A DNA stretch of 64,000 nucleotides from Pseudomonas hormoni. GTDB lineage: Bacteria; Pseudomonadota; Gammaproteobacteria; Pseudomonadales; Pseudomonadaceae. Shown one piece after another: positions 1 to 64,000 of this stretch. The notes beneath the pieces were generated by a model. That model had not been told where the DNA came from, did not search any database, and saw nothing but the letters and a program-made list of their open reading frames with translations. Location of the stretch: the NCBI RefSeq assembly GCF_018502625.1, contig NZ_CP075566.1, positions 1,369,001-1,433,000 of the forward strand, written 5' to 3'. A program made the position numbers and the translations under genes. How positions within the stretch are numbered: the stretch's first letter is position 1; every line of letters starts with the position of its first letter.

Positions 1-2
1 AG

Positions 3-1193
3 CCACCGGCGCGTTACTCGGAAGCTAGCCTGGTGAAAGAAATGGAAAAACGCGGTATCGGTCGTCCTTCGACCTACGCGGCGATCATTTCGACCATCCA
101 GGACCGCGGCTACGTCGCGCTGCACAACCGTCGCTTCTATTCGGAAAAGATGGGTGACATCGTCACCGAGCGGCTGTCCGAGAGCTTCTCCAATCTCATG
201 GACTATGGCTTCACCGCCGGCATGGAAGAGAACCTCGATGACGTGGCCCAAGGCGAACGCGACTGGAAAAACGTGTTGGACGAGTTCTACGGCGACTTCA
301 AGAAGAAGCTCGAAGTAGCCGAAAGCCCGGAAAGTGGCATGCGTGCCAATCAGCCGGTCATGACGGACATTCCATGCACCACGTGCGGCCGCCCGATGCA
401 GATCCGTACCGCGTCGACCGGCGTATTCCTCGGCTGCTCGGGTTACAGCCTGCCGCCGAAAGAACGCTGCAAGGCTACCGTCAACCTGGTGCCGGGTGAT
501 GAAATCGCGGCGGACGACGAGGGTGAATCGGAGTCGCTGGTTCTGCGCGGCAAGCATCGTTGCCCGATCTGCAGCACCGCGATGGACGCTTACCTGCTCG
601 ACGAGAAGCGCAAGCTGCACATCTGCGGCAACAATCCGGATTGCGACGGCTACGAAATCGAAGAAGGCACCTATCGCATCAAGGGCTATGAAGGTCCGAG
701 CCTGGAATGCGACAAGTGTGGCAGCGAGATGCAACTCAAGACCGGCCGTTTCGGCAAGTTCTTCGGTTGCACCAACGCAACGTGCAAGAACACCCGCAAA
801 CTGCTGAAAAGCGGTGACGCGGCGCCGCCGAAGATGGATCCGGTGAAGATGCCTGAGCTGAAATGCGAAAAGGTCAACGACACCTACATCCTGCGCGATG
901 GTGCTTCCGGCCTGTTCCTGGCAGCCAGCCAGTTCCCGAAAAACCGCGAGACGCGCGCTCCGCTCGTCATGGAAATCGTGCCGCACAAGGATGAGATCGA
1001 TCCGAAGTATCATTTCCTCTGTGAAGCGCCGAAGAAAGACCCGGACGGCCTCCCGGCGGTAATCCGTTACAGCCGCAAAACCAAAGAGCAGTACGTTCAG
1101 ACCGAAGTCGACGGTAAGCCGACCGGGTGGAAGGCGTACTACGACGGCGGCAAGTGGACAGTTGAAGACAAGCGTCCGGCAGCCAAAGCTTAA
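3..1193 (+). CDS. topA: DNA topoisomerase I, C-terminal part (partial)
   Basis: Relaxes negatively supercoiled DNA by a type IA single-strand passage mechanism. The window opens inside the gene. The reading frame is open from base 3, and the motif [11 protein letters not shown] near the start is typical of the core domain after the catalytic Tyr. Three tetracysteine zinc-finger-like units follow (CTTCGRPM...[10 protein letters not shown]...[15 protein letters not shown]...C), then a lysine-rich tail ending in AAKA. The long Cys-rich C-terminus is usual for proteobacterial TopA. The start codon and catalytic domain lie upstream of the window. A strong intrinsic terminator follows directly, so the gene probably ends its transcript. 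Identification is firm. Confidence 0.95.
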
Positions 1194-1207
1194 AGGGCTC
1201 CGACACT

Positions 1208-1250
1208 AAAAGGCCGCATGACAACCCTCGGGTTTTCATGCGGCCTTTTT
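1208..1250 (+). terminator. intrinsic terminator after topA
   Basis: Stem AAAAGGCCGCATG at 1208-1220 pairs with CATGCGGCCTTTTT at 1238-1251, with a 17-nt loop and a T-run. It begins 15 bases after the topA stop. Confidence 0.9.
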
Positions 1251-1334
1251 GTTTTGGGCTTGCGGTGAGCTCGGGTGATCCACGACACTGTCTGACCTGC
1301 GTGAAGCAATTATTTCGTTGTGGAGGCTGCCGTC

Positions 1335-1859
1335 ATGGCCCACGAACTCTATACCCGTACCAACCAGAAGATTTATTTCGCCGGCCTGTCGCTAGAGGCG
1401 CTCGCGAAGGCCGAAGAGGGGCGGGCGATGAATTCCCTGGCGCTGATTCAGGCCGGGCGCGAATCGGCATTGTTTCACTTGTACGGTGCGTTGCTGGGCC
1501 TGTGCCATGAAATCGCTGGGTTCTATCGCTTGCCACAGGCCAATGCGCCTCGTGCGGAAATGCTGCTGACCCGGGAAGTGCTTGAGGCTATCGCCATTCC
1601 TGAAATGGCCGAGATGGTCGAGCTGGCGCAGAACCCCGAAACCTGGCTGGCCAAGCTACTGTCGGCGCATGCGGCACTGTTTCAGCCACCCCGCGCTCCG
1701 CACAAGCCCAAGGGCGACGTGACACAGCCGTTGATCCTGGCCGTTAACCTGGATGAAGAAGACGCGCCCGAAGAGTTGAGCCGGGAAGAACTGGAGAGTT
1801 GGCGTCAGAACCTCAAAGGTCTGGCGATCCGGTTTCGCGAAGGCTTGAACGAGTGCTGA
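1335..1859 (+). CDS. DUF6586-type conserved Pseudomonas protein
   Basis: A 174-residue predicted soluble protein of unknown function, found beside topA in Pseudomonas genomes as far as I recall. The ATG at 1335 is chosen over an in-frame GTG at 1320 because GGAGG lies about 8 bases before it and the conserved-looking sequence MAHELYTRTNQK begins there. No signal peptide, membrane segment or catalytic motif is visible. The N-terminal half looks helical, and the C-terminal part is acidic (LDEEDAPEELSREELE). It lies alone between the topA terminator and a promoter for the next small gene. The family assignment is from memory and function is unknown. Confidence 0.75.
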   Translation: MAHELYTRTNQKIYFAGLSLEALAKAEEGRAMNSLALIQAGRESALFHLYGALLGLCHEIAGFYRLPQANAPRAEMLLTREVLEAIAIPEMAEMVELAQNPETWLAKLLSAHAALFQPPRAPHKPKGDVTQPLILAVNLDEEDAPEELSREELESWRQNLKGLAIRFREGLNEC

Positions 1860-2015
1860 AGGATTGAGTGTTCGACGGACGGTTTCGAGAGACTGTCTGT
1901 TCAGGGATGAGCGTGCTGTCAGAAATTTCTCTTCGTAGTGGCATCTGGTCAAGATCCCGAGCGAAGCCTGGCCGATGCCTATATAATCCCCGCCTTTCGT
2001 GGAGAACAGACCTTT

Positions 2016-2249
2016 ATGCCAACGTCCTTTCTAGAAATTGTCGAGTTACCAGACGGCCGAATCGAGCTGCGCAGGGCTGAGGACGAGGGTTCTCTGGTTA
2101 CTTTGGATTTCTCCGAGGATGCCAAGGCGTTCCTGCAAGGCCAGCACGTGGAAGTCGCCAAGGCGATGTTGAGCGTGGGTGTTCAGATGGCCGGTCGCCT
2201 GGTTGAAGGCGATTTCAATACCGATGAGAGTGCTCGGGTCCTTCATTGA
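2016..2249 (+). CDS. small conserved hypothetical protein (77 aa)
   Basis: A 77-residue acidic protein, MPTSFLEIVELPDG..., without signal peptide or membrane segment. It is found between topA and sulA in Pseudomonas and has no known function. The ATG at 2016 is preceded by GGAG at 2001-2004. A perfect TATAAT at 1982-1987 gives a likely -10 element, with no good -35 visible, so in-frame starts upstream of it (1938) are unlikely. The gene is convergent with sulA, and the 87-bp gap holds a hairpin (GGCTTCTC/GAGAAGCC, 2289-2312) without a T-run. Confidence 0.75.
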   Translation: MPTSFLEIVELPDGRIELRRAEDEGSLVTLDFSEDAKAFLQGQHVEVAKAMLSVGVQMAGRLVEGDFNTDESARVLH

Positions 2250-2336
2250 TCCCCGTTCGTCGCATTTAACTGATACCGCTATTGATCGGCTTCTCTGTCC
2301 TTGGAGAAGCCCCGCGTTGCTCAGCGCATTCTTCGT

Positions 2337-2810
2337 TCAGCCCAGTCGAATATTCAGGCTTTGTGCGTCCCCGATCCGGGCGGCGCTGATCAACTGTTGC
2401 CGTGAGGTTGTGCTCAGTGGGTTGAGCCAGCTGACGACAGTGTGGCTGCGGCCCAGGCGCAAGGCTTCGCAGGTCAGCTGTTGTGCGCTCTGGGTGCCGC
2501 GCGGTTGCAGCAGCAGAATACGTTCACGATTCAGGCCGGCTTCTCGCAGCCAGGTTTGTGTCAGGCTGGCGGGCGGGGCGATCAGTGTCAGCCAGCGCGC
2601 ATCCTGATCCTCGCTCAACTCCCTGAGGATCGGTGCCAGAAGACTCAGGCAGTTCCCGGCCGCACCACGCAGTGACAGCTCACTGAAAACTTCAGGTTCG
2701 GCGCTCCAGGGCGACTCGACCACGTCTTTCAGATTCGGTGCCATCGGCTGCACCATGAAAGCCTCGAACAACGGCAGTTGGGCTTGCTGTGATGTGTGTG
2801 GGAACTGCAT
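2337..2810 (-). CDS. sulA: SOS cell division inhibitor SulA
   Basis: SulA blocks FtsZ polymerisation during the SOS response and so stops septation until DNA is repaired. The 157-residue product shows the family segment WLTLIAPPASLTQTWLREAGLN, then RILLLQP and HTVVSWLNPLS. The ATG at 2810 is chosen because AGGAGG lies just upstream, overlapping the lexA stop region. Longer in-frame readings would run into lexA. The gap to lexA is only 10 bp, so the two form a lexA-sulA operon controlled by the LexA boxes at 3440-3474. This pairing is normal in Pseudomonas and differs from E. coli, where sulA stands alone. Confidence 0.92.
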   Translation of the reverse strand: MQFPHTSQQAQLPLFEAFMVQPMAPNLKDVVESPWSAEPEVFSELSLRGAAGNCLSLLAPILRELSEDQDARWLTLIAPPASLTQTWLREAGLNRERILLLQPRGTQSAQQLTCEALRLGRSHTVVSWLNPLSTTSRQQLISAARIGDAQSLNIRLG

Positions 2811-2820
2811 AAAGCCTCCT

Positions 2821-3429
2821 TTAGCGGCGAATGACGCCGACACTCAAGCCTTCGATCACCAGTTCCTGATCTTTCAGGTTCACTTCGATAGGGGCGAATT
2901 CAGGGTTTTCGGCAATCAGCCAGACTTTGCTGCCGTCACGCTTGAAGCGTTTGACTGTCACTTCGTCGCCGATACGCGCCACCACGATCTGGCCGTTGCG
3001 GGCTTCGCGGGTGGTATGGACGGCTAGCAGGTCGCCGTCGAAGATGCCCACGTCCTTCATGCTCATGCCATGAACGCGCAGTAAATAGTCAGCACGAGGA
3101 TGGAAGAACGCAGGATTGATGTTGCAGGATTCCTCGATGTGCTGCTGGGCAAGGATCGGCGCACCGGCAGCGACTCGGCCAATGATTGGCAGGGTGGACT
3201 CGTCTGCCTTGGCTTCGAAGCCGGGGATGCGGATGCCGCGGGAGGCGCCTGGCGTCATCTCGATCGCGCCTTTGCGGGCCAGTGCCTTGAGATGTTCTTC
3301 TGCCGCGTTGGGCGACTTGAAACCCAGTTCCTGAGCGATTTCTGCGCGTGTCGGCGGGTAGCCGTTGTCTTCCAGGCAGCGTTTGATGAAGGCCAGAATC
3401 TCGGCTTGGCGTGGCGTCAGCTTTAGCAT
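2821..3429 (-). CDS. lexA: LexA repressor (SOS regulator)
   Basis: Transcriptional repressor and self-cleaving protease of the SOS regulon. It has 202 residues, the usual length. The N-terminal winged helix ([20 protein letters not shown], then [15 protein letters not shown]) binds DNA. The Ala-Gly cleavage site is in GRVAAGAP. The catalytic Ser lies in [10 protein letters not shown] and the catalytic Lys in [10 protein letters not shown]. RecA filaments trigger cleavage. The gene is autoregulated through two LexA boxes immediately upstream and is co-transcribed with sulA. Confidence 0.97.
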
Positions 3430-3439
3430 ATTGATCGCT

Positions 3440-3474
3440 CTGTCTTTTTATACAGTGACTGGGATTATATACAG
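3440..3474. promoter_or_regulatory. two tandem LexA (SOS) boxes
   Basis: Two exact CTG-N10-CAG sites occur at 3440-3455 (CTGTCTTTTTATACAG) and 3459-3474 (CTGGGATTATATACAG), separated by 3 bp, starting 11 bp upstream of the lexA ATG. Centre-to-centre spacing is 19 bp, close to two helical turns, as expected for cooperative dimers. They should repress lexA-sulA. Confidence 0.93.
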
Positions 3475-3617
3475 TGAAAGCATCTTGGCAATGCCCCTTT
3501 TTTTGCCGGCCGCCGGACGGTCAATCAGCGTGCTGATTAACACGGCGCAGATGTATGGTTAAATAGCTGACTGACCATTCCTGAAACGAACCAACCAGGC
3601 TTGACAAGGCCTGGGCT

Positions 3618-3644
3618 GAAACGTATGTTTCAAACAAGTGTTTG
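3618..3644. promoter_or_regulatory. two overlapping PsrA-type operators
   Basis: GAAACGTATGTTTC (3618-3631) and CAAACAAGTGTTTG (3631-3644) both fit the PsrA half-site pattern of (G/C)AAAC, short spacer, GTTT(G/C). They abut and share base 3631. They end 15 bp before the psrA ATG, fitting autoregulation; long-chain fatty acids would relieve it. Confidence 0.8.
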
Positions 3645-3659
3645 TCATGCGGAGTAGCC

Positions 3660-4367
3660 ATGGCCCAGTCGGAAACCGTTGAACGCATTCTCGATGCTGC
3701 GGAACAGTTGTTCGCGGAAAAAGGTTTTGCTGAAACCTCGTTGCGTTTGATTACCAGCAAGGCCGGGGTCAATCTGGCGGCTGTGAACTACCACTTCGGC
3801 TCGAAGAAGGCGCTGATTCAAGCCGTCTTCTCGCGTTTTCTCGGACCGTTTTGCCTGAGCCTCGATAAAGAGCTAGAGCGGCGCCAGGCCAAGCCCGAGA
3901 ACAAGCCGACACTTGAAGAACTGCTGGAAATCCTCGTCGAGCAAGCCCTGGTGGTGCAGCCACGCAGCGGCAACGATCTCTCCATCTTCATGCGATTGCT
4001 GGGACTGGCATTCAGCCAGAGCCAGGGTCACTTGCGTCGGTATCTCGAAGACATGTACGGCAAGGTATTCCGCCGCTACATGATGCTGGTCAACGAAGCC
4101 GCGCCGCGCATTCCGCCGATCGAACTGTTCTGGCGTGTGCACTTCATGCTGGGTGCGGCGGCTTTCAGCATGTCCGGTATCAAGGCCTTGCGCGCGATCG
4201 CCGAAACCGATTTCGGCGTCAACACCTCCATCGAGCAAGTGATGCGCCTGATGGTGCCGTTCCTGGCGGCCGGCATGCGTGCCGAAACCGGCGTGACCGA
4301 CACGGCCATGGCCACCGCGCAATTGCGTCCGCGCAGCAAATCGACACAGGTTGCCGCCAAGGTTTAA
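3660..4367 (+). CDS. psrA: TetR-family regulator PsrA
   Basis: PsrA senses long-chain fatty acids and controls beta-oxidation genes, rpoS and its own gene in Pseudomonas. The 235-residue product has an N-terminal TetR helix-turn-helix (ERILDAAEQLFAEKGFAETSLRLI, then AGVNLAAVNYHFGSK). The C-terminal half is a hydrophobic ligand-binding domain. The ATG at 3660 has GGAG 9 bases upstream; the in-frame alternative at 3642 lies within the operator. Two PsrA-like palindromes lie just upstream. The position between lexA and nagZ is the usual Pseudomonas order. Confidence 0.92.
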   Translation: MAQSETVERILDAAEQLFAEKGFAETSLRLITSKAGVNLAAVNYHFGSKKALIQAVFSRFLGPFCLSLDKELERRQAKPENKPTLEELLEILVEQALVVQPRSGNDLSIFMRLLGLAFSQSQGHLRRYLEDMYGKVFRRYMMLVNEAAPRIPPIELFWRVHFMLGAAAFSMSGIKALRAIAETDFGVNTSIEQVMRLMVPFLAAGMRAETGVTDTAMATAQLRPRSKSTQVAAKV

Positions 4368-4525
4368 CCGCACACGGGTGGGCGCGGCAGCTGACATCCG
4401 CTAAGCTAGCCGCCCATGCCGACTCTCGTTCTGAACCCGCTCCCCATTTTTATCGCCGACCTGCCGGGCACAACCCAAGGCGGCGAATGCGTGCGAGCCG
4501 GGTTCATCGTTATCAAGGAATCTCT

Positions 4526-5536
4526 ATGACTGCTGGCCTGCAAGGCTCGTTGATGGTGGACGTCGCCGGTACCTGGCTGACGGCCGAGGATCGCCAATTG
4601 TTGCGCCAGCCCGAAGTGGGCGGCCTGATCATTTTTGCCCGCAACATCGAGCACCCGCGTCAGGTGCGTGAACTGAACGCCTCGATTCGCGCCATTCGCC
4701 CCGATCTGCTGCTGGCAGTGGATCAGGAGGGCGGTCGCGTCCAACGCCTGCGCCAGGGCTTTGTGCGACTGCCGGCCATGCGCGCCATTGCCGACAATCC
4801 AAACGCCGAATACCTTGCCGAACAGTGCGGCTGGATCATGGCCACCGAAGTATTGGCCGTCGGCCTCGACCTGAGCTTTGCCCCGGTGCTGGATCTGGAT
4901 TACCAGCGCAGCGCCGTGGTCGGCACCCGTTCGTTCGAAGGTGATCCGGAACGCGCGGCGCTGCTGGCGGGCGCATTTATCCGTGGGATGAACAGCGCGG
5001 GAATGGCTGCCACCGGCAAGCATTTCCCCGGCCACGGCTGGGCCGAGGCGGACTCCCACGTCGCGATTCCGAATGACGAACGCAGCCTCGACGAGATCCG
5101 CGCCAACGATCTGGTGCCGTTCGCCCGGTTGAGCAAGCAATTGGCCGCCGTCATGCCGGCCCACGTCATTTACCCGCAAGTCGATTCCCAGCCCGCCGGC
5201 TTCTCCCGTCGCTGGTTGCAGGACATCCTGCGCGGCGAATTGCAATTCGATGGCGTTATCTTCAGTGACGATCTGTCGATGGCCGGCGCCCATGTGGTGG
5301 GTGATGCCGCTAGCCGAATCGAAGCCGCCTTGTCTGCCGGTTGCGACATGGGCCTGGTGTGCAACGATCGCGCCGCCGCAGAACTGGCGCTGAGCGCCGC
5401 CCAGCGTCTGAAGGTCAAGCCGTCCGAGCGCATTGCGCGGATGCGCGGCCAGTCGTACGCCAGCACTGAATACCGCCAGGATCCGCGCTGGCTGACGGCC
5501 ATTGGCGCGCTCAAAGACGCTCAACTGATTGAATAA
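4526..5536 (+). CDS. nagZ: beta-N-acetylhexosaminidase NagZ
   Basis: Cytoplasmic GH3 enzyme of peptidoglycan recycling that releases GlcNAc from GlcNAc-anhydroMurNAc peptides. Its products influence AmpR-controlled beta-lactamase. The 336-residue protein carries the substrate loop KHFPGHGWAEADSH, where the His acts in catalysis, and the nucleophile region VIFSDDLSMAGA. DQEGGRVQRL is another family motif. The ATG at 4526 has AAGGA 6 bases upstream. The next gene begins 12 bp after the stop, so the two are probably co-transcribed. Confidence 0.95.
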   Translation: MTAGLQGSLMVDVAGTWLTAEDRQLLRQPEVGGLIIFARNIEHPRQVRELNASIRAIRPDLLLAVDQEGGRVQRLRQGFVRLPAMRAIADNPNAEYLAEQCGWIMATEVLAVGLDLSFAPVLDLDYQRSAVVGTRSFEGDPERAALLAGAFIRGMNSAGMAATGKHFPGHGWAEADSHVAIPNDERSLDEIRANDLVPFARLSKQLAAVMPAHVIYPQVDSQPAGFSRRWLQDILRGELQFDGVIFSDDLSMAGAHVVGDAASRIEAALSAGCDMGLVCNDRAAAELALSAAQRLKVKPSERIARMRGQSYASTEYRQDPRWLTAIGALKDAQLIE

Positions 5537-6286
<750 letters not shown>

Positions 6287-6310
6287 GTCAGGCTGTATTC
6301 CGAGTCGACC

Positions 6311-6405
6311 CCTTCGCGGGCAAGCCTCGCTCCTACAGGTTTCGTATCGGTCGCAAATACCGCGATCAACACAAAACCTGTAGGAGCGAGGCTTGCCCGC
6401 GAAGG
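6311..6405. repeat. REP pair: perfect 32-nt inverted repeat
   Basis: Arms at 6311-6342 and 6374-6405 are exact reverse complements around a 31-nt loop. The core is GGAGCGAGGCTTGCCCGCGA. It lies between two convergent genes and can act as a bidirectional transcript end or a REP/BIME element. Confidence 0.9.
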
Positions 6406-6428
6406 CAATCTGATAAACGCCAAAGATC

Positions 6429-9122
6429 TCAGCGCTTTTCGAGTTTCTCCGGCAACGGCGCAAACAACGCCTCAATATCATCACTCTGCAACTTCCAGTC
6501 CCCGGCCTTGCGCCCATCCAGCACGCCCGCCGCCAGATCGGATTTTTCCTTCTGCAGGTGCTGAATCTTCTCTTCCACCGTGCCTCGGGCAATCATCTTG
6601 TAGACGAACACCGGTTTCTCCTGGCCAATGCGGTACGCACGGTCAGTTGCCTGGTTTTCTGTCGCCGGGTTCCACCACGGGTCGTAGTGAATCACCGTGT
6701 CCGCCTCGGTCAGGTTCAGGCCCACACCACCTGCCTTCAAACTGATCAGAAAGATCTGACGCTTACCACTCTGGAATTCCTTCACCGGCGCACGGCGATC
6801 ACGGGTCTGTCCCGTCAGCAGCGCATATTCAACACCGCGTTTTTTCAGTTCAACCTCGATCAGCGCAAGCATCGAAGTGAACTGGGAAAACAGCAGAATC
6901 CGTCGACCTTCCTCGAACAATTCCTCCAGCATTTCCATGAGGCTATCGAGCTTGCCCGAGGTGCTTCCGCGAGCCGGCAGCGCAGCGTCGTTGACCAGGC
7001 GCAAATCGCAGCACACCTGACGCAGCTTCAACAGCGCCTCAAGAATGATGATCTGGCTGCGCGCCACGCCCTTGCGGGTGATTTCGTCACGCACCTTCTT
7101 GTCCATGGCCAGGCGCATGGTTTCGTACACATCGCGTTGGGCTTCGTTGAGCTCGACCCAGTGGATGATCTCAGTCTTCGGCGGCAACTCCGTCGCCACC
7201 TGCTCTTTGGTCCTGCGCAACAGAAAGGGTTTGATCCGACCATTGAGGTGCTGAAGTCTGACTTCACTGGCGCGCTTTTCAATCGGCACGCGGTAATCAC
7301 GGTTGAAGCTCTTCACATCGCCGAGCCAGCCGGGCAGCAGGAAGTGAAACAGCGACCACAGTTCGCCCAGGTGGTTTTCCAGCGGTGTGCCACTCAGGCA
7401 CAGGCGCTGGCGCGCATTCAGCTCGCGCGCAGCCTGGGCAGCCTTGCTGTTGGGGTTTTTTATGTACTGCGCTTCGTCCAGCACCAGGACGTGCAACGGC
7501 TGAGCGGCGAGGCGTTCGACGTCTTTGGGCAGCAGCGCATAGGTGGTCAGGATCAGGTCGTAATCGCCCAGCGTGTCGAAATGCTTCTTGCGACTGGCGC
7601 CGTACAGCGCCAGCACTTTGAGTTGCGGCGTGAAGTGAGCTGCTTCGTCGAGCCAGTTCGGGATCAGGCTGGTGGGCATCACCACCATGCAAGGTCGATC
7701 GAGGCGACCAGCGTTTTTCTCGCTGAGAACGTGCGCCAGGGTCTGTAGGGTTTTACCCAGTCCCATATCGTCCGCGAGAATCCCGCCGACTTCCAGTTGC
7801 CGCAGCGATTGCATCCAGCTCAAGCCTTCCAGCTGATACGGGCGCAGCGTTGCGTTCAAGCCTTCCGGTGCAGTCGCGGTGTAATCCTTGATGTCCCGCA
7901 GGCGCTGGGCAAACGTGCGGATCTGCTCGCCACCTTCCCAGAGCAGCGGCAGGTCTTCCAGCGGATTCAGGCGCGTGGCGTCGGCCTTGCTCAGGCGCAG
8001 CGTGGTCTCGCCGGGTTCTTGCAGGTAGAACTCGCCGAGGGTCGCCAGTACCGGTTTCAATCGGCCAAAGGGCAGGGCGACTTGCAGCGGCCCATACTCG
8101 GAGTTCGGGCGATTGGGGATGTTCACCAAGATCAACTCGTCGTCGCGACGTCGGGCGAGGCGTTCCGGGTTGAGGATTTCGGTGTGGGAGCGCATCAGGT
8201 TCAGGAGGATGGGCAGCAAGCTCAGCCGCTCGCCGTTGACGATGATCCCCAGTTCCAGATCGAACCAATCACGTTCCGGCGCCTGTTCGACGGTGGCGTA
8301 CCAGTCGTCCACGGCGGTCAGGTCGAAGCCGAAATCCTCGTCGATCTGCAACTCCCAGCCTTGAGTGCGCAGCTTCGGCAGCTCATTGAGGGTGAAGGTC
8401 AGCCAGGCGCTGTCGTTGACCATCTCGTAGAGTTCACCGGCACTTTCCGGCAGGGCTTTACTTTGACGGGTGGCGACTTTGAAGCCGAGGATTCGCAGTT
8501 GTTCCCTGTAGGCCTGTTCGACTTCCGGGTGACGTTTTATCCGTAGTGTCTGCGTCTCCTGGCGAATCAGGATGTCGGCGTTTTTTTGTCCGCTGACGTA
8601 TTCATCCAGATAGCTGAAGGACAGCGCTGCACGATGCTGAATGTAGCGCTGCATCTTGCCGTTGCGCGGTTCGAAGGCGCTGAACTCGATGCTCGCCAGC
8701 CACAGGCGCGGCACCGGTTGCACATTGTCCACCAGCACTTGCGGCGGCGCTTTAGGGCTGCGGTTTTCCAGTACCGCCTGAAGTTTTTCCAGCAGTTCGG
8801 CGTCTTGCGCGGCAGCGGGGTAGGCGAGGGTTTCCTGCACTTTCAACAGCACCGCTGCGCAATGTTTGCAGTTGCTGCGAACCGGGCAGGTGCACGTAGC
8901 GTCGACCATCAGCAAGGTGGATTTGGCCGACTCGCGCAGGCGAATGGTCTGACGGTAAACGTTACCGCCAGAACCTTCGCACGCGGCGGTAATGGTCGCG
9001 TCGCCGACCTCGACGATCCTGACGCGGTTTTCCAGCGCGTAGCGGCGGCCACGCTCCAGACTTTGTTCCTTGAATCGGCTGACCCATGAAGGTGCCAGGG
9101 GTTTGCTCAGGGTCGCAGGCAT
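6429..9122 (-). CDS. SNF2-family helicase with SWIM zinc finger
   Basis: An 897-residue Swi2/Snf2 ATPase likely acting on protein-DNA complexes. The N-terminus carries a SWIM zinc-binding motif (CTCPVRSNCKHC, about residues 77-88). A long middle region follows. The helicase core begins near residue 430: LRPYQLEGLSWMQ, Walker A DDMGLGKTLQT, Walker B VLDEAQYIKN, SGTPLENHLGELWSLF, and motifs V-VI LKAGGVGLNLT and DRAYRIGQ. It resembles the HepA/SNF2 group more than RapA proper. It is 11 bp downstream of csiV and so probably ends the mfd-csiV-helicase transcript. Its biological role is unknown. Confidence 0.9.
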   Translation of the reverse strand: MPATLSKPLAPSWVSRFKEQSLERGRRYALENRVRIVEVGDATITAACEGSGGNVYRQTIRLRESAKSTLLMVDATCTCPVRSNCKHCAAVLLKVQETLAYPAAAQDAELLEKLQAVLENRSPKAPPQVLVDNVQPVPRLWLASIEFSAFEPRNGKMQRYIQHRAALSFSYLDEYVSGQKNADILIRQETQTLRIKRHPEVEQAYREQLRILGFKVATRQSKALPESAGELYEMVNDSAWLTFTLNELPKLRTQGWELQIDEDFGFDLTAVDDWYATVEQAPERDWFDLELGIIVNGERLSLLPILLNLMRSHTEILNPERLARRRDDELILVNIPNRPNSEYGPLQVALPFGRLKPVLATLGEFYLQEPGETTLRLSKADATRLNPLEDLPLLWEGGEQIRTFAQRLRDIKDYTATAPEGLNATLRPYQLEGLSWMQSLRQLEVGGILADDMGLGKTLQTLAHVLSEKNAGRLDRPCMVVMPTSLIPNWLDEAAHFTPQLKVLALYGASRKKHFDTLGDYDLILTTYALLPKDVERLAAQPLHVLVLDEAQYIKNPNSKAAQAARELNARQRLCLSGTPLENHLGELWSLFHFLLPGWLGDVKSFNRDYRVPIEKRASEVRLQHLNGRIKPFLLRRTKEQVATELPPKTEIIHWVELNEAQRDVYETMRLAMDKKVRDEITRKGVARSQIIILEALLKLRQVCCDLRLVNDAALPARGSTSGKLDSLMEMLEELFEEGRRILLFSQFTSMLALIEVELKKRGVEYALLTGQTRDRRAPVKEFQSGKRQIFLISLKAGGVGLNLTEADTVIHYDPWWNPATENQATDRAYRIGQEKPVFVYKMIARGTVEEKIQHLQKEKSDLAAGVLDGRKAGDWKLQSDDIEALFAPLPEKLEKR

Positions 9123-9133
9123 AGGGACTTCAA

Positions 9134-9700
9134 TCAGTCCGGAATTTCATCGGGGACTGGCCGAGGCGCAGGGGCGGTGAGCGAGGTGATCTTGATCAGC
9201 AGGCCGAGGTGGCCGTTGTCGAGGAAGTTCAGCTGGCCGTTCTTGGTGTGGCTTTCCTGTTTGAGGCGTTCGCTGGCGGTGACCATGCCGTTGGCGTCGA
9301 TCTGGTTGACCCAGAAGTCGGCGTCAACATCGGTGAAACGGCCCAGTTTCAGATCCAGCGTGCCCTCGATCGGGAACTGGCCGAACTGTTCCTTGCCATC
9401 GCTGATTGCGATTTTACTGGCTTCTTCCCCGAGGTTCTGTTGCCAGGCTTTGTGCAGCAACACCGTGTATTCGTTGCTGGCGGTGAGTTTTTCCACTTCG
9501 CCATTCAGGCTCGGCGTGCGCAGGCTGTCCTTGCTGATGGGTTGGGCACCGGCAGCCCAGTCTTCCGGCGCGGCTTTGCTGACAATGGCAGGCACAGCGT
9601 TCTGCCGGACCAGAATCATTTCAATCTGATACAGGTCATCGGCAAACGCCGTGGGGGCGGCCAGGGTCATCAGCAAGGTCAGTGAGCGAAACAGGCGCAT
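9134..9700 (-). CDS. csiV: CsiV-family periplasmic protein
   Basis: A 188-residue exported protein with signal peptide MRLFRSLTLLMTLAAPTAFA and mature start DDLYQIEMILVRQN. The family signatures are the beginning YQIEMILVRQ and the C-terminal part GHLGLLIKIT. CsiV was described in Vibrio as a peptidoglycan-binding shape-integrity factor; its role in Pseudomonas is less clear. The ATG at 9700 is preferred to 9739 because a signal peptide starts there and AGGA precedes it. It follows mfd by 10 bp. The assignment is from family resemblance. Confidence 0.8.
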   Translation of the reverse strand: MRLFRSLTLLMTLAAPTAFADDLYQIEMILVRQNAVPAIVSKAAPEDWAAGAQPISKDSLRTPSLNGEVEKLTASNEYTVLLHKAWQQNLGEEASKIAISDGKEQFGQFPIEGTLDLKLGRFTDVDADFWVNQIDANGMVTASERLKQESHTKNGQLNFLDNGHLGLLIKITSLTAPAPRPVPDEIPD

Positions 9701-9710
9701 GCGGCGTCCT

Positions 9711-13160
<3,450 letters not shown>

Positions 13161-13538
13161 GGAAGGTTGAGCTCCAAGCGTTGCGACAAAGTCGGTAATT
13201 GTAGCGGCCCCGGGTGCCGCCTGTCAGTTGCTGACTGTGTCTATTACGCAGGTTTGGCGAAATGTAGTGGTAAAGACAAAAAACGCCGGTTTTTTGCTGA
13301 AAATTACCGATTATGTAGTGGCAAAACGATCGAGTGTTACGGAGAGTTACGGATAAGACAGTGGTGTCTCCAAAAAATTGACTTCGCTGAAAGCCGCGGT
13401 TTTACAGGGCTCCGGCAGCGCGTGATTTTTTTGAACGGGAATTTGTTACGGATCGCACGACAGGCGCGCATTGCTACGGGAGTCACTCGGCGGCATAATG
13501 TAGCCCCTTTTTTCTGCCCCTACATGTGGAAGGTTCCC
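13161..13538. promoter_or_regulatory. gap/mfd divergent intergenic region with repeats and sigma70 promoter
   Basis: This 378-bp gene-free stretch separates the mfd start from gap. TTGCTA at 13471-13476 and CATAAT at 13494-13499, 17 bp apart, form a good sigma70 promoter for gap. ATGTAGTGG occurs twice (13262-13270 and 13313-13321). GTTACGGA occurs three times (13336-13343, 13346-13353, 13445-13452). The repeats suggest binding of a regulator, which I cannot name. Confidence 0.65.
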
Positions 13539-14987
13539 GTGACTCAGAAGCCCGACCAGTGTCTTGGTGAATGGATCGACCGTGAAGCACTCGCAGAAGC
13601 GATGATTCCGCTTATCGGTCAGCTCTACCGCAACAACAACGTGGTGAGCTCGATCTATGGCCGCAGCCTGATCAACCAGTCTGTCATCGCGATTCTCAAA
13701 GCTCACCGCTTTGCTCGCCATCGTTCTTCCGACGATAGCGAACTCTCCGTCCACGAAACATTCCCTCTGCTTAAAGCCATGAGCGAGCTCAAGCTCGGCG
13801 CGGCGTCGGTAGACCTGGGCAAGTTGGCGTTCAAATTCCGCGTCGAAGGCAATGGCCGCACTGCCGAGCAGTTCGTCCGTGAAGAACTGGCGGACGTGGT
13901 TGGCCAGCAAAACGCCTCCGCTCGCAAAGGCACCGACGTTGTCCTATACGGCTTCGGTCGTATCGGCCGTCTGCTGGCGCGCATCCTGATCGAAAAAACC
14001 GGTGGCGGCGACGGCCTGCGCCTGCGTGCCATCGTGGTGCGTAAAGGTGCCGAGAACGACCTGGTCAAGCGCGCCAGCCTGTTGCGTCGCGATTCGGTAC
14101 ACGGTCCGTTCAACGGCACCATCGTCATCGACGAAGAAAACAACACCATCACCGCCAACGGTAACCTGATCCAGGTGATCTACGCGAAGAACCCGACCGA
14201 AGTGGATTACACCCAGTACGGCATCAAAGACGCACTGCTGGTGGACAACACCGGTGTATGGCGTGACGCCGATGGCCTGGGTCAGCACCTGGCGTGCCCG
14301 GGTATCGACCGTGTTGTTCTGACCGCGCCTGGCAAAGGCAAGCTGAAGAACATCGTTCACGGCATCAACCACAGTGAAATCACCGCTGAAGACAAGATCG
14401 TGTCCGCCGCTTCCTGCACCACCAACGCCATCGTGCCGGTGCTCAAGGCTGTGAATGACAAGTTCGGCATCATCAACGGTCACGTCGAAACCGTTCACTC
14501 GTACACCAACGACCAGAACCTGATCGACAACTTCCACAAGGGCGATCGCCGTGGCCGTAGCGCCGCGCTGAACATGGTCATCACCGAGACCGGTGCTGCC
14601 ACGGCTGCTGCCAAGGCCCTGCCTGAGCTGGCCGGCAAGCTGACCGGTAACGCGATCCGTGTTCCGACGCCGAACGTGTCGATGGCCATTCTCAACCTGA
14701 ACCTTGAGAAAGCCGCCACCCGTGAAGAGATGAACGAGTACCTGCGCTACATGGCGCTGCACTCCGATCTGCACAAGCAAATCGACTTCGTCAATTCGCA
14801 GGAAGTGGTTTCCACCGACTTCGTTGGCTCGCGCCACGCAGGCGTTGTGGACGCTGAAGCAACCATCACCCAAGACAACCGCGTTGTTCTGTACGTTTGG
14901 TACGACAACGAATTCGGTTACAGCTGCCAGGTGGTTCGCGTGATGGAAGACATGGCCGGTGTAAACCCGCCAGCGTTCCCGCGCTAA
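13539..14987 (+). CDS. gap: glyceraldehyde-3-phosphate dehydrogenase, long form
   Basis: A 482-residue GAPDH-family enzyme. About 130 residues precede the Rossmann fold VVLYGFGRIGRLLAR, against none in ordinary GAPDH of about 335 residues. The catalytic Cys is Cys293 in SAASCTTNAI, and the C-terminal WYDNEFGYSCQVVR is complete. The GTG at 13539 is chosen because GGAAGG lies 5 bases before it; an ATG at 13524 lacks a ribosome site. The extension is acidic-helical and begins MTQKPDQCLGEWIDREALAEA. Long forms of this kind are known in Pseudomonas beside mfd. Whether it works in glycolysis or gluconeogenesis is not shown by the sequence. Confidence 0.88.
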   Translation: MTQKPDQCLGEWIDREALAEAMIPLIGQLYRNNNVVSSIYGRSLINQSVIAILKAHRFARHRSSDDSELSVHETFPLLKAMSELKLGAASVDLGKLAFKFRVEGNGRTAEQFVREELADVVGQQNASARKGTDVVLYGFGRIGRLLARILIEKTGGGDGLRLRAIVVRKGAENDLVKRASLLRRDSVHGPFNGTIVIDEENNTITANGNLIQVIYAKNPTEVDYTQYGIKDALLVDNTGVWRDADGLGQHLACPGIDRVVLTAPGKGKLKNIVHGINHSEITAEDKIVSAASCTTNAIVPVLKAVNDKFGIINGHVETVHSYTNDQNLIDNFHKGDRRGRSAALNMVITETGAATAAAKALPELAGKLTGNAIRVPTPNVSMAILNLNLEKAATREEMNEYLRYMALHSDLHKQIDFVNSQEVVSTDFVGSRHAGVVDAEATITQDNRVVLYVWYDNEFGYSCQVVRVMEDMAGVNPPAFPR

Positions 14988-15003
14988 GCGTTAGCTGGAA
15001 ATG

Positions 15004-15034
15004 AAAACGCCCCGACTTTGGTCGGGGCGTTTTT
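15004..15034 (+). terminator. intrinsic terminator after gap
   Basis: ACGCCCCGAC/GTCGGGGCGT stem with a short TTTG loop and a T-run, 17 bases after the gap stop. Confidence 0.93.
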
Positions 15035-15074
15035 GTTTGTGTGTCTGTTGGATCTTTGTTGTCAGCACCGGCCT

Positions 15075-15151
15075 CATCGCTAGCAGGCTAGCTCCCACAC
15101 TGGATCTGTGGCGTTCACAAGTTCCCTGTGGGAGCTAGCCTGCTAGCGATG
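15075..15151. repeat. REP pair (GCTAGC subtype)
   Basis: Perfect 25-nt inverted repeat, arms 15075-15099 and 15127-15151. Each arm also folds on itself through GCTAGC-CT-GCTAGC. It lies between gap and the convergent transporter gene. Confidence 0.9.
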
Positions 15152-15159
15152 GCGATCTA

Positions 15160-16470
15160 TCAGGCGCCGCCTGCCACAGCGGCTTGCGCGGTCCGCAGTT
15201 CATGCCGATTGCCTTTGAACAATACCAGTGTCGCAATCAACCCCAGCACCGCCGCTCCACTGAGCCAGATCCCCGGTGCAGCCTTGTTGTCCAGCACATG
15301 AATCAGGTACGTACAGGCCGCCGGTGTAAACCCGCCAAAGGTCGCCGTCGCCAGGCTGTAGGCTAAAGAGAAACCCGTCGTACGAACTTCCACCGGCATG
15401 ATCTCGGTCAGCGCCACGACCATGGCGCCGTTGTACGAGCCATACAGGAACGACAGCCACAATTCGACAATCAGCAAATGGCTGAAGCTCGGGTTCGCCA
15501 CCAGCCACGACAGGGCAGGATAGGCGGTGAGGATTGCCAGAATAGTCGCCGCCAACAGCAGGGGTTTGCGTCCGATCTTGTCAGACACAGCGCCCATCAC
15601 TGGCAACCAGAAGAAGTTCGACAGACCGATACACACCGTCACCAGCAACGCATCCAGATCCGACAAATGCAGTTCGGCTTTGCCAAAGGTCGGGGTGTAG
15701 GCGGTGATCAGGTAAAACGATACGGTCGTCATCACCACCAACGCCATACCGGCGATGACAATGCCAAAGTTCTGACCGATCGAGTGGACGATTTCCCGCA
15801 GGGTAGGGCGGTGTTTTCGTGCCTGGAACTCAGGGGTTTCTTCCAGCGAACGACGAATCACGAAGATCACCGGCACAATCATGCAGCCGATCAGGAATGG
15901 CACGCGCCAGCCCCAGTCGCCCATTTCTTCCGGGCTGAGCCAGTGGTTCAAGACAACCCCCAACAGGCCGGCGAAAACCACCGCCGCTTGCTGACTGGCG
16001 GACTGCCAACTGACGAAGAAGCCTTTGCGGCCCGGTGTGGAAATCTCCGCGAGATACACCGACACGCCGCCCAGTTCCACGCCGGCAGAGAAACCTTGGA
16101 GCAGTCGACCGAACAGCACGATCAACGGCGCGGCTACGCCCAGCGTGGCGTAACCCGGTACGCAGGCAATCAATACCGTGCCCGCAGCCATCATCGCGAG
16201 GGTAATGATCAGGCCTTTGCGGCGGCCATGGCGGTCGATGTAGGCGCCGAGGAAAATCGCCCCCAGTGGGCGCATGAGGAAGCCGGCACCGAAGGTGGCC
16301 AGCGACAGCATCAAGGAAGCGAATGCGCTGTCGGCAGGGAAGAAGGTTTTGGCGATGGCCGTGGCGTAAAAGCCGTAGACCATAAAGTCGAACATCTCGA
16401 GAAAATTGCCGCTGACAACGCGAAAAATCGCTTTGCCTTTGCCTTTGCCTTTGCCGGTCGTGGAGGACAT
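15160..16470 (-). CDS. MHS-family MFS transporter (citrate/dicarboxylate:H+ symporter type)
   Basis: A 436-residue, 12-helix inner-membrane transporter. The MHS-family marks are [21 protein letters not shown] near the N-terminus, the loop motif [13 protein letters not shown] between helices 2 and 3, [15 protein letters not shown], and [11 protein letters not shown] after helix 8. Relatives carry citrate, tricarballylate or alpha-ketoglutarate with protons; the substrate is not decided here. The N-terminus [13 protein letters not shown] is encoded by four tandem TTTGCC units on the plus strand. In P. aeruginosa the space between the gap-like gene and apbE holds the nqr operon, as I recall, so this gene stands where nqr is elsewhere. 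Confidence 0.85.
16432..16455. repeat. in-frame hexanucleotide repeat (TTTGCC)4
   Basis: Four perfect TTTGCC copies (GGCAAA on the coding strand) encode the Gly-Lys repeats at residues 6-13 of the MHS transporter. Slippage would add or remove whole Gly-Lys pairs without shifting the frame. Confidence 0.9.
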
Positions 16471-16557
16471 GTCTGGATACTCACTTTTAAATCTTGTAAG
16501 AAATCGTTTCGCGCGTGTCCCATAATGGCCGGCGTGCTTTTGCTGGGAGATGAAGAT

Positions 16558-17574
16558 TTGTTCACTGGACGTTGGAAGGTAGTTGTGATGCTGGCTGGTG
16601 TTTTGGCTGCATGCGGCAATGGCGATTCCATGGAGAGCTTCGGCGGTCGGACTATGGGCAGCACTTATTCAATCAAATACGTGCGCCATGCCAATCTGCC
16701 CGTGCCCGCACAGGTGCGCAGCGAGGTGGAGAAGATCCTCGCCGAGGTCGACAAGCAAATGTCTACCTACCGCAGCGATTCTGATATCTCGCGCTTTAAC
16801 GAATTGCCCGCCGATCGTTGTCAGACCATGCCCGCGTCGATTCTTGAATTGATCCGCGTTGGCGAGCAGCTGTCGCAACAAAGCGAAGGCTCCTACGACC
16901 TGACCGTAGAACCGCTGATGAATCTCTGGGGATTCGGCCCACAAGGGCGCGAGGAAAAAGTCCCAAGTGATGCGGCGCTGACCGAGGTGCGGCAGCGGGT
17001 CGGCCGCCAGCATCTGCATATCGACGGCCACCAGTTATGCAAAGACGCAGCGGTCGAAGTCGACTTCAACAGCATCGCCGCCGGCTACGCCGTCGACACG
17101 ATTGCCGCAAAACTCGAAGCCATGGGCATCCACAACTACCTCGCCGAAGCCACCGGCGAACTCAAGGCGGCGGGAAAGAAACTCGACGGTTCACCCTGGA
17201 AGATTGCGTTGGAGGAACCCCGCGACGATCAGCAAGTGGCTCAGCGCGTCATCAATGTGGACGGCTACGGCGTGTCCACTTCCGGGGACTACCGCAACTA
17301 TTTCAAACAGGACGGTCGGCGCTTTTCCCACACCTTCGATGCCCGCACCGGTGCGCCAGTCTCACACGCCCTGGCGTCAGTCACGGTGATTCATCCTTCA
17401 GCGTTGATGGCCGATGGCTTATCGACGCTGTTGCTGATTCTCGGTCCTGAACGGGGTTGGGACTATGCCGAAACTCACAACATCGGTGCATTCTTTGTGA
17501 TTCGTGCCGATACAGGTTTCGTCACACGAACCAATCAGGCTTTTGAACGCCTCAGTAGCGGAAAAACCGAATGA
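16558..17574 (+). CDS. apbE: FAD:protein FMN transferase ApbE (lipoprotein)
   Basis: Covalently attaches FMN to Thr/Ser of flavoproteins such as NqrB/NqrC or RnfG/RnfD, using FAD and Mg2+ outside the cytoplasmic membrane. The 338-residue protein has a lipobox LAAC (Cys19), then [40 protein letters not shown] and [12 protein letters not shown]. The C-terminal metal and substrate motif is [13 protein letters not shown], followed by [16 protein letters not shown] at 16558 with GGAGA 7 bases upstream gives a compact lipoprotein signal; the ATG at 16525 would add 11 residues. No nqr or NqrM-like gene is nearby, so its substrate is encoded elsewhere. Confidence 0.88.
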
Positions 17575-17781
17575 TTACGGCGATTTGCGCATTGAAGACT
17601 GGCGTTGTAGTGCAGGCAAAAGTAGCCTACGACGCGACCAAGGGTTAATGTGCGCGGCGTTGACGCTTCTATAGACTGTGTCCGGGTTCTGCACTGGCCC
17701 CAAATTGTTCCTTCACGCCGCAGATCGGCGTGATTTAGCCGCAGGTGCCGAGGGCGCCGCGGCCTGTTCTGAGGAGTACGC

Positions 17782-19176
17782 ATGGCTGTCTACAACTACG
17801 ACGTGGTGGTGCTGGGTTCCGGCCCGGCGGGAGAAGGCGCGGCAATGAACGCCGCCAAAGCAGGGCGCAAGGTGGCGATGGTTGATAGCCGTCGCCAGGT
17901 CGGCGGCAACTGCACCCACCTGGGCACCATCCCGTCCAAGGCACTGCGTCACTCCGTCCGGCAGATCATGCAGTTCAACACCAACCCGATGTTCCGGGCC
18001 ATTGGTGAGCCGCGCTGGTTCTCGTTCCCGGACGTGCTGAAAAGCGCCGAGAAAGTCATTTCCAAACAAGTCGCTTCGCGCACCGGCTACTACGCCCGTA
18101 ACCGCGTCGACGTGTTCTTCGGCACCGGCAGCTTCGCCGACGAGCAAACCATCGAAGTGGTCTGCGCCAACGGCGTGGTCGAAAAACTGGTGGCCAAGCA
18201 CATCATCATCGCCACCGGCTCGCGTCCTTATCGCCCGGCGGACATCGATTTCCATCACCCGCGTATCTACGATAGCGACACCATCCTCAGCCTCGGTCAC
18301 ACCCCGCGCAAACTCATCGTTTACGGCGCTGGCGTAATCGGTTGCGAATACGCGTCGATCTTCAGCGGTCTGGGCGTGCTGGTTGAGCTGGTGGACAACC
18401 GTGGTCAGTTGCTGAGCTTCCTCGACTCGGAAATTTCCCAGGCGCTGAGCTACCACTTCAGCAACAACAACATCACGGTTCGCCACAACGAAGACTACGA
18501 CCGCGTCGAAGGCGTGGACAACGGCGTGATCCTGCACCTCAAGTCCGGCAAGAAGATCAAGGCCGACGCCTTGCTCTGGTGCAACGGCCGGACCGGTAAC
18601 ACCGATCAACTGGGTCTGGAAAACATCGGCGTCAAGGTCAACAGCCGTGGCCAGATCGAAGTCGACGAGGCCTACCGCACCTGCGTACCCAACATCTACG
18701 GTGCCGGTGACGTGATCGGCTGGCCGAGCCTGGCCAGTGCCGCGCACGATCAGGGTCGTTCTGCCGCTGGCAGCATCGTCGACAACGGCAGCTGGCGCTT
18801 CGTGAATGACGTGCCGACCGGCATCTACACCATTCCGGAGATCAGCTCGATCGGCAAGAACGAGCAGGAGCTGACGCAGGCCAAGGTGCCGTACGAAGTC
18901 GGCAAGGCATTCTTCAAGAGCATGGCGCGTGCGCAGATCGCCGGCGAGCCTCAGGGCATGCTGAAGATTCTGTTCCACCGCGAGACGCTGGAAGTGCTGG
19001 GCGTTCACTGCTTCGGTTATCAGGCGTCGGAGATCGTCCACATCGGTCAGGCGATCATGAACCAGCCGGGCGAACTGAACACGCTGAAGTACTTCGTCAA
19101 CACCACGTTCAACTACCCGACCATGGCCGAAGCCTATCGGGTAGCGGCGTACGATGGTCTCAACCGGCTTTTTTGA
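17782..19176 (+). CDS. sthA: soluble pyridine nucleotide transhydrogenase
   Basis: Soluble flavoprotein that moves hydride between NADPH and NAD+ to balance the two pools. The 464-residue protein has the FAD-binding [17 protein letters not shown]. The redox-disulfide region of related reductases reads [15 protein letters not shown] and so lacks the second Cys, as expected for SthA. It has the NAD(P) motif [13 protein letters not shown] and FAD motif [10 protein letters not shown], and the dimerisation end [23 protein letters not shown] precedes the ATG. It appears to be a single gene with its own promoter in the 207-bp space after apbE. Confidence 0.97.
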
Positions 19177-19218
19177 GCGGCTCCGGCCGGTGGCCTGAGC
19201 CGGCCGGGGAGACCGATT

Positions 19219-19941
19219 TCAGCAATTCTCGAGCGTGGCAGTGGCCAAACCGGGAAAGTCTGTAATCAGGCTGTCAACGCCGAAGTCGGCGAGTCTGCGC
19301 ATTAGCGCGGGCTCGTTGACTGTCCACACCGACACATGCAGCCCCTGACGCTGCGCCTTCTGCAGGCGTTCCGGCGTACACAGGGTCCAGTTCAGCGCCA
19401 GAATCTCACAGCCATAGCTTTGCGCGACCTTCAACGGGTCGAGCCAGGCGTATTCGGCCACCAGTCCGCGGGACACATCCGGCACCAGGTCCAAAGCCGC
19501 TTTCAACACTTCTCGTGAACTCGAGGTGATGGTGACCTTGTCGAGCATGCCGAAACGCTGAGCCATTTCGCGAATCGCCAGCACCGTGGTTGCGGCGCGG
19601 GTGCGTGAAGCGCTTTTGACTTCCAGCTGCCAGTGCTCGAAGTCGCATTTCTCGAACAATTCTTCCAGCGTGGGAATCGGGCACGGCTTGATCCAGCCCG
19701 GGCCGCCCGTGCGTGCGTCGTAGGTCACCAGCTCTGCCGCCGAGTGCTCGACGACCTTGCCGCGCCGGTCGGTGGTGCGCTTGAGCGTCGGGTCGTGAAT
19801 GACCATCAACTCGTTGTCCATGGACAGATGCAGGTCCAGTTCGCAGCGGCGTACGCCGTGCTTGAGGCATTCCTGAAAGCTGGTCAGGGTGTTTTCCGGT
19901 GCTTCGCCCTTGGCGCCGCGATGGCCGTAGATGAGGGTCAC
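19219..19941 (-). CDS. glycerophosphodiester phosphodiesterase
   Basis: A 240-residue cytoplasmic GDPD-family enzyme (no signal peptide, UgpQ-like) that splits glycerophosphodiesters to glycerol-3-phosphate and an alcohol. Catalytic motifs are YGHRGAKGEAPENTL with the His-Arg pair, CELDLHLSMDNELMVIHD with the metal Glu-Asp and second His, and the end GVDSLITDFPG. The start is a GTG at 19941, with AAGGAAG just upstream. It follows the PilZ gene by 14 bp and is likely in the same transcript. Confidence 0.9.
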   Translation of the reverse strand: MTLIYGHRGAKGEAPENTLTSFQECLKHGVRRCELDLHLSMDNELMVIHDPTLKRTTDRRGKVVEHSAAELVTYDARTGGPGWIKPCPIPTLEELFEKCDFEHWQLEVKSASRTRAATTVLAIREMAQRFGMLDKVTITSSSREVLKAALDLVPDVSRGLVAEYAWLDPLKVAQSYGCEILALNWTLCTPERLQKAQRQGLHVSVWTVNEPALMRRLADFGVDSLITDFPGLATATLENC

Positions 19942-19955
19942 GGTTCTTCCTTAAA

Positions 19956-20534
19956 TTAAATGCCGGATTCGTTTTCGCGGGCCAGACGTCGTTCCTGGGC
20001 CTGCTTCTGCAAAATGTAGCGGGCCAGCAGTTGGCGCTGGGCATCGGTCGGACGTTCGAATTCGGTGCCGACGTCGTAGCCGTCGCCCTTGCGATCGCAA
20101 TGGGTAACGCGCGCCCGCAGCAGCAGGCCGAGGGCTTGCGGCATCAGCACCAGTTTCACCGACAGGTGCGTACCCGCGGCAATCGGTGTGGGGTGCTGGA
20201 AGTCGACGCCACCCTCGGAGATGATCACGGGCTGCGGCTCGCCGATCTGTCCAAGCACGGTGATGGCGACCACCTGGCTGAGCAGATCCATGCGTTTGTT
20301 CTGGGATTTCAGGAACGCCGCGAGGTTGCGGTCGCGTTCGCTGATCTGGCGCAACAGGTGTTGCGATTCGAACTCGCTCAGGTGCAGTTCGCTGAGCAGG
20401 TTGAAGAGTGGGGAAGCATCCTGCAACACTTCCTGGCCTGCGGCTTCGGGAGCGGACAGGGGCCGAATTTCCAGTGCGATCGTGTCCTCGATACGGTAGT
20501 ATTCGCGGCGATCTTCTTCATCTAATGTCGACAT
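19956..20534 (-). CDS. PilZ-domain protein
   Basis: A 192-residue predicted c-di-GMP receptor. The first PilZ motif is RREYYR at the N-terminus, followed by a helical insert of about 90 residues (FNLLSELHLSEFESQHLLRQ). The second motif appears as ISEGGVDF. The domain continues through GTHLSVKLVLMP, GYDVGTEFE and a basic C-terminal helix. The split between the two PilZ motifs by a long helical block looks like the Pseudomonas family located upstream of lolC. The output is unknown. It is the first gene of a two-gene unit with the phosphodiesterase and divergent from lolC. Confidence 0.85.
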   Translation of the reverse strand: MSTLDEEDRREYYRIEDTIALEIRPLSAPEAAGQEVLQDASPLFNLLSELHLSEFESQHLLRQISERDRNLAAFLKSQNKRMDLLSQVVAITVLGQIGEPQPVIISEGGVDFQHPTPIAAGTHLSVKLVLMPQALGLLLRARVTHCDRKGDGYDVGTEFERPTDAQRQLLARYILQKQAQERRLARENESGI

Positions 20535-20628
20535 GGCGAACCCATGGTAGCGGCGGTGGTCTGAGTGTAAAGCTGGTTATCGACCCCCGCCACAAGGACG
20601 TTCCTTTTCCCTCCGAACAAGCCCCGAC

Positions 20629-21879
20629 ATGTTCAGACCTCTCTTCGTATTTATTGGCACGCGTTATACCCGTGCAAAGCGTCGCAATCATTTTGTGTCG
20701 TTCATTTCCCTGACTTCGATGATCGGTCTTGCCCTCGGCGTGATCGTGATGATCGTGGTGCTGTCGGTCATGAACGGCTTCGATCATGAGATGCGCACCC
20801 GCGTGCTGGGCATGGTGCCCCACGCGACCATCGAGTCCGGCGAACCGATCAGCGACTGGCAAGACCTCGCCGCCAAGGTCAAGCAGAACCCGCAGGTGAC
20901 GGCCGTGGCGCCGTTCACTCAGATGCAGGGTTTGCTGACCAACAACGGCAAGGTCTCCAAAGTGCTGCTCAATGCCATCGACCCGGCGCTGGAACGCCAA
21001 GTGTCGATCATTGACAAGTTCATGCTGCAGGGAAAACTCGATGACCTCGCGCCGGGCAGTTTCGGCATCGTCATCGGCGACAAGGCGGCTGCCAAGCTCG
21101 GCGCGGCCATCGGCGACAAGCTGACCTTCGTCGCGCCGGAAGTCACCGTGACCCCGGCCGGCATGTTCCCGCGCATGAAACGCTTTACTGTGGTCGGCAT
21201 CTTCCATGTCGGCGCCGGCGAGATCGACGGTTACCTGGGTGTTACCAACCTGCAGGACCTGGCGAAGCTGCACCGCTGGAAGCCGGATCAGGTGCAGGGC
21301 ATCCGCCTGAAGTTCGACGACCTGTTCCAGGCGCCACGCACTGCGTGGAACATCGCCCAGCAGCTCGGCGAAGACCATTTCTACGCCCGCGACTGGACCC
21401 GCACCCACGGCAATCTGTATCAGGCGATCCGCATGGAAAAAGCCATGATCGGTCTGCTGTTGCTGCTGATCGTTGCCGTCGCTGCGTTCAACATCATTTC
21501 CACGCTGGTGATGGTGGTGAACGACAAGAAAGGCGACATCGCGATTCTGCGTACCCTCGGCGCCACGCCAGGTTCGATCATGGCGATCTTCATGGTGCAG
21601 GGCACCGTCATTGGCGTGGTTGGCACACTGATCGGCGCCGTGGTCGGGATCTTCGCCGCGCTGAACGTCAGCGCCGCGATCTCGGTGCTCGAAGGCCTGA
21701 TCGGGCACAAATTCCTCAACGCCGACGTGTACTTCATCGATTACCTGCCGTCGCAAGTGCAGAGCCAGGATGTGTTGATGGTCTGCGCCGCCGCGTTGGT
21801 CCTGAGTTTCCTCGCCACCCTGTATCCAGCCTGGCGTGCCGCGCGCACCCAGCCTGCGGAGGCGCTACGTTATGAGTGA
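20629..21879 (+). CDS. lolC: lipoprotein-releasing ABC transporter permease LolC/LolE
   Basis: Inner-membrane permease of the LolCDE complex, which extracts outer-membrane lipoproteins and hands them to LolA. The 416-residue protein has one N-terminal membrane helix ([20 protein letters not shown]), a large periplasmic domain (about 45-265), and three C-terminal helices. It carries the FtsX-family [16 protein letters not shown] loop that contacts LolD. The end, [18 protein letters not shown], is typical. The stop overlaps the lolD start. A closely similar paralogue lies at 22634. Which is C and which E cannot be settled by eye. Confidence 0.88.
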
Positions 21880-22570
21880 GTCGGGCATGAGTGATAAAGC
21901 AATCTTGAGCTGCCGCAACCTGGGCAAATCCTACGAGGAAGGCCCGGAATCGGTAGAAGTTCTGGCCGGTCTGCAACTGGAGCTGCATCCGGGTGAGCGC
22001 GTGGCGATTGTCGGCACGTCGGGGTCGGGCAAAAGTACTTTGCTCAACCTGCTGGGCGGCCTCGATACGCCGACCAAGGGCAGCGTCTGGCTCGACGGCG
22101 AAGAGCTTTCGGCACTGAGCGAGAAGAATCGTGGCCTGCTGCGTAACCGTTCCCTCGGGTTCGTGTACCAGTTCCACCATTTGCTGCCGGAATTCACCGC
22201 ACTGGAAAACGTCTGCATGCCGCTGCTGATCGGCAAGACCGCGATCCCGGAAGCGCGTCAGCGTGCGACGGCGTTGCTGGAGCGGGTAGGGCTGGGCCAT
22301 CGCCTGGAGCACAAACCGGCGGAATTGTCCGGAGGCGAACGTCAGCGAGTGGCCATCGCCCGCGCCCTGGTGAACAAGCCAGGCCTGGTGATGCTCGACG
22401 AGCCGACCGGCAACCTCGACTCCCACACCGCTCAGGGCATTCAGGATTTGATGCTGGAACTCAGCACCTCGATGCGCACGGCGTTCCTGGTGGTGACCCA
22501 CGACATGAACCTGGCTCGCCAGATGGATCGCGTCCTGCATTTGCAGGAAGGTTGCCTGACGCCTATCTGA
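21872..22570 (+). CDS. lolD: lipoprotein-releasing ABC transporter ATP-binding protein LolD
   Basis: ATPase that drives LolCDE. The 232-residue protein has Walker [14 protein letters not shown]-loop [15 protein letters not shown], signature [15 protein letters not shown], Walker [13 protein letters not shown] and the switch His in VVTHDMN. The ATG at 21872 overlaps the last codons of lolC (stop 21877-21879) and has GGAGG 9 bases upstream, so the two are translationally coupled. An ATG at 21887 has no ribosome site. Confidence 0.95.
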
Positions 22571-22580
22571 TTGGCCGAAA

Positions 22581-22618
22581 CCCGATGTCTGAAAAGACAT
22601 CGGGTCTTTTATTTTTAT
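22581..22618 (+). terminator. intrinsic terminator between lolD and second lol permease
   Basis: CCCGATGTCT, a GAAA tetraloop and AGACATCGGG make a perfect 10-bp stem (22581-22604). It is followed by TCTTTTATTTTTAT. It starts 10 bases after the lolD stop and ends 16 bases before the lolE ATG. Confidence 0.88.
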
Positions 22619-22633
22619 ACGGTGCCCCAGCGA

Positions 22634-23878
22634 ATGTTCAGACCGTTATCGATCTTTATCGGCACGCGCTATACCCGCGCCAAGCGCCGCAATCGCTTTG
22701 TTTCGTTCATCTCGATGACTTCGATGATCGGCCTCGCCCTTGGTGTGCTGGCGATGATCGTGGTGTTGTCGGTCATGAACGGCTTCCAGCGCGAAATGAG
22801 CTCGCGCATCCTCGGCATGGTGCCCCACGCGACTATCGTCGGCGTCAATCCGATTGATGATTGGCAACCGGTGGCTGCGGCCGCGATGAAAAATCCCGAA
22901 GTGACCGCCGCCGTGCCGTTCACCGAGATGGAAGGCATGCTCTCCTATAAAGGCACGATGCAGCCGATTCAGGTCAGCGGTGTCGATCCGGCACTGGAAG
23001 GCAAGGTCTCGATCGTTGCCCAGCACATCGTTCAGGGTCGTCTCGATGCCTTGAAACCGGGCGAGTTCGGCGTGGTGATCGGCGAGATCACGGCGCGACG
23101 TTTCCGCTTGAATGTCGGCGACAAGATCACCCTGATCGTCCCGGAAGTCAGCAATGCACCGGGCGGGATTACCCCGCGCATGCAGCGACTGAACGTGGTT
23201 GGCGTGTTCAAGGTAGGTGCCGAGCTGGATGGTTCGATGGCGCTGATCCACGTTGCCGATGCCGCGCAGATGCAGCATTGGGAACCGAATCAGGTGCAGA
23301 GCGTACGCCTGGCGGTGAAGGATCTGTACGCGGCGCCGAAGGTTTCCAGCGACATTGCTGGCGGCCTGGGCACGGCTTACAAGGCTGACGACTGGACCCA
23401 CACTCAGGGCAGCCTGTTCAGTGCGATGAAAATGGAAAAAACCATGATCGGCCTGTTGTTGTTGATGATCGTTGCGGTGGCGGCGTTCAACATCATCGCC
23501 ACCCTGATCATGGTGGTGAACGACAAGGGCGCGGACATCGCGATCCTGCGCACCATCGGGGCTACGCCACGGCAGATCATGGCGATCTTCATGGTCCAGG
23601 GCACGGTGATAGGGGTGGTCGGCACCTTGATCGGCGGCGTGCTCGGGGTGATTGCCGCGCTGAACGTCAGTGAGCTGGTGGGCTGGGTAGAGCGGGTGAG
23701 CGGGCAGCACATCTTCAGTTCCGATGTGTATTTCGTCAGCAACCTGCCTTCGGAATTGCAGGGTGGGGATGTGTTGTTGATTTGCTCGGCGGGGTTTGTG
23801 TTGAGTTTCCTTGCCACGGTTTACCCGGCGTGGCGTGCGGCGAAGATTGAGCCGGCTCACGCGTTGAGGTATTCGTAA
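22634..23878 (+). CDS. lolE: lipoprotein-releasing ABC transporter permease LolE/LolC (paralogue)
   Basis: The second LolCDE permease, 414 residues, alignable along its whole length with the product of 20629-21879. It shares [13 protein letters not shown] at the N-terminus, GMVPHATI, and the coupling loop DIAILRTIGATPRQIMAIFM. The two diverge mainly in the periplasmic domain, where each should meet its own partner. The ATG at 22634 (MFRPLSIF) matches the paralogue start; the longer upstream reading runs through the terminator hairpin. No good ribosome site is visible. Confidence 0.88.
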   Translation: MFRPLSIFIGTRYTRAKRRNRFVSFISMTSMIGLALGVLAMIVVLSVMNGFQREMSSRILGMVPHATIVGVNPIDDWQPVAAAAMKNPEVTAAVPFTEMEGMLSYKGTMQPIQVSGVDPALEGKVSIVAQHIVQGRLDALKPGEFGVVIGEITARRFRLNVGDKITLIVPEVSNAPGGITPRMQRLNVVGVFKVGAELDGSMALIHVADAAQMQHWEPNQVQSVRLAVKDLYAAPKVSSDIAGGLGTAYKADDWTHTQGSLFSAMKMEKTMIGLLLLMIVAVAAFNIIATLIMVVNDKGADIAILRTIGATPRQIMAIFMVQGTVIGVVGTLIGGVLGVIAALNVSELVGWVERVSGQHIFSSDVYFVSNLPSELQGGDVLLICSAGFVLSFLATVYPAWRAAKIEPAHALRYS

Positions 23879-23888
23879 GCCTTAAGAC

Positions 23889-23916
23889 CGCCATCGCGGG
23901 CTTGCCCGCGAAGGCG
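23889..23916. repeat. single REP hairpin
   Basis: CGCCATCGCGGGC-TT-GCCCGCGAAGGCG is one unpaired REP unit, 10 bp after the lolE stop. It also ends the region before the convergent gene. Confidence 0.85.
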
Positions 23917-23945
23917 TCAGTACTGGTGCCGCAATAATCAGCCTG

Positions 23946-24407
23946 TCAGAGTGCAACTGCCCATTCGCGATAAGCTACATTCATTTCCGCGGTACCATTC
24001 ATCAAAGTGCCGGTCTTGTTTTTAAGAGTGAACGTGCAAGTAGCTTTGAACAACTTGCGCGACTGATCGAGCTCCAGCCTCATTGTGCCGCTAATCGCCA
24101 TAAATCCCTTCCAGGGATCTCCTCCGACGATGTCATCGTTTCTTTCCTGCAATACCAGACTTCGGATCATTGGTCCCGGAATCGCATGTGTTCCACTGCG
24201 AATTTGCGGGTCCAGGCTGATATTAAACATTTGCGAGTGCGGCGCCGAGGCATTACGTTGCGAGGCTGTCAGCATCACCCCGCTACCGGGAAGGGTTACG
24301 ATGCGGGGAAGGGTGTCCGAAAACACCCCGCGGTTATTCAAAGTGCAATTGAAAAAACCAGTGCTCGAATTATTAATGGTGGGTGCGGCGAGTGTCATAT
24401 CTTCCAT
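23946..24407 (-). CDS. hypothetical protein, unrecognised (153 aa)
   Basis: I do not recognise this protein. It has no signal peptide or membrane helix. It is rich in Ser, Thr and Asn, with two Cys (FFNCTLNNRG near the N-terminus and FKATCTFTLKN near the C-terminus), and alternating hydrophobic residues suggest a beta-sandwich. The start may be 24407 (AAGAAGAAC upstream) or the ATG at 24398. The gene and its 130-bp upstream flank are less GC-rich than the neighbours. It sits between the lol cluster and copRS, where my memory of P. aeruginosa has no such gene, so transfer is possible. Confidence 0.6.
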   Translation of the reverse strand: MEDMTLAAPTINNSSTGFFNCTLNNRGVFSDTLPRIVTLPGSGVMLTASQRNASAPHSQMFNISLDPQIRSGTHAIPGPMIRSLVLQERNDDIVGGDPWKGFMAISGTMRLELDQSRKLFKATCTFTLKNKTGTLMNGTAEMNVAYREWAVAL

Positions 24408-24538
24408 GATGTTCTTCTTGAATCAGTTTATAAGTTGGCTGTTGTTAGCCGGTCAAATAACTATATATCGCTGAAGATTGGTTGAGTGGCTGGGTTTTAA
24501 AGTTGTTTGTAATCGAGTGTGTGAGTGCAATTTGGTAA

Positions 24539-25891
24539 TTATTTAACGCACTTGACGAATCGAATGGTGAACGAAGTCCACTGCGGGTTCGAATGACAAG
24601 TAATGTCACCACCATGGGCGCGAACAATGGAGCGCGTAATGGCAAGTCCCAGACCCGCATGCTCACTGATGCCTTCCCGGCGTGCCGGATCGGCCCGATA
24701 GAAGCGATCAAACAGTCGTGGAAGCAGTGCTTCGGAAATGGCTTCGCCCGTGTTCTCGATGCTCAGGCTCAAGTGATCGGGGGCGTCAGTGATTCGCACC
24801 CGGACTTGCCCGCCCGACGGCGTAAAACGCATTGCGTTATCCAGCAGATTCGAGAGCGCCCTGCGCAACATGCTGCGATCACCCTCCATGCAAGCGCTGC
24901 CTTCTCGGCTCAGCGTTACCTCTGCGTCCTCGGCCAGTGGTGCAAAAAACTCCAGCAACACGTCCACTTCGTCCGCCAGTTCCAGCGGTTCTCTCTTGGG
25001 CATCAACAAACCATGGTCAGCCTTGGCCAGGTACAACATGTCGTTGACCAGTTGCGCCATCCATTGCAGTTCTTCGAGGTTGCTGTGCAGCGCTTCGCGA
25101 TAATCCTCGATGGGCCGCGGGCGGGTGAGGGTGACCTGGGTGTGGGTCAGCAGGTTCGACAACGGTGTGCGCAGTTCATGGGCGATGTCGGCGGAAAACG
25201 CCGAGAGCCGCTGAAAAGAGTCGTCGAGGCGTCCGAGCATGGCGTTGAAGTGGTGGGCCATTTCCGCGAGTTCTGGCGGCATGTCGTCTTCGGGCAGGCG
25301 AGCGTTGAGCGATTGCGCGGAAACACCGCGGGCGACCGCACTCATGCGTCGCAATGGGCGCAACCCGCTGCGCGCCGCCCAGGCACCGAGCAGCGCCGTG
25401 GCCAGGGCGGACAACCCCACAGTGAGCCAGATCAAGTGTTGCATGCGTTGCAGAAAATGCTGGTGATGGGTGATGTCCAGCAGCAGGGTCAATTGCGGTG
25501 AGTCAGGCTTGTCCACAAACAATGGCGCATTCAGGACGCGGTAGTCGGTGTCGTTGTCATTGATGGTTGATAAGCCCGGTTTGTGCGGAAGTTTATTGGG
25601 CAGGCTCGCGGCGCTGTCGTACCAACGCTTGCCGTCGCTGCCAGAAATGCGTAGGGACAAATCAGCCTGACGATTCAATTCATCCGCCAGTCTGACTTCG
25701 CTTTCACTGGACTGAAGATCGTGAAGCGCCCGACGCAAACCAATCAACTTGCCGTCCAGCAACTGTTGGTCCAGTTCAACAAAATGCGCCTCGCTGGCGC
25801 GGCTGAACAGCACCCCGGCAAACAACGAAACCACGGCGGTGCAGGCGGCAAACAGCAGCGCCAGGCGGCTGCTCAAGGATAGTCGGCGCAT
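24539..25891 (-). CDS. copS: heavy-metal sensor histidine kinase (CopS/CusS type)
   Basis: Membrane sensor for periplasmic copper, 450 residues. Helix 1 lies at about 8-30 and helix 2 at about 150-175 (LIWLTVGLSALATALLGAW), enclosing a periplasmic sensor. HAMP follows (RPLRRMSAVARGVSAQSLNARLP). The phospho-His is in AFSADIAHELRTPL. ATPase boxes include LSNLLDNAMRFTPSGG, RLFDRFYRADPAR and GLGLAITRSIVRAHGG. It overlaps copR by one base (TGATG), so translation is coupled. The position near a divergent cupredoxin supports copper as the signal. Confidence 0.88.
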   Translation of the reverse strand: MRRLSLSSRLALLFAACTAVVSLFAGVLFSRASEAHFVELDQQLLDGKLIGLRRALHDLQSSESEVRLADELNRQADLSLRISGSDGKRWYDSAASLPNKLPHKPGLSTINDNDTDYRVLNAPLFVDKPDSPQLTLLLDITHHQHFLQRMQHLIWLTVGLSALATALLGAWAARSGLRPLRRMSAVARGVSAQSLNARLPEDDMPPELAEMAHHFNAMLGRLDDSFQRLSAFSADIAHELRTPLSNLLTHTQVTLTRPRPIEDYREALHSNLEELQWMAQLVNDMLYLAKADHGLLMPKREPLELADEVDVLLEFFAPLAEDAEVTLSREGSACMEGDRSMLRRALSNLLDNAMRFTPSGGQVRVRITDAPDHLSLSIENTGEAISEALLPRLFDRFYRADPARREGISEHAGLGLAITRSIVRAHGGDITCHSNPQWTSFTIRFVKCVK

Positions 25892-26571
25892 CAGGCAGGC
25901 CGCTCTTCAAGGACATACCCCATGCCGCGCACGGTGTGGATCAATTTGTTCGGGAACTCGTCGTCGATTTTCAGGCGCAAACGGCGGATGGCGACTTCGA
26001 TGACATTGGTGTCGCTGTCGAAATTCATGTCCCAGACCTGAGAGGCGATCAGCGACTTGGGCAGCACTTCGCCCTGACGGCGCAGGAGCATTTCCAGCAG
26101 GGCAAATTCCTTGGCGGTCAGGTCGATGCGTTGACCGCTGCGTTCGACGCGGCGGCGGATCAAATCCAGGCGCAAATCGGCCAGTTGCAGGCTGGTTTCC
26201 TGTGGCGAGGCGCTGCCACGGCGCAACAGGCTGCGGACCCGGGCCAGCAGTTCGGAGAAGGCGAACGGCTTGACCAGGTAATCGTCGGCGCCGAGTTCGA
26301 GGCCGTGGACCCTGTCCTCCACCGCATCTCGCGCTGTCAGAAAAAGTACCGGTGTATCGAGGCCGGCGCTGCGCACGGCTTGCAGGATTTGCCAGCCATC
26401 GCGCCCCGGCAGCATCACATCGAGGATCAGCAACGCATATTCACCACTCAGCGCCAATTGTTGACCGGTGCTGCCGTCGGCCACCAGATCGGTGTTGAAC
26501 CCGGCCTCGGCCAAGCCCTGGCGCAGGTAGTGGCCGGTTTTCGGTTGGTCTTCGACGATCAGCAGTTTCAT
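25891..26571 (-). CDS. copR: OmpR-family response regulator (CopR type)
   Basis: The 226-residue partner of CopS. It has a receiver domain with phospho-Asp in [14 protein letters not shown], Thr in [13 protein letters not shown] and Lys in [15 protein letters not shown]. The C-terminal winged helix runs from [17 protein letters not shown] to [27 protein letters not shown]. It activates copper-tolerance genes in relatives. An inverted repeat resembling a CopR/CzcR box lies between this gene and the divergent cupredoxin gene. The product starts at an ATG with no strong ribosome site. Confidence 0.9.
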
Positions 26572-26630
26572 GGGCGACTCGAGGCAAATGGAACGAACGC
26601 TTTATACCGTGGGCAGCGTCAGTACAGGCC

Positions 26631-26663
26631 AACCTGACAAAGTTGTAATCTGGCCGTCAGGTT
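26631..26663. promoter_or_regulatory. candidate CopR operator (cop box)
   Basis: AACCTGAC (26631-26638) and GTCAGGTT (26656-26663) are perfect inverted half-sites, with CAAAGTTGTAATCTG between them. The TGACAAAnTTGTAAT part resembles boxes bound by CopR/CzcR-type regulators. It lies between copR and the cupredoxin gene and could serve both. Confidence 0.65.
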
Positions 26664-26726
26664 GTGGGCAGTGGCGGCAGTTTAAAGTTTTCCACAGGCT
26701 GAACCTTATCTTGTTGGAGTACGACT

Positions 26727-27251
26727 ATGTTTTTGCGCAAACCTCTGCTGCTGGCCGCGTGTTTGCTGGCGCTGAGTTCGCCGGCCTGGGCATCGCCGGC
26801 ACACACCTTCGATTTCGGTCAACCAGCCCCGGCCGCCAAGGCGGATCGCAGCGTCGAAGTGGTGATGGGCGACATGTCGTTCACCCCCAAGACCATCGAT
26901 ATCAAGGCCGGTGAGACCATTCGCTTTGTGCTGGTGAATAAAGGTCAGTTGCTGCACGAATTCAACCTTGGCGACGCGGCGATGCATGCAAAACATCAGC
27001 AGGAAATGTTGAAGATGCAGCAGAGGGGCATGCTGACGCCTACAGGCATGAAGGAAATGGACCACGGTTCGATGGCTGGCATGGATCACGGAATGATGAA
27101 ACACGACGACCCCAATAGCGTCCTCGTCGAACCGGGCAAAACCGCCGAATTGACCTGGACCTTCACCAAGGCCACCAGCCTGGAATTTGCCTGCAATATC
27201 CCTGGCCACTATCAGGCTGGCATGGTCGGCAAGTTGACTGTCAGTCAGTAA
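26727..27251 (+). CDS. periplasmic copper-binding cupredoxin-domain protein
   Basis: A 174-residue exported protein with signal peptide [22 protein letters not shown]. The cupredoxin fold carries candidate type 1 copper ligands: His in LLHEFNLGD, and Cys-His-Met in FACNIPGHYQAGM. Between them a Met/His-rich segment (MKEMDHGSMAGMDHGMMKHDD) could bind further copper. This pattern matches small Pseudomonas copper-tolerance proteins of the CopI/PA2807 type. GGAG lies 9 bases before the ATG. It is divergent from copRS, with a cop-box-like repeat upstream, so copper induction is likely. Confidence 0.85.
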   Translation: MFLRKPLLLAACLLALSSPAWASPAHTFDFGQPAPAAKADRSVEVVMGDMSFTPKTIDIKAGETIRFVLVNKGQLLHEFNLGDAAMHAKHQQEMLKMQQRGMLTPTGMKEMDHGSMAGMDHGMMKHDDPNSVLVEPGKTAELTWTFTKATSLEFACNIPGHYQAGMVGKLTVSQ

Positions 27252-27312
27252 GCACTCAAAGGCGGGCGCAAAGGCTGGTAGAATCCGCTGATTCTTCAGT
27301 CAGGTTTCCGCC

Positions 27313-28143
27313 ATGCATCCCGCAGCCGAACACTCGCCGCTGGGCAAATCCAGCGAATACATCGCCACTTACACGCCGTCCTTGCTGTTCCCGATCCCGC
27401 GCACCGCAAAATGGGCCGAGCTGGGCCTGACGGCAGAAACCCTGCCATACAAAGGCGTGGACTTCTGGAACTGCTTCGAGCTGTCGTGGCTGTTGCCGTC
27501 CGGCAAACCCGTGGTGGCGATTGGCGAGTTCAGCATCCCGGCGGATTCGCCGAACATCATCGAATCCAAGTCGTTCAAGCTGTACCTGAACTCACTGAAC
27601 CAGACGCCGTTTGCCGACACCGCGAGCCTTGAAGCGACGCTGGTGAAAGACCTGTCCGCGGCGGCGGGAAAACCGGTTGGCGTGCGGATTCGCAGCCTGA
27701 AAGACGTTGAAGCCGAAGGCGTCGTGGCGCTGCCGGGCGTGTGCATCGATGATCTGGAGATCAGCGTCAGCAACTACGAGCATCCGCGTCCGGAGCTGCT
27801 GCGTTGCGACGAGTCGCGCATTGTCGAGGAGAGCGTGCACAGTCATTTGCTCAAGTCCAATTGCCCGGTCACCAGCCAGCCGGACTGGGGCAGCGTGGCG
27901 GTGGAATACCGTGGCGCGGCGCTGGATCATGCGAGTTTGCTGGAATACATCGTGAGTTTTCGCCAGCACTCGGACTTCCATGAACAGTGTGTGGAGCGGA
28001 TTTTCCTCGACCTGCAGCGGTTGCTGAAGCCGGAGAAGCTGACGGTGTATGCGCGCTATGTGCGTCGGGGTGGGTTGGACATCAACCCGTATCGCAGCAC
28101 TGAAGAAGTGCAACTGCCGAACTACCGCCTGGTTCGTCAGTAA
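27313..28143 (+). CDS. queF: NADPH-dependent 7-cyano-7-deazaguanine reductase QueF
   Basis: Reduces preQ0 to preQ1 in queuosine biosynthesis, the only known nitrile-to-amine reductase family. The 276-residue length is that of the two-domain (tunnelling-fold, YqcD) class. The N-terminal half has the NADPH/QueF motif [15 protein letters not shown] and [11 protein letters not shown]. The C-terminal half has the active Cys in [14 protein letters not shown] and the substrate Glu-His region [17 protein letters not shown]. The gene is followed by a REP pair and a terminator. Confidence 0.96.
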
Positions 28144-28151
28144 AGAACCAA

Positions 28152-28241
28152 TGTGGGAGCGAGCCTGCTCGCGATGAGTCCAGCACATTCAACATTGATG
28201 TTGACTGACACTCAGCCATCGCGAGCAGGCTCGCTCCCACA
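28152..28241. repeat. REP pair (GCGAGC subtype)
   Basis: Perfect 25-nt arms at 28152-28176 and 28217-28241, each with the self-complementary core GCGAGC-CT-GCTCGC. It follows queF. Confidence 0.9.
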
Positions 28242-28268
28242 GGGATTGCGTTGCAAATTGTAGATATG

Positions 28269-28304
28269 AAAAAGCCCCGCTATCGGTAGCGGGGCTTTTT
28301 TTTT
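28269..28304 (+). terminator. intrinsic terminator after queF
   Basis: AAAAAGCCCCGCTA/TAGCGGGGCTTTTT stem with a long T-run. A-tracts and T-tracts on both sides also let it end the convergent DUF4404 transcript. Confidence 0.92.
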
Positions 28305-28318
28305 GTATCCGGTGATCT

Positions 28319-28582
28319 TCAGATCCCCATATTGCCCAGGGCCTGCACGATGTTGCGCAGTGTGCCGGCGAGGGTAGGGTGCTCAATTTCGAAGCGCTCT
28401 ACGGCCAGATTCACATTGTCGGAGAGGCTGGAGTCCTGGGTTTTGGTTTCGAGCTCGATTTCGAGTTCGATCTGTTGCATCAGCGCGTGCAGGTCTTCGC
28501 GCTCGGCTTCCGTCAGCGGTGGATTCTGTTCCAATTGCTCGCGCAGAGTATTGAGCTGTTCTTGCAGTTCGCGGGCAGGCAT
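28319..28582 (-). CDS. DUF4404 family protein
   Basis: An 87-residue acidic, almost wholly helical protein, MPARELQEQLNTLREQLEQNPPLTE..., with heptad-like Leu/Ile spacing suggesting a coiled coil. The pattern fits DUF4404. Function is unknown. The ATG at 28582 has AAGGAA 6 bases upstream, so the in-frame ATG at 28615 is rejected. The C-terminus IVQALGNMGI is hydrophobic but too short for a membrane helix. Confidence 0.8.
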   Translation of the reverse strand: MPARELQEQLNTLREQLEQNPPLTEAEREDLHALMQQIELEIELETKTQDSSLSDNVNLAVERFEIEHPTLAGTLRNIVQALGNMGI

Positions 28583-28691
28583 GGCGTTCTTCCTTTTATC
28601 GATAGGCACTGGCATAGACCGCGGCAGCGCGCCAAAGGTCTATGGCTGACCTTTAGATTAATCCACTCGCGCGTAACCTGCATGATCCCGG

Positions 28692-29312
28692 TCAGGGCTT
28701 TTCACCCTTGAGGCGACGCAGGCTGATGTCGGCCAGACAGGTGTCGAGCTCACCGAGGTGATCGATCACCGAATGCACGCCCAGACTGAACAACTGGACC
28801 GTTGCCTTGCCGCGCAGGTGTTCGCGTTCCTTTTGGCTCAAGGCTTGCCATTCACTGGGCGCCAGCCCGCAGAGCGAGCCGCAGGAGGCCAGGCCAATCG
28901 TCCACAGCCCGGCATTCAGGCCCGACTGCAGCAATCGCGGTTCACCGCTGACCAGCACACAGCCATCCAGGCGCTCGACATTCAGCGCCATCAAGGCTTG
29001 CCAGCATGCATTCGGCGCGGGCCAGGGATTGATTGTTGCGGGGTGTTGCGAAGGTTTGATCCATTCCGGCAGAGCGGCGGCCAGGGAGTGGCTAATGGCA
29101 GGGGCGAATTCGTCGAGCCAGGCGCAGGGAATTTGCTGACGTTGCAAACTGTGCAAACTGTCCAGAGCCCCCGGCGTAACCTCGGCGTGCTCGGCAGAAT
29201 GGGCATCGTGCTGGCGCGTGCGAGCGCCGAAATCCACCAGGCAACCGCTGAGACCGAACAGGACGGCTGTCAGGCTGGGTGCGGCGAGGGGCAAGGCTTC
29301 GGCGTGCGGCAT
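28692..29312 (-). CDS. HAD-like protein lacking the catalytic nucleophile
   Basis: A 206-residue protein with the outline of a phosphonoacetaldehyde-hydrolase-like HAD fold: motif I region AVLFGLSGCLVDFGART, motif II-like VLVSGEPRLLQSGLNAGLWTIGL. In an active HAD, motif I reads DxDGT (or DxAGT in PhnX); here both Asp positions are replaced (FGLSGC), so the Asp nucleophile is absent. A pseudoenzyme or binding protein is the best inference. I recall a relative near mlaA in other Pseudomonas. Direct repeats in the DNA (GTTGCAAACTGTGCAAACTG, about 29140) change nothing in the frame. Confidence 0.7.
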   Translation of the reverse strand: MPHAEALPLAAPSLTAVLFGLSGCLVDFGARTRQHDAHSAEHAEVTPGALDSLHSLQRQQIPCAWLDEFAPAISHSLAAALPEWIKPSQHPATINPWPAPNACWQALMALNVERLDGCVLVSGEPRLLQSGLNAGLWTIGLASCGSLCGLAPSEWQALSQKEREHLRGKATVQLFSLGVHSVIDHLGELDTCLADISLRRLKGEKP

Positions 29313-29512
29313 GTCAACGTCCCTGAAATAGCGACAAGGCTATGCGTTGCCGGTGACAGTTGGATGACATTGATGTGAATCGCTCACAGTCAGGGCGAAT
29401 CATCCGTAGGCTATCACGCACGATACTGCCTAAAGCGGCTTTTCCACCTTATACTAACCAGCTTAATGCCCGGGCCAAGACGCCCGCGTCAGTACAAACC
29501 AAGGAGTTTTCT

Positions 29513-30202
29513 ATGCGCTGGAGCAATCATCTAGCTCAGCTTTGTGTGTGCGCCAGTGTGTTACTGGCTCCGTTCGCTGCCCAGGCAGCCTCGGAAGACG
29601 ACCCTTGGGAAAGCATCAACCGTCCGATCTACAAATTCAACGATGTGGTCGACACCTATGCGCTGAAGCCTTTGGCGCAGGGCTACCAGTTCGTCACCCC
29701 GCAGTTTCTCGAAGACGGCATCCACAACATGTTCCGCAACGTCGGTGATGTCACCAACCTTGCCAACAACATCTTGCAGGCCAAACCGGCCGCTGCCGGG
29801 GTCGATACCGCGCGCCTGATCTTCAACACCACTTTCGGCGTGCTGGGCTTTTTCGACGTGGGCACCAAAATGGGCCTGAATCGTAGCGACGAAGACTTCG
29901 GTCAGACGTTGGGCTACTGGGGTGTAGGAAGCGGTCCGTACGTGATGCTGCCGTTGCTGGGCCCAAGCACTCTGCGTGACGCTCCGGCGAAATACGTCGA
30001 TGGCTACACCGGCCCATACCCGTACATTCACGATGTGCCGGTGCGTAACTCGATCTTCGGCCTGAACATCGTCGACACCCGCGCCAGCCTGCTGTCGGCC
30101 GAGAAGCTCATCAGTGGCGACAAGTACACCTTTATCCGCAATGCGTACTTGCAGAACCGCGAATTCAAAGTCAAGGACGGTCAGGTCGAAGACGATTTCT
30201 GA
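29513..30202 (+). CDS. mlaA: MlaA/VacJ phospholipid-transport protein
   Basis: Outer-membrane component of the Mla pathway, which removes phospholipids from the outer leaflet. The 230-residue protein has the family core DPWESINRPIYKFNDVVD, FRNVGDVTNLANNILQ, the LIFNTTFGVLGFFDVGTKMGL helix and GVGSGPYVMLPLLGPSTLRDA. The signal ends FAAQA-ASEDD without a Cys at +1, so signal peptidase I processing is expected. E. coli MlaA is a lipoprotein; this one appears not to be. AAGGAG precedes the ATG. A terminator follows. Confidence 0.93.
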   Translation: MRWSNHLAQLCVCASVLLAPFAAQAASEDDPWESINRPIYKFNDVVDTYALKPLAQGYQFVTPQFLEDGIHNMFRNVGDVTNLANNILQAKPAAAGVDTARLIFNTTFGVLGFFDVGTKMGLNRSDEDFGQTLGYWGVGSGPYVMLPLLGPSTLRDAPAKYVDGYTGPYPYIHDVPVRNSIFGLNIVDTRASLLSAEKLISGDKYTFIRNAYLQNREFKVKDGQVEDDF

Positions 30203-30219
30203 TCTCGACCGGTAAAACG

Positions 30220-30248
30220 AAGAAGGCGGCCAGTTGGCCGCCTTCTTT
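30220..30248 (+). terminator. intrinsic terminator after mlaA
   Basis: AAGAAGGCGGCC-AGTT-GGCCGCCTTCTT perfect 12-bp stem, just before the convergent PilZ gene. Confidence 0.9.
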
Positions 30249-30263
30249 GGTTTTGGATCCGGG

Positions 30264-30563
30264 TTATTTCATCTTCAAGATTGTAAGGCCGAGTTTCTGA
30301 CTGCCGCCGTCCTGTTCTTTGACCCACACCACTTCGGTGTCGGCCTCCAGGCCTTTGAGTGCCGCGTGATCGGAATCGATCCGCACGCTCAGGCGGTCAC
30401 CGACCTTGAACAAACGAGGCGCCTCAACCTGCATGCCACTGCTGGAAAGGTCGATACAGACGGCTGCAACCTCGTCTCCTTCATGAATCAGCGCAACATC
30501 GGCATCAACCCGCATGCGGATGAAATCACGCTTTTCGCTGTAGTCCCGATCGGTTTGACTCAT
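30264..30563 (-). CDS. single-domain PilZ protein
   Basis: A 99-residue protein consisting of one PilZ domain. It contains both c-di-GMP motifs: RxxxR in KRDFIRMRV, residues 11-16, and DxSxxG in DLSSSGMQV, about residue 39. It should bind c-di-GMP. It is convergent with mlaA and divergent from rssB. The partner process is unknown. Confidence 0.88.
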   Translation of the reverse strand: MSQTDRDYSEKRDFIRMRVDADVALIHEGDEVAAVCIDLSSSGMQVEAPRLFKVGDRLSVRIDSDHAALKGLEADTEVVWVKEQDGGSQKLGLTILKMK

Positions 30564-30839
30564 GGGCTTGGTCCTTCCATTGGGTTACGGTTTTGCCTGT
30601 TCTTATAACTCCCGGTGATTTGACAAGTAAAGACGTCAAGCGACCATCGGCGTGAGCTTGAAACGCCCCGCGGATGGGAGTACCGTCTGCGCCTTAGAAG
30701 GGCACCTCTGGTGTGCCTGCAAGTAAGGTGAATGCCCGAAAGCGGTGCAACAGAGAGGCTAGAAAGCGAATCCAGTAGTGTGCGCGGGGTCAATTGCCCA
30801 GCCTGCTACGCCAACCTAATTCTGGCGCCGTTTGCCCAC

Positions 30840-32021
30840 ATGCCAAAAACCAGTGCCACGCTGCTGATAATCGATGATGACGAAGTAGTGCGCGCGAGCC
30901 TCGCCGCCTATTTGGAAGACAGTGGTTTCAGCGTCTTGCAGGCCAGCAATGGCCAGCAGGGTCTTCAGGTATTCGAGCAAGACAAGCCCGACTTGGTCAT
31001 CTGCGATCTGCGCATGCCGCAGATGGGCGGACTCGAACTTATCCGCCAGGTCACCGAGCGGTCACCGCAAACCCCAGTGATTGTGGTGTCGGGTGCCGGC
31101 GTGATGAACGACGCGGTCGAGGCCTTGCGCCTGGGCGCAGCGGATTACCTGATCAAGCCTCTCGAAGATCTGGCCGTGCTCGAGCACTCTGTGCGCCGGG
31201 CCCTGGATCGCGCGCGCCTGCTGCTGGAAAACCAGCGCTACCGCGAGAAGCTGGAAAAGGCCAATCGCGAGCTCGAAGCCAGCCTGAACCTGCTCCAGGA
31301 AGACCAGAACGCCGGTCGCCAGGTGCAGATGAACATGCTGCCGGTCAGCCCCTGGACCATCGACGAATTCCAGTTTGCTCACCAGATCATCCCGTCGCTG
31401 TACCTGTCGGGTGATTTCGTTGACTACTTTCGGGTCGACGAGCGTCGGGTAGCCTTTTACCTGGCGGACGTTTCCGGTCATGGCGCCTCTTCAGCGTTCG
31501 TGACCGTACTGCTGAAATTCATGACCACGCGCTTGCTGTTCGAGTCCAAGCGCAGCGGTACATTGCCGGAATTCAAGCCTTCAGAGGTCCTTGGCCATAT
31601 CAACCGGGGCCTGATCAGTTGTAAGCTGGGTAAACACGTCACAATGGTCGGTGGAGTCATCGACGAGGAGACAGGTTTGTTGACCTATAGCATCGGCGGT
31701 CATTTGCCGTTGCCTGTGTTGTACACGCCAGACAGTGTCCGTTATCTGGAAGGGCGTGGCCTGCCGGTGGGCCTCTTCAATGAAGCCACCTACGAAGACC
31801 ACGTGCTTGAATTGCCGCCGACGTTCAGCCTGACGCTGATGTCTGATGGCATTCTGGACCTTTTGCCAGAACCTACACTCAAAGAAAAAGAAGCGGCTTT
31901 GCCCCAACGGGTCAAGGCAGCGGGCGGCACCCTGGATGGGTTGCGGCAGGTTTTTGGATTGGCCACGCTAGGGGAGATGCCGGATGATATCGCCCTGTTG
32001 GTGTTGAGCAGGAATCTTTGA
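30840..32021 (+). CDS. rssB: response regulator with PP2C-type phosphatase output (RssB)
   Basis: A 393-residue protein. The receiver domain (about 1-120) has phospho-Asp in LVICDLRMPQMGG and Lys in ADYLIKPLEDL. It continues into a coiled coil (REKLEKANRELEASLNLLQ) and a SpoIIE/PP2C-like phosphatase domain (SGDFVDYFRVDERRVAFYLADVSGHGASSAFV, LMSDGILDLLPEP). In Pseudomonas this pairs with the STAS protein RssC in a partner-switch thought to affect RpoS. The ATG at 30840 begins the receiver; an in-frame ATG at 30732 has an AAGG nearby but would add 36 unmatched residues. The stop overlaps the rssC start by one base. Confidence 0.88.
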   Translation: MPKTSATLLIIDDDEVVRASLAAYLEDSGFSVLQASNGQQGLQVFEQDKPDLVICDLRMPQMGGLELIRQVTERSPQTPVIVVSGAGVMNDAVEALRLGAADYLIKPLEDLAVLEHSVRRALDRARLLLENQRYREKLEKANRELEASLNLLQEDQNAGRQVQMNMLPVSPWTIDEFQFAHQIIPSLYLSGDFVDYFRVDERRVAFYLADVSGHGASSAFVTVLLKFMTTRLLFESKRSGTLPEFKPSEVLGHINRGLISCKLGKHVTMVGGVIDEETGLLTYSIGGHLPLPVLYTPDSVRYLEGRGLPVGLFNEATYEDHVLELPPTFSLTLMSDGILDLLPEPTLKEKEAALPQRVKAAGGTLDGLRQVFGLATLGEMPDDIALLVLSRNL

Positions 32022-32503
32022 TGAGTACCGGTAGAATCCAGTTCGCCGAGCAGGACGGCACCTTCGTCCTGAAGTTCGTCGGTGAAGTTCGCCTGACCCT
32101 GTGTTCGGCGTTGGATGCGACTATTGAGCGGATCTTCACGGCGTTGAACTTCAACGCGATCGTGATCGACCTGACCGAAACCCGCAGCATCGACAGCACC
32201 ACCCTTGGCCTGCTGGCCAAACTGTCGATCCTGTCGCGGCAAAAGGTCGGCCTGCTGCCGACCGTCGTCACCACCCACGAAGACATCACCCGTCTGCTGC
32301 AGTCCATGGGCTTCGAGCAGGTGTTCAACATTGTTGATCGCCCGATCCCGTGCCCTGAATGCCTGACCGACCTGCCAGACCAGGATCAGTCCGAGGAAGT
32401 GGTGCGGATCAAGGTGCTCGAAGCGCACAAAATCCTGATGGGGCTGAACGATTCGAATCGTGAAGCGTTCCATGATCTGGTGAACGCCCTCGAGCGTCAC
32501 TGA
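32021..32503 (+). CDS. rssC: STAS-domain anti-sigma factor antagonist RssC
   Basis: A 160-residue protein. The STAS domain (about 1-105) carries the regulatory Ser in DLTETRSIDSTTLGLL, which a kinase would phosphorylate and RssB would dephosphorylate. A C-terminal extension contains CPECLTDLPDQ, a two-Cys motif. AGGA lies 7 bases before the ATG, and TGATG couples it to rssB. No anti-sigma kinase gene is adjacent, so the partner is elsewhere. Confidence 0.87.
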   Translation: MSTGRIQFAEQDGTFVLKFVGEVRLTLCSALDATIERIFTALNFNAIVIDLTETRSIDSTTLGLLAKLSILSRQKVGLLPTVVTTHEDITRLLQSMGFEQVFNIVDRPIPCPECLTDLPDQDQSEEVVRIKVLEAHKILMGLNDSNREAFHDLVNALERH

Positions 32504-32506
32504 TCC

Positions 32507-32641
32507 CTGTGGCGAGGGAGCTTGCTCCCGCTGGGCTGCGAAGCGGCCCTAAATCCATTCACCTCGTTGTGTCAGTCAGATCCCGGTTAGTCGTTTTACG
32601 ACTGCTGCGCAGCCGAGCGGGAGCAAGCTCCCTCGCCACAG
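32507..32641. repeat. REP pair (GGGAGCTTGCTCCC subtype)
   Basis: Perfect 26-nt arms at 32507-32532 and 32616-32641, each containing GGGAGC-TT-GCTCCC or its complement. An inner GCGAAGCGGCC part lies in the loop. Confidence 0.9.
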
Positions 32642-32666
32642 TTCTTCATCTGCCTCAAAGCCGCAC

Positions 32667-32700
32667 AAAAAAGGGCGAACCCAATGGGTTCGCCCTTTTT
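32667..32700. terminator. bidirectional intrinsic terminator (rssC/tal)
   Basis: AAAAAAGGGCGAACCCA-AT-GGGTTCGCCCTTTTT. It serves rssC and the convergent tal gene. Confidence 0.92.
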
Positions 32701-32719
32701 GCATTGCGTCGAAACTAGA

Positions 32720-33646
32720 TCACAGCTTGGCCTGCAACAGCGCCTCAAGCTTCTCCTGATCCCGAGCAAACTGACGAATCCCCTCAGCCAGTTTCTCGGT
32801 CGCCATCGCGTCTTCGTTCGACAACCAACGGAACTGCGCTTCGTTCAGGCTCAAGCGCGCCTCACCGGCATGACCCGGAGCAAGTTTACGCTCAAGTTTG
32901 CCTGTGTCCGCCGCCAGCTTATCGATCAAGTCAGGGCTGATGGTCAAACGGTCGCAACCGGCCAACTGCTCGATCTGATTCAGATTACGGAAGCTCGCGC
33001 CCATGACCACGGTCTTGTAGTCATTGGCCTTGTAGTAATTGTAAATGCGCGTCACCGACTGCACGCCCGGATCATCCGCGCCGGTGTAGTCGTTGCCGTT
33101 GGCCTTCTTGTGCCAGTCGTAGATACGGCCCACGAACGGCGAAATCAGGAATACACCCGCATCGGCACACGCCGCCGCTTGCGCGAACGAGAACAGCAAC
33201 GTCAGGTTGGTCTGGATGCCTTCTTTTTCCAGAATCTCGGCAGCGCGGATACCTTCCCAGGTGGAAGCGATCTTGATCAGCACGCGGTCTCGGCCAATGC
33301 CCGCCTTGTCGTACAGCTCGATCAGACGGTGCGCACGCTTCAATACGGCGTCAGTGTCGAACGAGAGGCGCGCATCCACTTCAGTGGAAATACGGCCCGG
33401 AATCACCTTCAGAATTTCTTGCCCCACCGCAACGCCAAAACGGTCACTGGCCAGGCCCACATCACCCTTGCAGTCGCTGACGCAAGCGTTCAGCAGCTCG
33501 GCATAACCGGGAATGGCCGCCGCTTTGAGCAGCAGGGAAGGGTTGGTGGTAGCGTCCACCGGTTTTACGCGAGCGATTGCTTCGAAGTCGCCGGTGTCGG
33601 CAACCACGGTGGTCATCTGTTTGAGTTGTTCCAGCTTGGAAGTCAT
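32720..33646 (-). CDS. tal: transaldolase
   Basis: Moves a dihydroxyacetone unit between sugar phosphates in the non-oxidative pentose phosphate pathway. The 308-residue TalB-type protein begins [21 protein letters not shown]. It has the entry motif [13 protein letters not shown], the Schiff-base Lys in [13 protein letters not shown], and the phosphate region [10 protein letters not shown]. The ATG at 33646 matches family length. The longer reading to 33703 adds unlikely residues. Ribosome site is weak. Confidence 0.96.
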
Positions 33647-33824
33647 GGGCGTGCTCTGTCCTATGGGTCTAATGACATTACCCGAGCGCTGACAGCCACT
33701 CAAGGGCGCATGTACGTATCGAAGGCCCCAGCGGCAACAACCTGAAAACGGCTGTTTGAATGGCGGGGCACGGTGTCCGTAAATACGATGCCAAATCCGG
33801 GCGCAGGTTCAACCCGGGTGACCG

Positions 33825-34820
33825 TTAGCGTCCTTCAAGCAACTCTGCCGCCTGATCCAGCAACACCAAAGGCTCTTTAGCCTTATGAATATCAACCGAC
33901 AACAACTGCCGAAACTTGCGTGCCCCCGGAAACCCGGTGCCCAGCCCCAGCACATGCCGGGTGATGTGGTGCATGGAACCACCCGCTTCAATATGTGCCG
34001 CTATATAAGGCCGCAATTGCGCCAGCGCCTCGGCTCGAGAAATAACCGGTGCCGTGCTGCCGAACAGTTGCTGATCCACCTCGGCCATTACATAAGGATT
34101 GTGATACGCCTCACGGCCGAGCATCACGCCGTCGAACGTCTGCAAATGCTCGTGACAGGCCTCCAGCGTCTTGATCCCGCCGTTGAGAATGATCTCCAGC
34201 TCCGGAAAATCCTTCTTCAACTGCGCCGCCACGTCATAGCGCAAAGGTGGAATGTCGCGGTTCTCCTTCGGCGACAACCCCTCCAGAATCGCGATCCGCG
34301 CATGCACGGTAAAACTCGTGCAACCGGCATCGCGAACCGTGCCGACGAAATCACACAACTCCTCGTAACTGTCCCGCCCGTTGATCCCGATCCGATGCTT
34401 CACCGTCACCGGAATCGACACCGCATCGCGCATCGCCTTCACACAATCAGCCACCAACTGCGGATGCCCCATCAGCACCGCGCCGATCATATTGTTCTGC
34501 ACCCGATCACTCGGGCAGCCGACATTCAGATTCACCTCGTCGTAACCGTGCTCCTGCGCCATGCGTGCGCAAGCGGCCAGGTCCAGAGGGACGCTGCCGC
34601 CGAGTTGCAGGGCGAGTGGGTGTTCGGCTTCGTTGTGGCGGAGGAAACGGTCGTGATCGCCGTTCAGGAGTGCGCCGGTGGTGACCATTTCGGTGTAGAG
34701 GAGGGCGTGCTTGGAGAGCAGGCGCAGGAAGAAACGGCAGTGGCGGTCTGTCCAGTCCATCATCGGGGCGACGGAGAAGCGGCGGGAGAGTGGGGCGGGT
34801 GTGGCGGTGATTGGGGGCAT
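33825..34820 (-). CDS. dusA: tRNA-dihydrouridine(20/20a) synthase DusA
   Basis: FMN enzyme that reduces uridine 20 and 20a in tRNA. The 331-residue protein begins with FSVAPMMDWTDRHCRFF, then LALQLGG, and the catalytic Cys in EVNLNVGCPSDRVQ. HRIGI and INGGI bind FMN phosphate. The C-terminal helical domain ends LLEGR. The extension beyond the usual Dus core and the MMDWTDRH motif set it apart from DusB/DusC. A second Dus gene, dusC, begins at the end of the window. Confidence 0.95.
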   Translation of the reverse strand: MPPITATPAPLSRRFSVAPMMDWTDRHCRFFLRLLSKHALLYTEMVTTGALLNGDHDRFLRHNEAEHPLALQLGGSVPLDLAACARMAQEHGYDEVNLNVGCPSDRVQNNMIGAVLMGHPQLVADCVKAMRDAVSIPVTVKHRIGINGRDSYEELCDFVGTVRDAGCTSFTVHARIAILEGLSPKENRDIPPLRYDVAAQLKKDFPELEIILNGGIKTLEACHEHLQTFDGVMLGREAYHNPYVMAEVDQQLFGSTAPVISRAEALAQLRPYIAAHIEAGGSMHHITRHVLGLGTGFPGARKFRQLLSVDIHKAKEPLVLLDQAAELLEGR

Positions 34821-34981
34821 TGGCGGTTCTGGGATGGGTGAGCCTGGGAGGTGGGGAGTTTATCAGGATTGGGGTTGCGGGGCTTAGGCGAGTCTTCTTG
34901 CCGTTGTTCAGGGCATCTGAACAACGGCATGAGAGGAATTCGACGATGGGGCGACGAGATTGCATGGTAAAGAGAAACCAA

Positions 34982-35005
34982 ACCCCGTCATTTCAATAAC
35001 GGGGT
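34982..35005 (-). terminator. intrinsic terminator after DUF2628 gene
   Basis: On the minus strand ACCCCGT/ACGGGGT form a stem, followed by TTGGTTTCTCTTT. It fits the end of the gene at 35090-35515. Confidence 0.6.
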
Positions 35006-35089
35006 GCTAGTCCAGAGCAGTTGAAAAGCTGATGTAAAGTAAGGGAACAACTGAACTCTGCAGGGTGCATTTCGATCCCGAGAGTTCGT

Positions 35090-35515
35090 TTAGACGATCT
35101 TCAACCCTTCGAAAGGGTTCCAGCCTTGCGAACCTTTTACCTGTTTCAGGTAGTAGGCATAGTTGGCGCTCAACCCATACATAAGCGCAAAGACGACGTT
35201 CAGGCCGCTGCCTAAGGCTTTGGGCATTTCATAGCCGAGGATTGCAAAGGTGAACGTCAGGCCGAAGGTGATGCCAACGATGATCGCTATGAGTGCCAGG
35301 TTCTTTTTCCACAGACCGAGCACGAAAAGATAAATCGGCCCGAAGAAAATAGCGATGAAGTTTATATTGATCAGCATGCGCTTTCGGGTCGGTAGTTGCT
35401 TGAGCGCCGAACTGAAGTTGGGGCTTTTGGGGCTGCCGTTCTGATTGAAAAAAGCGAAACGCTCTTTCCATTTTGGGCTGGCATTGTCGGTTTGCAATTC
35501 ATCCGTGTTGCTCAT
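35090..35515 (-). CDS. DUF2628 membrane protein
   Basis: A 141-residue inner-membrane protein. A soluble N-terminus (to about 45) is followed by two or three hydrophobic segments: LININFIAIFFGPIYLFVLGLW, LALIAIIVGITFGLTFTFAIL and NVVFALMYGLSANYAYYL. The WKERFAFF start and the F-GP-YLF-LGLWKKN part are typical of DUF2628. AAGGAC lies 6 bases before the ATG at 35515. Function is unknown. It opens a run of small genes of lower GC than the flanks. Confidence 0.8.
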   Translation of the reverse strand: MSNTDELQTDNASPKWKERFAFFNQNGSPKSPNFSSALKQLPTRKRMLININFIAIFFGPIYLFVLGLWKKNLALIAIIVGITFGLTFTFAILGYEMPKALGSGLNVVFALMYGLSANYAYYLKQVKGSQGWNPFEGLKIV

Positions 35516-35718
35516 GTTCTGTCCTTTTTTCGGTGGCGCTCGGTCGAGGTATCGACCAGATTTTCTTTCAGTGCGCTTGGTATCGCGTTTTTTGCATGCT
35601 GCAGGCCAGTGGCCAATGTTGCGAGGTGAGTTTCCGGCAGCGTATGAAATTTCACAAGCCATTATGTTTGGCCGAGACTTCGTTCGTTTCCCCTCATGTA
35701 CCCGCAGAGAACTGCAAG

Positions 35719-35793
35719 TTGATCTTGAATATCATCAAAGTCGTGCTGATCGTCGGTGCTTTGTTTCTGAGCGCGTGCTCGGGTGACCCATGA
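35719..35793 (+). pseudogene. truncated mini-lipoprotein relic
   Basis: A 24-codon frame with TTG start whose DNA aligns without gaps to the first 22 codons of the lipoprotein at 36429-36647. It encodes NIIKVVLIVGALFLSACSGDP, against NLAKVLLIGGALLLSACSG in the intact copy. It stops two codons after the lipobox. The ATG has become TTG and no clear ribosome site exists. It is best read as a decayed duplicate, although a lipid-modified hexapeptide product is conceivable. Confidence 0.55.
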
Positions 35794-35831
35794 ATTCGAG
35801 GGGCGTCCGTGGAGGGCGCCCCTTTGTGACG

Positions 35832-36101
35832 TCAGGAGTGTTCAGCATCCATACGTCGCGCAACGACATCTAGAACATCACAGCCATCGCGCAAGGGTAT
35901 GCAGCAAAGCATTGCGAAGTCGCTGAGAATCACCGAGTCCGTGGTGATATCGCCGCGCATCGCGAGGTTTTCCAGGATCTGCGTTACCGCGCCAATTCGG
36001 TAGCGTGCGGTGCTAAGCAGTGAGTGCAGCGGTTGGGTGGTGTTTACATACAGCGAGGGAAGGTCGTCGGCGTTGCTGGTTAAGGCCATATATTCGTTCA
36101 T
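35832..36101 (-). CDS. small hypothetical protein (89 aa)
   Basis: A soluble 89-residue acidic protein, MNEYMALTSNADDLPSLYVN..., with a central helix (LHSLLSTARYRIGAVTQILENLAM) and a CC pair (FAMLCCIPL). GGAG lies 9 bases before the ATG. It faintly resembles small Pseudomonas-specific families such as DUF3077/DUF6124, but I cannot assign it. It lies within the run of small genes between dusA and the PheC-like gene. Confidence 0.55.
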   Translation of the reverse strand: MNEYMALTSNADDLPSLYVNTTQPLHSLLSTARYRIGAVTQILENLAMRGDITTDSVILSDFAMLCCIPLRDGCDVLDVVARRMDAEHS

Positions 36102-36428
36102 AAGTGAAGCTCCGTTAATTCAAGGGATCTATCACTCCAATTGCAACGAGTCGCCAAACCCGCAACGCCATTTCGGCGCTGGTTGGACTATAAGCTTCAT
36201 GACAAAAACGCAGCAATGGCCAGATGTACGGACCGTTCCGAGTGTCGTGTAGGACTTTGCTCTTTTGATGGTTTCTCAAGGGGGCGCGTTTTTTTCGCAT
36301 CAAGAAACCGCAGCAGCTGAACAAAAGCTGTCGTCCTGCAAAGTTTCATAATCCCCCGTGTGCTCACAGCCTACGATGAAGACTAAAACTCGCATCACCA
36401 CGCCTCCAGCCCACAGGGAAACCGAAAA
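36102..36428. other. gene-free stretch
   Basis: In these 327 bp I see no convincing gene. A 69-codon minus-strand frame lacks a ribosome site and family features. AGGGA near 36416 serves the next lipoprotein. No repeats or terminators were found. Confidence 0.5.
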
Positions 36429-36647
36429 ATGATCTCAAATCTCGCCAAAGTCTTGCTGATCGGTGGTGCGTTGCTCTTGAGCGCCTGTTCGGGCGCGAGC
36501 ACCCACAGCAATTACTCAGAAGACATCCAACCGTCTGCCGGTTTTGGCCCTGGCCCCACCAACAAGTCCAGTCAATTGAATTTCCACGGCAGTGCGCTCG
36601 GTAGCAGCTTCGGCGAGTACAGTTCGGGGTTGTTGCACGACGACTAG
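36429..36647 (+). CDS. small lipoprotein (72 aa)
   Basis: A 72-residue lipoprotein with signal MISNLAKVLLIGGALLLSAC and lipobox LSAC (Cys20). The mature part, about 53 residues, is rich in Ser, Gly and Asn (SASTHSNYSED, PSAGFGPGPTN, GSALGSSFGEYSSG) and likely disordered. AGGGA lies 9 bases before the ATG. A truncated relative lies 700 bp upstream. Function is unknown. Its size recalls bacteriocin-release lipoproteins, but no bacteriocin gene is near. Confidence 0.7.
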   Translation: MISNLAKVLLIGGALLLSACSGASTHSNYSEDIQPSAGFGPGPTNKSSQLNFHGSALGSSFGEYSSGLLHDD

Positions 36648-36741
36648 GGTGTGACGTAACGGCGCGGTATTTCTGCCGTTGCGTGTTCTCCGAGGGGGCG
36701 ACTACTGCGCAGCCGAACGCAGACGTCGTCAGCGAATAGGG

Positions 36742-37527
36742 CTATTTGGTCTCGGGCGTAGCTATCCACTCACCCAAGACCTTCTGGTATTTCCCCGTCA
36801 CCTTAGCCAGATGCAACCACTGATCCACATACAACTTCCACGTCATATCATCACGCGGCAGCAAATACGCCTTCTCCCCATACTGCATGAACTGACCCGG
36901 ATTCACCGCGCACAATCCGGGCTTGAGTTTCTGCTGATACAACGCTTCCGACGCATCCGTAATCATCACGTCTGCCTTCTTGTCCAGCAGCTCCTGAAAG
37001 ATGGTCACGTTGTCATGAAGGCTCAACTGCGCCTTGGGCAGGAAGGCGTGAACAAAGGCTTCATTGGTCCCACCAGCCGGTTCGACCAACCGAACCGAAG
37101 GCTGGTTGATCTGCTCGACAGTCTGGTACAGCGCCTGATCCTCGCAGCGCACCAACGGGACTTTACCGTCGACATCCAGCGTGGTGCTGAAGAAGGCCTT
37201 TTTCTGCCGCTCAAGCGTGACCGAGATCCCGCCCATGCCGATGTCGCATTTGCCCGCCAGCATGTCGGGCATCAGGGTTTTCCAGGTGGTCTGCACCCAC
37301 TCGACCTTGACGCCCAGGCTGTCAGCCAGCGAGCGGGCCATGGCGATGTCGATTCCCGAGTATTCGCCATCCTCGGCTTTGAATGTGTAGGGCTTGTAAT
37401 CACCCGTGGTGCATACGCGCAATTGGCCTTGCTGGATGACGTTGTCCAGATGCGAAGGCTCTGCCTGAGCGGTAAACGAGAAGGCAAGCAGCCCGCCAAG
37501 CATCAATGTGTGTTTTACAGTTTTCAT
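36742..37527 (-). CDS. PheC-like periplasmic protein (cyclohexadienyl dehydratase / SBP family 3)
   Basis: A 261-residue exported protein with signal MKTVKHTLMLGGLLAFSFTAQA. The start of the mature domain, GQLRVCTTGDYKPYTF, and the parts GGISVTLERQKKAFFST, LVEPAGGTNEAF and EKAYLLPRDD closely follow P. aeruginosa PheC as I recall it. PheC converts prephenate and arogenate in the periplasm. The fold is also that of amino-acid-binding proteins, so a transport receptor is possible, but no permease is adjacent. It lies 49 bp downstream of the PAS kinase on the same strand and may share its transcript. Confidence 0.75.
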   Translation of the reverse strand: MKTVKHTLMLGGLLAFSFTAQAEPSHLDNVIQQGQLRVCTTGDYKPYTFKAEDGEYSGIDIAMARSLADSLGVKVEWVQTTWKTLMPDMLAGKCDIGMGGISVTLERQKKAFFSTTLDVDGKVPLVRCEDQALYQTVEQINQPSVRLVEPAGGTNEAFVHAFLPKAQLSLHDNVTIFQELLDKKADVMITDASEALYQQKLKPGLCAVNPGQFMQYGEKAYLLPRDDMTWKLYVDQWLHLAKVTGKYQKVLGEWIATPETK

Positions 37528-37576
37528 TGTTATCCGGCTTCCATGATGGATTTGATTGATTTCTCGGCGAAACGCC

Positions 37577-38743
37577 TTAAGCGGTGCCCAGCGGAAAATA
37601 AACACTAAACACCGTCCCACTCTCCAGACTCGAACTCACCGAAACATCGCCGCCATGCGCCTGGGCGATTTCCCGAACAATAAACAACCCAAGCCCCACG
37701 CTCCGCACATCACTGTCAGTCTCGGCACCTCGGGTCATCGGTTGAAACAGCACTGCCATCAACGCCTCAGGAATAACCGGTCCGTGGTTTTGCACCGACA
37801 CAACGGCTTTATCTTCTTCCAGTCGGGAAGTAATCGTGATCGCTTGTTTCAAATCCCCGTAGGCCACGCTGTTGGCCACCAGGTTTCCAATGATTTGCTG
37901 CACGCGATCAGCATCAAAAACAGCAGGGCCGGAACCAAAAGACGCGTGCAGCAGAATCGCGTCAGGAAACGCGACGCGCAGTTCGTCGACGCTGCGACTA
38001 ACGAATGCATGCAAGTCCTGCGCGGAAGGGGCAATAGCAATGCCACTCCCGACCCTGACCAGCGCAAAGTCCAGCAGGTCAGCAATCATGCGCTCGGCGC
38101 GGTCTGCCGACTGACCGATGTGGCCGAGTAACTTGGTTTCCTTGGCGGTGCGGTCGCCTCGGGCGAGGATGTCGGAGGCCATTTTGATCGCGGTCAGCGG
38201 GTTTTTCAGGTCGTGGCTGACGATGGCGACCATTTGCTCGGCGAAGGACGCACGACGCTGGGCCTTTTCGTAAGCCAGGTTCAGTTCGGTCTGGGCTCGC
38301 TGAAGAGCGTTTTCGGCAGCGGTTTTTTCGTGCAGCAGGCCTTCGGCGATTTTTCGTGCGTTGAGCAGTTCACGTTCGTACTTGTCGCGGTCGGTGGTGC
38401 CGAACAGCGCCAGTTCATTGACTGCGCCGCTGGCGTGTTCGCGCCGGACGCCGTTGAGCAGCATGGTGACGATGCGTTTGTCTTGATGGACCAGGTCAAG
38501 TTTTACTTCGGCGACCGAGCCTTGCATTCGCATCAGCGGCGCCCAGTGGGTTTGATGGAAAATCCGTCCGCCCATGGTCAACAGGTCTTGAAAACGCTTG
38601 CCGCACAGCTCTGACTGAGTGAAGCCGATCCCGTGGCTGAACGTCTGATTGCTGCGCAGGATCGTGCCATCCTCTTTCGTCACCACCAATCCGCAGGGTG
38701 CTTCTTCGAACAATGTCTGCGGGTCTAACTGATCAGTCGACAT
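37577..38743 (-). CDS. PAS-domain sensor histidine kinase paired with RsbQ-like hydrolase
   Basis: A 388-residue soluble kinase. The N-terminal PAS domain (about 8-115) contains LFEEAPCGLVVTKEDGTILRSN and the FQDLLTMGGRIFHQTHW part, which recalls the PAS domain of Bacillus RsbP. A coiled coil follows (about 120-168). The phospho-His is His177 in VAIVSHDLKNPLTAI. ATPase boxes are IGNLVANSVAYGD, VSVQNHGPVIP, LFQPMTRG and GLGLFIVREIAQAHGG. There are no membrane helices and no receiver domain. The gene begins inside the 3' end of the hydrolase gene (11-nt overlap), so both are made together. No response regulator is adjacent. Confidence 0.88.
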   Translation of the reverse strand: MSTDQLDPQTLFEEAPCGLVVTKEDGTILRSNQTFSHGIGFTQSELCGKRFQDLLTMGGRIFHQTHWAPLMRMQGSVAEVKLDLVHQDKRIVTMLLNGVRREHASGAVNELALFGTTDRDKYERELLNARKIAEGLLHEKTAAENALQRAQTELNLAYEKAQRRASFAEQMVAIVSHDLKNPLTAIKMASDILARGDRTAKETKLLGHIGQSADRAERMIADLLDFALVRVGSGIAIAPSAQDLHAFVSRSVDELRVAFPDAILLHASFGSGPAVFDADRVQQIIGNLVANSVAYGDLKQAITITSRLEEDKAVVSVQNHGPVIPEALMAVLFQPMTRGAETDSDVRSVGLGLFIVREIAQAHGGDVSVSSSLESGTVFSVYFPLGTA

Positions 38744-39548
38744 GCGCGCCTACCCACGGCGACAGGAAGCTGGCCATGGCGTCGGAGCAGGCGCCGGGCG
38801 CGCTCATGTGCGGACAGTGGCCGACGTTGTCGACCACGCACAGCGTGCTGTTGGGAAGTACGGCGTGCAGGTATTCACCCACGGCCATCGGGGCGATGAG
38901 GTCGTCAGTGGATTGCAGGATCAGCGTTGGCGTGGTCAGGCCGGCAACGTCCTGGCGGTTGTCCGACAGGAACGTTACGCGCGCAAATTGCTTGGCGATC
39001 TCGGGTTCGGTGCGGCAGAAACTGTTGGTGAGCTCTTCGCCCAGCGCCGGTTGACCGGGCGCGCCCATGATGACCGGGGCCATCGTGCTGGACCAACCGA
39101 GGTAGTTGCTGTCGAGGGTGTCGAGCAACGAATGGATGTCTTCGAGTTTGAAACCACCCACGTAGTCGTCGGAATCGATGTAGCAGGGCGACGGACCAAT
39201 CATCACGTGGGCGGCGATTTTTCCGGGAGACTGGCGATCCGCAAGTGCACCGATCATGGCACTGACGGAGTGGCCCACAAGAATCACCGGGCCGCTGGCG
39301 AACTGATCGACGATTTCACCCAAGTCCTGGGCGTAACCGTTCAGCGAGTTGTATTTGTCCCGGTCGTACGCGCCAAGATCCGACTGGCCCGCACCGACCA
39401 GGTCATACAGCACGACCTTGAAACGACCCGTGAAGTCATTGACGAGATAACGCCACATGGTCTGATCGCAGCCAAAGCCGTGGGAGAAGACCAGCGTTAC
39501 CGGACCCTCGCCCATCACTTTGACGTTGTTGCGATGTTGGAGGTCCAT
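38733..39548 (-). CDS. RsbQ-type alpha/beta hydrolase
   Basis: A 271-residue cytoplasmic hydrolase of the RsbQ/D14/KAI2 branch. The start NNVKVMGEGPVTLVFSHGFG, and the family pieces DLVGAGQSDLGAYD, YAQDLGEIVD and IGPSPCYIDSDDYVGGF, follow RsbQ closely as I remember it. The triad is Ser94 (VGHSVSA), Asp216 (QSTDDLIAP) and His244 (NVGHCPHMS), all present. In Bacillus, RsbQ is required by the PAS-PP2C protein RsbP to signal energy stress. Here the gene overlaps a PAS histidine kinase. The compound it acts on is not known. Confidence 0.9.
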   Translation of the reverse strand: MDLQHRNNVKVMGEGPVTLVFSHGFGCDQTMWRYLVNDFTGRFKVVLYDLVGAGQSDLGAYDRDKYNSLNGYAQDLGEIVDQFASGPVILVGHSVSAMIGALADRQSPGKIAAHVMIGPSPCYIDSDDYVGGFKLEDIHSLLDTLDSNYLGWSSTMAPVIMGAPGQPALGEELTNSFCRTEPEIAKQFARVTFLSDNRQDVAGLTTPTLILQSTDDLIAPMAVGEYLHAVLPNSTLCVVDNVGHCPHMSAPGACSDAMASFLSPWVGAHVD

Positions 39549-39646
39549 GTGCGTTTTCCCAAGCGTGCCGAAAGTGTTTTTGGCGTGTTCGGGAGTTTAG
39601 ATAGTCGCGGGCATCAGGTCACGCGTTGTCACATGGAAAGTGGGCG

Positions 39647-40351
39647 TCAACGGTTGGTTGTGGATTTCGATGCCGTCGCCACGGTCCCGCTACCACAATT
39701 GATATACGAAGATTTCTTCAACCAGCGCTGATCCGGGTAGTACGAAAACAATAACTGCCCGCCTTTCATCGAATCAATCAGCTTGTGCGCAATCGCCGGC
39801 CGTACAGCCGGGCAGCCCAGGCTTCTGCCGATTCGGCCATTGGCCCGCGCCAGCACCGGGCTGACGTAAGGCGCGCCATGAATCACGATTGCCCGGTCGA
39901 ACGCATTGTCGTTGAAGCCCGGCTCCAGGCCTTCCATGCGCAGCGAATAACCGTTCTGCCCGACATAGCTCTGTTGCGTGCGATACAAGCCTAGGCTGGT
40001 GGCAAAGCTTTCATTCTGATTGGAGAAATTCACGGCCATGTTTTCGCCGCTGTTGCGACCATGGGCGACCAGTTCATGAAACAGCAACTTGCGTTTCTTT
40101 AAATCGAACACCCACAGGCGCTGTTCGGTCGAAGGCAGGGAATAATCAATCACCGCAAGTCTTTGGACAGGAGCAGCACCTTGAGCGATGCTGCATTGCG
40201 AGGCGCGAACGGCGAGGTTAATGACGTTGGCGTTGGCTTTCGGGGCCGCTTTGATGAGGGCGGCCGCGAGTGAATCGGCGTAGGCTAACGGTACGGACAT
40301 TGCAGTCAATAGCAGGGCCGGCAGCAGATAGCCAATACGTAGTGGCGCCAT
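39647..40351 (-). CDS. murein L,D-transpeptidase catalytic-domain family protein
   Basis: A 234-residue exported protein with signal MAPLRIGYLLPALLLTAMSVPLAYA. The catalytic domain holds FSNQNESFATSLGLYRT, AIVIHGAPY and the active Cys in GRSLGCPAVRP, typical of the YkuD-like PF13645 family. It may make or cleave L,D cross-links, or act on lipoprotein-peptidoglycan links. It is divergent, at 81 bp, from a second L,D-transpeptidase, so the two may be co-regulated. Confidence 0.85.
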   Translation of the reverse strand: MAPLRIGYLLPALLLTAMSVPLAYADSLAAALIKAAPKANANVINLAVRASQCSIAQGAAPVQRLAVIDYSLPSTEQRLWVFDLKKRKLLFHELVAHGRNSGENMAVNFSNQNESFATSLGLYRTQQSYVGQNGYSLRMEGLEPGFNDNAFDRAIVIHGAPYVSPVLARANGRIGRSLGCPAVRPAIAHKLIDSMKGGQLLFSYYPDQRWLKKSSYINCGSGTVATASKSTTNR

Positions 40352-40432
40352 ATAGATGTCTCATCATGTTAAGTTCGAGTCTAGCAGTGCATTGAAAGCC
40401 AGGCGTTGAATGCGGGAGATTAAGGATTATCC

Positions 40433-42172
40433 ATGGTGCTTTTAACAAGGTTATTCGTCATAAGCCGCGTATTTTTTATGGGCTTTCTGATCAGCGGCAC
40501 GGCGTTTGCGGAAACTTCGCCGATTGAGTCGACAATTGCGCCTAGCTCCGTTATCGAAGCCGCAGCGGAAGACAACGTCGGTCAGGCGATTCAGGCTTCG
40601 CTTGAGCCGCTGAAAACGGCGTTTCCGCCGTTGCTGACCTCGCCTCTTCATCGGCGGGTGGATGTCAGCCGTCTGGTCATGGATTTTTATACGCACCGCG
40701 CTTATCGCGCGGCGTGGACGAATGACAGCGACGTCACACAATTGATCGCCAGCTTGAGCGCGACTGACGCCGATGGCTTGAACCCGACGGATTTTCATAT
40801 TGATGAGATGATCCGATCCCAGGCGACGATGCAGACCACGCCGGTGACGCCCGAGCAACGGGCGGCCTTTGATCTGGCGACGACGCATACCTTTATTACG
40901 GCGCTGCTGCAGTTGCGGCGGGGCAAGGTCGATCCTTCCCGGCTCGACATTCATTGGAATTTTGACGCGAATGGCGTCGATCCGCGCGACGACGTCAATG
41001 CGTTCTTCGCTGCGCTCGACCAACACGATGTAGCGAAGGCCTTTGCCCTGGCTCCGCCGCAAGAAGCGGTGTACGGAGGGTTGCGTCAGGCGCTGGCGCA
41101 ATTGCGCGGTATTCGCGATCGGGGCGGCTGGCCGAAGGTGGTTGTAGACCATTCGCTCAAGCCCGGCATGGACGAACCGGCTGTCGCGCAGTTGCGCGCG
41201 AGGATGGTCGCGGCAGGTTTTCTCGATCCGCGATTGGTCCACGGTACGAAGTACGACGGCGCCGTCACCGCAGCGGTGAAAAAGTATCAGAACGAGCAAT
41301 ACCTCGGTGCGGATGGCATGGCGGGGGCGACCACGCTGGCGGCGTTGAATGTGCCCGTTGACGCACGCATTGACCAGGTGCGAGTGAACATGGAGCGGGC
41401 GCGTTGGCTGCTTTATAAGCTTCAAGGTACGTTCGTTATTGTTGATATTGCCGGCTACAAAGTGGCGATGTACCGCGATGGTCAGCCGATCTGGCGCTCC
41501 CGGGTGCAGGTCGGTAAAACGGCGCGCAATACACCGATCTTTCAGGCACAGATTACCTACATCACGTTTAATCCGACCTGGACGGTGCCGCCGACGATCC
41601 TCAAGGAAGACGTGCTGCCGAAGATTCAGAGCAATCCCGGCTACCTGGCCGCCAACCGTATTCGCGTGATTGACCGCGAAGGCAACGAGCTGGATCCTGC
41701 GGGCGTCGACTGGACCAACCCGCGTGGCATCAGCTTGCGCCAGGACGCCGGGCCCGAGAGTTCGCTGGGCCAGGTGGTGATCCGCTTCCCCAACGATTAC
41801 GCGATTTATCTTCACGACACGCCGCATCGCGAGTTGTTTGCCAAGACTGTCCGCGCAACCAGTTCGGGCTGCATCCGGGTAGAGAACCCGCTGCAACTGG
41901 TGGAGTTGTTGTTCAACGACCCGGTTAAATGGAACAGCGCCGGTATTCAGAAACAGTTGGCCAATGGCAAGACCGAAAACATTCGGCTGCCGGTGAAAGT
42001 GCCGGTGTTGTTGGCCTATTGGACAGTCGATCTGGGCAGCGACGGGCGCGTGGCATTCAAACCGGATGTGTACGGCTACGATGAACCTGTGTTGCGGGCG
42101 TTGAATCGACCTGCGCAAATGCCGGTGTTGAATCTACATGCGGCGACGGCCTCGGTGGGGCCAAGGCAGTAA
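40433..42172 (+). CDS. YcbB-type L,D-transpeptidase
   Basis: A 579-residue exported enzyme forming 3-3 peptidoglycan cross-links. A signal (MVLLTRLFVISRVFFMGFLISGTAFA) is followed by a scaffold domain (about 60-220) and a peptidoglycan-binding helix bundle (YDGAVTAAVKKYQNEQYLGADGMAGATTLAALN). The YkuD domain has FVIVDIAGYKVAMYRDG, FRAxx-equivalent INPTWTVPPTI, IYLHDTPHRELF and the active Cys in TSSGCIRVENP. AAGGA lies 7 bases before the ATG. Length and order match E. coli YcbB/LdtD. Confidence 0.9.
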   Translation: MVLLTRLFVISRVFFMGFLISGTAFAETSPIESTIAPSSVIEAAAEDNVGQAIQASLEPLKTAFPPLLTSPLHRRVDVSRLVMDFYTHRAYRAAWTNDSDVTQLIASLSATDADGLNPTDFHIDEMIRSQATMQTTPVTPEQRAAFDLATTHTFITALLQLRRGKVDPSRLDIHWNFDANGVDPRDDVNAFFAALDQHDVAKAFALAPPQEAVYGGLRQALAQLRGIRDRGGWPKVVVDHSLKPGMDEPAVAQLRARMVAAGFLDPRLVHGTKYDGAVTAAVKKYQNEQYLGADGMAGATTLAALNVPVDARIDQVRVNMERARWLLYKLQGTFVIVDIAGYKVAMYRDGQPIWRSRVQVGKTARNTPIFQAQITYITFNPTWTVPPTILKEDVLPKIQSNPGYLAANRIRVIDREGNELDPAGVDWTNPRGISLRQDAGPESSLGQVVIRFPNDYAIYLHDTPHRELFAKTVRATSSGCIRVENPLQLVELLFNDPVKWNSAGIQKQLANGKTENIRLPVKVPVLLAYWTVDLGSDGRVAFKPDVYGYDEPVLRALNRPAQMPVLNLHAATASVGPRQ

Positions 42173-42314
42173 CTGGGGCGAATCCAGACGGATCAATGCG
42201 TCTTCGTCAGGGACGGCCGTCAACCGTTCGGCGCTTGCCCCGGGTCGCCAAAACAGCTTCGCCTACTCTTTGATTTACCGGAAATGCTTCCGGTGCTTAC
42301 AAGGAAGGTGTGGC

Positions 42315-42716
42315 ATGACTTCATTAAAGTTCGGCGCGTCCCTCCTGTTGGTCTGCCTGGCAGGCTGCGCAACCACTCCCCGTAGTAACTACGAGCCACC
42401 GCCGGTGCCTGCATCGGCGGTTACGCTTGACGATGCGCAAATCACTAGCGCTTTGGTAGGAAGGAAGTTTTACGGGACCACCCGAGAAGGCAGTCACCCG
42501 TTTTCGATGAGTTTTGCGCCGAACGGAGTAGAGATGTTCGAGATGGCGCCATACAAGCCGGAGAAGGAAAAATGGACGCTGAAGGACGGGGTTCTATGTA
42601 TTGAAGCGAAGGGTTATCCAACCGAATGCGGTCAGGTGAAGACGGCCAATAACGAATACTGGTTTGTCGATCCGAAAAGCGGGAGGGTCCACGGGCATTT
42701 GAAAACTACGCCCTGA
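42315..42716 (+). CDS. lipoprotein of unknown function (133 aa)
   Basis: A 133-residue lipoprotein with lipobox LAGC (Cys18). A Pro-rich linker (PPPVPAS) precedes a small beta domain with two Cys (GVLCIEA and PTECGQVK) that could form a disulfide, and KFYGTTREGSHPFSMSF. GGAAGG precedes the ATG. A hairpin CCGGAA-ATGC-TTCCGG (42280-42295) lies 20 bases upstream. I do not recognise a family. Confidence 0.7.
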   Translation: MTSLKFGASLLLVCLAGCATTPRSNYEPPPVPASAVTLDDAQITSALVGRKFYGTTREGSHPFSMSFAPNGVEMFEMAPYKPEKEKWTLKDGVLCIEAKGYPTECGQVKTANNEYWFVDPKSGRVHGHLKTTP

Positions 42717-42758
42717 GTCGGATTACCGCAGATGAATGGGCGTTCGTGGCTCACCCAT

Positions 42759-43601
42759 TCAAGCCTGGCCCAGCTCCTCCCGCAAAAACTCCACCAGCCC
42801 TCGCTGCAATCCAGTCAGCGCGCCTTCCCGGCTGATCAACGCCAACTCTGTCGGCGGCAGGTCCGGCAGATCAGTGCACACAGTATGTTCTGGCAACACC
42901 GCCGAAACGGGCAGCACCGACAAACCCAGTCCGGACGCCACCGCCGCCTGAATCCCCGTCAGGCTGTGGCTGCCAAACGCAACCCGCCACGGCCGCTGAG
43001 CCACATCCAGCAAGCGGATCGCCCGTTGCCGGTAAATGCAGCCCTGTGGAAACAGCGCCAATGGCAAAACGCCCTGGGCCGAGTCGACCCCCGCACCTTT
43101 GACCCACACCAGCGCTTCCGGCCACGCCGCCCAGCAGGGGCCGCTGTCCGGTTCACGCTTGACCAGTGCAATGTCGATGGCGCCCGTCGCGAGCTTCTGC
43201 TTTAGATCGGTGCTCATGCCACTGACGGTTTCCAGTCGCGCTTCAGGTCGGCTGCGATTGAAGCCCGCGAGGATCACGGCCATACGCCGTGCATCAAAAT
43301 CCTCCGGTACGCCGATGCGCAGGATCTCCAGGTCGAGATCACTGGCGAGGGCTTCCACCGCCTCCGAAGACAGGGCCAGCAGGCGCCGGGCGTAGTGAAT
43401 CAGCATCTCGCCGTGCTCGGTGACGCTGATGTTCTGCCCGGTGCGGTCGCGAAGAAGCAGCGCATGGCCGACCAGTTCTTCCAGTTTGCGAACCTGTTGG
43501 CTCACGGTGGACTGGGTGCGGTGTACGCGTTCGGCAGCGCGAGTGAAGCTGCCTTCGTCCACCACGCAGACGAAGGTCTTGAGCAGTTCGAGATCGAGCA
43601 T
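42759..43601 (-). CDS. LysR-family transcriptional regulator
   Basis: A 280-residue regulator. The N-terminal helix-turn-helix (LLKTFVCVVDEGSFTRAAERVHRTQSTVSQQVRKLEELVG) is followed by a substrate-binding domain beginning EILRIGVPEDF. It is divergent from a HAD/aldolase pair, and probably controls them through the GATA-N7-TATC element in the 108-bp gap. The effector is unknown. Confidence 0.9.
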   Translation of the reverse strand: MLDLELLKTFVCVVDEGSFTRAAERVHRTQSTVSQQVRKLEELVGHALLLRDRTGQNISVTEHGEMLIHYARRLLALSSEAVEALASDLDLEILRIGVPEDFDARRMAVILAGFNRSRPEARLETVSGMSTDLKQKLATGAIDIALVKREPDSGPCWAAWPEALVWVKGAGVDSAQGVLPLALFPQGCIYRQRAIRLLDVAQRPWRVAFGSHSLTGIQAAVASGLGLSVLPVSAVLPEHTVCTDLPDLPPTELALISREGALTGLQRGLVEFLREELGQA

Positions 43602-43613
43602 GGTGGCTCCCTT

Positions 43614-43668
43614 GATATTCGATTTATCACTGACGAGTCGATATTAATTTAATTTCACACTATCACTG
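43614..43668. promoter_or_regulatory. candidate LysR operator region
   Basis: GATATTCGATTTATC (43614-43628) is an inverted repeat GATA-N7-TATC that fits the LysR T-N11-A pattern. TATCACTG is repeated at 43625-43632 and 43661-43668. The region is AT-rich and lies between the regulator and the divergent HAD gene. Confidence 0.5.
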
Positions 43669-43709
43669 TTCGCTCGTAACCTGAAGATCACCTTTCAGAG
43701 GACATGAAC

Positions 43710-44414
43710 ATGACACTCACAAATACCCCACGTCCCGAGTGGCTGACCTTCGATTGCTACGGAACGCTGATTCAATGGGATGAAGGTTTGAAAGCCGTGG
43801 CCGCGCAGATCCTGCGGGACAAGGGGGATCACGCCGTCGATGTCGATCGCCTGATCGAGGTGTACGACCGGCACGAACACCGGCTGGAGCAGACACCGCC
43901 GCATCGTTCGTTCCGTCAGTTGAGCACCCTAGGGTTGCAAATGGCGCTGGAGGAGTTGGGGTTGGCGAGCTCGGCCGAAGACAGTCAACGGCTGGCGGCG
44001 GCTATCCCGAAGATGCCGCCGTTTCCCGAGGTGATCGGCACGCTCGCCCGACTCAAGGCGATGGGCTTCAAGTTGTGCATTGTGTCCAACACCGATGACG
44101 ACATCATCGCCGGCAACGTGGCGCAACTCGGTGGGCACATCGATCGGGTCATCACCGCCCAACAGGCCGGCGCCTACAAGCCGAATCCGCGGCTGTTCGA
44201 CTACGCTCACGAGCAGCTTGGCGTCACTCGTGATCAGGTGATGCATATCTGTGCGAGCCCGACGCTGGATCACACCGCCGCGCGCGATATGCATTTTCGC
44301 TGCGTGTGGATCGACCGCGGCACTGGTCGTCAATTGCTGCCCGACTATCAACCCGATGCGATATTGAGCACGCTGGACCAAGTCGTGCCCTTGTTCGAAT
44401 CCCTTGGCTGGTAA
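43710..44414 (+). CDS. HAD-family hydrolase, haloacid dehalogenase type II
   Basis: A 234-residue protein. Motif I is FDCYGTLIQWD with the Asp nucleophile, motif II CIVSNTD, Lys in GAYKPNPRLFD, and motif III-like ICASPTLDHTAARDM. The signature YGTLIQWD and GAYKPNP place it in the L-2-haloacid dehalogenase subgroup. Whether it dehalogenates cannot be told. The ATG at 43710 has AGAGGA 7 bases upstream, while that at 43704 is too close. The aldolase gene follows after 17 bp. Confidence 0.85.
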   Translation: MTLTNTPRPEWLTFDCYGTLIQWDEGLKAVAAQILRDKGDHAVDVDRLIEVYDRHEHRLEQTPPHRSFRQLSTLGLQMALEELGLASSAEDSQRLAAAIPKMPPFPEVIGTLARLKAMGFKLCIVSNTDDDIIAGNVAQLGGHIDRVITAQQAGAYKPNPRLFDYAHEQLGVTRDQVMHICASPTLDHTAARDMHFRCVWIDRGTGRQLLPDYQPDAILSTLDQVVPLFESLGW

Positions 44415-44431
44415 CCCCCGGAGTCATTGCC

Positions 44432-45202
44432 ATGGCACACATCCTTGCAGGCGGTTCCCGTTCCGCGCGTTACATCGACCTGAACCTGGATTCGCCGGTT
44501 GTCATCACGGCGCGCACAGAACTGGCGGCGTGCTTTCAACTGGCGGCACTGCATGGGCTGGAGGAGGGGATCTGCAACCACTTTTCCGCCATGGTGCCGG
44601 GGCGCGATGATCTGTTTTTCGTGAACCCCTACGGCTGCGCGTTTGCAGAAGTCACCGCAGACAACCTGCTGGTCTGCGACTTCCACGGCAACGTCGTGGC
44701 CGGGGAAGGCCAACCCGAGGCGACCGCGTTCTACATTCACGCCCGCCTGCACAAACAGCTGCCGAGGGTGAAAGTGGCGTTCCACACGCACATGCCCCAC
44801 GCCACGGCGCTGTGCTTGCTGCAAGGCCCGCCGTTATTGTGGCTGGGGCAAACAGCGTTGAAATTCTACGGGCGTACGGCGGTGGACGAAGACTACAACG
44901 GCCTGGCCCTCGATGAGTCCGAAGGTGACCGGATTGCCAGCGTCATGGGCAATGCCGACGTCCTGTTTTTGAAAAATCACGGCGTGATTGTCGCAGGGCC
45001 GACCATCGCCGAAGCCTGGGACGATCTGTATTACCTGGAACGCGCCGCTCAGGTGCAATTGATGGCGATGGCGACCCAGCGCGATCTCAAGCCGGTGCCC
45101 CCCGCCATTGCGCAACGTGCCTACGAACAAATGCGCCTGGGAGATGCCGAGAGTGCTCAAGCACATTTGCGCAGTGCAATGCGACGCCTGTCCAAAGGAT
45201 AA
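44432..45202 (+). CDS. class II aldolase/adducin family protein
   Basis: A 256-residue protein with the zinc His pair in FHTHMPHATAL, a third His in FLKNHGVIVAG, the catalytic acid region GQPEATAFYIHARLH, and the N-terminal GLEEGICNHFSAMVPG. It resembles the ARADH/fuculose aldolase fold but the substrate is unknown. GGAG lies 9 bases before the ATG at 44432. It is co-oriented and likely co-transcribed with the HAD gene, so a small-molecule aldehyde or hydroxy-acid pathway under the LysR gene is plausible. Confidence 0.82.
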   Translation: MAHILAGGSRSARYIDLNLDSPVVITARTELAACFQLAALHGLEEGICNHFSAMVPGRDDLFFVNPYGCAFAEVTADNLLVCDFHGNVVAGEGQPEATAFYIHARLHKQLPRVKVAFHTHMPHATALCLLQGPPLLWLGQTALKFYGRTAVDEDYNGLALDESEGDRIASVMGNADVLFLKNHGVIVAGPTIAEAWDDLYYLERAAQVQLMAMATQRDLKPVPPAIAQRAYEQMRLGDAESAQAHLRSAMRRLSKG

Positions 45203-45241
45203 TTGCCCCGCACCATCCCGTAGATTAAGCTCGCAAACATT

Positions 45242-45275
45242 AAGGGTTTTGGGCCTTCGCCCATGCCTTACCCTT
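45242..45275 (+). promoter_or_regulatory. hairpin upstream of diguanylate cyclase start
   Basis: AAGGGT (45242-45247) pairs with ACCCTT (45270-45275), and inside it GGGC-CTTC-GCCC (45251-45262) forms a second stem. It ends 3 bases before the AGGA ribosome site, so it could modulate translation or be part of an upstream terminator. There is no T-run. Confidence 0.45.
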
Positions 45276-45288
45276 GCAGGACGAGCTT

Positions 45289-46860
45289 TTGCCTATCTCC
45301 CATGACGACCCGAGCCACGCCAGTGGCGTCACTTTGAAACGGCTACCCCTGCGCAAGGCGGCGGTGCTGTTTATTGTGGTGGTGTGTCTGTGCCTGTGTG
45401 GTTTGCTTTATTTGCAACTGGAACAATCGCGCCGGCACGATCTGGCGGTGGCCGAAGCGGCGTCATCGAACCTCACACGCGCCATGGCGCAGCAGGCCGA
45501 AGACACGTTTATGAAAGCCGACCTGGTACTCACCAGTCTGGCGGACTGGATTCAGGTTGATGGGTTCGCCCCGGCTCAGGTCCCGCGTCTACAGAAAACG
45601 TTTGCCCGACGGGTGCAGACACTCAGTCAGCTGCACGGGATCTTCCTGTTCGATCAAAAGGGGCAATGGGTTGTCACCTCATTTGAGGATTTACCCCGTG
45701 GCCCCGGCGTGGCGGACCGCGATTATTTCCTGTTTCACCAGCAGAACGTATCGTCCCTGGCACACATCGGACCCGCGATTCGCAGTCGTGTGAATGGCGA
45801 GTGGATCATTCCGGTTTCCAAGCGGGTGAATGACAAGGACGGCCATTTCCAGGGCGTTTTGCTGGCCGGCATCAAAATGTCCTACTTCGATCAGTTTTTC
45901 AAAAGCTTCAGCATCGATGACGACGGCTCCATTTTCCTGGCGCTGACCGACGGAACGCTGCTGGCGCGACGGCCGTTTGTGGAATCACAGATTGGCCAGT
46001 CACTGGCCAACGGGGAGATTTTCAGCAAGTACCTGGCGGGCTCAATGTCCGGCAACGCCATGATCGGTTCTGTACTCGATGGCACCGTTCGCTTGCATGG
46101 CTACCGGCAACTCGACGCCTATCCGCTGGTGGTGTCCGCGGCCTCGTCCAGGGATTCGATTCTCAAGGGGTGGTATGACACGGCGTTTAAATCCAGCGTC
46201 ATTGTGGCGCTGGTTGTGCTGGGCGTGGGGCTGTTCGGTTGGGTGTTCGTGCGCCAGGTGCGCCTTGGTGAGCGGGTCGAGAAGGATCTGCGCAAGGCCA
46301 AGGAGGCGCTGAAGCTGATCGCGACCCATGACAGTCTCACCGGCCTGGCCAATCGCCGACTGTTCGAGCAGGCGCTGGACCTCGAGTTTGGCCGTGGCAT
46401 CCGGCAGTCGAGTTCGCTGAGCCTGATCATGCTGGATATCGATTACTTCAAACGCTACAACGATGCTTACGGCCACGTCGCGGGTGACCATTGCCTGGCC
46501 GAAGTGGCGAGGGTGGTGAAAAGTTGCTGCCATCGAACCACTGATCTGGCGGTGCGGTACGGCGGTGAAGAGTTCGCCGTGTTACTGCCGAATACGGATA
46601 TTCATGGTGCGATGGTCATTGCCGAGCAGATCCGCCGCAGCGTCATGAACTGCAACATCAACCACAGCGGTGCGCCCAGCGGTTACGTGACAGTCAGCCT
46701 CGGTTGTTATGCCTTCGTTCCGACGCGCCTGGACAGCACCGAAGTGTTCATCGAGCGCGCGGATGCGGCGTTGTATCAGGCCAAGCATTCCGGGCGAAAC
46801 CGTTCGGCGGTGCTGTCGATGGACGGGAGCGTCGGGGAATTGATGCGCTCGGATCGTTGA
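45289..46860 (+). CDS. membrane diguanylate cyclase with periplasmic sensor
   Basis: Makes c-di-GMP. The 523-residue protein has helix 1 (AAVLFIVVVCLCLCGLLYLQL) and a periplasmic Cache-like sensor (about 45-290, with DRDYFLFHQ and GEWIIPVSKRVND, typical of dCache). Helix 2 is SVIVALVVLGVGLFGWVFV, followed by a GGDEF domain: DSLTGLANRRLF, DIDYFKRYND, active site RYGGEEFAVLLP. An RxxD inhibitory site (RTTD) lies 5 residues before GGEEF, so product feedback is expected. The TTG at 45289 is chosen because AGGA lies 7 bases before it; another in-frame TTG at 45274 lacks one. Confidence 0.87.
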   Translation: MPISHDDPSHASGVTLKRLPLRKAAVLFIVVVCLCLCGLLYLQLEQSRRHDLAVAEAASSNLTRAMAQQAEDTFMKADLVLTSLADWIQVDGFAPAQVPRLQKTFARRVQTLSQLHGIFLFDQKGQWVVTSFEDLPRGPGVADRDYFLFHQQNVSSLAHIGPAIRSRVNGEWIIPVSKRVNDKDGHFQGVLLAGIKMSYFDQFFKSFSIDDDGSIFLALTDGTLLARRPFVESQIGQSLANGEIFSKYLAGSMSGNAMIGSVLDGTVRLHGYRQLDAYPLVVSAASSRDSILKGWYDTAFKSSVIVALVVLGVGLFGWVFVRQVRLGERVEKDLRKAKEALKLIATHDSLTGLANRRLFEQALDLEFGRGIRQSSSLSLIMLDIDYFKRYNDAYGHVAGDHCLAEVARVVKSCCHRTTDLAVRYGGEEFAVLLPNTDIHGAMVIAEQIRRSVMNCNINHSGAPSGYVTVSLGCYAFVPTRLDSTEVFIERADAALYQAKHSGRNRSAVLSMDGSVGELMRSDR

Positions 46861-46911
46861 GGCGGCTTCAGATCCGGGAAGTGACCGTTGATTTCATGTT
46901 ACGGGCCGTCC

Positions 46912-47493
46912 CTACGTATTCACCGCTAGTTTTTGTTCAAGGCTCTGCCGCACTTGCGGCCATTCATCATCAATGATGCTGAACCGCACCGAGTTGCGCT
47001 TGCGACCGTCCGGCATGATTCGTTCGTGGCGCACGATACCTTCCTGCTGCGCCCCTAGCCTGAGGATTGCGTTGCGTGATTTCTGGTTGTTTTCGTCGGT
47101 GGTGAATTGCACCCGCACACAGTCCAGCACGTCGAAGGCAAAGCGCAGCATCAGGTATTTGGCTTCGGTGTTGACGAAGGTTTTTTGCCAGCGGGCCGAG
47201 ATCCAGCTGCTGCCGATTTCGAGCTTGCGGTTGAGCCGGTCGATTTTCCAGAAACGCGTCGAGCCGATGACCTCGCCCGTGTCGTTCAGCACGATGACGA
47301 AGGGCAGGACGGTGCCGGCATCCCGGCCGTCGAGGGCTTTTTTCAGATAACTGTCGACGGTGGTCGGGGAGGGCACGACGGTGACAGTCAGGTTCCACAG
47401 TTCGCCGTCAGCGGCGGCGTGTACCAATGCGTCGGCATCGCTGTATTGCAGCGGGCGCAGGCTGATTCCGTGGCCTTTCAGCGTGGTTTCCAT
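46912..47493 (-). CDS. GNAT-family N-acetyltransferase (RimJ/RimL type)
   Basis: A 193-residue protein with the RimL-like pattern: ISLRPLQYSDADAL at the start, EIGSSWISARWQKTFVNTEAKYLMLRFAFD, VRVQFTTDENNQKSRNAILRLGAQQEGI, ending HERIMPDGRKRNSVRFSIIDDEWP. It uses acetyl-CoA; the target is unknown. The ATG at 47493 is chosen because the upstream reading overlaps the divergent xthA region. Ribosome site is weak. Confidence 0.85.
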   Translation of the reverse strand: METTLKGHGISLRPLQYSDADALVHAAADGELWNLTVTVVPSPTTVDSYLKKALDGRDAGTVLPFVIVLNDTGEVIGSTRFWKIDRLNRKLEIGSSWISARWQKTFVNTEAKYLMLRFAFDVLDCVRVQFTTDENNQKSRNAILRLGAQQEGIVRHERIMPDGRKRNSVRFSIIDDEWPQVRQSLEQKLAVNT

Positions 47494-47620
47494 GACAACG
47501 GTTTTCTCGGCAGATCGGGCGGGCGTCGGCCGTCTATTACGCCGTACTTGAGATGGCCAACGCAACCACCGGAATGCCTGGATGTCACACACTGAACACA
47601 CATGTCCGGAGCGCTGGCCC

Positions 47621-48415
47621 ATGAAGAATCTGCGAATCGCAACGTTCAACGTCAATGGCATGCGCGCCCGGCTGCCGAACCTGCTGGCCTGGCTGGAGCG
47701 GGAAAAACCGGACATCGCCTGTTTGCAGGAGCTCAAGTCGGTGGACAGTGCATTTCCTGCCGCAGAACTTGAGGCTGCCGGCTACGGCGCGATTTGGCAG
47801 GGTCAGTCATCGTGGAACGGGGTGGCGATTCTGGCACGGGATGCGCAACCACTGGAGAGTCGTCGCGGTTTGCCGGGTGACGACGGAGATACCCACAGTC
47901 GGTATCTGGAGGCCGCCGTGCACGGTGTCCTGGTGGGCTGCCTGTATCTTCCAAACGGCAATCCACAGCCAGGGCCGAAGTTCGATTACAAGCTGGCCTG
48001 GTTCGAGCGGCTGATCGCCTACGCCAAGGATCTCCAGAGCAGCGAACACCCGGTAGTGCTGGCCGGCGACTACAACGTGGTGCCGACTGACCTGGACATC
48101 TATAACCCACGGTCCTGGCTCAAGGATGCGTTGCTGCAACCGGAAAGCCGCGAGTGTTATCAACGGTTGCTGGATCAGGGGTGGACCGATTCCCTGCGCC
48201 ATCTGTATCCAGAGGATCGGCTCTACACCTTCTGGGACTATTTCCGACAACACTGGCAGAAAAACTCCGGGTTACGCATCGATCATCTGTTGCTCAATCC
48301 GGCGCTGAGTCCTTATCTGCAAGAGGCCGGTGTCGATGCCTGGGTGCGCAACGAGCCGCATGCCAGCGACCATGCACCGACGTGGATTCAACTGGGTTCG
48401 CGCAAGCGCCGTTGA
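47621..48415 (+). CDS. xthA: exodeoxyribonuclease III (AP endonuclease)
   Basis: Removes 3' blocks and cleaves abasic sites in base excision repair. The 264-residue protein has RIATFNVNGMRARL, the metal Glu in CLQELKS, DYNVVPTDLDIYN, the FWDYF loop, LRIDHLLLNP and the general-base His in NEPHASDHAPTW. Length is that of ExoIII-family enzymes. GGAG lies 8 bases before the ATG. Pseudomonas usually carries more than one ExoIII-type gene, so this may not be the main one. Confidence 0.92.
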   Translation: MKNLRIATFNVNGMRARLPNLLAWLEREKPDIACLQELKSVDSAFPAAELEAAGYGAIWQGQSSWNGVAILARDAQPLESRRGLPGDDGDTHSRYLEAAVHGVLVGCLYLPNGNPQPGPKFDYKLAWFERLIAYAKDLQSSEHPVVLAGDYNVVPTDLDIYNPRSWLKDALLQPESRECYQRLLDQGWTDSLRHLYPEDRLYTFWDYFRQHWQKNSGLRIDHLLLNPALSPYLQEAGVDAWVRNEPHASDHAPTWIQLGSRKRR

Positions 48416-48526
48416 TTTTTTGTGAGTGGCGATTGGCGAAATCAATTGTCGGTCGAACCGCTTTATCCCTTATACATGGCGCCCATCGGCGGAGATATCC
48501 GCGGCCCCGTGCATAAGGACCGAGCA

Positions 48527-49354
48527 ATGAGCGAGCCACGTCTGAGCAATCCTGCGTTGTACCTGCAACGTCTGGGTTTCGACGCGCCACCGGCGCCAAC
48601 CCTGGAAACCCTGCGTCAGTTGCAGTTTCGTCACACCGGAGTGTTCCCGTTCGAGAACCTCACCACGTTGTCTGGCGAGCCGGTACTCATCGACTTGCCG
48701 TCCATTGAGCAAAAAGTCCTGCACGATGGCCGCGGTGGTTACTGCTACGAACTCAACAACCTGTTCCTGGCCCTGCTTCAGGCGTTGGGTTTCGACGCTT
48801 GCGGCATCTCCGGGCGCGTGGTCATGGGCCAGCCCGAGGGCGCATGGACTGCACGTACGCACCGCTTGAGCCTGGTCACACTGGAGGGCGTGCGCTACAT
48901 CACCGATGTGGGTTTCGGCGGTATGGTCCCCACCGCGCCGCTGCTGCTCGACACTCCGGACGAGCAACTCACCCCTCACGAACCCTATCGGATCGAACGC
49001 CACGAAGACGGCTACACCCTGCGCGCCAACGTCGCCGGTGAATGGCGACCGATGTACATCTTTGACCTGCAACGCCAGGAAGACATCGATTACACCGTCG
49101 GCAACTGGTATGTCTCAACCCACCCCGAATCATCTTTTGCCAAACAGCTGATGGTGGCGCGGACGGGGGAAGGTTGGCGGCGCACGCTGAACAACGGCAG
49201 CTTTGCGATTCACCGGCTCGGCAGCGAGAGCGAGCGGCGGCAGATCGCGGAGCTGGATGATCTGGTCCAGTTGCTGGAGAGCGAGTTCGGGATCCGGGTG
49301 CCTGAGCATGCCCATTTGAAACAGGTGCTTGGGCGGTTGATCGAGCCGGCCTAG
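48527..49354 (+). CDS. nat: arylamine N-acetyltransferase
   Basis: Transfers acetyl from acetyl-CoA to arylamines and hydrazines. The 275-residue enzyme has the Cys-His-Asp triad: GRGGYCYELN, RTHRLSLVT and YITDVGFGG. The N-terminal helical domain FRHTGVFPFENLTTLSG is typical. The ATG at 48527 has AAGGA upstream. Its last 4 bases overlap the convergent brnA stop. Confidence 0.95.
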   Translation: MSEPRLSNPALYLQRLGFDAPPAPTLETLRQLQFRHTGVFPFENLTTLSGEPVLIDLPSIEQKVLHDGRGGYCYELNNLFLALLQALGFDACGISGRVVMGQPEGAWTARTHRLSLVTLEGVRYITDVGFGGMVPTAPLLLDTPDEQLTPHEPYRIERHEDGYTLRANVAGEWRPMYIFDLQRQEDIDYTVGNWYVSTHPESSFAKQLMVARTGEGWRRTLNNGSFAIHRLGSESERRQIAELDDLVQLLESEFGIRVPEHAHLKQVLGRLIEPA

Positions 49355-49668
49355 GGGCGAACGTCAGGCTCCATCATTCGATGGATTTCGCTGACGGCGT
49401 CCAGCAACTTTTTTTCCAGGCTTTTCAGGTCGGAGGGCGTTATCCCTTTTTTGAGATGCCCGGTCTCTGCAGATTCTTTTTTGCCACTGAGTAACGCGTG
49501 TCGCAGTGTGTTGTTGATCACCGTCTGGTACCCATACCCCTCTTTTTCCGCGAGTGCGCGAGCGGCCTCTATGACCGCTTCATCCAGCATGATGGTAATG
49601 CGGGTTTTGCCTTTGCCGGGGGCAACCGCCCCACGCCTGGCATTGCTGAAGTCGTATTCATCTTTCAT
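49351..49668 (-). CDS. brnA: BrnA antitoxin
   Basis: A 105-residue antitoxin with a ribbon-helix-helix DNA-binding part (KTRITIMLDEAVIEAARALAEKEGYGYQTVINNTLRHAL) after a disordered N-terminus (MKDEYDFSNARRGAV), which matches BrnA. It should neutralise BrnT and repress the operon. The ATG at 49668 has GGAGG 8 bases upstream, lying within the end of brnT; a GTG at 49671 is in frame. The toxin gene comes first, which is normal for brnTA. Confidence 0.9.
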   Translation of the reverse strand: MKDEYDFSNARRGAVAPGKGKTRITIMLDEAVIEAARALAEKEGYGYQTVINNTLRHALLSGKKESAETGHLKKGITPSDLKSLEKKLLDAVSEIHRMMEPDVRP

Positions 49669-49671
49669 CAC

Positions 49672-49953
49672 TCAAGCCTCCAAATATTGACGACGCTCGT
49701 TTTTCGTGGCGAGACGCGCAGAAATGATTCGAACGAAATTCGGATCGCGGTAGGTGTACGCGACGACCAGCAAGCGAGCTTTGGCGTCCAGCCCCATGGT
49801 GATCCATCGTTGCTCATCATGAAGATCATCCTGGAGAGTTAGCGCTCGTTCGTCATGGAACACGGCCTCAGTCTCTGCGAGGCTGATGCCTTGATGCTTC
49901 AGTTTGTTCGCCGCGTTTTTTGCCTTGTGGTACTGAATTTCGAATGACTTCAT
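49672..49953 (-). CDS. brnT: BrnT toxin
   Basis: A 93-residue ribonuclease toxin of the RelE-like BrnT family. The family pattern is visible: KAKNAANKLKHQGISLAETEAVFHD, DDLHDEQRWITMGLD, LLVVAYTYRDPNFVRIISARLATKNERRQYLE. It forms a TA module with brnA three bases downstream. The AT-rich inverted repeat just upstream is a good candidate for the autoregulatory site. Confidence 0.92.
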   Translation of the reverse strand: MKSFEIQYHKAKNAANKLKHQGISLAETEAVFHDERALTLQDDLHDEQRWITMGLDAKARLLVVAYTYRDPNFVRIISARLATKNERRQYLEA

Positions 49954-49958
49954 TATGC

Positions 49959-49973
49959 ATACTTTATATGTAT
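49959..49973. promoter_or_regulatory. candidate BrnA operator
   Basis: ATACTTTATATGTAT is an inverted repeat (ATAC/GTAT) 6 bp upstream of the brnT ATG, in an AT-rich block that also contains likely -10 sequence. Confidence 0.55.
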
Positions 49974-50103
49974 AAAAAAGAGAGCGACCCTACCGGTGGT
50001 CGCCAGGAACTCAAAAGACTAGCGGCAGATGTGGGGGGGGGCTGGGACGGATATATTTCAAGGTTTATTGAAGGATGCTATGGGTGAGGTGCTGGGCGGG
50101 GAT

Positions 50104-50160
50104 GGACACATGTCCATAATCTGACCGATGAGTTGTATACAACTCTATAGACATTTGTCC
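50104..50160. promoter_or_regulatory. operator cluster upstream of purine permease
   Basis: A perfect 16-bp palindrome, GAGTTGTATACAACTC (50130-50145), lies between two copies of a second site, GGACACATGTCC (50104-50115) and AGACATTTGTCC (50149-50160), both GACA-NN-TGTC with centres exactly 45 bp apart. TTGTATACAA is a GntR-like half-site pattern. The cluster ends 51 bp before the permease ATG. Confidence 0.65.
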
Positions 50161-50211
50161 TGAGTCTTGCATACAGTGTGCGCATAACAAAAACCAGGGA
50201 ACCCCCCAACC

Positions 50212-51729
50212 ATGAAAACGCCCCATGTTTCACACCAACGGCCTGAGGACGAAAACCTCGGGGTCGGCGCGAATATGGCTTACGGCCTGCAACATGTTCT
50301 GACCATGTACGGCGGTATCGTCGCTGTGCCGTTGATTATCGGCCAGGCGGCCGGGCTCTCGCCGGCGGACATCGGTTTGTTGATTGCTGCTTCATTGTTT
50401 GCGGGGGGCTTGGCGACATTGCTGCAGACCCTCGGTTTACCGTTTTTCGGCTGCCAGTTACCACTGGTGCAGGGCGTGTCGTTCTCCGGCGTCGCGACCA
50501 TGGTGGCGATCGTCAGCAGTGGCGGGGAGGGCGGGTTTCAGTCGATTCTCGGCGCGGTGATTGCCGCATCGTTGATCGGATTGCTGATCACCCCCGTGTT
50601 CTCGCGCATCACCAAATTCTTCCCGCCGCTGGTCACGGGCATCGTGATCACGACCATTGGCCTGACGCTGATGCCGGTGGCCGCGCGTTGGGCCATGGGC
50701 GGCAACAGCCATGCGGCGGATTTCGGCAGCATGGCGAACATCGGTCTGGCGGCGGTGACGCTGGTGCTGGTGCTGTTGTTGAGCAAAATCGGCAGTGCAA
50801 CGATCTCCCGTTTGTCGATCCTGCTGGCGATGGTCATCGGCACGATCATCGCGGTGTTTCTCGGCATGGCAGACTTCTCGTCCGTCACCCAAGGCCCGAT
50901 GTTCGGCTTCCCGACGCCGTTCCATTTCGGCATGCCCACCTTCCACTTTGCTGCGATCCTGTCGATGTGCATCGTGGTCATGGTGACGCTGGTGGAAACC
51001 TCGGCGGACATCCTCGCCGTCGGCGAAATCATCGGCACCAAGGTTGACTCCAAACGCCTGGGCAACGGCCTGCGCGCCGACATGCTGTCGAGCATGATCG
51101 CGCCGATCTTCGGTTCTTTCACGCAAAGCGCGTTCGCCCAGAACGTCGGTCTGGTGGCGGTGACCGGGATCAAGAGCCGTTTCGTGGTGGCCACCGGCGG
51201 CTTGTTCCTGGTAATCCTGGGTCTATTGCCCTTCATGGGCCGGGTCATCGCCGCCGTGCCGACTTCCGTGCTGGGTGGTGCCGGTATCGTGCTGTTCGGC
51301 ACCGTGGCGGCCAGCGGCATTCGTACATTGTCCAAGGTCGACTACCGCAACAACGTCAACCTGATCATCGTCGCCACTTCCATCGGTTTCGGCATGATCC
51401 CCATCGCCGCGCCGAATTTCTACGACCACTTCCCCAGCTGGTTCGCGACGATCTTCCACTCGGGCATCAGCTCCTCGGCGATCATGGCCATCGTGCTGAA
51501 CCTGACCTTCAACCACCTCACCGCCGGCAACTCGGATCAACAGTCGGTGTTTGCGGCGGGCACTGAACGTGTCCTGCGTTATCAGGATCTGGCCGCGTTG
51601 CGCGAAGGGGATTACTTCAGCGAAGGCAAATTGCATGACTGCGACGGGAAAGAGATCCCGGTGGTGGAGGCGGACCATGGGCATGGAGAGCCACGGGCGA
51701 TGCCTGCGAAAAGCAGTGAGCACGTGTGA
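50212..51729 (+). CDS. NCS2-family purine (uric acid/xanthine) permease
   Basis: A 505-residue membrane protein with about 14 helices. NCS2 marks include GLQHVLTMYGGIVAVPLIIG, the QGVSFSGVATM segment, the NAT-type substrate loop TQSAFAQNVGLVAVTGIKSR and LVETSADILAVGE. The QNVGLVAVTG motif points to the xanthine/uric acid group, not uracil. The C-terminus is long, acidic and His-rich (EADHGHGEP). No other purine-catabolism gene is near. A palindrome-rich promoter suggests tight control. Confidence 0.88.
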   Translation: MKTPHVSHQRPEDENLGVGANMAYGLQHVLTMYGGIVAVPLIIGQAAGLSPADIGLLIAASLFAGGLATLLQTLGLPFFGCQLPLVQGVSFSGVATMVAIVSSGGEGGFQSILGAVIAASLIGLLITPVFSRITKFFPPLVTGIVITTIGLTLMPVAARWAMGGNSHAADFGSMANIGLAAVTLVLVLLLSKIGSATISRLSILLAMVIGTIIAVFLGMADFSSVTQGPMFGFPTPFHFGMPTFHFAAILSMCIVVMVTLVETSADILAVGEIIGTKVDSKRLGNGLRADMLSSMIAPIFGSFTQSAFAQNVGLVAVTGIKSRFVVATGGLFLVILGLLPFMGRVIAAVPTSVLGGAGIVLFGTVAASGIRTLSKVDYRNNVNLIIVATSIGFGMIPIAAPNFYDHFPSWFATIFHSGISSSAIMAIVLNLTFNHLTAGNSDQQSVFAAGTERVLRYQDLAALREGDYFSEGKLHDCDGKEIPVVEADHGHGEPRAMPAKSSEHV

Positions 51730-51731
51730 AT

Positions 51732-51760
51732 AAAAAGGTGCCTTCCGGGGCGCCTTTTTA
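51732..51760 (+). terminator. intrinsic terminator after purine permease
   Basis: AAAAAGGTGCC/GGCGCCTTTTT stem with one G-T pair and a T-run, right after the stop. Confidence 0.88.
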
Positions 51761-51797
51761 CATGATCGACGTACAACGCAACTTTTCTGCCGACCAC

Positions 51798-51835
51798 AAA
51801 AAAGCCCCTGAACCTTTCGATTCAGGGGCTTTTCG
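51798..51835 (-). terminator. intrinsic terminator after tRNA-Asn
   Basis: AAAAAAGCCCCTGAA/TTCAGGGGCTTTTC stem. On the minus strand it follows the tRNA-Asn gene by 12 bases. Confidence 0.88.
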
Positions 51836-51846
51836 TTATTTCTGTC

Positions 51847-51922
<76 letters not shown>

Positions 51923-52105
51923 ATGGCGTGTATGTTACTGATTCAAAAAGAGAAGTCAAGCACCTGTTAACAACTTGAGGGTTTCATCGGGACGGACGGT
52001 GGTTTATCGGCGATTGGCGGTTACCAGAACAGCACCAGAGGTCTACCATGGCCGCCCGGAAGTGGTTACACGCGCTGCCGGCCATTCGCCGAAAAGGTAC
52101 GCGCC

Positions 52106-52153
52106 ATGAATTACCCAGCCCTCGCATTCCGAAGCAACGAGGTGTTCGCATGA
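52106..52153 (+). CDS. candidate 15-codon leader ORF
   Basis: Encodes MNYPALAFRSNEVFA, with AAGG 8 bases before its ATG. Its TGA overlaps the next ATG as ATGA. The arrangement suggests translational coupling to the 76-aa gene. Too short to be sure. Confidence 0.35.
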   Translation: MNYPALAFRSNEVFA

Positions 52154-52380
52154 GCATCGCACAGATCAGCCTGCCCAAAGGGGTCGGCCCCCACGCCGAA
52201 AAACTGTTCGACGCCATCACTCAGGCCAGCACCGCTGACGAATTGAACCGCGCAGGCGGCAAGGCCGAAGGTTTTGTCCTGGGCCTGGAAAGCACCAAGG
52301 CCATCAAAAGCCAGGTCGCCGAATCGCTGTACGTCGCCTATGACGACGCGGCCAGCCAGCGTGCGACCGAACTGGCTTAA
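52150..52380 (+). CDS. small hypothetical protein (76 aa)
   Basis: A soluble 76-residue protein, MSIAQISLPKGVGPHAEKLFDAITQ..., with predominantly helical character and Ala-rich. GAGG lies 7 bases before the ATG, inside the leader ORF. Start could be earlier (52048) in frame, but that part is basic and unlike the rest. The last 4 bases overlap the convergent gene. Function is unknown. Confidence 0.65.
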   Translation: MSIAQISLPKGVGPHAEKLFDAITQASTADELNRAGGKAEGFVLGLESTKAIKSQVAESLYVAYDDAASQRATELA

Positions 52381-52586
52381 CCGCCGAAGGTAACGGTGGC
52401 GAGCATCAGTTTGGCGTAAAGCAGCGTCGCGCCCAGTTGCACCAGCCACAAGGCCAGACCGCCGAGAAACACACCCGCAGCCACTTGCAGCACCAGGTTA
52501 TTGCTGCGTTTGGCCGGGACGCGGGGGATGAAGTCATTCAGGTCATCCAGGTCATCGCGCTCAGCGCGCAGGTCATCGTTTTTCAT
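52377..52586 (-). CDS. small membrane protein (69 aa)
   Basis: A charged N-terminus (MKNDDLRAERDDLDDLNDFIPRVPAKR) is followed by one or two membrane segments (LVLQVAAGVFLGGLALWLVQ, LLYAKLMLATVTF). The acidic first third and single anchor recall small Pseudomonas proteins beside the aminotransferase gene. Function unknown. Its stop overlaps the convergent neighbour by 4 bases. Confidence 0.7.
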   Translation of the reverse strand: MKNDDLRAERDDLDDLNDFIPRVPAKRSNNLVLQVAAGVFLGGLALWLVQLGATLLYAKLMLATVTFGG

Positions 52587-52624
52587 GTGGGCTCTCGTCA
52601 GAATTCAGGGTGTACACAAAACCT

Positions 52625-52716
52625 TGTGGGAGCCGGGCTTGCCCGCGATAGCGGTCTGTCAGCCAACATTGATATTGAATGTGATGGCTCCATCGCGGGC
52701 AAGCCCGGCTCCCACA
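52625..52716. repeat. REP pair (GGGCTTGCCC subtype)
   Basis: Perfect 25-nt arms at 52625-52649 and 52692-52716, cores GCCGGGC-TT-GCCCGCG. Confidence 0.9.
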
Positions 52717-52776
52717 GTAATATGATGTGCAGTCTAGAGCGCTCGGCCATGAGGTCGAGAATTATCTGCGACCAAT

Positions 52777-52809
52777 AAAAAACGGGAAGCCATTTGGCTT
52801 CCCGTTTTT
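52777..52809 (-). terminator. intrinsic terminator after aminotransferase
   Basis: AAAAAACGGGAAGCCA/TGGCTTCCCGTTTTT. On the minus strand it lies after the aminotransferase stop. Confidence 0.9.
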
Positions 52810-52825
52810 CGTAGTGCCGGAAGAC

Positions 52826-54022
52826 TCAGATCACCGCAACGATGGCCTTGGTCACGACATCTATGTTGCTCTGGTTCAGCGCGGCGACGCAGATGCGGCC
52901 GGTGTCCAGGGCGTAGATGCCGAACTCGTTGCGCAGGCGGGTCACTTGCTCAACCGTGAGGCCGGAGTAAGAGAACATGCCGCGCTGACGACCGACGAAG
53001 CTGAAGTCACGTTGCGGAGCCTGTTTCGCCAGCAGGTCAACCATCTGGGTGCGCATGCCGCGAATCCGCAGGCGCATTTCGGCGAGTTCTTCTTCCCACT
53101 GGGCGCGCAGTACCGGGCTGTTCAACACAGCGGCGACGATGCTTGCACCGTGGGTCGGCGGGTTGGAGTAGTTGGTGCGGATCACGCGTTTGACTTGCGA
53201 CAGCACGCGCGCGCTTTCTTCTTTCGATTCGCTGACGATCGACAGGGCGCCAACGCGCTCGCCGTACAGCGAGAAGGATTTGGAGAACGAGCTGGAGACG
53301 AAGAAGGTCAGGCCCGATTCAGCGAACAGACGCACGGCGGCGGCGTCTTCGTCGATGCCATCGCCAAAGCCCTGGTAGGCCATGTCGAGGAACGGCACGT
53401 GACCTTTGGCCTTCACCACTTCCAGGACGTTTTTCCAGTCCGCAGGGCTGAGGTCCACGCCGGTCGGGTTGTGGCAGCACGCGTGCAGCACAACGATGGA
53501 ACCGGACGGCAGGGCGTTCAGGTCTTCCAGCAGGCCGACACGGTTAACGTCGTGGGTCGCGGCGTCGTAGTAACGATAGTTCTGCACCGGGAAACCGGCG
53601 GTTTCGAACAGCGCGCGGTGGTTTTCCCAGCTTGGGTCGCTGATCGCCACGACAGCGTTCGGCAGCAGTTGCTTGAGGAAGTCGGCACCGATTTTCAGGG
53701 CGCCAGTACCGCCAACGGCCTGAGTGGTGATGACGCGGCCAGCAGCGATCAGCGGCGAGTCATTGCCAAAAAGCAGTTTCTGAACGGCCTGGTCGTAGGC
53801 AGCGATGCCATCGATTGGCAAGTAGCCACGGGAAGCGTGTTGAGCGACGCGAATCGTCTCGGCTTCGACAACGGCGCGCAGGAGTGGAATTCGCCCCTCC
53901 TCGTTGCAGTAAACACCGACCCCCAGGTTGACCTTGTTGGTACGGGTATCGGCGTTGAATGCTTCGTTGAGGCCCAGGATTGGATCGCGTGGTGCCATTT
54001 CGACAGCGGAGAACAGGCTCAT
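52826..54022 (-). CDS. aromatic amino acid aminotransferase (AspC/TyrB family)
   Basis: PLP enzyme of fold type I, 398 residues. It begins MSLFSAVEMAPRDPILGLNEAFNADTRTNKVNLGVGVY as in AspC/TyrB. PLP contacts are the Asn in CCHNPTGVDL, Asp-x-x-Tyr in LDMAYQGFGDG, and the Schiff-base Lys in SSSFSKSFSLYGERVGAL. The C-terminus has the substrate Arg in QRGMFSYSGL and ALNQSNID. Aspartate or aromatic preference cannot be read directly; in Pseudomonas this uvrB-linked gene is usually called TyrB-like. It is divergent from uvrB. Confidence 0.9.
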   Translation of the reverse strand: MSLFSAVEMAPRDPILGLNEAFNADTRTNKVNLGVGVYCNEEGRIPLLRAVVEAETIRVAQHASRGYLPIDGIAAYDQAVQKLLFGNDSPLIAAGRVITTQAVGGTGALKIGADFLKQLLPNAVVAISDPSWENHRALFETAGFPVQNYRYYDAATHDVNRVGLLEDLNALPSGSIVVLHACCHNPTGVDLSPADWKNVLEVVKAKGHVPFLDMAYQGFGDGIDEDAAAVRLFAESGLTFFVSSSFSKSFSLYGERVGALSIVSESKEESARVLSQVKRVIRTNYSNPPTHGASIVAAVLNSPVLRAQWEEELAEMRLRIRGMRTQMVDLLAKQAPQRDFSFVGRQRGMFSYSGLTVEQVTRLRNEFGIYALDTGRICVAALNQSNIDVVTKAIVAVI

Positions 54023-54360
54023 TTTTGCGGCGGCTCTGAATGGAGAGTGGAGGGACGTGTCGCGCTCCAGCCGAATGCACTAGAGCGGTGCACAAACGGG
54101 GAGCTAGTATAGAGGCCATCTGCGATTGATGGCGACAGTCGATTCGGCTTTTACCGTAAGTTTTTCCGATTATTTTTCGACCGTTAGTCGATTGATCCCG
54201 TCAAAGACTTCAAGGGATGTAGGACGTTTGCCTTGAAAGCGAGGGCAATCGACTCCACATTGAGCACAATCCAGTTTTTTCCTCGGGCGACGTCGGTCGT
54301 TTGTGGTCTTTTTCGTTGCTGTCCGGTTTGCCCGGACGGGCGCGACCCAGAGGGTATTTC
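54023..54360. promoter_or_regulatory. aminotransferase/uvrB divergent intergenic region
   Basis: This 338-bp stretch holds no gene. An AT-rich block (54150-54180) likely includes promoters. TATACT on the minus strand near 54103-54108 fits the aminotransferase -10. AGTCGATT occurs at 54137-54144 and 54186-54193 and inverted at 54247-54254. I find no CTG-N10-CAG LexA box for uvrB. Confidence 0.55.
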
Positions 54361-56376
54361 ATGTCTGAATTCCAGCTAGTCACCCGCTTCGAGCCCGCCG
54401 GCGATCAGCCGGAAGCCATTCGCCTGATGGTCGAGGGCATCGAAGCCGGGCTGGCGCACCAGACGTTGCTCGGTGTGACCGGCTCGGGCAAGACGTTCAG
54501 CATCGCCAACGTCATCGCCCAGGTTCAGCGCCCGACGCTGGTGCTGGCGCCGAACAAGACCCTGGCCGCGCAGTTGTACGGTGAATTCAAGGCGTTTTTT
54601 CCGAACAATGCTGTCGAGTACTTCGTTTCCTACTACGACTATTACCAGCCCGAAGCCTACGTGCCGTCCTCGGACACCTTCATCGAGAAAGACGCCTCGA
54701 TCAACGATCACATCGAACAGATGCGACTCTCGGCGACCAAAGCGTTGCTGGAGCGCAAAGACGCGATCATTGTCACCACGGTGTCGTGCATCTACGGTCT
54801 GGGCAGTCCGGAAACCTATTTGAAAATGGTGCTGCACGTGGATCGGGGCGACAAGCTCGATCAGCGCGCCTTGCTGCGTCGCCTGGCGGACCTGCAATAC
54901 ACCCGCAACGACATGGATTTCGCCCGCGCAACCTTCCGCGTGCGCGGTGATGTGATCGACATTCACCCGGCAGAATCCGATTTCGAAGCGATCCGCATCG
55001 AGCTGTTCGATGACGAAGTCGAGAGCCTGTCGGCCTTCGATCCGCTGACCGGCGAGGTGATCCGCAAGCTGCCGCGCTTCACCTTCTACCCGAAAAGCCA
55101 CTACGTAACGCCGCGAGAAACCCTGCTCGGTGCCATCGAAGGGATCAAGGTCGAGTTGCAGGAGCGCCTGGAATACTTGCGTTCCAACAACAAACTGGTG
55201 GAAGCGCAACGTCTTGAGCAACGCACCCGTTTCGACCTGGAGATGATTCTCGAGCTGGGCTACTGCAACGGCATCGAAAACTACTCGCGCTACCTCTCGG
55301 GCCGTGCCTCCGGTGAAGCGCCGCCGACCTTGTTCGATTACTTGCCGGCCGACGCCTTGCTGGTGATCGACGAATCCCACGTCAGCGTGCCGCAGGTCGG
55401 CGCCATGTATAAGGGCGACCGCTCACGTAAAGAAACGCTGGTGGAATACGGCTTCCGTCTGCCTTCGGCGCTGGACAACCGGCCAATGCGCTTCGACGAG
55501 TTCGAAGGCATCAGCCCGCAGACGATTTTTGTCTCGGCCACGCCGGGCAACTACGAGGCGGAACATGCGGGCCGGGTGGTCGAGCAACTGGTGCGCCCGA
55601 CCGGCCTGGTGGACCCGCAAATCGAAATCCGTCCGGCGCTGACCCAAGTCGACGATTTGCTTTCGGAAATCACCAAGCGCGTCGCCCTTGAAGAGCGGGT
55701 GTTGGTCACCACACTGACCAAGCGCATGTCCGAAGACTTGACCGATTACCTGGCCGACCACGGCGTGCGGGTGCGTTATCTGCACTCGGACATCGACACC
55801 GTGGAGCGCGTGGAAATCATCCGCGATTTGCGTCTCGGCACCTTCGATGTATTGGTGGGGATCAACCTGCTGCGTGAAGGCCTGGACATGCCGGAAGTCT
55901 CGCTGGTGGCGATCCTCGATGCGGACAAGGAAGGCTTCCTGCGTTCCGAGCGCTCGCTGATCCAGACCATCGGTCGCGCGGCGCGTAACCTCAACGGTCG
56001 GGCGATTCTCTACGCAGACCGGATCACCGGCTCCATGGAACGGGCGATCGGCGAAACCGAGCGTCGTCGCGACAAGCAGATTGCTTTCAACCTGGCCAAC
56101 GGCATTACGCCGAAGGGTGTGTTCAAGGACGTTGCCGACATCATGGAAGGCGCCACCGTGCCGGGCTCGCGCAGCAAGAAGCGCAAAGGCATGGCCAAGG
56201 CCGCCGAGGAAAGCGCCAAGTACGAAGCCGAATTGCGTTCGCCGGGCGAAGTCGCCAAGCGTATCAAAGCCTTGGAAGAGAAGATGTACGCGTTGGCTCG
56301 CGATCTTGAATTCGAAGCGGCGGCGCAGATGCGCGATGAGATTACCAAGTTGCGGGAGCGGTTGATCGCTGTTTGA
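54361..56376 (+). CDS. uvrB: excinuclease ABC subunit UvrB
   Basis: Damage-verifying helicase of nucleotide excision repair, 671 residues. Walker [15 protein letters not shown], the beta-hairpin [55 protein letters not shown], and [26 protein letters not shown] are all seen. The C-terminal UVR helix pair ([25 protein letters not shown]) binds UvrC/UvrB. AGAGGG lies 6 bases before the ATG. Confidence 0.97.
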
Positions 56377-56400
56377 GATTTGCGGTGCCTGTCAGGCCGC

Positions 56401-56483
56401 CATCGCGAGCAGGCTCGCTCCCACAGTTGACCGAGTTGACCCAGTGAACGCGATCCAATATGGGAGCGAGCCTGCTCGCGATG
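56401..56483. repeat. REP pair (GCGAGC subtype)
   Basis: Perfect 23-nt arms at 56401-56423 and 56461-56483, same core as the pair after queF. It lies between the convergent uvrB and emrB genes. Confidence 0.9.
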
Positions 56484-56511
56484 AGGCCAGTCTTGACGCC
56501 ACAATACTCAA

Positions 56512-58062
56512 CTAGTGCGCCTCGCCAGCCTTCAACCCCACCGGCAACTTCCTGGTCAGCAACACCGCCAGCATGCTGATCCCCAGCGCAATCCCGACAA
56601 AATGAAACGCATCGTTGTAAGCCATGATCGACGCCTGCTGATGGGCGATCTCACTGAGCTTGCCCAGCGCCGCCGTTTCACTGCCAAACCGGTCCGTCAG
56701 CGACGCCATGCGCTCGGCGACCTGCGGGTTGCTCGGCACGATGGATTCACGCAAATAATCAAAGTAGGTCTTGGTCCGCGCATCCAGCAACGTGGCGAGG
56801 AGGGCGATGCCGATCGCGCCGCCGAGATTGCGCAGGATGTTGAACAGGCTCGACGCTGACCCCGCATCCTGCGGCAGGATGTACGCGGTGGCGATCAACG
56901 AGATTGTCACCATGATCAACGGCTGACCCAGCGCGCGGATGATCTGGATCTGATTGAACTGCGGTCCGGCAAAGTCCGGGTTCAGCACGCCCGAGGAAAA
57001 GCTCGCCATCCCGAATAGCCCGAACCCCAGCGTGCACAGCCATTTCGGCGAAATGACCTTCATCAGTTTCGGCACCAGCGGAATCAGGAACAGCTGCGGC
57101 ACACCCATCCACATGATCACTTCGCCGATCTGCAGGGCGTTGTAGTTCTGGATCTGCGCCAGGTACAGCGGCAACAGATAGATCGAGCCATACAACCCGA
57201 CGCCCATCCCGATGCTGGAAATGCTCGATAAGCCGAAGTTTCGATTGCCGAGGATGCCGAGGTTGATCAGCGGGTTGGGCTTGGAAAACTGCACGATCAC
57301 AAAGGTGATCAGGCTGACCAGCGCGATGCTGCCGAGCGCTACGATCAGGTCCGATTCCAGCCAGTCCTTGCGATGGCCTTCCTCCAGAAACACCTGCAAA
57401 CAACCGAGGCCTATACCGAGGGTGACAATCCCGGTGTAGTCAGTGCTTTTCAGCAGTTCCCAGTGCGCTTCTTTTTTCTCCAGGCCATACATCAGGCCGG
57501 CGATCATGATCAGGCCCGGCGGAATGTTGATGTAGAAGATGTATTCCCAGCCCCAGTTTTCCGTCAGCCAGCCGCCGAGCGTCGGGCCAATGGAGGGCGC
57601 GAATGTGGCGGTCATGGCGAACATCGCCATGCCTTTTGCGCGGTGGTGTTCGGGAAGTTTGATCAGTGTCAGGGTGAACGCCAGAGGGATCAGTGCGCCG
57701 CCGGTGAAGCCTTGCAGCGCGCGGAAAATGATCATGCTTTCCAGGCTCCACGCCATGGAACAGAGCAGGGAGGCGGCAAGAAACCCGAGTGAGACCCACA
57801 CCGCCAAACGGCGCGCCGAGAGCAGCTGCACCAGCCACGCCGTCAGCGGAATCATGATGATCTCCGCAACCAGATACGACGTGGAAATCCATGAGCCTTC
57901 TTCCAGGGTCGCCGACAGCGCGCCCTGAATATCCTTGAGCGACGAGTTGGTGATCTGAATGTCGAGCACCGCCATGAACGCGCCGAGCATCACGCTCATC
58001 ACCGCGATCCAGTCCCGCCGGGTCGGTTCGCCGGCGGGGCGGATCAGTTGATCACCGGCCAT
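56512..58062 (-). CDS. emrB: DHA2-family multidrug efflux MFS transporter (EmrB type)
   Basis: Proton-driven drug exporter with 14 helices, 516 residues. Motifs include AFMAVLDIQITNSSLKDIQ (motif D1), GSWISTSYLVAEIIMIPLTAWL, RALQGFTGGALIPLAFTL (motif C area) and SIGPTLGGWLTENWGWEYIFYINIPPG. It overlaps the upstream EmrA gene by 11 bases, so both are translated together. With EmrA and a TolC-type partner it should form a tripartite pump. Confidence 0.9.
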   Translation of the reverse strand: MAGDQLIRPAGEPTRRDWIAVMSVMLGAFMAVLDIQITNSSLKDIQGALSATLEEGSWISTSYLVAEIIMIPLTAWLVQLLSARRLAVWVSLGFLAASLLCSMAWSLESMIIFRALQGFTGGALIPLAFTLTLIKLPEHHRAKGMAMFAMTATFAPSIGPTLGGWLTENWGWEYIFYINIPPGLIMIAGLMYGLEKKEAHWELLKSTDYTGIVTLGIGLGCLQVFLEEGHRKDWLESDLIVALGSIALVSLITFVIVQFSKPNPLINLGILGNRNFGLSSISSIGMGVGLYGSIYLLPLYLAQIQNYNALQIGEVIMWMGVPQLFLIPLVPKLMKVISPKWLCTLGFGLFGMASFSSGVLNPDFAGPQFNQIQIIRALGQPLIMVTISLIATAYILPQDAGSASSLFNILRNLGGAIGIALLATLLDARTKTYFDYLRESIVPSNPQVAERMASLTDRFGSETAALGKLSEIAHQQASIMAYNDAFHFVGIALGISMLAVLLTRKLPVGLKAGEAH

Positions 58063-59101
58063 CGTCAGGGGTGTCTTTGATGTTCACTTTGGCGGTGACC
58101 GACATGCCCGGACGAATCTTGCCGTGCAGCGGGCTGTCCGCGGCGAAGGTCAGTTTTACCGGAATCCGTTGTACGACTTTGGTGAAGTTGCCGGTGGCAT
58201 TGTCTGGCGGCAACAGGCTGAACTGCGCGCCTGAGGCAGCGAACAGGCTGTCGACCCGCGCTTCAATCGGCGTGTCGCTGTAGGCGTCGAAAGTCAGTTC
58301 GGCTTTCTGGCCGGGCTGCATGCGGCCGATCTGGGTTTCCTTGAAGTTGGCCTGAATCCAGATGTCCTGGTCCGGGACGATCGACATCAGATAAGCGCCG
58401 GCCTGCACGTATTGGCCTTCGCGGGCGGCACGCTGACCAATCATGCCGCTGATGGGGGCGTGGATTTCGCTGCGGGTCAGGTTCAGTTCCGCCTGGGCCA
58501 GATCGGTTTTGGCGTTGGCGATCATGGCGTCGAGGCGCTTGATTTCGGCGCTCAGGGAATTGACTTGCTGGCGCTGACTTTGAGCATCCGCCTGGGCTTT
58601 GGTCACCTGCGAGCGGGCGATGTGGTTGTCGGCGGAGAGGGTGGTTACCCGCTCTTCGGAAACGTAGCCCGGTTTGCGCAAGGTTTGCGCGCGAGACAAA
58701 TCGATTTGCGAGCGACCGAGGCTGGCCTGGCTGGACGCAACTTGCGCTTCGCTGGAGGCAATCAGGCTGGCTTGCTGGGTCAGTTTGCTCTGGGCTTGCA
58801 GGCGTTCGGCCTGGCGGGTGGCGAGAGCGGCGTTGGCGCGGTCGACGGCGAGGTGGAAATCATCGCCTTCGAGCTTGATCAGCAACTGGCCTTTCTCGAC
58901 GTGCTGGTTGTCCTGCACCAGCACCTGATCGATGCGCGCGCCCAACTGGCTCGACACACGGGTGATCTCGCCCTGGACATAGGCGTTGTCGGTGCTTTCA
59001 TAAAACCGTCCCTTGAAGAACCACTGGGCAAAAAAGCCCCCGGCAATCAGCAGGACGATCAACAGGAAAATAAACAGGCGACGCTTGAGTTGGGCAGGCA
59101 T
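58052..59101 (-). CDS. emrA: EmrA/HlyD-type periplasmic adaptor
   Basis: A 349-residue adaptor of a tripartite efflux pump. An inner-membrane anchor (FIFLLIVLLIAGGFFAQWFF) precedes the barrel start STDNAYVQGEITRVSSQLGARIDQVLVQDNQ. A long coiled hairpin follows (about 80-190, rich in Ala, Gln and Ser), then SGMIGQRAAREGQYVQAGAYLM and a beta-barrel. The start is taken at 59101, next to the membrane anchor. An in-frame ATG at 59158 would add 19 residues. No TetR-type regulator of it is adjacent. Confidence 0.88.
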   Translation of the reverse strand: MPAQLKRRLFIFLLIVLLIAGGFFAQWFFKGRFYESTDNAYVQGEITRVSSQLGARIDQVLVQDNQHVEKGQLLIKLEGDDFHLAVDRANAALATRQAERLQAQSKLTQQASLIASSEAQVASSQASLGRSQIDLSRAQTLRKPGYVSEERVTTLSADNHIARSQVTKAQADAQSQRQQVNSLSAEIKRLDAMIANAKTDLAQAELNLTRSEIHAPISGMIGQRAAREGQYVQAGAYLMSIVPDQDIWIQANFKETQIGRMQPGQKAELTFDAYSDTPIEARVDSLFAASGAQFSLLPPDNATGNFTKVVQRIPVKLTFAADSPLHGKIRPGMSVTAKVNIKDTPDDGR

Positions 59102-59321
59102 GGGGCAAACTGTAGTCGAGAAATTGTAAGGAAAGTTATCAGCAGGTGAATCTGGCATACAGTCGATAGTGGGTAAATGCCATCGGCTGATAATCCATCA
59201 TTCATCGCGGCTCAAGCACTTTGTAGACGCAAACTTGGCTTAAATGCCCTGCTTACTGGAGCCGGGCGGGCAACGCCTGTTACCATTCGCCCTTTGTTTT
59301 ATCTTCATTTCGAGACTTGCC

Positions 59322-60803
59322 ATGACCACCGTCCGCACGCGCATCGCGCCATCGCCTACCGGGGACCCCCACGTAGGTACCGCTTACATCGCTTTGTTCA
59401 ACTACTGCTTTGCCAAGCAGCACGGCGGTGAGTTCATCCTGCGGATCGAAGACACCGATCAATTGCGTTCGACCCGCGAGTCCGAACAGCAGATTTTCGA
59501 CGCCCTGCGCTGGCTGGGTATCGACTGGAGCGAAGGTCCGGACGTTGGCGGCCCGCACGGTCCGTACCGTCAAAGCGAGCGCGGTGACATCTATCAGAAG
59601 TACTGCCAGCAACTGGTCGAGATGGGGCACGCGTTCCCGTGCTTCTGCACCGCCGAAGAACTGGACCAGATGCGCGCCGAGCAAATGGCCCGCGGCGAAA
59701 CCCCGCGTTACGACGGTCGTGCACTGTTGCTCTCCAAGGAAGAAGTCGCGCGCCGCCTGGCCGCCGGCGAGCCGCACGTGATCCGCATGAAAGTGCCGAG
59801 CGAAGGCGTGTGCGTGGTGCCGGACATGCTGCGTGGCGACGTCGAGATCCCGTGGGATCGCATGGACATGCAAGTGCTGATGAAGACCGACGGCCTGCCG
59901 ACGTACTTCCTGGCCAACGTGGTCGATGACCACCTGATGGGCATCACCCACGTTCTGCGCGGCGAAGAGTGGCTGCCTTCGGCACCGAAGCTGATTCTTC
60001 TGTACGAATACTTCGGCTGGGAACAACCGGAGCTGTGCTACATGCCGCTGCTGCGTAACCCGGACAAGAGCAAGCTGTCCAAGCGCAAGAATCCGACCTC
60101 GGTGACGTTCTACGAGCGCATGGGTTTCATGCCGGAAGCGATGCTCAACTACCTCGGGCGCATGGGGTGGTCGATGCCGGACGAGCGCGAAAAGTTCTCG
60201 CTGCAGGAAATGGTCGACAACTTCGACCTGAGCCGCGTCTCCCTCGGCGGGCCGATTTTCGACATCGAGAAGCTGTCGTGGCTCAACGGCCAGTGGCTGC
60301 GTGATTTGCCGGTGGAAGAGTTCGCGTCGCGCCTGCAAACCTGGGCACTCAACCCTGAATACATGATGAAGATCGCGCCGCACGTGCAGGGCCGCGTTGA
60401 AACCTTCAGCCAGGTCGCACCGCTGGCCGGTTTCTTCTTCGCCGGTGGCGTGAACCCGGATGCCAAGCTGTTTGAATCGAAGAAGCTGTCGGGCGATCAG
60501 GTTCGTCAGTTGATGCAGTTGATCCTGTGGAAGCTCGAAAGCCTGCGTCAGTGGGAAAAAGACAGCATCACCGCAACGATTCAAGCGGTGGTCGAATCCC
60601 TGGAGCTGAAGCTGCGTGACGCCATGCCGCTGATGTTCGCTGCAATCACTGGCCAGGCGAGCTCGGTGTCGGTGCTCGATGCGATGGAAATCCTCGGCCC
60701 GGACCTGACGCGTTTCCGTCTGCGTCAGGCGATCGACTTGCTCGGTGGCGTGTCGAAGAAGGAAAACAAGGAGTGGGAAAAACTGCTGGCGAATATCGCC
60801 TGA
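59322..60803 (+). CDS. gltX: glutamate-tRNA ligase
   Basis: Class I aminoacyl-tRNA synthetase, 493 residues. HIGH motif as [20 protein letters not shown]-like loop [12 protein letters not shown], and the tRNA-stem contact region [13 protein letters not shown] are seen. The C-terminal anticodon-binding part ends LLANIA. The ATG at 59322 begins [13 protein letters not shown], the family start. The gene lies close to two tRNA-Glu genes, its own substrate. Confidence 0.97.
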
Positions 60804-60813
60804 CGACACGGCC

Positions 60814-60905
60814 TTGTGGGAGCGTGGCTTGCCCGCGAAGAACGATGACGCGGTGTAACCGATACACCGCGGCGTCAAATTCGCCGGCAAGCCTGGCTCC
60901 TACAG
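60814..60905. repeat. imperfect REP pair
   Basis: Arms near 60814-60840 and 60879-60905 (GGGAGCGTGGCTTGCCCGCG and GCCGGCAAGCCTGGCTCCTA) with mismatches. The loop has a further inverted repeat, GCGGTGTA/TACACCGC. Confidence 0.75.
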
Positions 60906-61040
60906 ATCCAGTAACCACCGGATTTACGGGGGCAGGGCGGTAAGTGATTGTTATGTCGGCAAAAAAGTTTGGAAATTGTTAAAAATAAATTTGACACGTT
61001 TCCGAAGCGCCATTAAGATTCGCCCCGTCCTCAGCGATGA

Positions 61041-61116
<76 letters not shown>

Positions 61117-61195
61117 ATTTACACTTCAAGGTCTGGCCACACCGGCCTTGAAGGGATCAACACTCAGCGTTGATCAGTTGTATAGAAGGGTTTGC

Positions 61196-61271
61196 GTCCC
61201 CTTCGTCTAGTGGCCTAGGACACCGCCCTTTCACGGCGGTAACAGGGGTTCGAGTCCCCTAGGGGACGCCA
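61196..61271 (+). tRNA. tRNA-Glu (anticodon TTC), copy 1
   Basis: 76 nt with encoded CCA. Anticodon loop CTTTCAC gives TTC, within stem CCGCC/GGCGG. Preceded by the 79-bp spacer that carries a GATCAAC/GTTGATC hairpin. Confidence 0.96.
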
Positions 61272-61324
61272 GTTTTACAGAAGCGATGTTGCAAGATGTC
61301 GCTCCGCCGCGAGGCGAAAAATCC

Positions 61325-61400
<76 letters not shown>

Positions 61401-61480
61401 ATTTTACAGTTCAAGGTCTGGCCACACCGGCCTTGAATCGATCAGCTCTCAGCACTGATCAGTTGTATAGAAGGTTTTGC

Positions 61481-61556
61481 GTCCCCTTCGTCTAGTGGCC
61501 TAGGACACCGCCCTTTCACGGCGGTAACAGGGGTTCGAGTCCCCTAGGGGACGCCA
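61481..61556 (+). tRNA. tRNA-Glu (anticodon TTC), copy 2
   Basis: Identical to copy 1. Followed by terminators. Confidence 0.96.
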
Positions 61557-61562
61557 CGATTA

Positions 61563-61613
61563 CCCGCTCTGCGGGATTTTATAAGGGTCATTCAATTATT
61601 GAATGGCCCTTTT
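61563..61613 (+). terminator. tandem terminators after tRNA cluster
   Basis: CCCGC-TCT-GCGGG (61563-61575) followed by ATTTTAT, then GGGTCATTCAA/TTGAATGGCCC (61585-61608) and a TTTTG run. Two hairpins end the tRNA transcript. Confidence 0.8.
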
Positions 61614-61704
61614 GTTTGTCTGGCGTTTGGCCAAATCCCCTCATTTCTTTCAAACTGCGCATCAGACCAACGGTCACACTCACGACTTGCGTAAAATTAT
61701 TATG

Positions 61705-61717
61705 AGAATAATATTCT
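61705..61717. promoter_or_regulatory. candidate TetR operator
   Basis: AGAATAATATTCT is a 13-bp palindrome 24 bases before the TetR ATG, in an AT-rich promoter, fitting autoregulation. Confidence 0.55.
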
Positions 61718-61740
61718 AGTCGTAATATTCGGAGGCAACG

Positions 61741-62280
61741 ATGAACGATAAAAAAGCTCAAACCCGCGAACGCATCCTCAAGGCCGCCAGCGCAGCGCTG
61801 ATTCAGCGCGGCCCGGCCGAACCGAGCGTGGGTGAAGTGATGGGCGCAGCCGGCCTGACGGTTGGCGGCTTCTATGCGCATTTCGAAAGCAAGGACGCGA
61901 TGATGCTGGAAGCGTTCAAGCAACTGCTCGGTCATCGCCGTGGCCTGATCGCTGACATGGACACTGAATTGACCGGCGAAGAGCGTCGCGCGTTGGTGGC
62001 TGCGTTTTACCTGTCACGCAAACACCGTGATTCCTCTGAGTCGGCGTGCCCGATCCCGGCGTCTGTCGGCGAGCTGGGGCGTCTGCCGGACGCGTTTCGT
62101 GTGGCGTTGAATGAGCATGTGGAAATGATGGTCGCGCAGTTGGCGGCCAGCCCGGAAGACACCGACAAAGCCCTGGCCGACATGGCCTTGATGGTCGGTG
62201 GTCTGGCTCTGGCGCGGGCGCTGGGGCCAGGAGAATTGTCCGATCGATTGCTGCGTGCCGCCAAGTCGGCGGTGTTATGA
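61741..62280 (+). CDS. TetR-family transcriptional regulator
   Basis: A 179-residue regulator. The helix-turn-helix is RERILKAASAALIQRGPAEPSVGEVMGAAGLTVGGFYAHFESK. The C-terminal part has AFYLSRKHRDSSESACPIPA, a form seen in TetR_C_11-like groups. GGAGG lies 7 bases before the ATG. The hydrolase gene follows after 31 bp, so the two are likely one operon, possibly under self-repression. Confidence 0.88.
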   Translation: MNDKKAQTRERILKAASAALIQRGPAEPSVGEVMGAAGLTVGGFYAHFESKDAMMLEAFKQLLGHRRGLIADMDTELTGEERRALVAAFYLSRKHRDSSESACPIPASVGELGRLPDAFRVALNEHVEMMVAQLAASPEDTDKALADMALMVGGLALARALGPGELSDRLLRAAKSAVL

Positions 62281-62311
62281 CCTGAAGGCAATGGCCTGAG
62301 GAGTGAGAGCG

Positions 62312-63145
62312 ATGAGCACGTTAAAGTGGGTTCGTGGCGTTAATGGCACCTTGGGCTGGTTTGCACCGAAACTGGTCGCGAGCAAAATGCGACTGGCATT
62401 CATGACGCCGCGGGATCTGCCGCCGCGTGACTGGGAATTGCCGCTGCTGGCGAAATCCGAGCGCATCACTTTACGTTTCGGCCTGTCGGCGTTGCGCTGG
62501 GGACAAGGCCCGGCGGTGTTGCTGATGCACGGTTGGGAGGGCCGGCCGACGCAGTTTGCCAGTCTGATCACCGCGCTGGTGGATGCCGGTTACACCGTCG
62601 TTGCGCTGGACGGCCCTGCGCATGGTCGCTCACCGGGCAATGAAGCAAATGTCGTGCTGTTCGCCCGGGCCATGCTCGAGGCCGCCGCCGAGTTGCCGCC
62701 ACTGCAGGCGGTCATCGGTCACTCGATGGGCGGTGCCAGCGCCATGCTCGCCGTCCAGTTGGGGTTGCGCACTGAAACCCTGGTGACGATTGCTGCGCCG
62801 GCGCGGATTCTCGGGGTGCTGCGTGGTTTCGCTCGCTATGTGCGACTGCCGCCAAAAGCTCGTTCGGCGTTCATTCGCCAGGTCGAAAAAGACGTCGGCA
62901 TGCGCGCCGCTGCACTGGATGTCTCGCACTATCAACTCGACATGCCTGGGCTGATCGTTCACGCCGAAGACGACTGCTTCGTTCCGGTCAAGGAATCCCA
63001 ACTGATCAATGAAGCCTGGTTCGACAGCCGTCTGTTGCGACTGGAAGAGGGTGGTCATCAACGGGTATTGGCTGACCCTCGGGTGATTGATGGCGTGTTA
63101 TCACTGCTGGCCGGCCGCAGCCTGCAATCGCGCCAATCGGCCTGA
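62312..63145 (+). CDS. alpha/beta hydrolase
   Basis: A 277-residue hydrolase. The oxyanion and nucleophile parts are LLMHGWEGRPTQF and VIGHSMGGASAML (Ser in GHSMGG). The acid is in HAEDDCFVPVKES and the His in EEGGHQRVL. It resembles esterases or lipases of unknown substrate. GAGGAG lies 9 bases before the ATG at 62312. It is directly downstream of TetR, suggesting that the regulator senses a related compound. Confidence 0.85.
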   Translation: MSTLKWVRGVNGTLGWFAPKLVASKMRLAFMTPRDLPPRDWELPLLAKSERITLRFGLSALRWGQGPAVLLMHGWEGRPTQFASLITALVDAGYTVVALDGPAHGRSPGNEANVVLFARAMLEAAAELPPLQAVIGHSMGGASAMLAVQLGLRTETLVTIAAPARILGVLRGFARYVRLPPKARSAFIRQVEKDVGMRAAALDVSHYQLDMPGLIVHAEDDCFVPVKESQLINEAWFDSRLLRLEEGGHQRVLADPRVIDGVLSLLAGRSLQSRQSA

Positions 63146-63193
63146 GCATCCGTTACACTGCCCCGGTCGACATAATCTGACCGGGAGTGGGGC

Positions 63194-63631
63194 ATGGGCT
63201 GGGATCGGGCAACGCCATTTATCATCGATCTGGAAGTGGGCGCCGAGGACATCGACGGGCTGGGTCACGCGAATAACGCGGTGTACGTGACCTGGCTCGA
63301 GCGCTGCGCCTGGCGTCACTCTCAGCGACTGGGTCTGGATCTGGTCGAGTATCGGCGGCTGGATCGGGCGATGGCGGTGGTGCGGCACGAGATCGATTAC
63401 CTGGCCGCGGCCTACGAGGGCGATGAGTTGCAGCTGGCGACCTGGATCGTCGATTGGGATCAGCGTCTGAAAATGACCCGGCACTTCCAGCTGAAACGTC
63501 CCAGCGACAACACCACGTTGCTGCGGGCGCAAACCACGTTTGTCTGTATCGAATTGTCCACGGGCAGGCCCAAGCGCATGCCTGCAGAGTTCATTGAAGG
63601 CTATGGCCCGGCGTTGCAAGTTGCGAGCTGA
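63194..63631 (+). CDS. YbgC/4HBT-family acyl-CoA thioesterase
   Basis: A 145-residue hotdog-fold thioesterase. The signature DIDGLGHANNAVYVTWLERCAW carries the active Asp/Asn region, followed by VVRHEIDYLAAAYEGDEL. Such enzymes cleave short to medium acyl-CoA esters. A start at 63194 (ATG, GTG 8 bases up, GGGAG 6-10 bases up) matches family length. It is followed by a REP pair. Confidence 0.87.
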   Translation: MGWDRATPFIIDLEVGAEDIDGLGHANNAVYVTWLERCAWRHSQRLGLDLVEYRRLDRAMAVVRHEIDYLAAAYEGDELQLATWIVDWDQRLKMTRHFQLKRPSDNTTLLRAQTTFVCIELSTGRPKRMPAEFIEGYGPALQVAS

Positions 63632-63638
63632 CACGGTC

Positions 63639-63734
63639 CTGTGGCGAGGGAGCTTGCTCCCGTTGGACCGCGAAGCGGTCCCCTGCAATGGAGAGTGCTG
63701 CGCACTCTAACGGGAGCAAGCTCCCTCGCCACAG
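63639..63734. repeat. REP pair (GGGAGCTTGCTCCC subtype)
   Basis: Perfect 26-nt arms at 63639-63664 and 63709-63734, the same subtype as the pair after rssC. A GAGAGTGCTGCGCACTCT hairpin lies in the loop. Confidence 0.9.
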
Positions 63735-63803
63735 AGGTATGAACAAGTCTTTCGACAGGGAATCCAGTAAACTGCCGCACGTTTTTCGTCGAGTGTGTTT
63801 TTC

Positions 63804-64000
63804 ATGCAAATTGCTTTGGCACCCATGGAGGGGTTGGTCGACAACATCCTGCGGGACGTGCTGACCCGTGTGGGCGGTATCGATTGGTGCGTGACCGAGT
63901 TCATCCGGATCAACGATCAGTTGCTCACGCCTGCCTATTTCCACAAGTTCGGTCCTGAACTGCTGACGGGTGCGCGCACCGCGTCTGGCGTGCCGTTGCG
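63804..64000 (+). CDS. dusC: tRNA-dihydrouridine(16) synthase DusC (5' part)
   Basis: The start of a Dus enzyme: [39 protein letters not shown] with WCVTEF is the DusC pattern, which modifies U16. The active Cys and C-terminal domain lie past the window end. Ribosome site is weak, but the frame is open and the family start is clear. Confidence 0.9.

Follow-up and report, generated by a model that had tools for sequence, protein, structure and literature searches.

The genome of Pseudomonas hormoni contains a gene for an RsbQ-type hydrolase that overlaps the start of a gene for a PAS histidine kinase and, judged by sequence, this pair is a member of the RsbQ-PAS class, with most marks of the class kept and the proline at the position of RsbP P86 missing. 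It is reasonably probable that the two genes form a module in which the hydrolase is a receptor for a small, presumably lactone-like molecule, docks on the PAS domain and switches the kinase. The analysis started from a window of 64,000 nucleotides (the whole stretch analysed, NZ_CP075566.1, positions 1,369,001 to 1,433,000), in which the pair and its direct neighbours are located as follows:

36742-37527, family 3 solute-binding protein, downstream of the pair
37577-38743 (-), PAS histidine kinase, non-hybrid, 388 aa, with Pfam PAS, HisKA and HATPase_c domains and catalytic motifs
37775-37789 (-), non-canonical G1 box of the kinase, residues 319-323, NHGPV instead of DxGxG
38213-38215 (-), codon of the phospho-acceptor His177 in an HDLKNPL motif, coordinates from the sequence
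38414-38725 (-), N-terminal RsbP-type PAS domain (aa 7-110), from Pfam and the alignment to RsbP
38733-38743 (-), 11-nt overlap of the hydrolase end with the kinase start
38733-39548 (-), alpha/beta hydrolase of the RsbQ type (271 aa) with the triad S94/D216/H244, from the open reading frame and PDB matches
39647-40351, YkuD-type L,D-transpeptidase, upstream of the pair

The best solved relative of the hydrolase is RsbQ from Bacillus subtilis (1wom, E 2.2e-76), with similarity over the full length, and alignment to this structure assigns the triad to S94, D216 and H244, as the original prediction had it. Both open reading frames, and with them the 11-nt overlap, lie where they were predicted. 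The proposed kinship to plant strigolactone and karrikin receptors holds as well, since KAI2 (~1e-56) and D14 (~1e-49) are among the further PDB matches, together with Olei00960 (E 1.7e-69). In an alignment of 141 hydrolase rows, S94 and D216 are present in all and H244 in 140; conservation around C27 is biased, as the 80 named loci used here were retrieved with a motif around this residue. None of the NCBIfam models listed reached its cut-off, neither for the hydrolase nor, among the best 25 of 81 matches, for the kinase. Scans for promoters and terminators found no excess over shuffled sequences.

The Pfam domains of the kinase (PAS 7-110, HisKA 169-227, HATPase_c 277-386), the HDLKNPL motif and the alignment to RsbP sustain the prediction of a PAS kinase with phospho-His177 and an RsbP-type PAS domain. 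The RsbP reference sequence of this alignment agrees at 10/10 positions with the 2011 paper on such modules (PMC3183031). The residues C17, V20, L55, R60 and F62 of the P. hormoni PAS domain correspond to RsbP C10, L13, L48, Q53 and F55, and H63, H66, P69 and E79 to C56, Y59, P62 and E72, while a threonine occupies the P86 position, so that the proline of the 75% consensus is missing. Nadezhdin, Brody and Price described 45 RsbQ-PAS pairs in 2011, in which the PAS domain is connected to PP2C phosphatases in Gram-positives, to kinases (three of them hybrid) in Gram-negatives and to diguanylate cyclases in both (PMC3183031). According to the same source, alanine at L48, F55, Y59 or E72 gives a null phenotype in B. 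subtilis RsbP, His or Tyr at Y59 is, as I read its figure legend, the class consensus, and C10, L13, Q53, C56 and P86 are conserved at the 75% level (PMC3183031). The P. hormoni pair fits the class with its RsbQ homologue immediately upstream, with L55, F62, H66 and E79 at the four alanine-null positions, and, on my reading of the legend, with C17, V20, R60 and H63 at the distinguishing residues C10, L13, Q53 and C56. The kinase form, which had been listed among the open questions for Pseudomonas, was already described for Gram-negative bacteria (PMC3183031). The word 'Pseudomonas' is absent from the main text of that paper. The suggested sensing of energy finds no support either; the 2011 paper itself calls this assumption perhaps gratuitous, and it left open what these modules sense and, for bacteria other than B. 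subtilis, what they act on (PMC3183031).

The module is concentrated in the genus Pseudomonas and patchy within it. With the hydrolase as query, 110 matches were found in 102 of 298 Pseudomonas genomes, and with the PAS domain 103 matches in 96 genomes; a PAS match lies directly downstream on the same strand for 97 of the 110 hydrolases, in 91 genomes. The predicted conservation of the pair across Pseudomonas therefore holds where the hydrolase is present (97/110), yet its occurrence is patchy (91/298 genomes). Of 350 genomes sampled from the same taxonomic class, three, P. hormoni included, had a match at 1e-45. The spacing in the 97 pairs ranges from -7 to 57 nt, with one pair at 265 nt, and the P. 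hormoni value of -7 is found in four; these distances are measured between matched parts, and many PAS matches start at residue 6-10. The 13 remaining hydrolases comprise one with 67% identity and a 12-member group with 41-46% identity. The former (G202, C1:1499069-1499857) is a lone RsbQ homologue with no PAS partner in the stretch fetched. All members of the latter have an open frame for a PAS protein directly downstream (eight were read, four were assigned by motif and place), and the three of these 12 partners that were scanned are GGDEF proteins, as is the partner in one locus of another family (L010). Among the 80 named loci, a PAS partner was present in 77 and not found in L180, L186 and L187. 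Hybrids of kinase and receiver account for 24 of these 77 partners, and for none in the 39 Pseudomonas loci.

In some bacteria the hydrolase, the PAS domain and the kinase are joined in one protein. A search with the joined query gave four such proteins among the best 120 matches (P0166, P0201, P0202 and P0238). A further search with P0238 matched 924 proteins, and 43 of the best 120 have both hydrolase and kinase Pfam domains, although in one of them, P0201, HisKA alone represents the kinase. P0238 and P0243 are from named Polaromonas strains. Single-chain proteins of this type also include P0286, P0290 and P0316. A quick tree of 62 hydrolases, 19 of them fusions, needs three changes of the fusion state, two of which are forced by starred branches. 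Hence there were at least two separate events of fusion or fission, gain and loss being indistinguishable on this tree. AlphaFold2 models of P0238 and P0166 reached a mean pLDDT of 83.3 and 81.8, respectively, with a pTM of 0.46, and the linker between hydrolase and PAS domain is of low confidence (block means 43 and 55), for which reasons I do not claim an interface from them. In P0238 the PAS domain is followed by one continuous helix (390-454), whereas in P0166 this helix is interrupted by a low-confidence break at 435-444. Among the papers listed in a literature search on RsbQ with histidine kinases, fusion proteins or PAS, no title deals with RsbQ-PAS-kinase fusions.

The PAS residues were compared in 117 distinct hydrolase-linked kinases (69 from the 80 named loci, 47 from other loci, and P. 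hormoni). Numbered as in RsbP, Phe 55, Glu 72, Pro 62 and Thr 58 are invariant and a basic residue occupies position 53 throughout; Cys at C10 and His at Y59 are each present in 116, and Leu at L48 in 110. Position 56 varies (H 85, Y 15, Q 6, L 6, S 2, W 2, F 1), Pro at the P86 position is present in just 50, and a DIT motif after the PAS domain is found in none of the 117, the P. hormoni kinase among them. In six PAS kinases without a hydrolase neighbour, E72 is lost in all and C10 in four, one of which (L056) has its N-terminal part out of register. These six form one clade, so that the loss of E72 counts as a single event. Five of the six genomes have no hydrolase match, and the sixth (G277) has a pair of its own elsewhere.

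The invariance of the F-alpha residues and the existence of natural fusions lead me to favour docking. Under this reading, a small, probably lactone-like molecule, perhaps resembling a butenolide, would enter the active site of the hydrolase, which would then dock on the PAS dimer, at its F-alpha face and the helix next to it. Docking would change the signalling helix and so switch the kinase, which would autophosphorylate on H177, and the phosphate would pass to a receiver encoded elsewhere. In Bacillus, the PAS domain of RsbP binds RsbQ and F55A breaks the binding (PMC3183031), and a published AlphaFold2 complex places RsbQ on the PAS domain plus linker (PMC12143880). Of the 45 published pairs, 36 have a coiled-coil linker that is 21 residues or longer (PMC3183031).

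The 2011 paper proposed two models, either delivery of a product to the PAS domain or a hydrolase that is itself the sensor docked on it (PMC3183031). By the first of these, the true sensor would be the PAS domain, whose pocket would receive a product made by the hydrolase. I consider this rather unlikely here; in its favour are the triad, kept in 140/141 rows, and the basic residue that all 117 kinases have at position 53. This position probably faces the pocket, and its basic residue would also fit a ligand shared inside the PAS domain. Signalling in B. subtilis also needs the catalytic triad (PMC3183031). However, position 56, which probably also faces the pocket, varies while F55, Thr 58 and P62 are invariant. 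Nor does a triad prove that the product is the output, as the plant receptors KAI2 and D14 retain theirs as well.

At the Asp position of the G1 box, all 92 scorable non-hybrids among the hydrolase-linked kinases (of 93, one being unscorable) have Asn, whereas the 24 hybrids all keep the Asp; read from these sequences, one sensing module drives two types of kinase. The second Gly of the box is kept in just two of the 92. Activity is not assured for a G1 box without the usual Asp and second Gly, and a core that acts mainly as phosphatase or as inactive scaffold, its output being the removal of phosphate or a protein contact, would agree with these counts. I nonetheless regard this as unlikely. 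H177, both Asn residues of the N box and the G2 Gly residues are retained in P. hormoni, and the nearest solved kinase domain (chain 9rcc, E 3e-29) has, by alignment, Asn at the same place. The His of its HDLRNPL motif is at 513, as is H513 of BphP from Pseudomonas aeruginosa, which phosphorylates AlgB, encoded elsewhere, in vitro (PMC6932827). By analogy, the P. hormoni kinase is probably active. The two nearest kinases in the P. hormoni genome also have Asn at this position (by eye), and neither has a receiver match within 9 kb. One of the two is soluble, carries an RsbRD_N domain and resembles the kinase studied here in its core (L193, 1492-2619 (-), 1828081-1828740 in its own genome).

It is very improbable that the PAS domain is instead a sensor of gas or redox state, with a flavin or a heme at H63 as its cofactor and the hydrolase as a helper. 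The PAS profile has two weak matches in the PDB; one of these, 3ewk (E 2.6e-4), covers just the N-terminal half and is presumably a FAD-binding PAS domain. H63 aligns with RsbP C56, which has been equated with the heme ligands H77 of DOS and H194 of FixL (PMC3183031). However, the PDB matches stop short of the F-alpha region, and His at position 56 is present in just 85 of the 117 hydrolase-linked kinases, in contrast to all six kinases without a hydrolase neighbour, while Leu occupies it in eight of nine GGDEF forms. As this residue varies in the family, heme is unlikely as its general ligand, though conceivable in P. hormoni, which has the His. A LOV-type flavin motif was not seen in the P. 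hormoni PAS domain by eye. That the two genes are merely chance neighbours with unrelated functions and an accidental overlap is practically untenable, as adjacency in 97 of 110 cases and one-piece proteins outweigh the fact that the genes around the pair differ from genome to genome.

A receiver gene does not adjoin the P. hormoni pair, in agreement with the prediction that an adjacent response regulator is missing; the nearest are 5.5 kb (30840-32021) and 11 kb (25891-26571) away. The genes that come into question here and in relatives are:

30840-32021 (+), RssB-type response regulator with receiver and SpoIIE/PP2C phosphatase (NF045505, 764 bits over 700)
32021-32503 (+), STAS protein adjoining the RssB gene, only a candidate member of the hydrolase-kinase module
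8251-8652 (in L066), 4597-4983 (in L165) and 4589-4993 (in L183), upstream single-domain receivers in relatives

A gene pair of an RssB-type receiver-phosphatase and a STAS protein, the latter here presumably RssC-like, controls the stress sigma factor in Pseudomonas. That the kinase feeds this nearby pair in P. hormoni, as a split RsbP, is nevertheless highly doubtful. Among 20 further pair loci with wide flanks the linkage recurs once, and this one is from a close relative (G120) and thus lends no independent support. In four Pseudomonas genomes (G003, G058, G157 and G170), a single-domain receiver is located 104-174 nt upstream of the hydrolase, and in two Comamonadaceae (L165 and L183) a different-looking receiver lies 4-14 nt upstream; these receivers apparently belong to two families. 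A profile from four relatives, searched against the 298 genomes, gave seven best matches (E 1e-73 to 2e-56), of which four are probably the query rows themselves. Each of the seven precedes a hydrolase gene in the same orientation, at a distance of 104-174 nt in four cases and of 1.8-4.0 kb in three. The next matches (6e-54 and weaker) are mostly unlinked to a hydrolase. The P. hormoni genome has no close copy of this receiver (best match 1.7e-18), and I therefore do not name a partner. Six long regulators of the genome were scanned as AlgB candidates (E 1e-150), and one of them is NtrC. Candidate regulators of the kinase are single-domain receivers, AlgB-like regulators and RssB.

The idea that the pair replaces a phytochrome was rejected, as a PHY domain is present in 87 of the 91 genomes with a pair vs. 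101 of the 207 others, a comparison not controlled for kinship. P. hormoni is one of the four pair genomes without this domain.

RsbQ-PAS kinase modules as a kind are already known, and the P. hormoni pair is ordinary as a kind but useful as a system. What is added here are the one-piece proteins, the upstream single-domain receivers and the kinase core with Asn in the G1 box, none of which is mentioned in the available part of the 2011 paper (PMC3183031). Pseudomonas species are genetically easy hosts for these modules, and the natural one-piece proteins, with hydrolase and PAS domain on the same polypeptide, lend themselves to structural studies and to screens for the ligand. The similarity of the core to BphP indicates which regulators should come first in tests. 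A wider reading, which I offer only tentatively, is that these are bacterial receptor kinases of the KAI2 family, in which the hydrolase would bind a butenolide-type signal from the environment or from plants and pass it by contact into two-component signalling, in Polaromonas-like bacteria within one protein. This is based on the kinship to KAI2, on the fusions and on a 2024 report in Current Biology, according to its title on RsbQ as the means by which B. subtilis perceives butenolides. Should the ligand prove to be a butenolide, plants and soil bacteria would read the same cues with receptors of one family.

Compared with known systems, the P. hormoni pair is closest to the RsbQ-PAS kinase modules of 2011, with which it shares the upstream RsbQ, the N-terminal RsbP-type PAS domain, the kinase output and the lack of a DIT motif, and from which it differs by the Thr at the P86 position. 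With RsbQ-RsbP of B. subtilis it has in common a hydrolase that is similar over its full length (E 2e-76) and keeps the triad, as well as C10, L48, F55, P62 and E72 of the PAS domain; however, its output is a kinase instead of a PP2C phosphatase, and no link to sigma-B is known. The kinase core resembles that of P. aeruginosa BphP in the HDL(R/K)NPL motif and the Asn of the G1 box, whereas BphP has a phytochrome input and the P. hormoni genome is without a PHY domain. KAI2 and D14 belong to the same hydrolase family and have the same triad, but their plant partners, MAX2 and SMAX1, are unrelated to the PAS kinase that is the genomic partner in P. hormoni.
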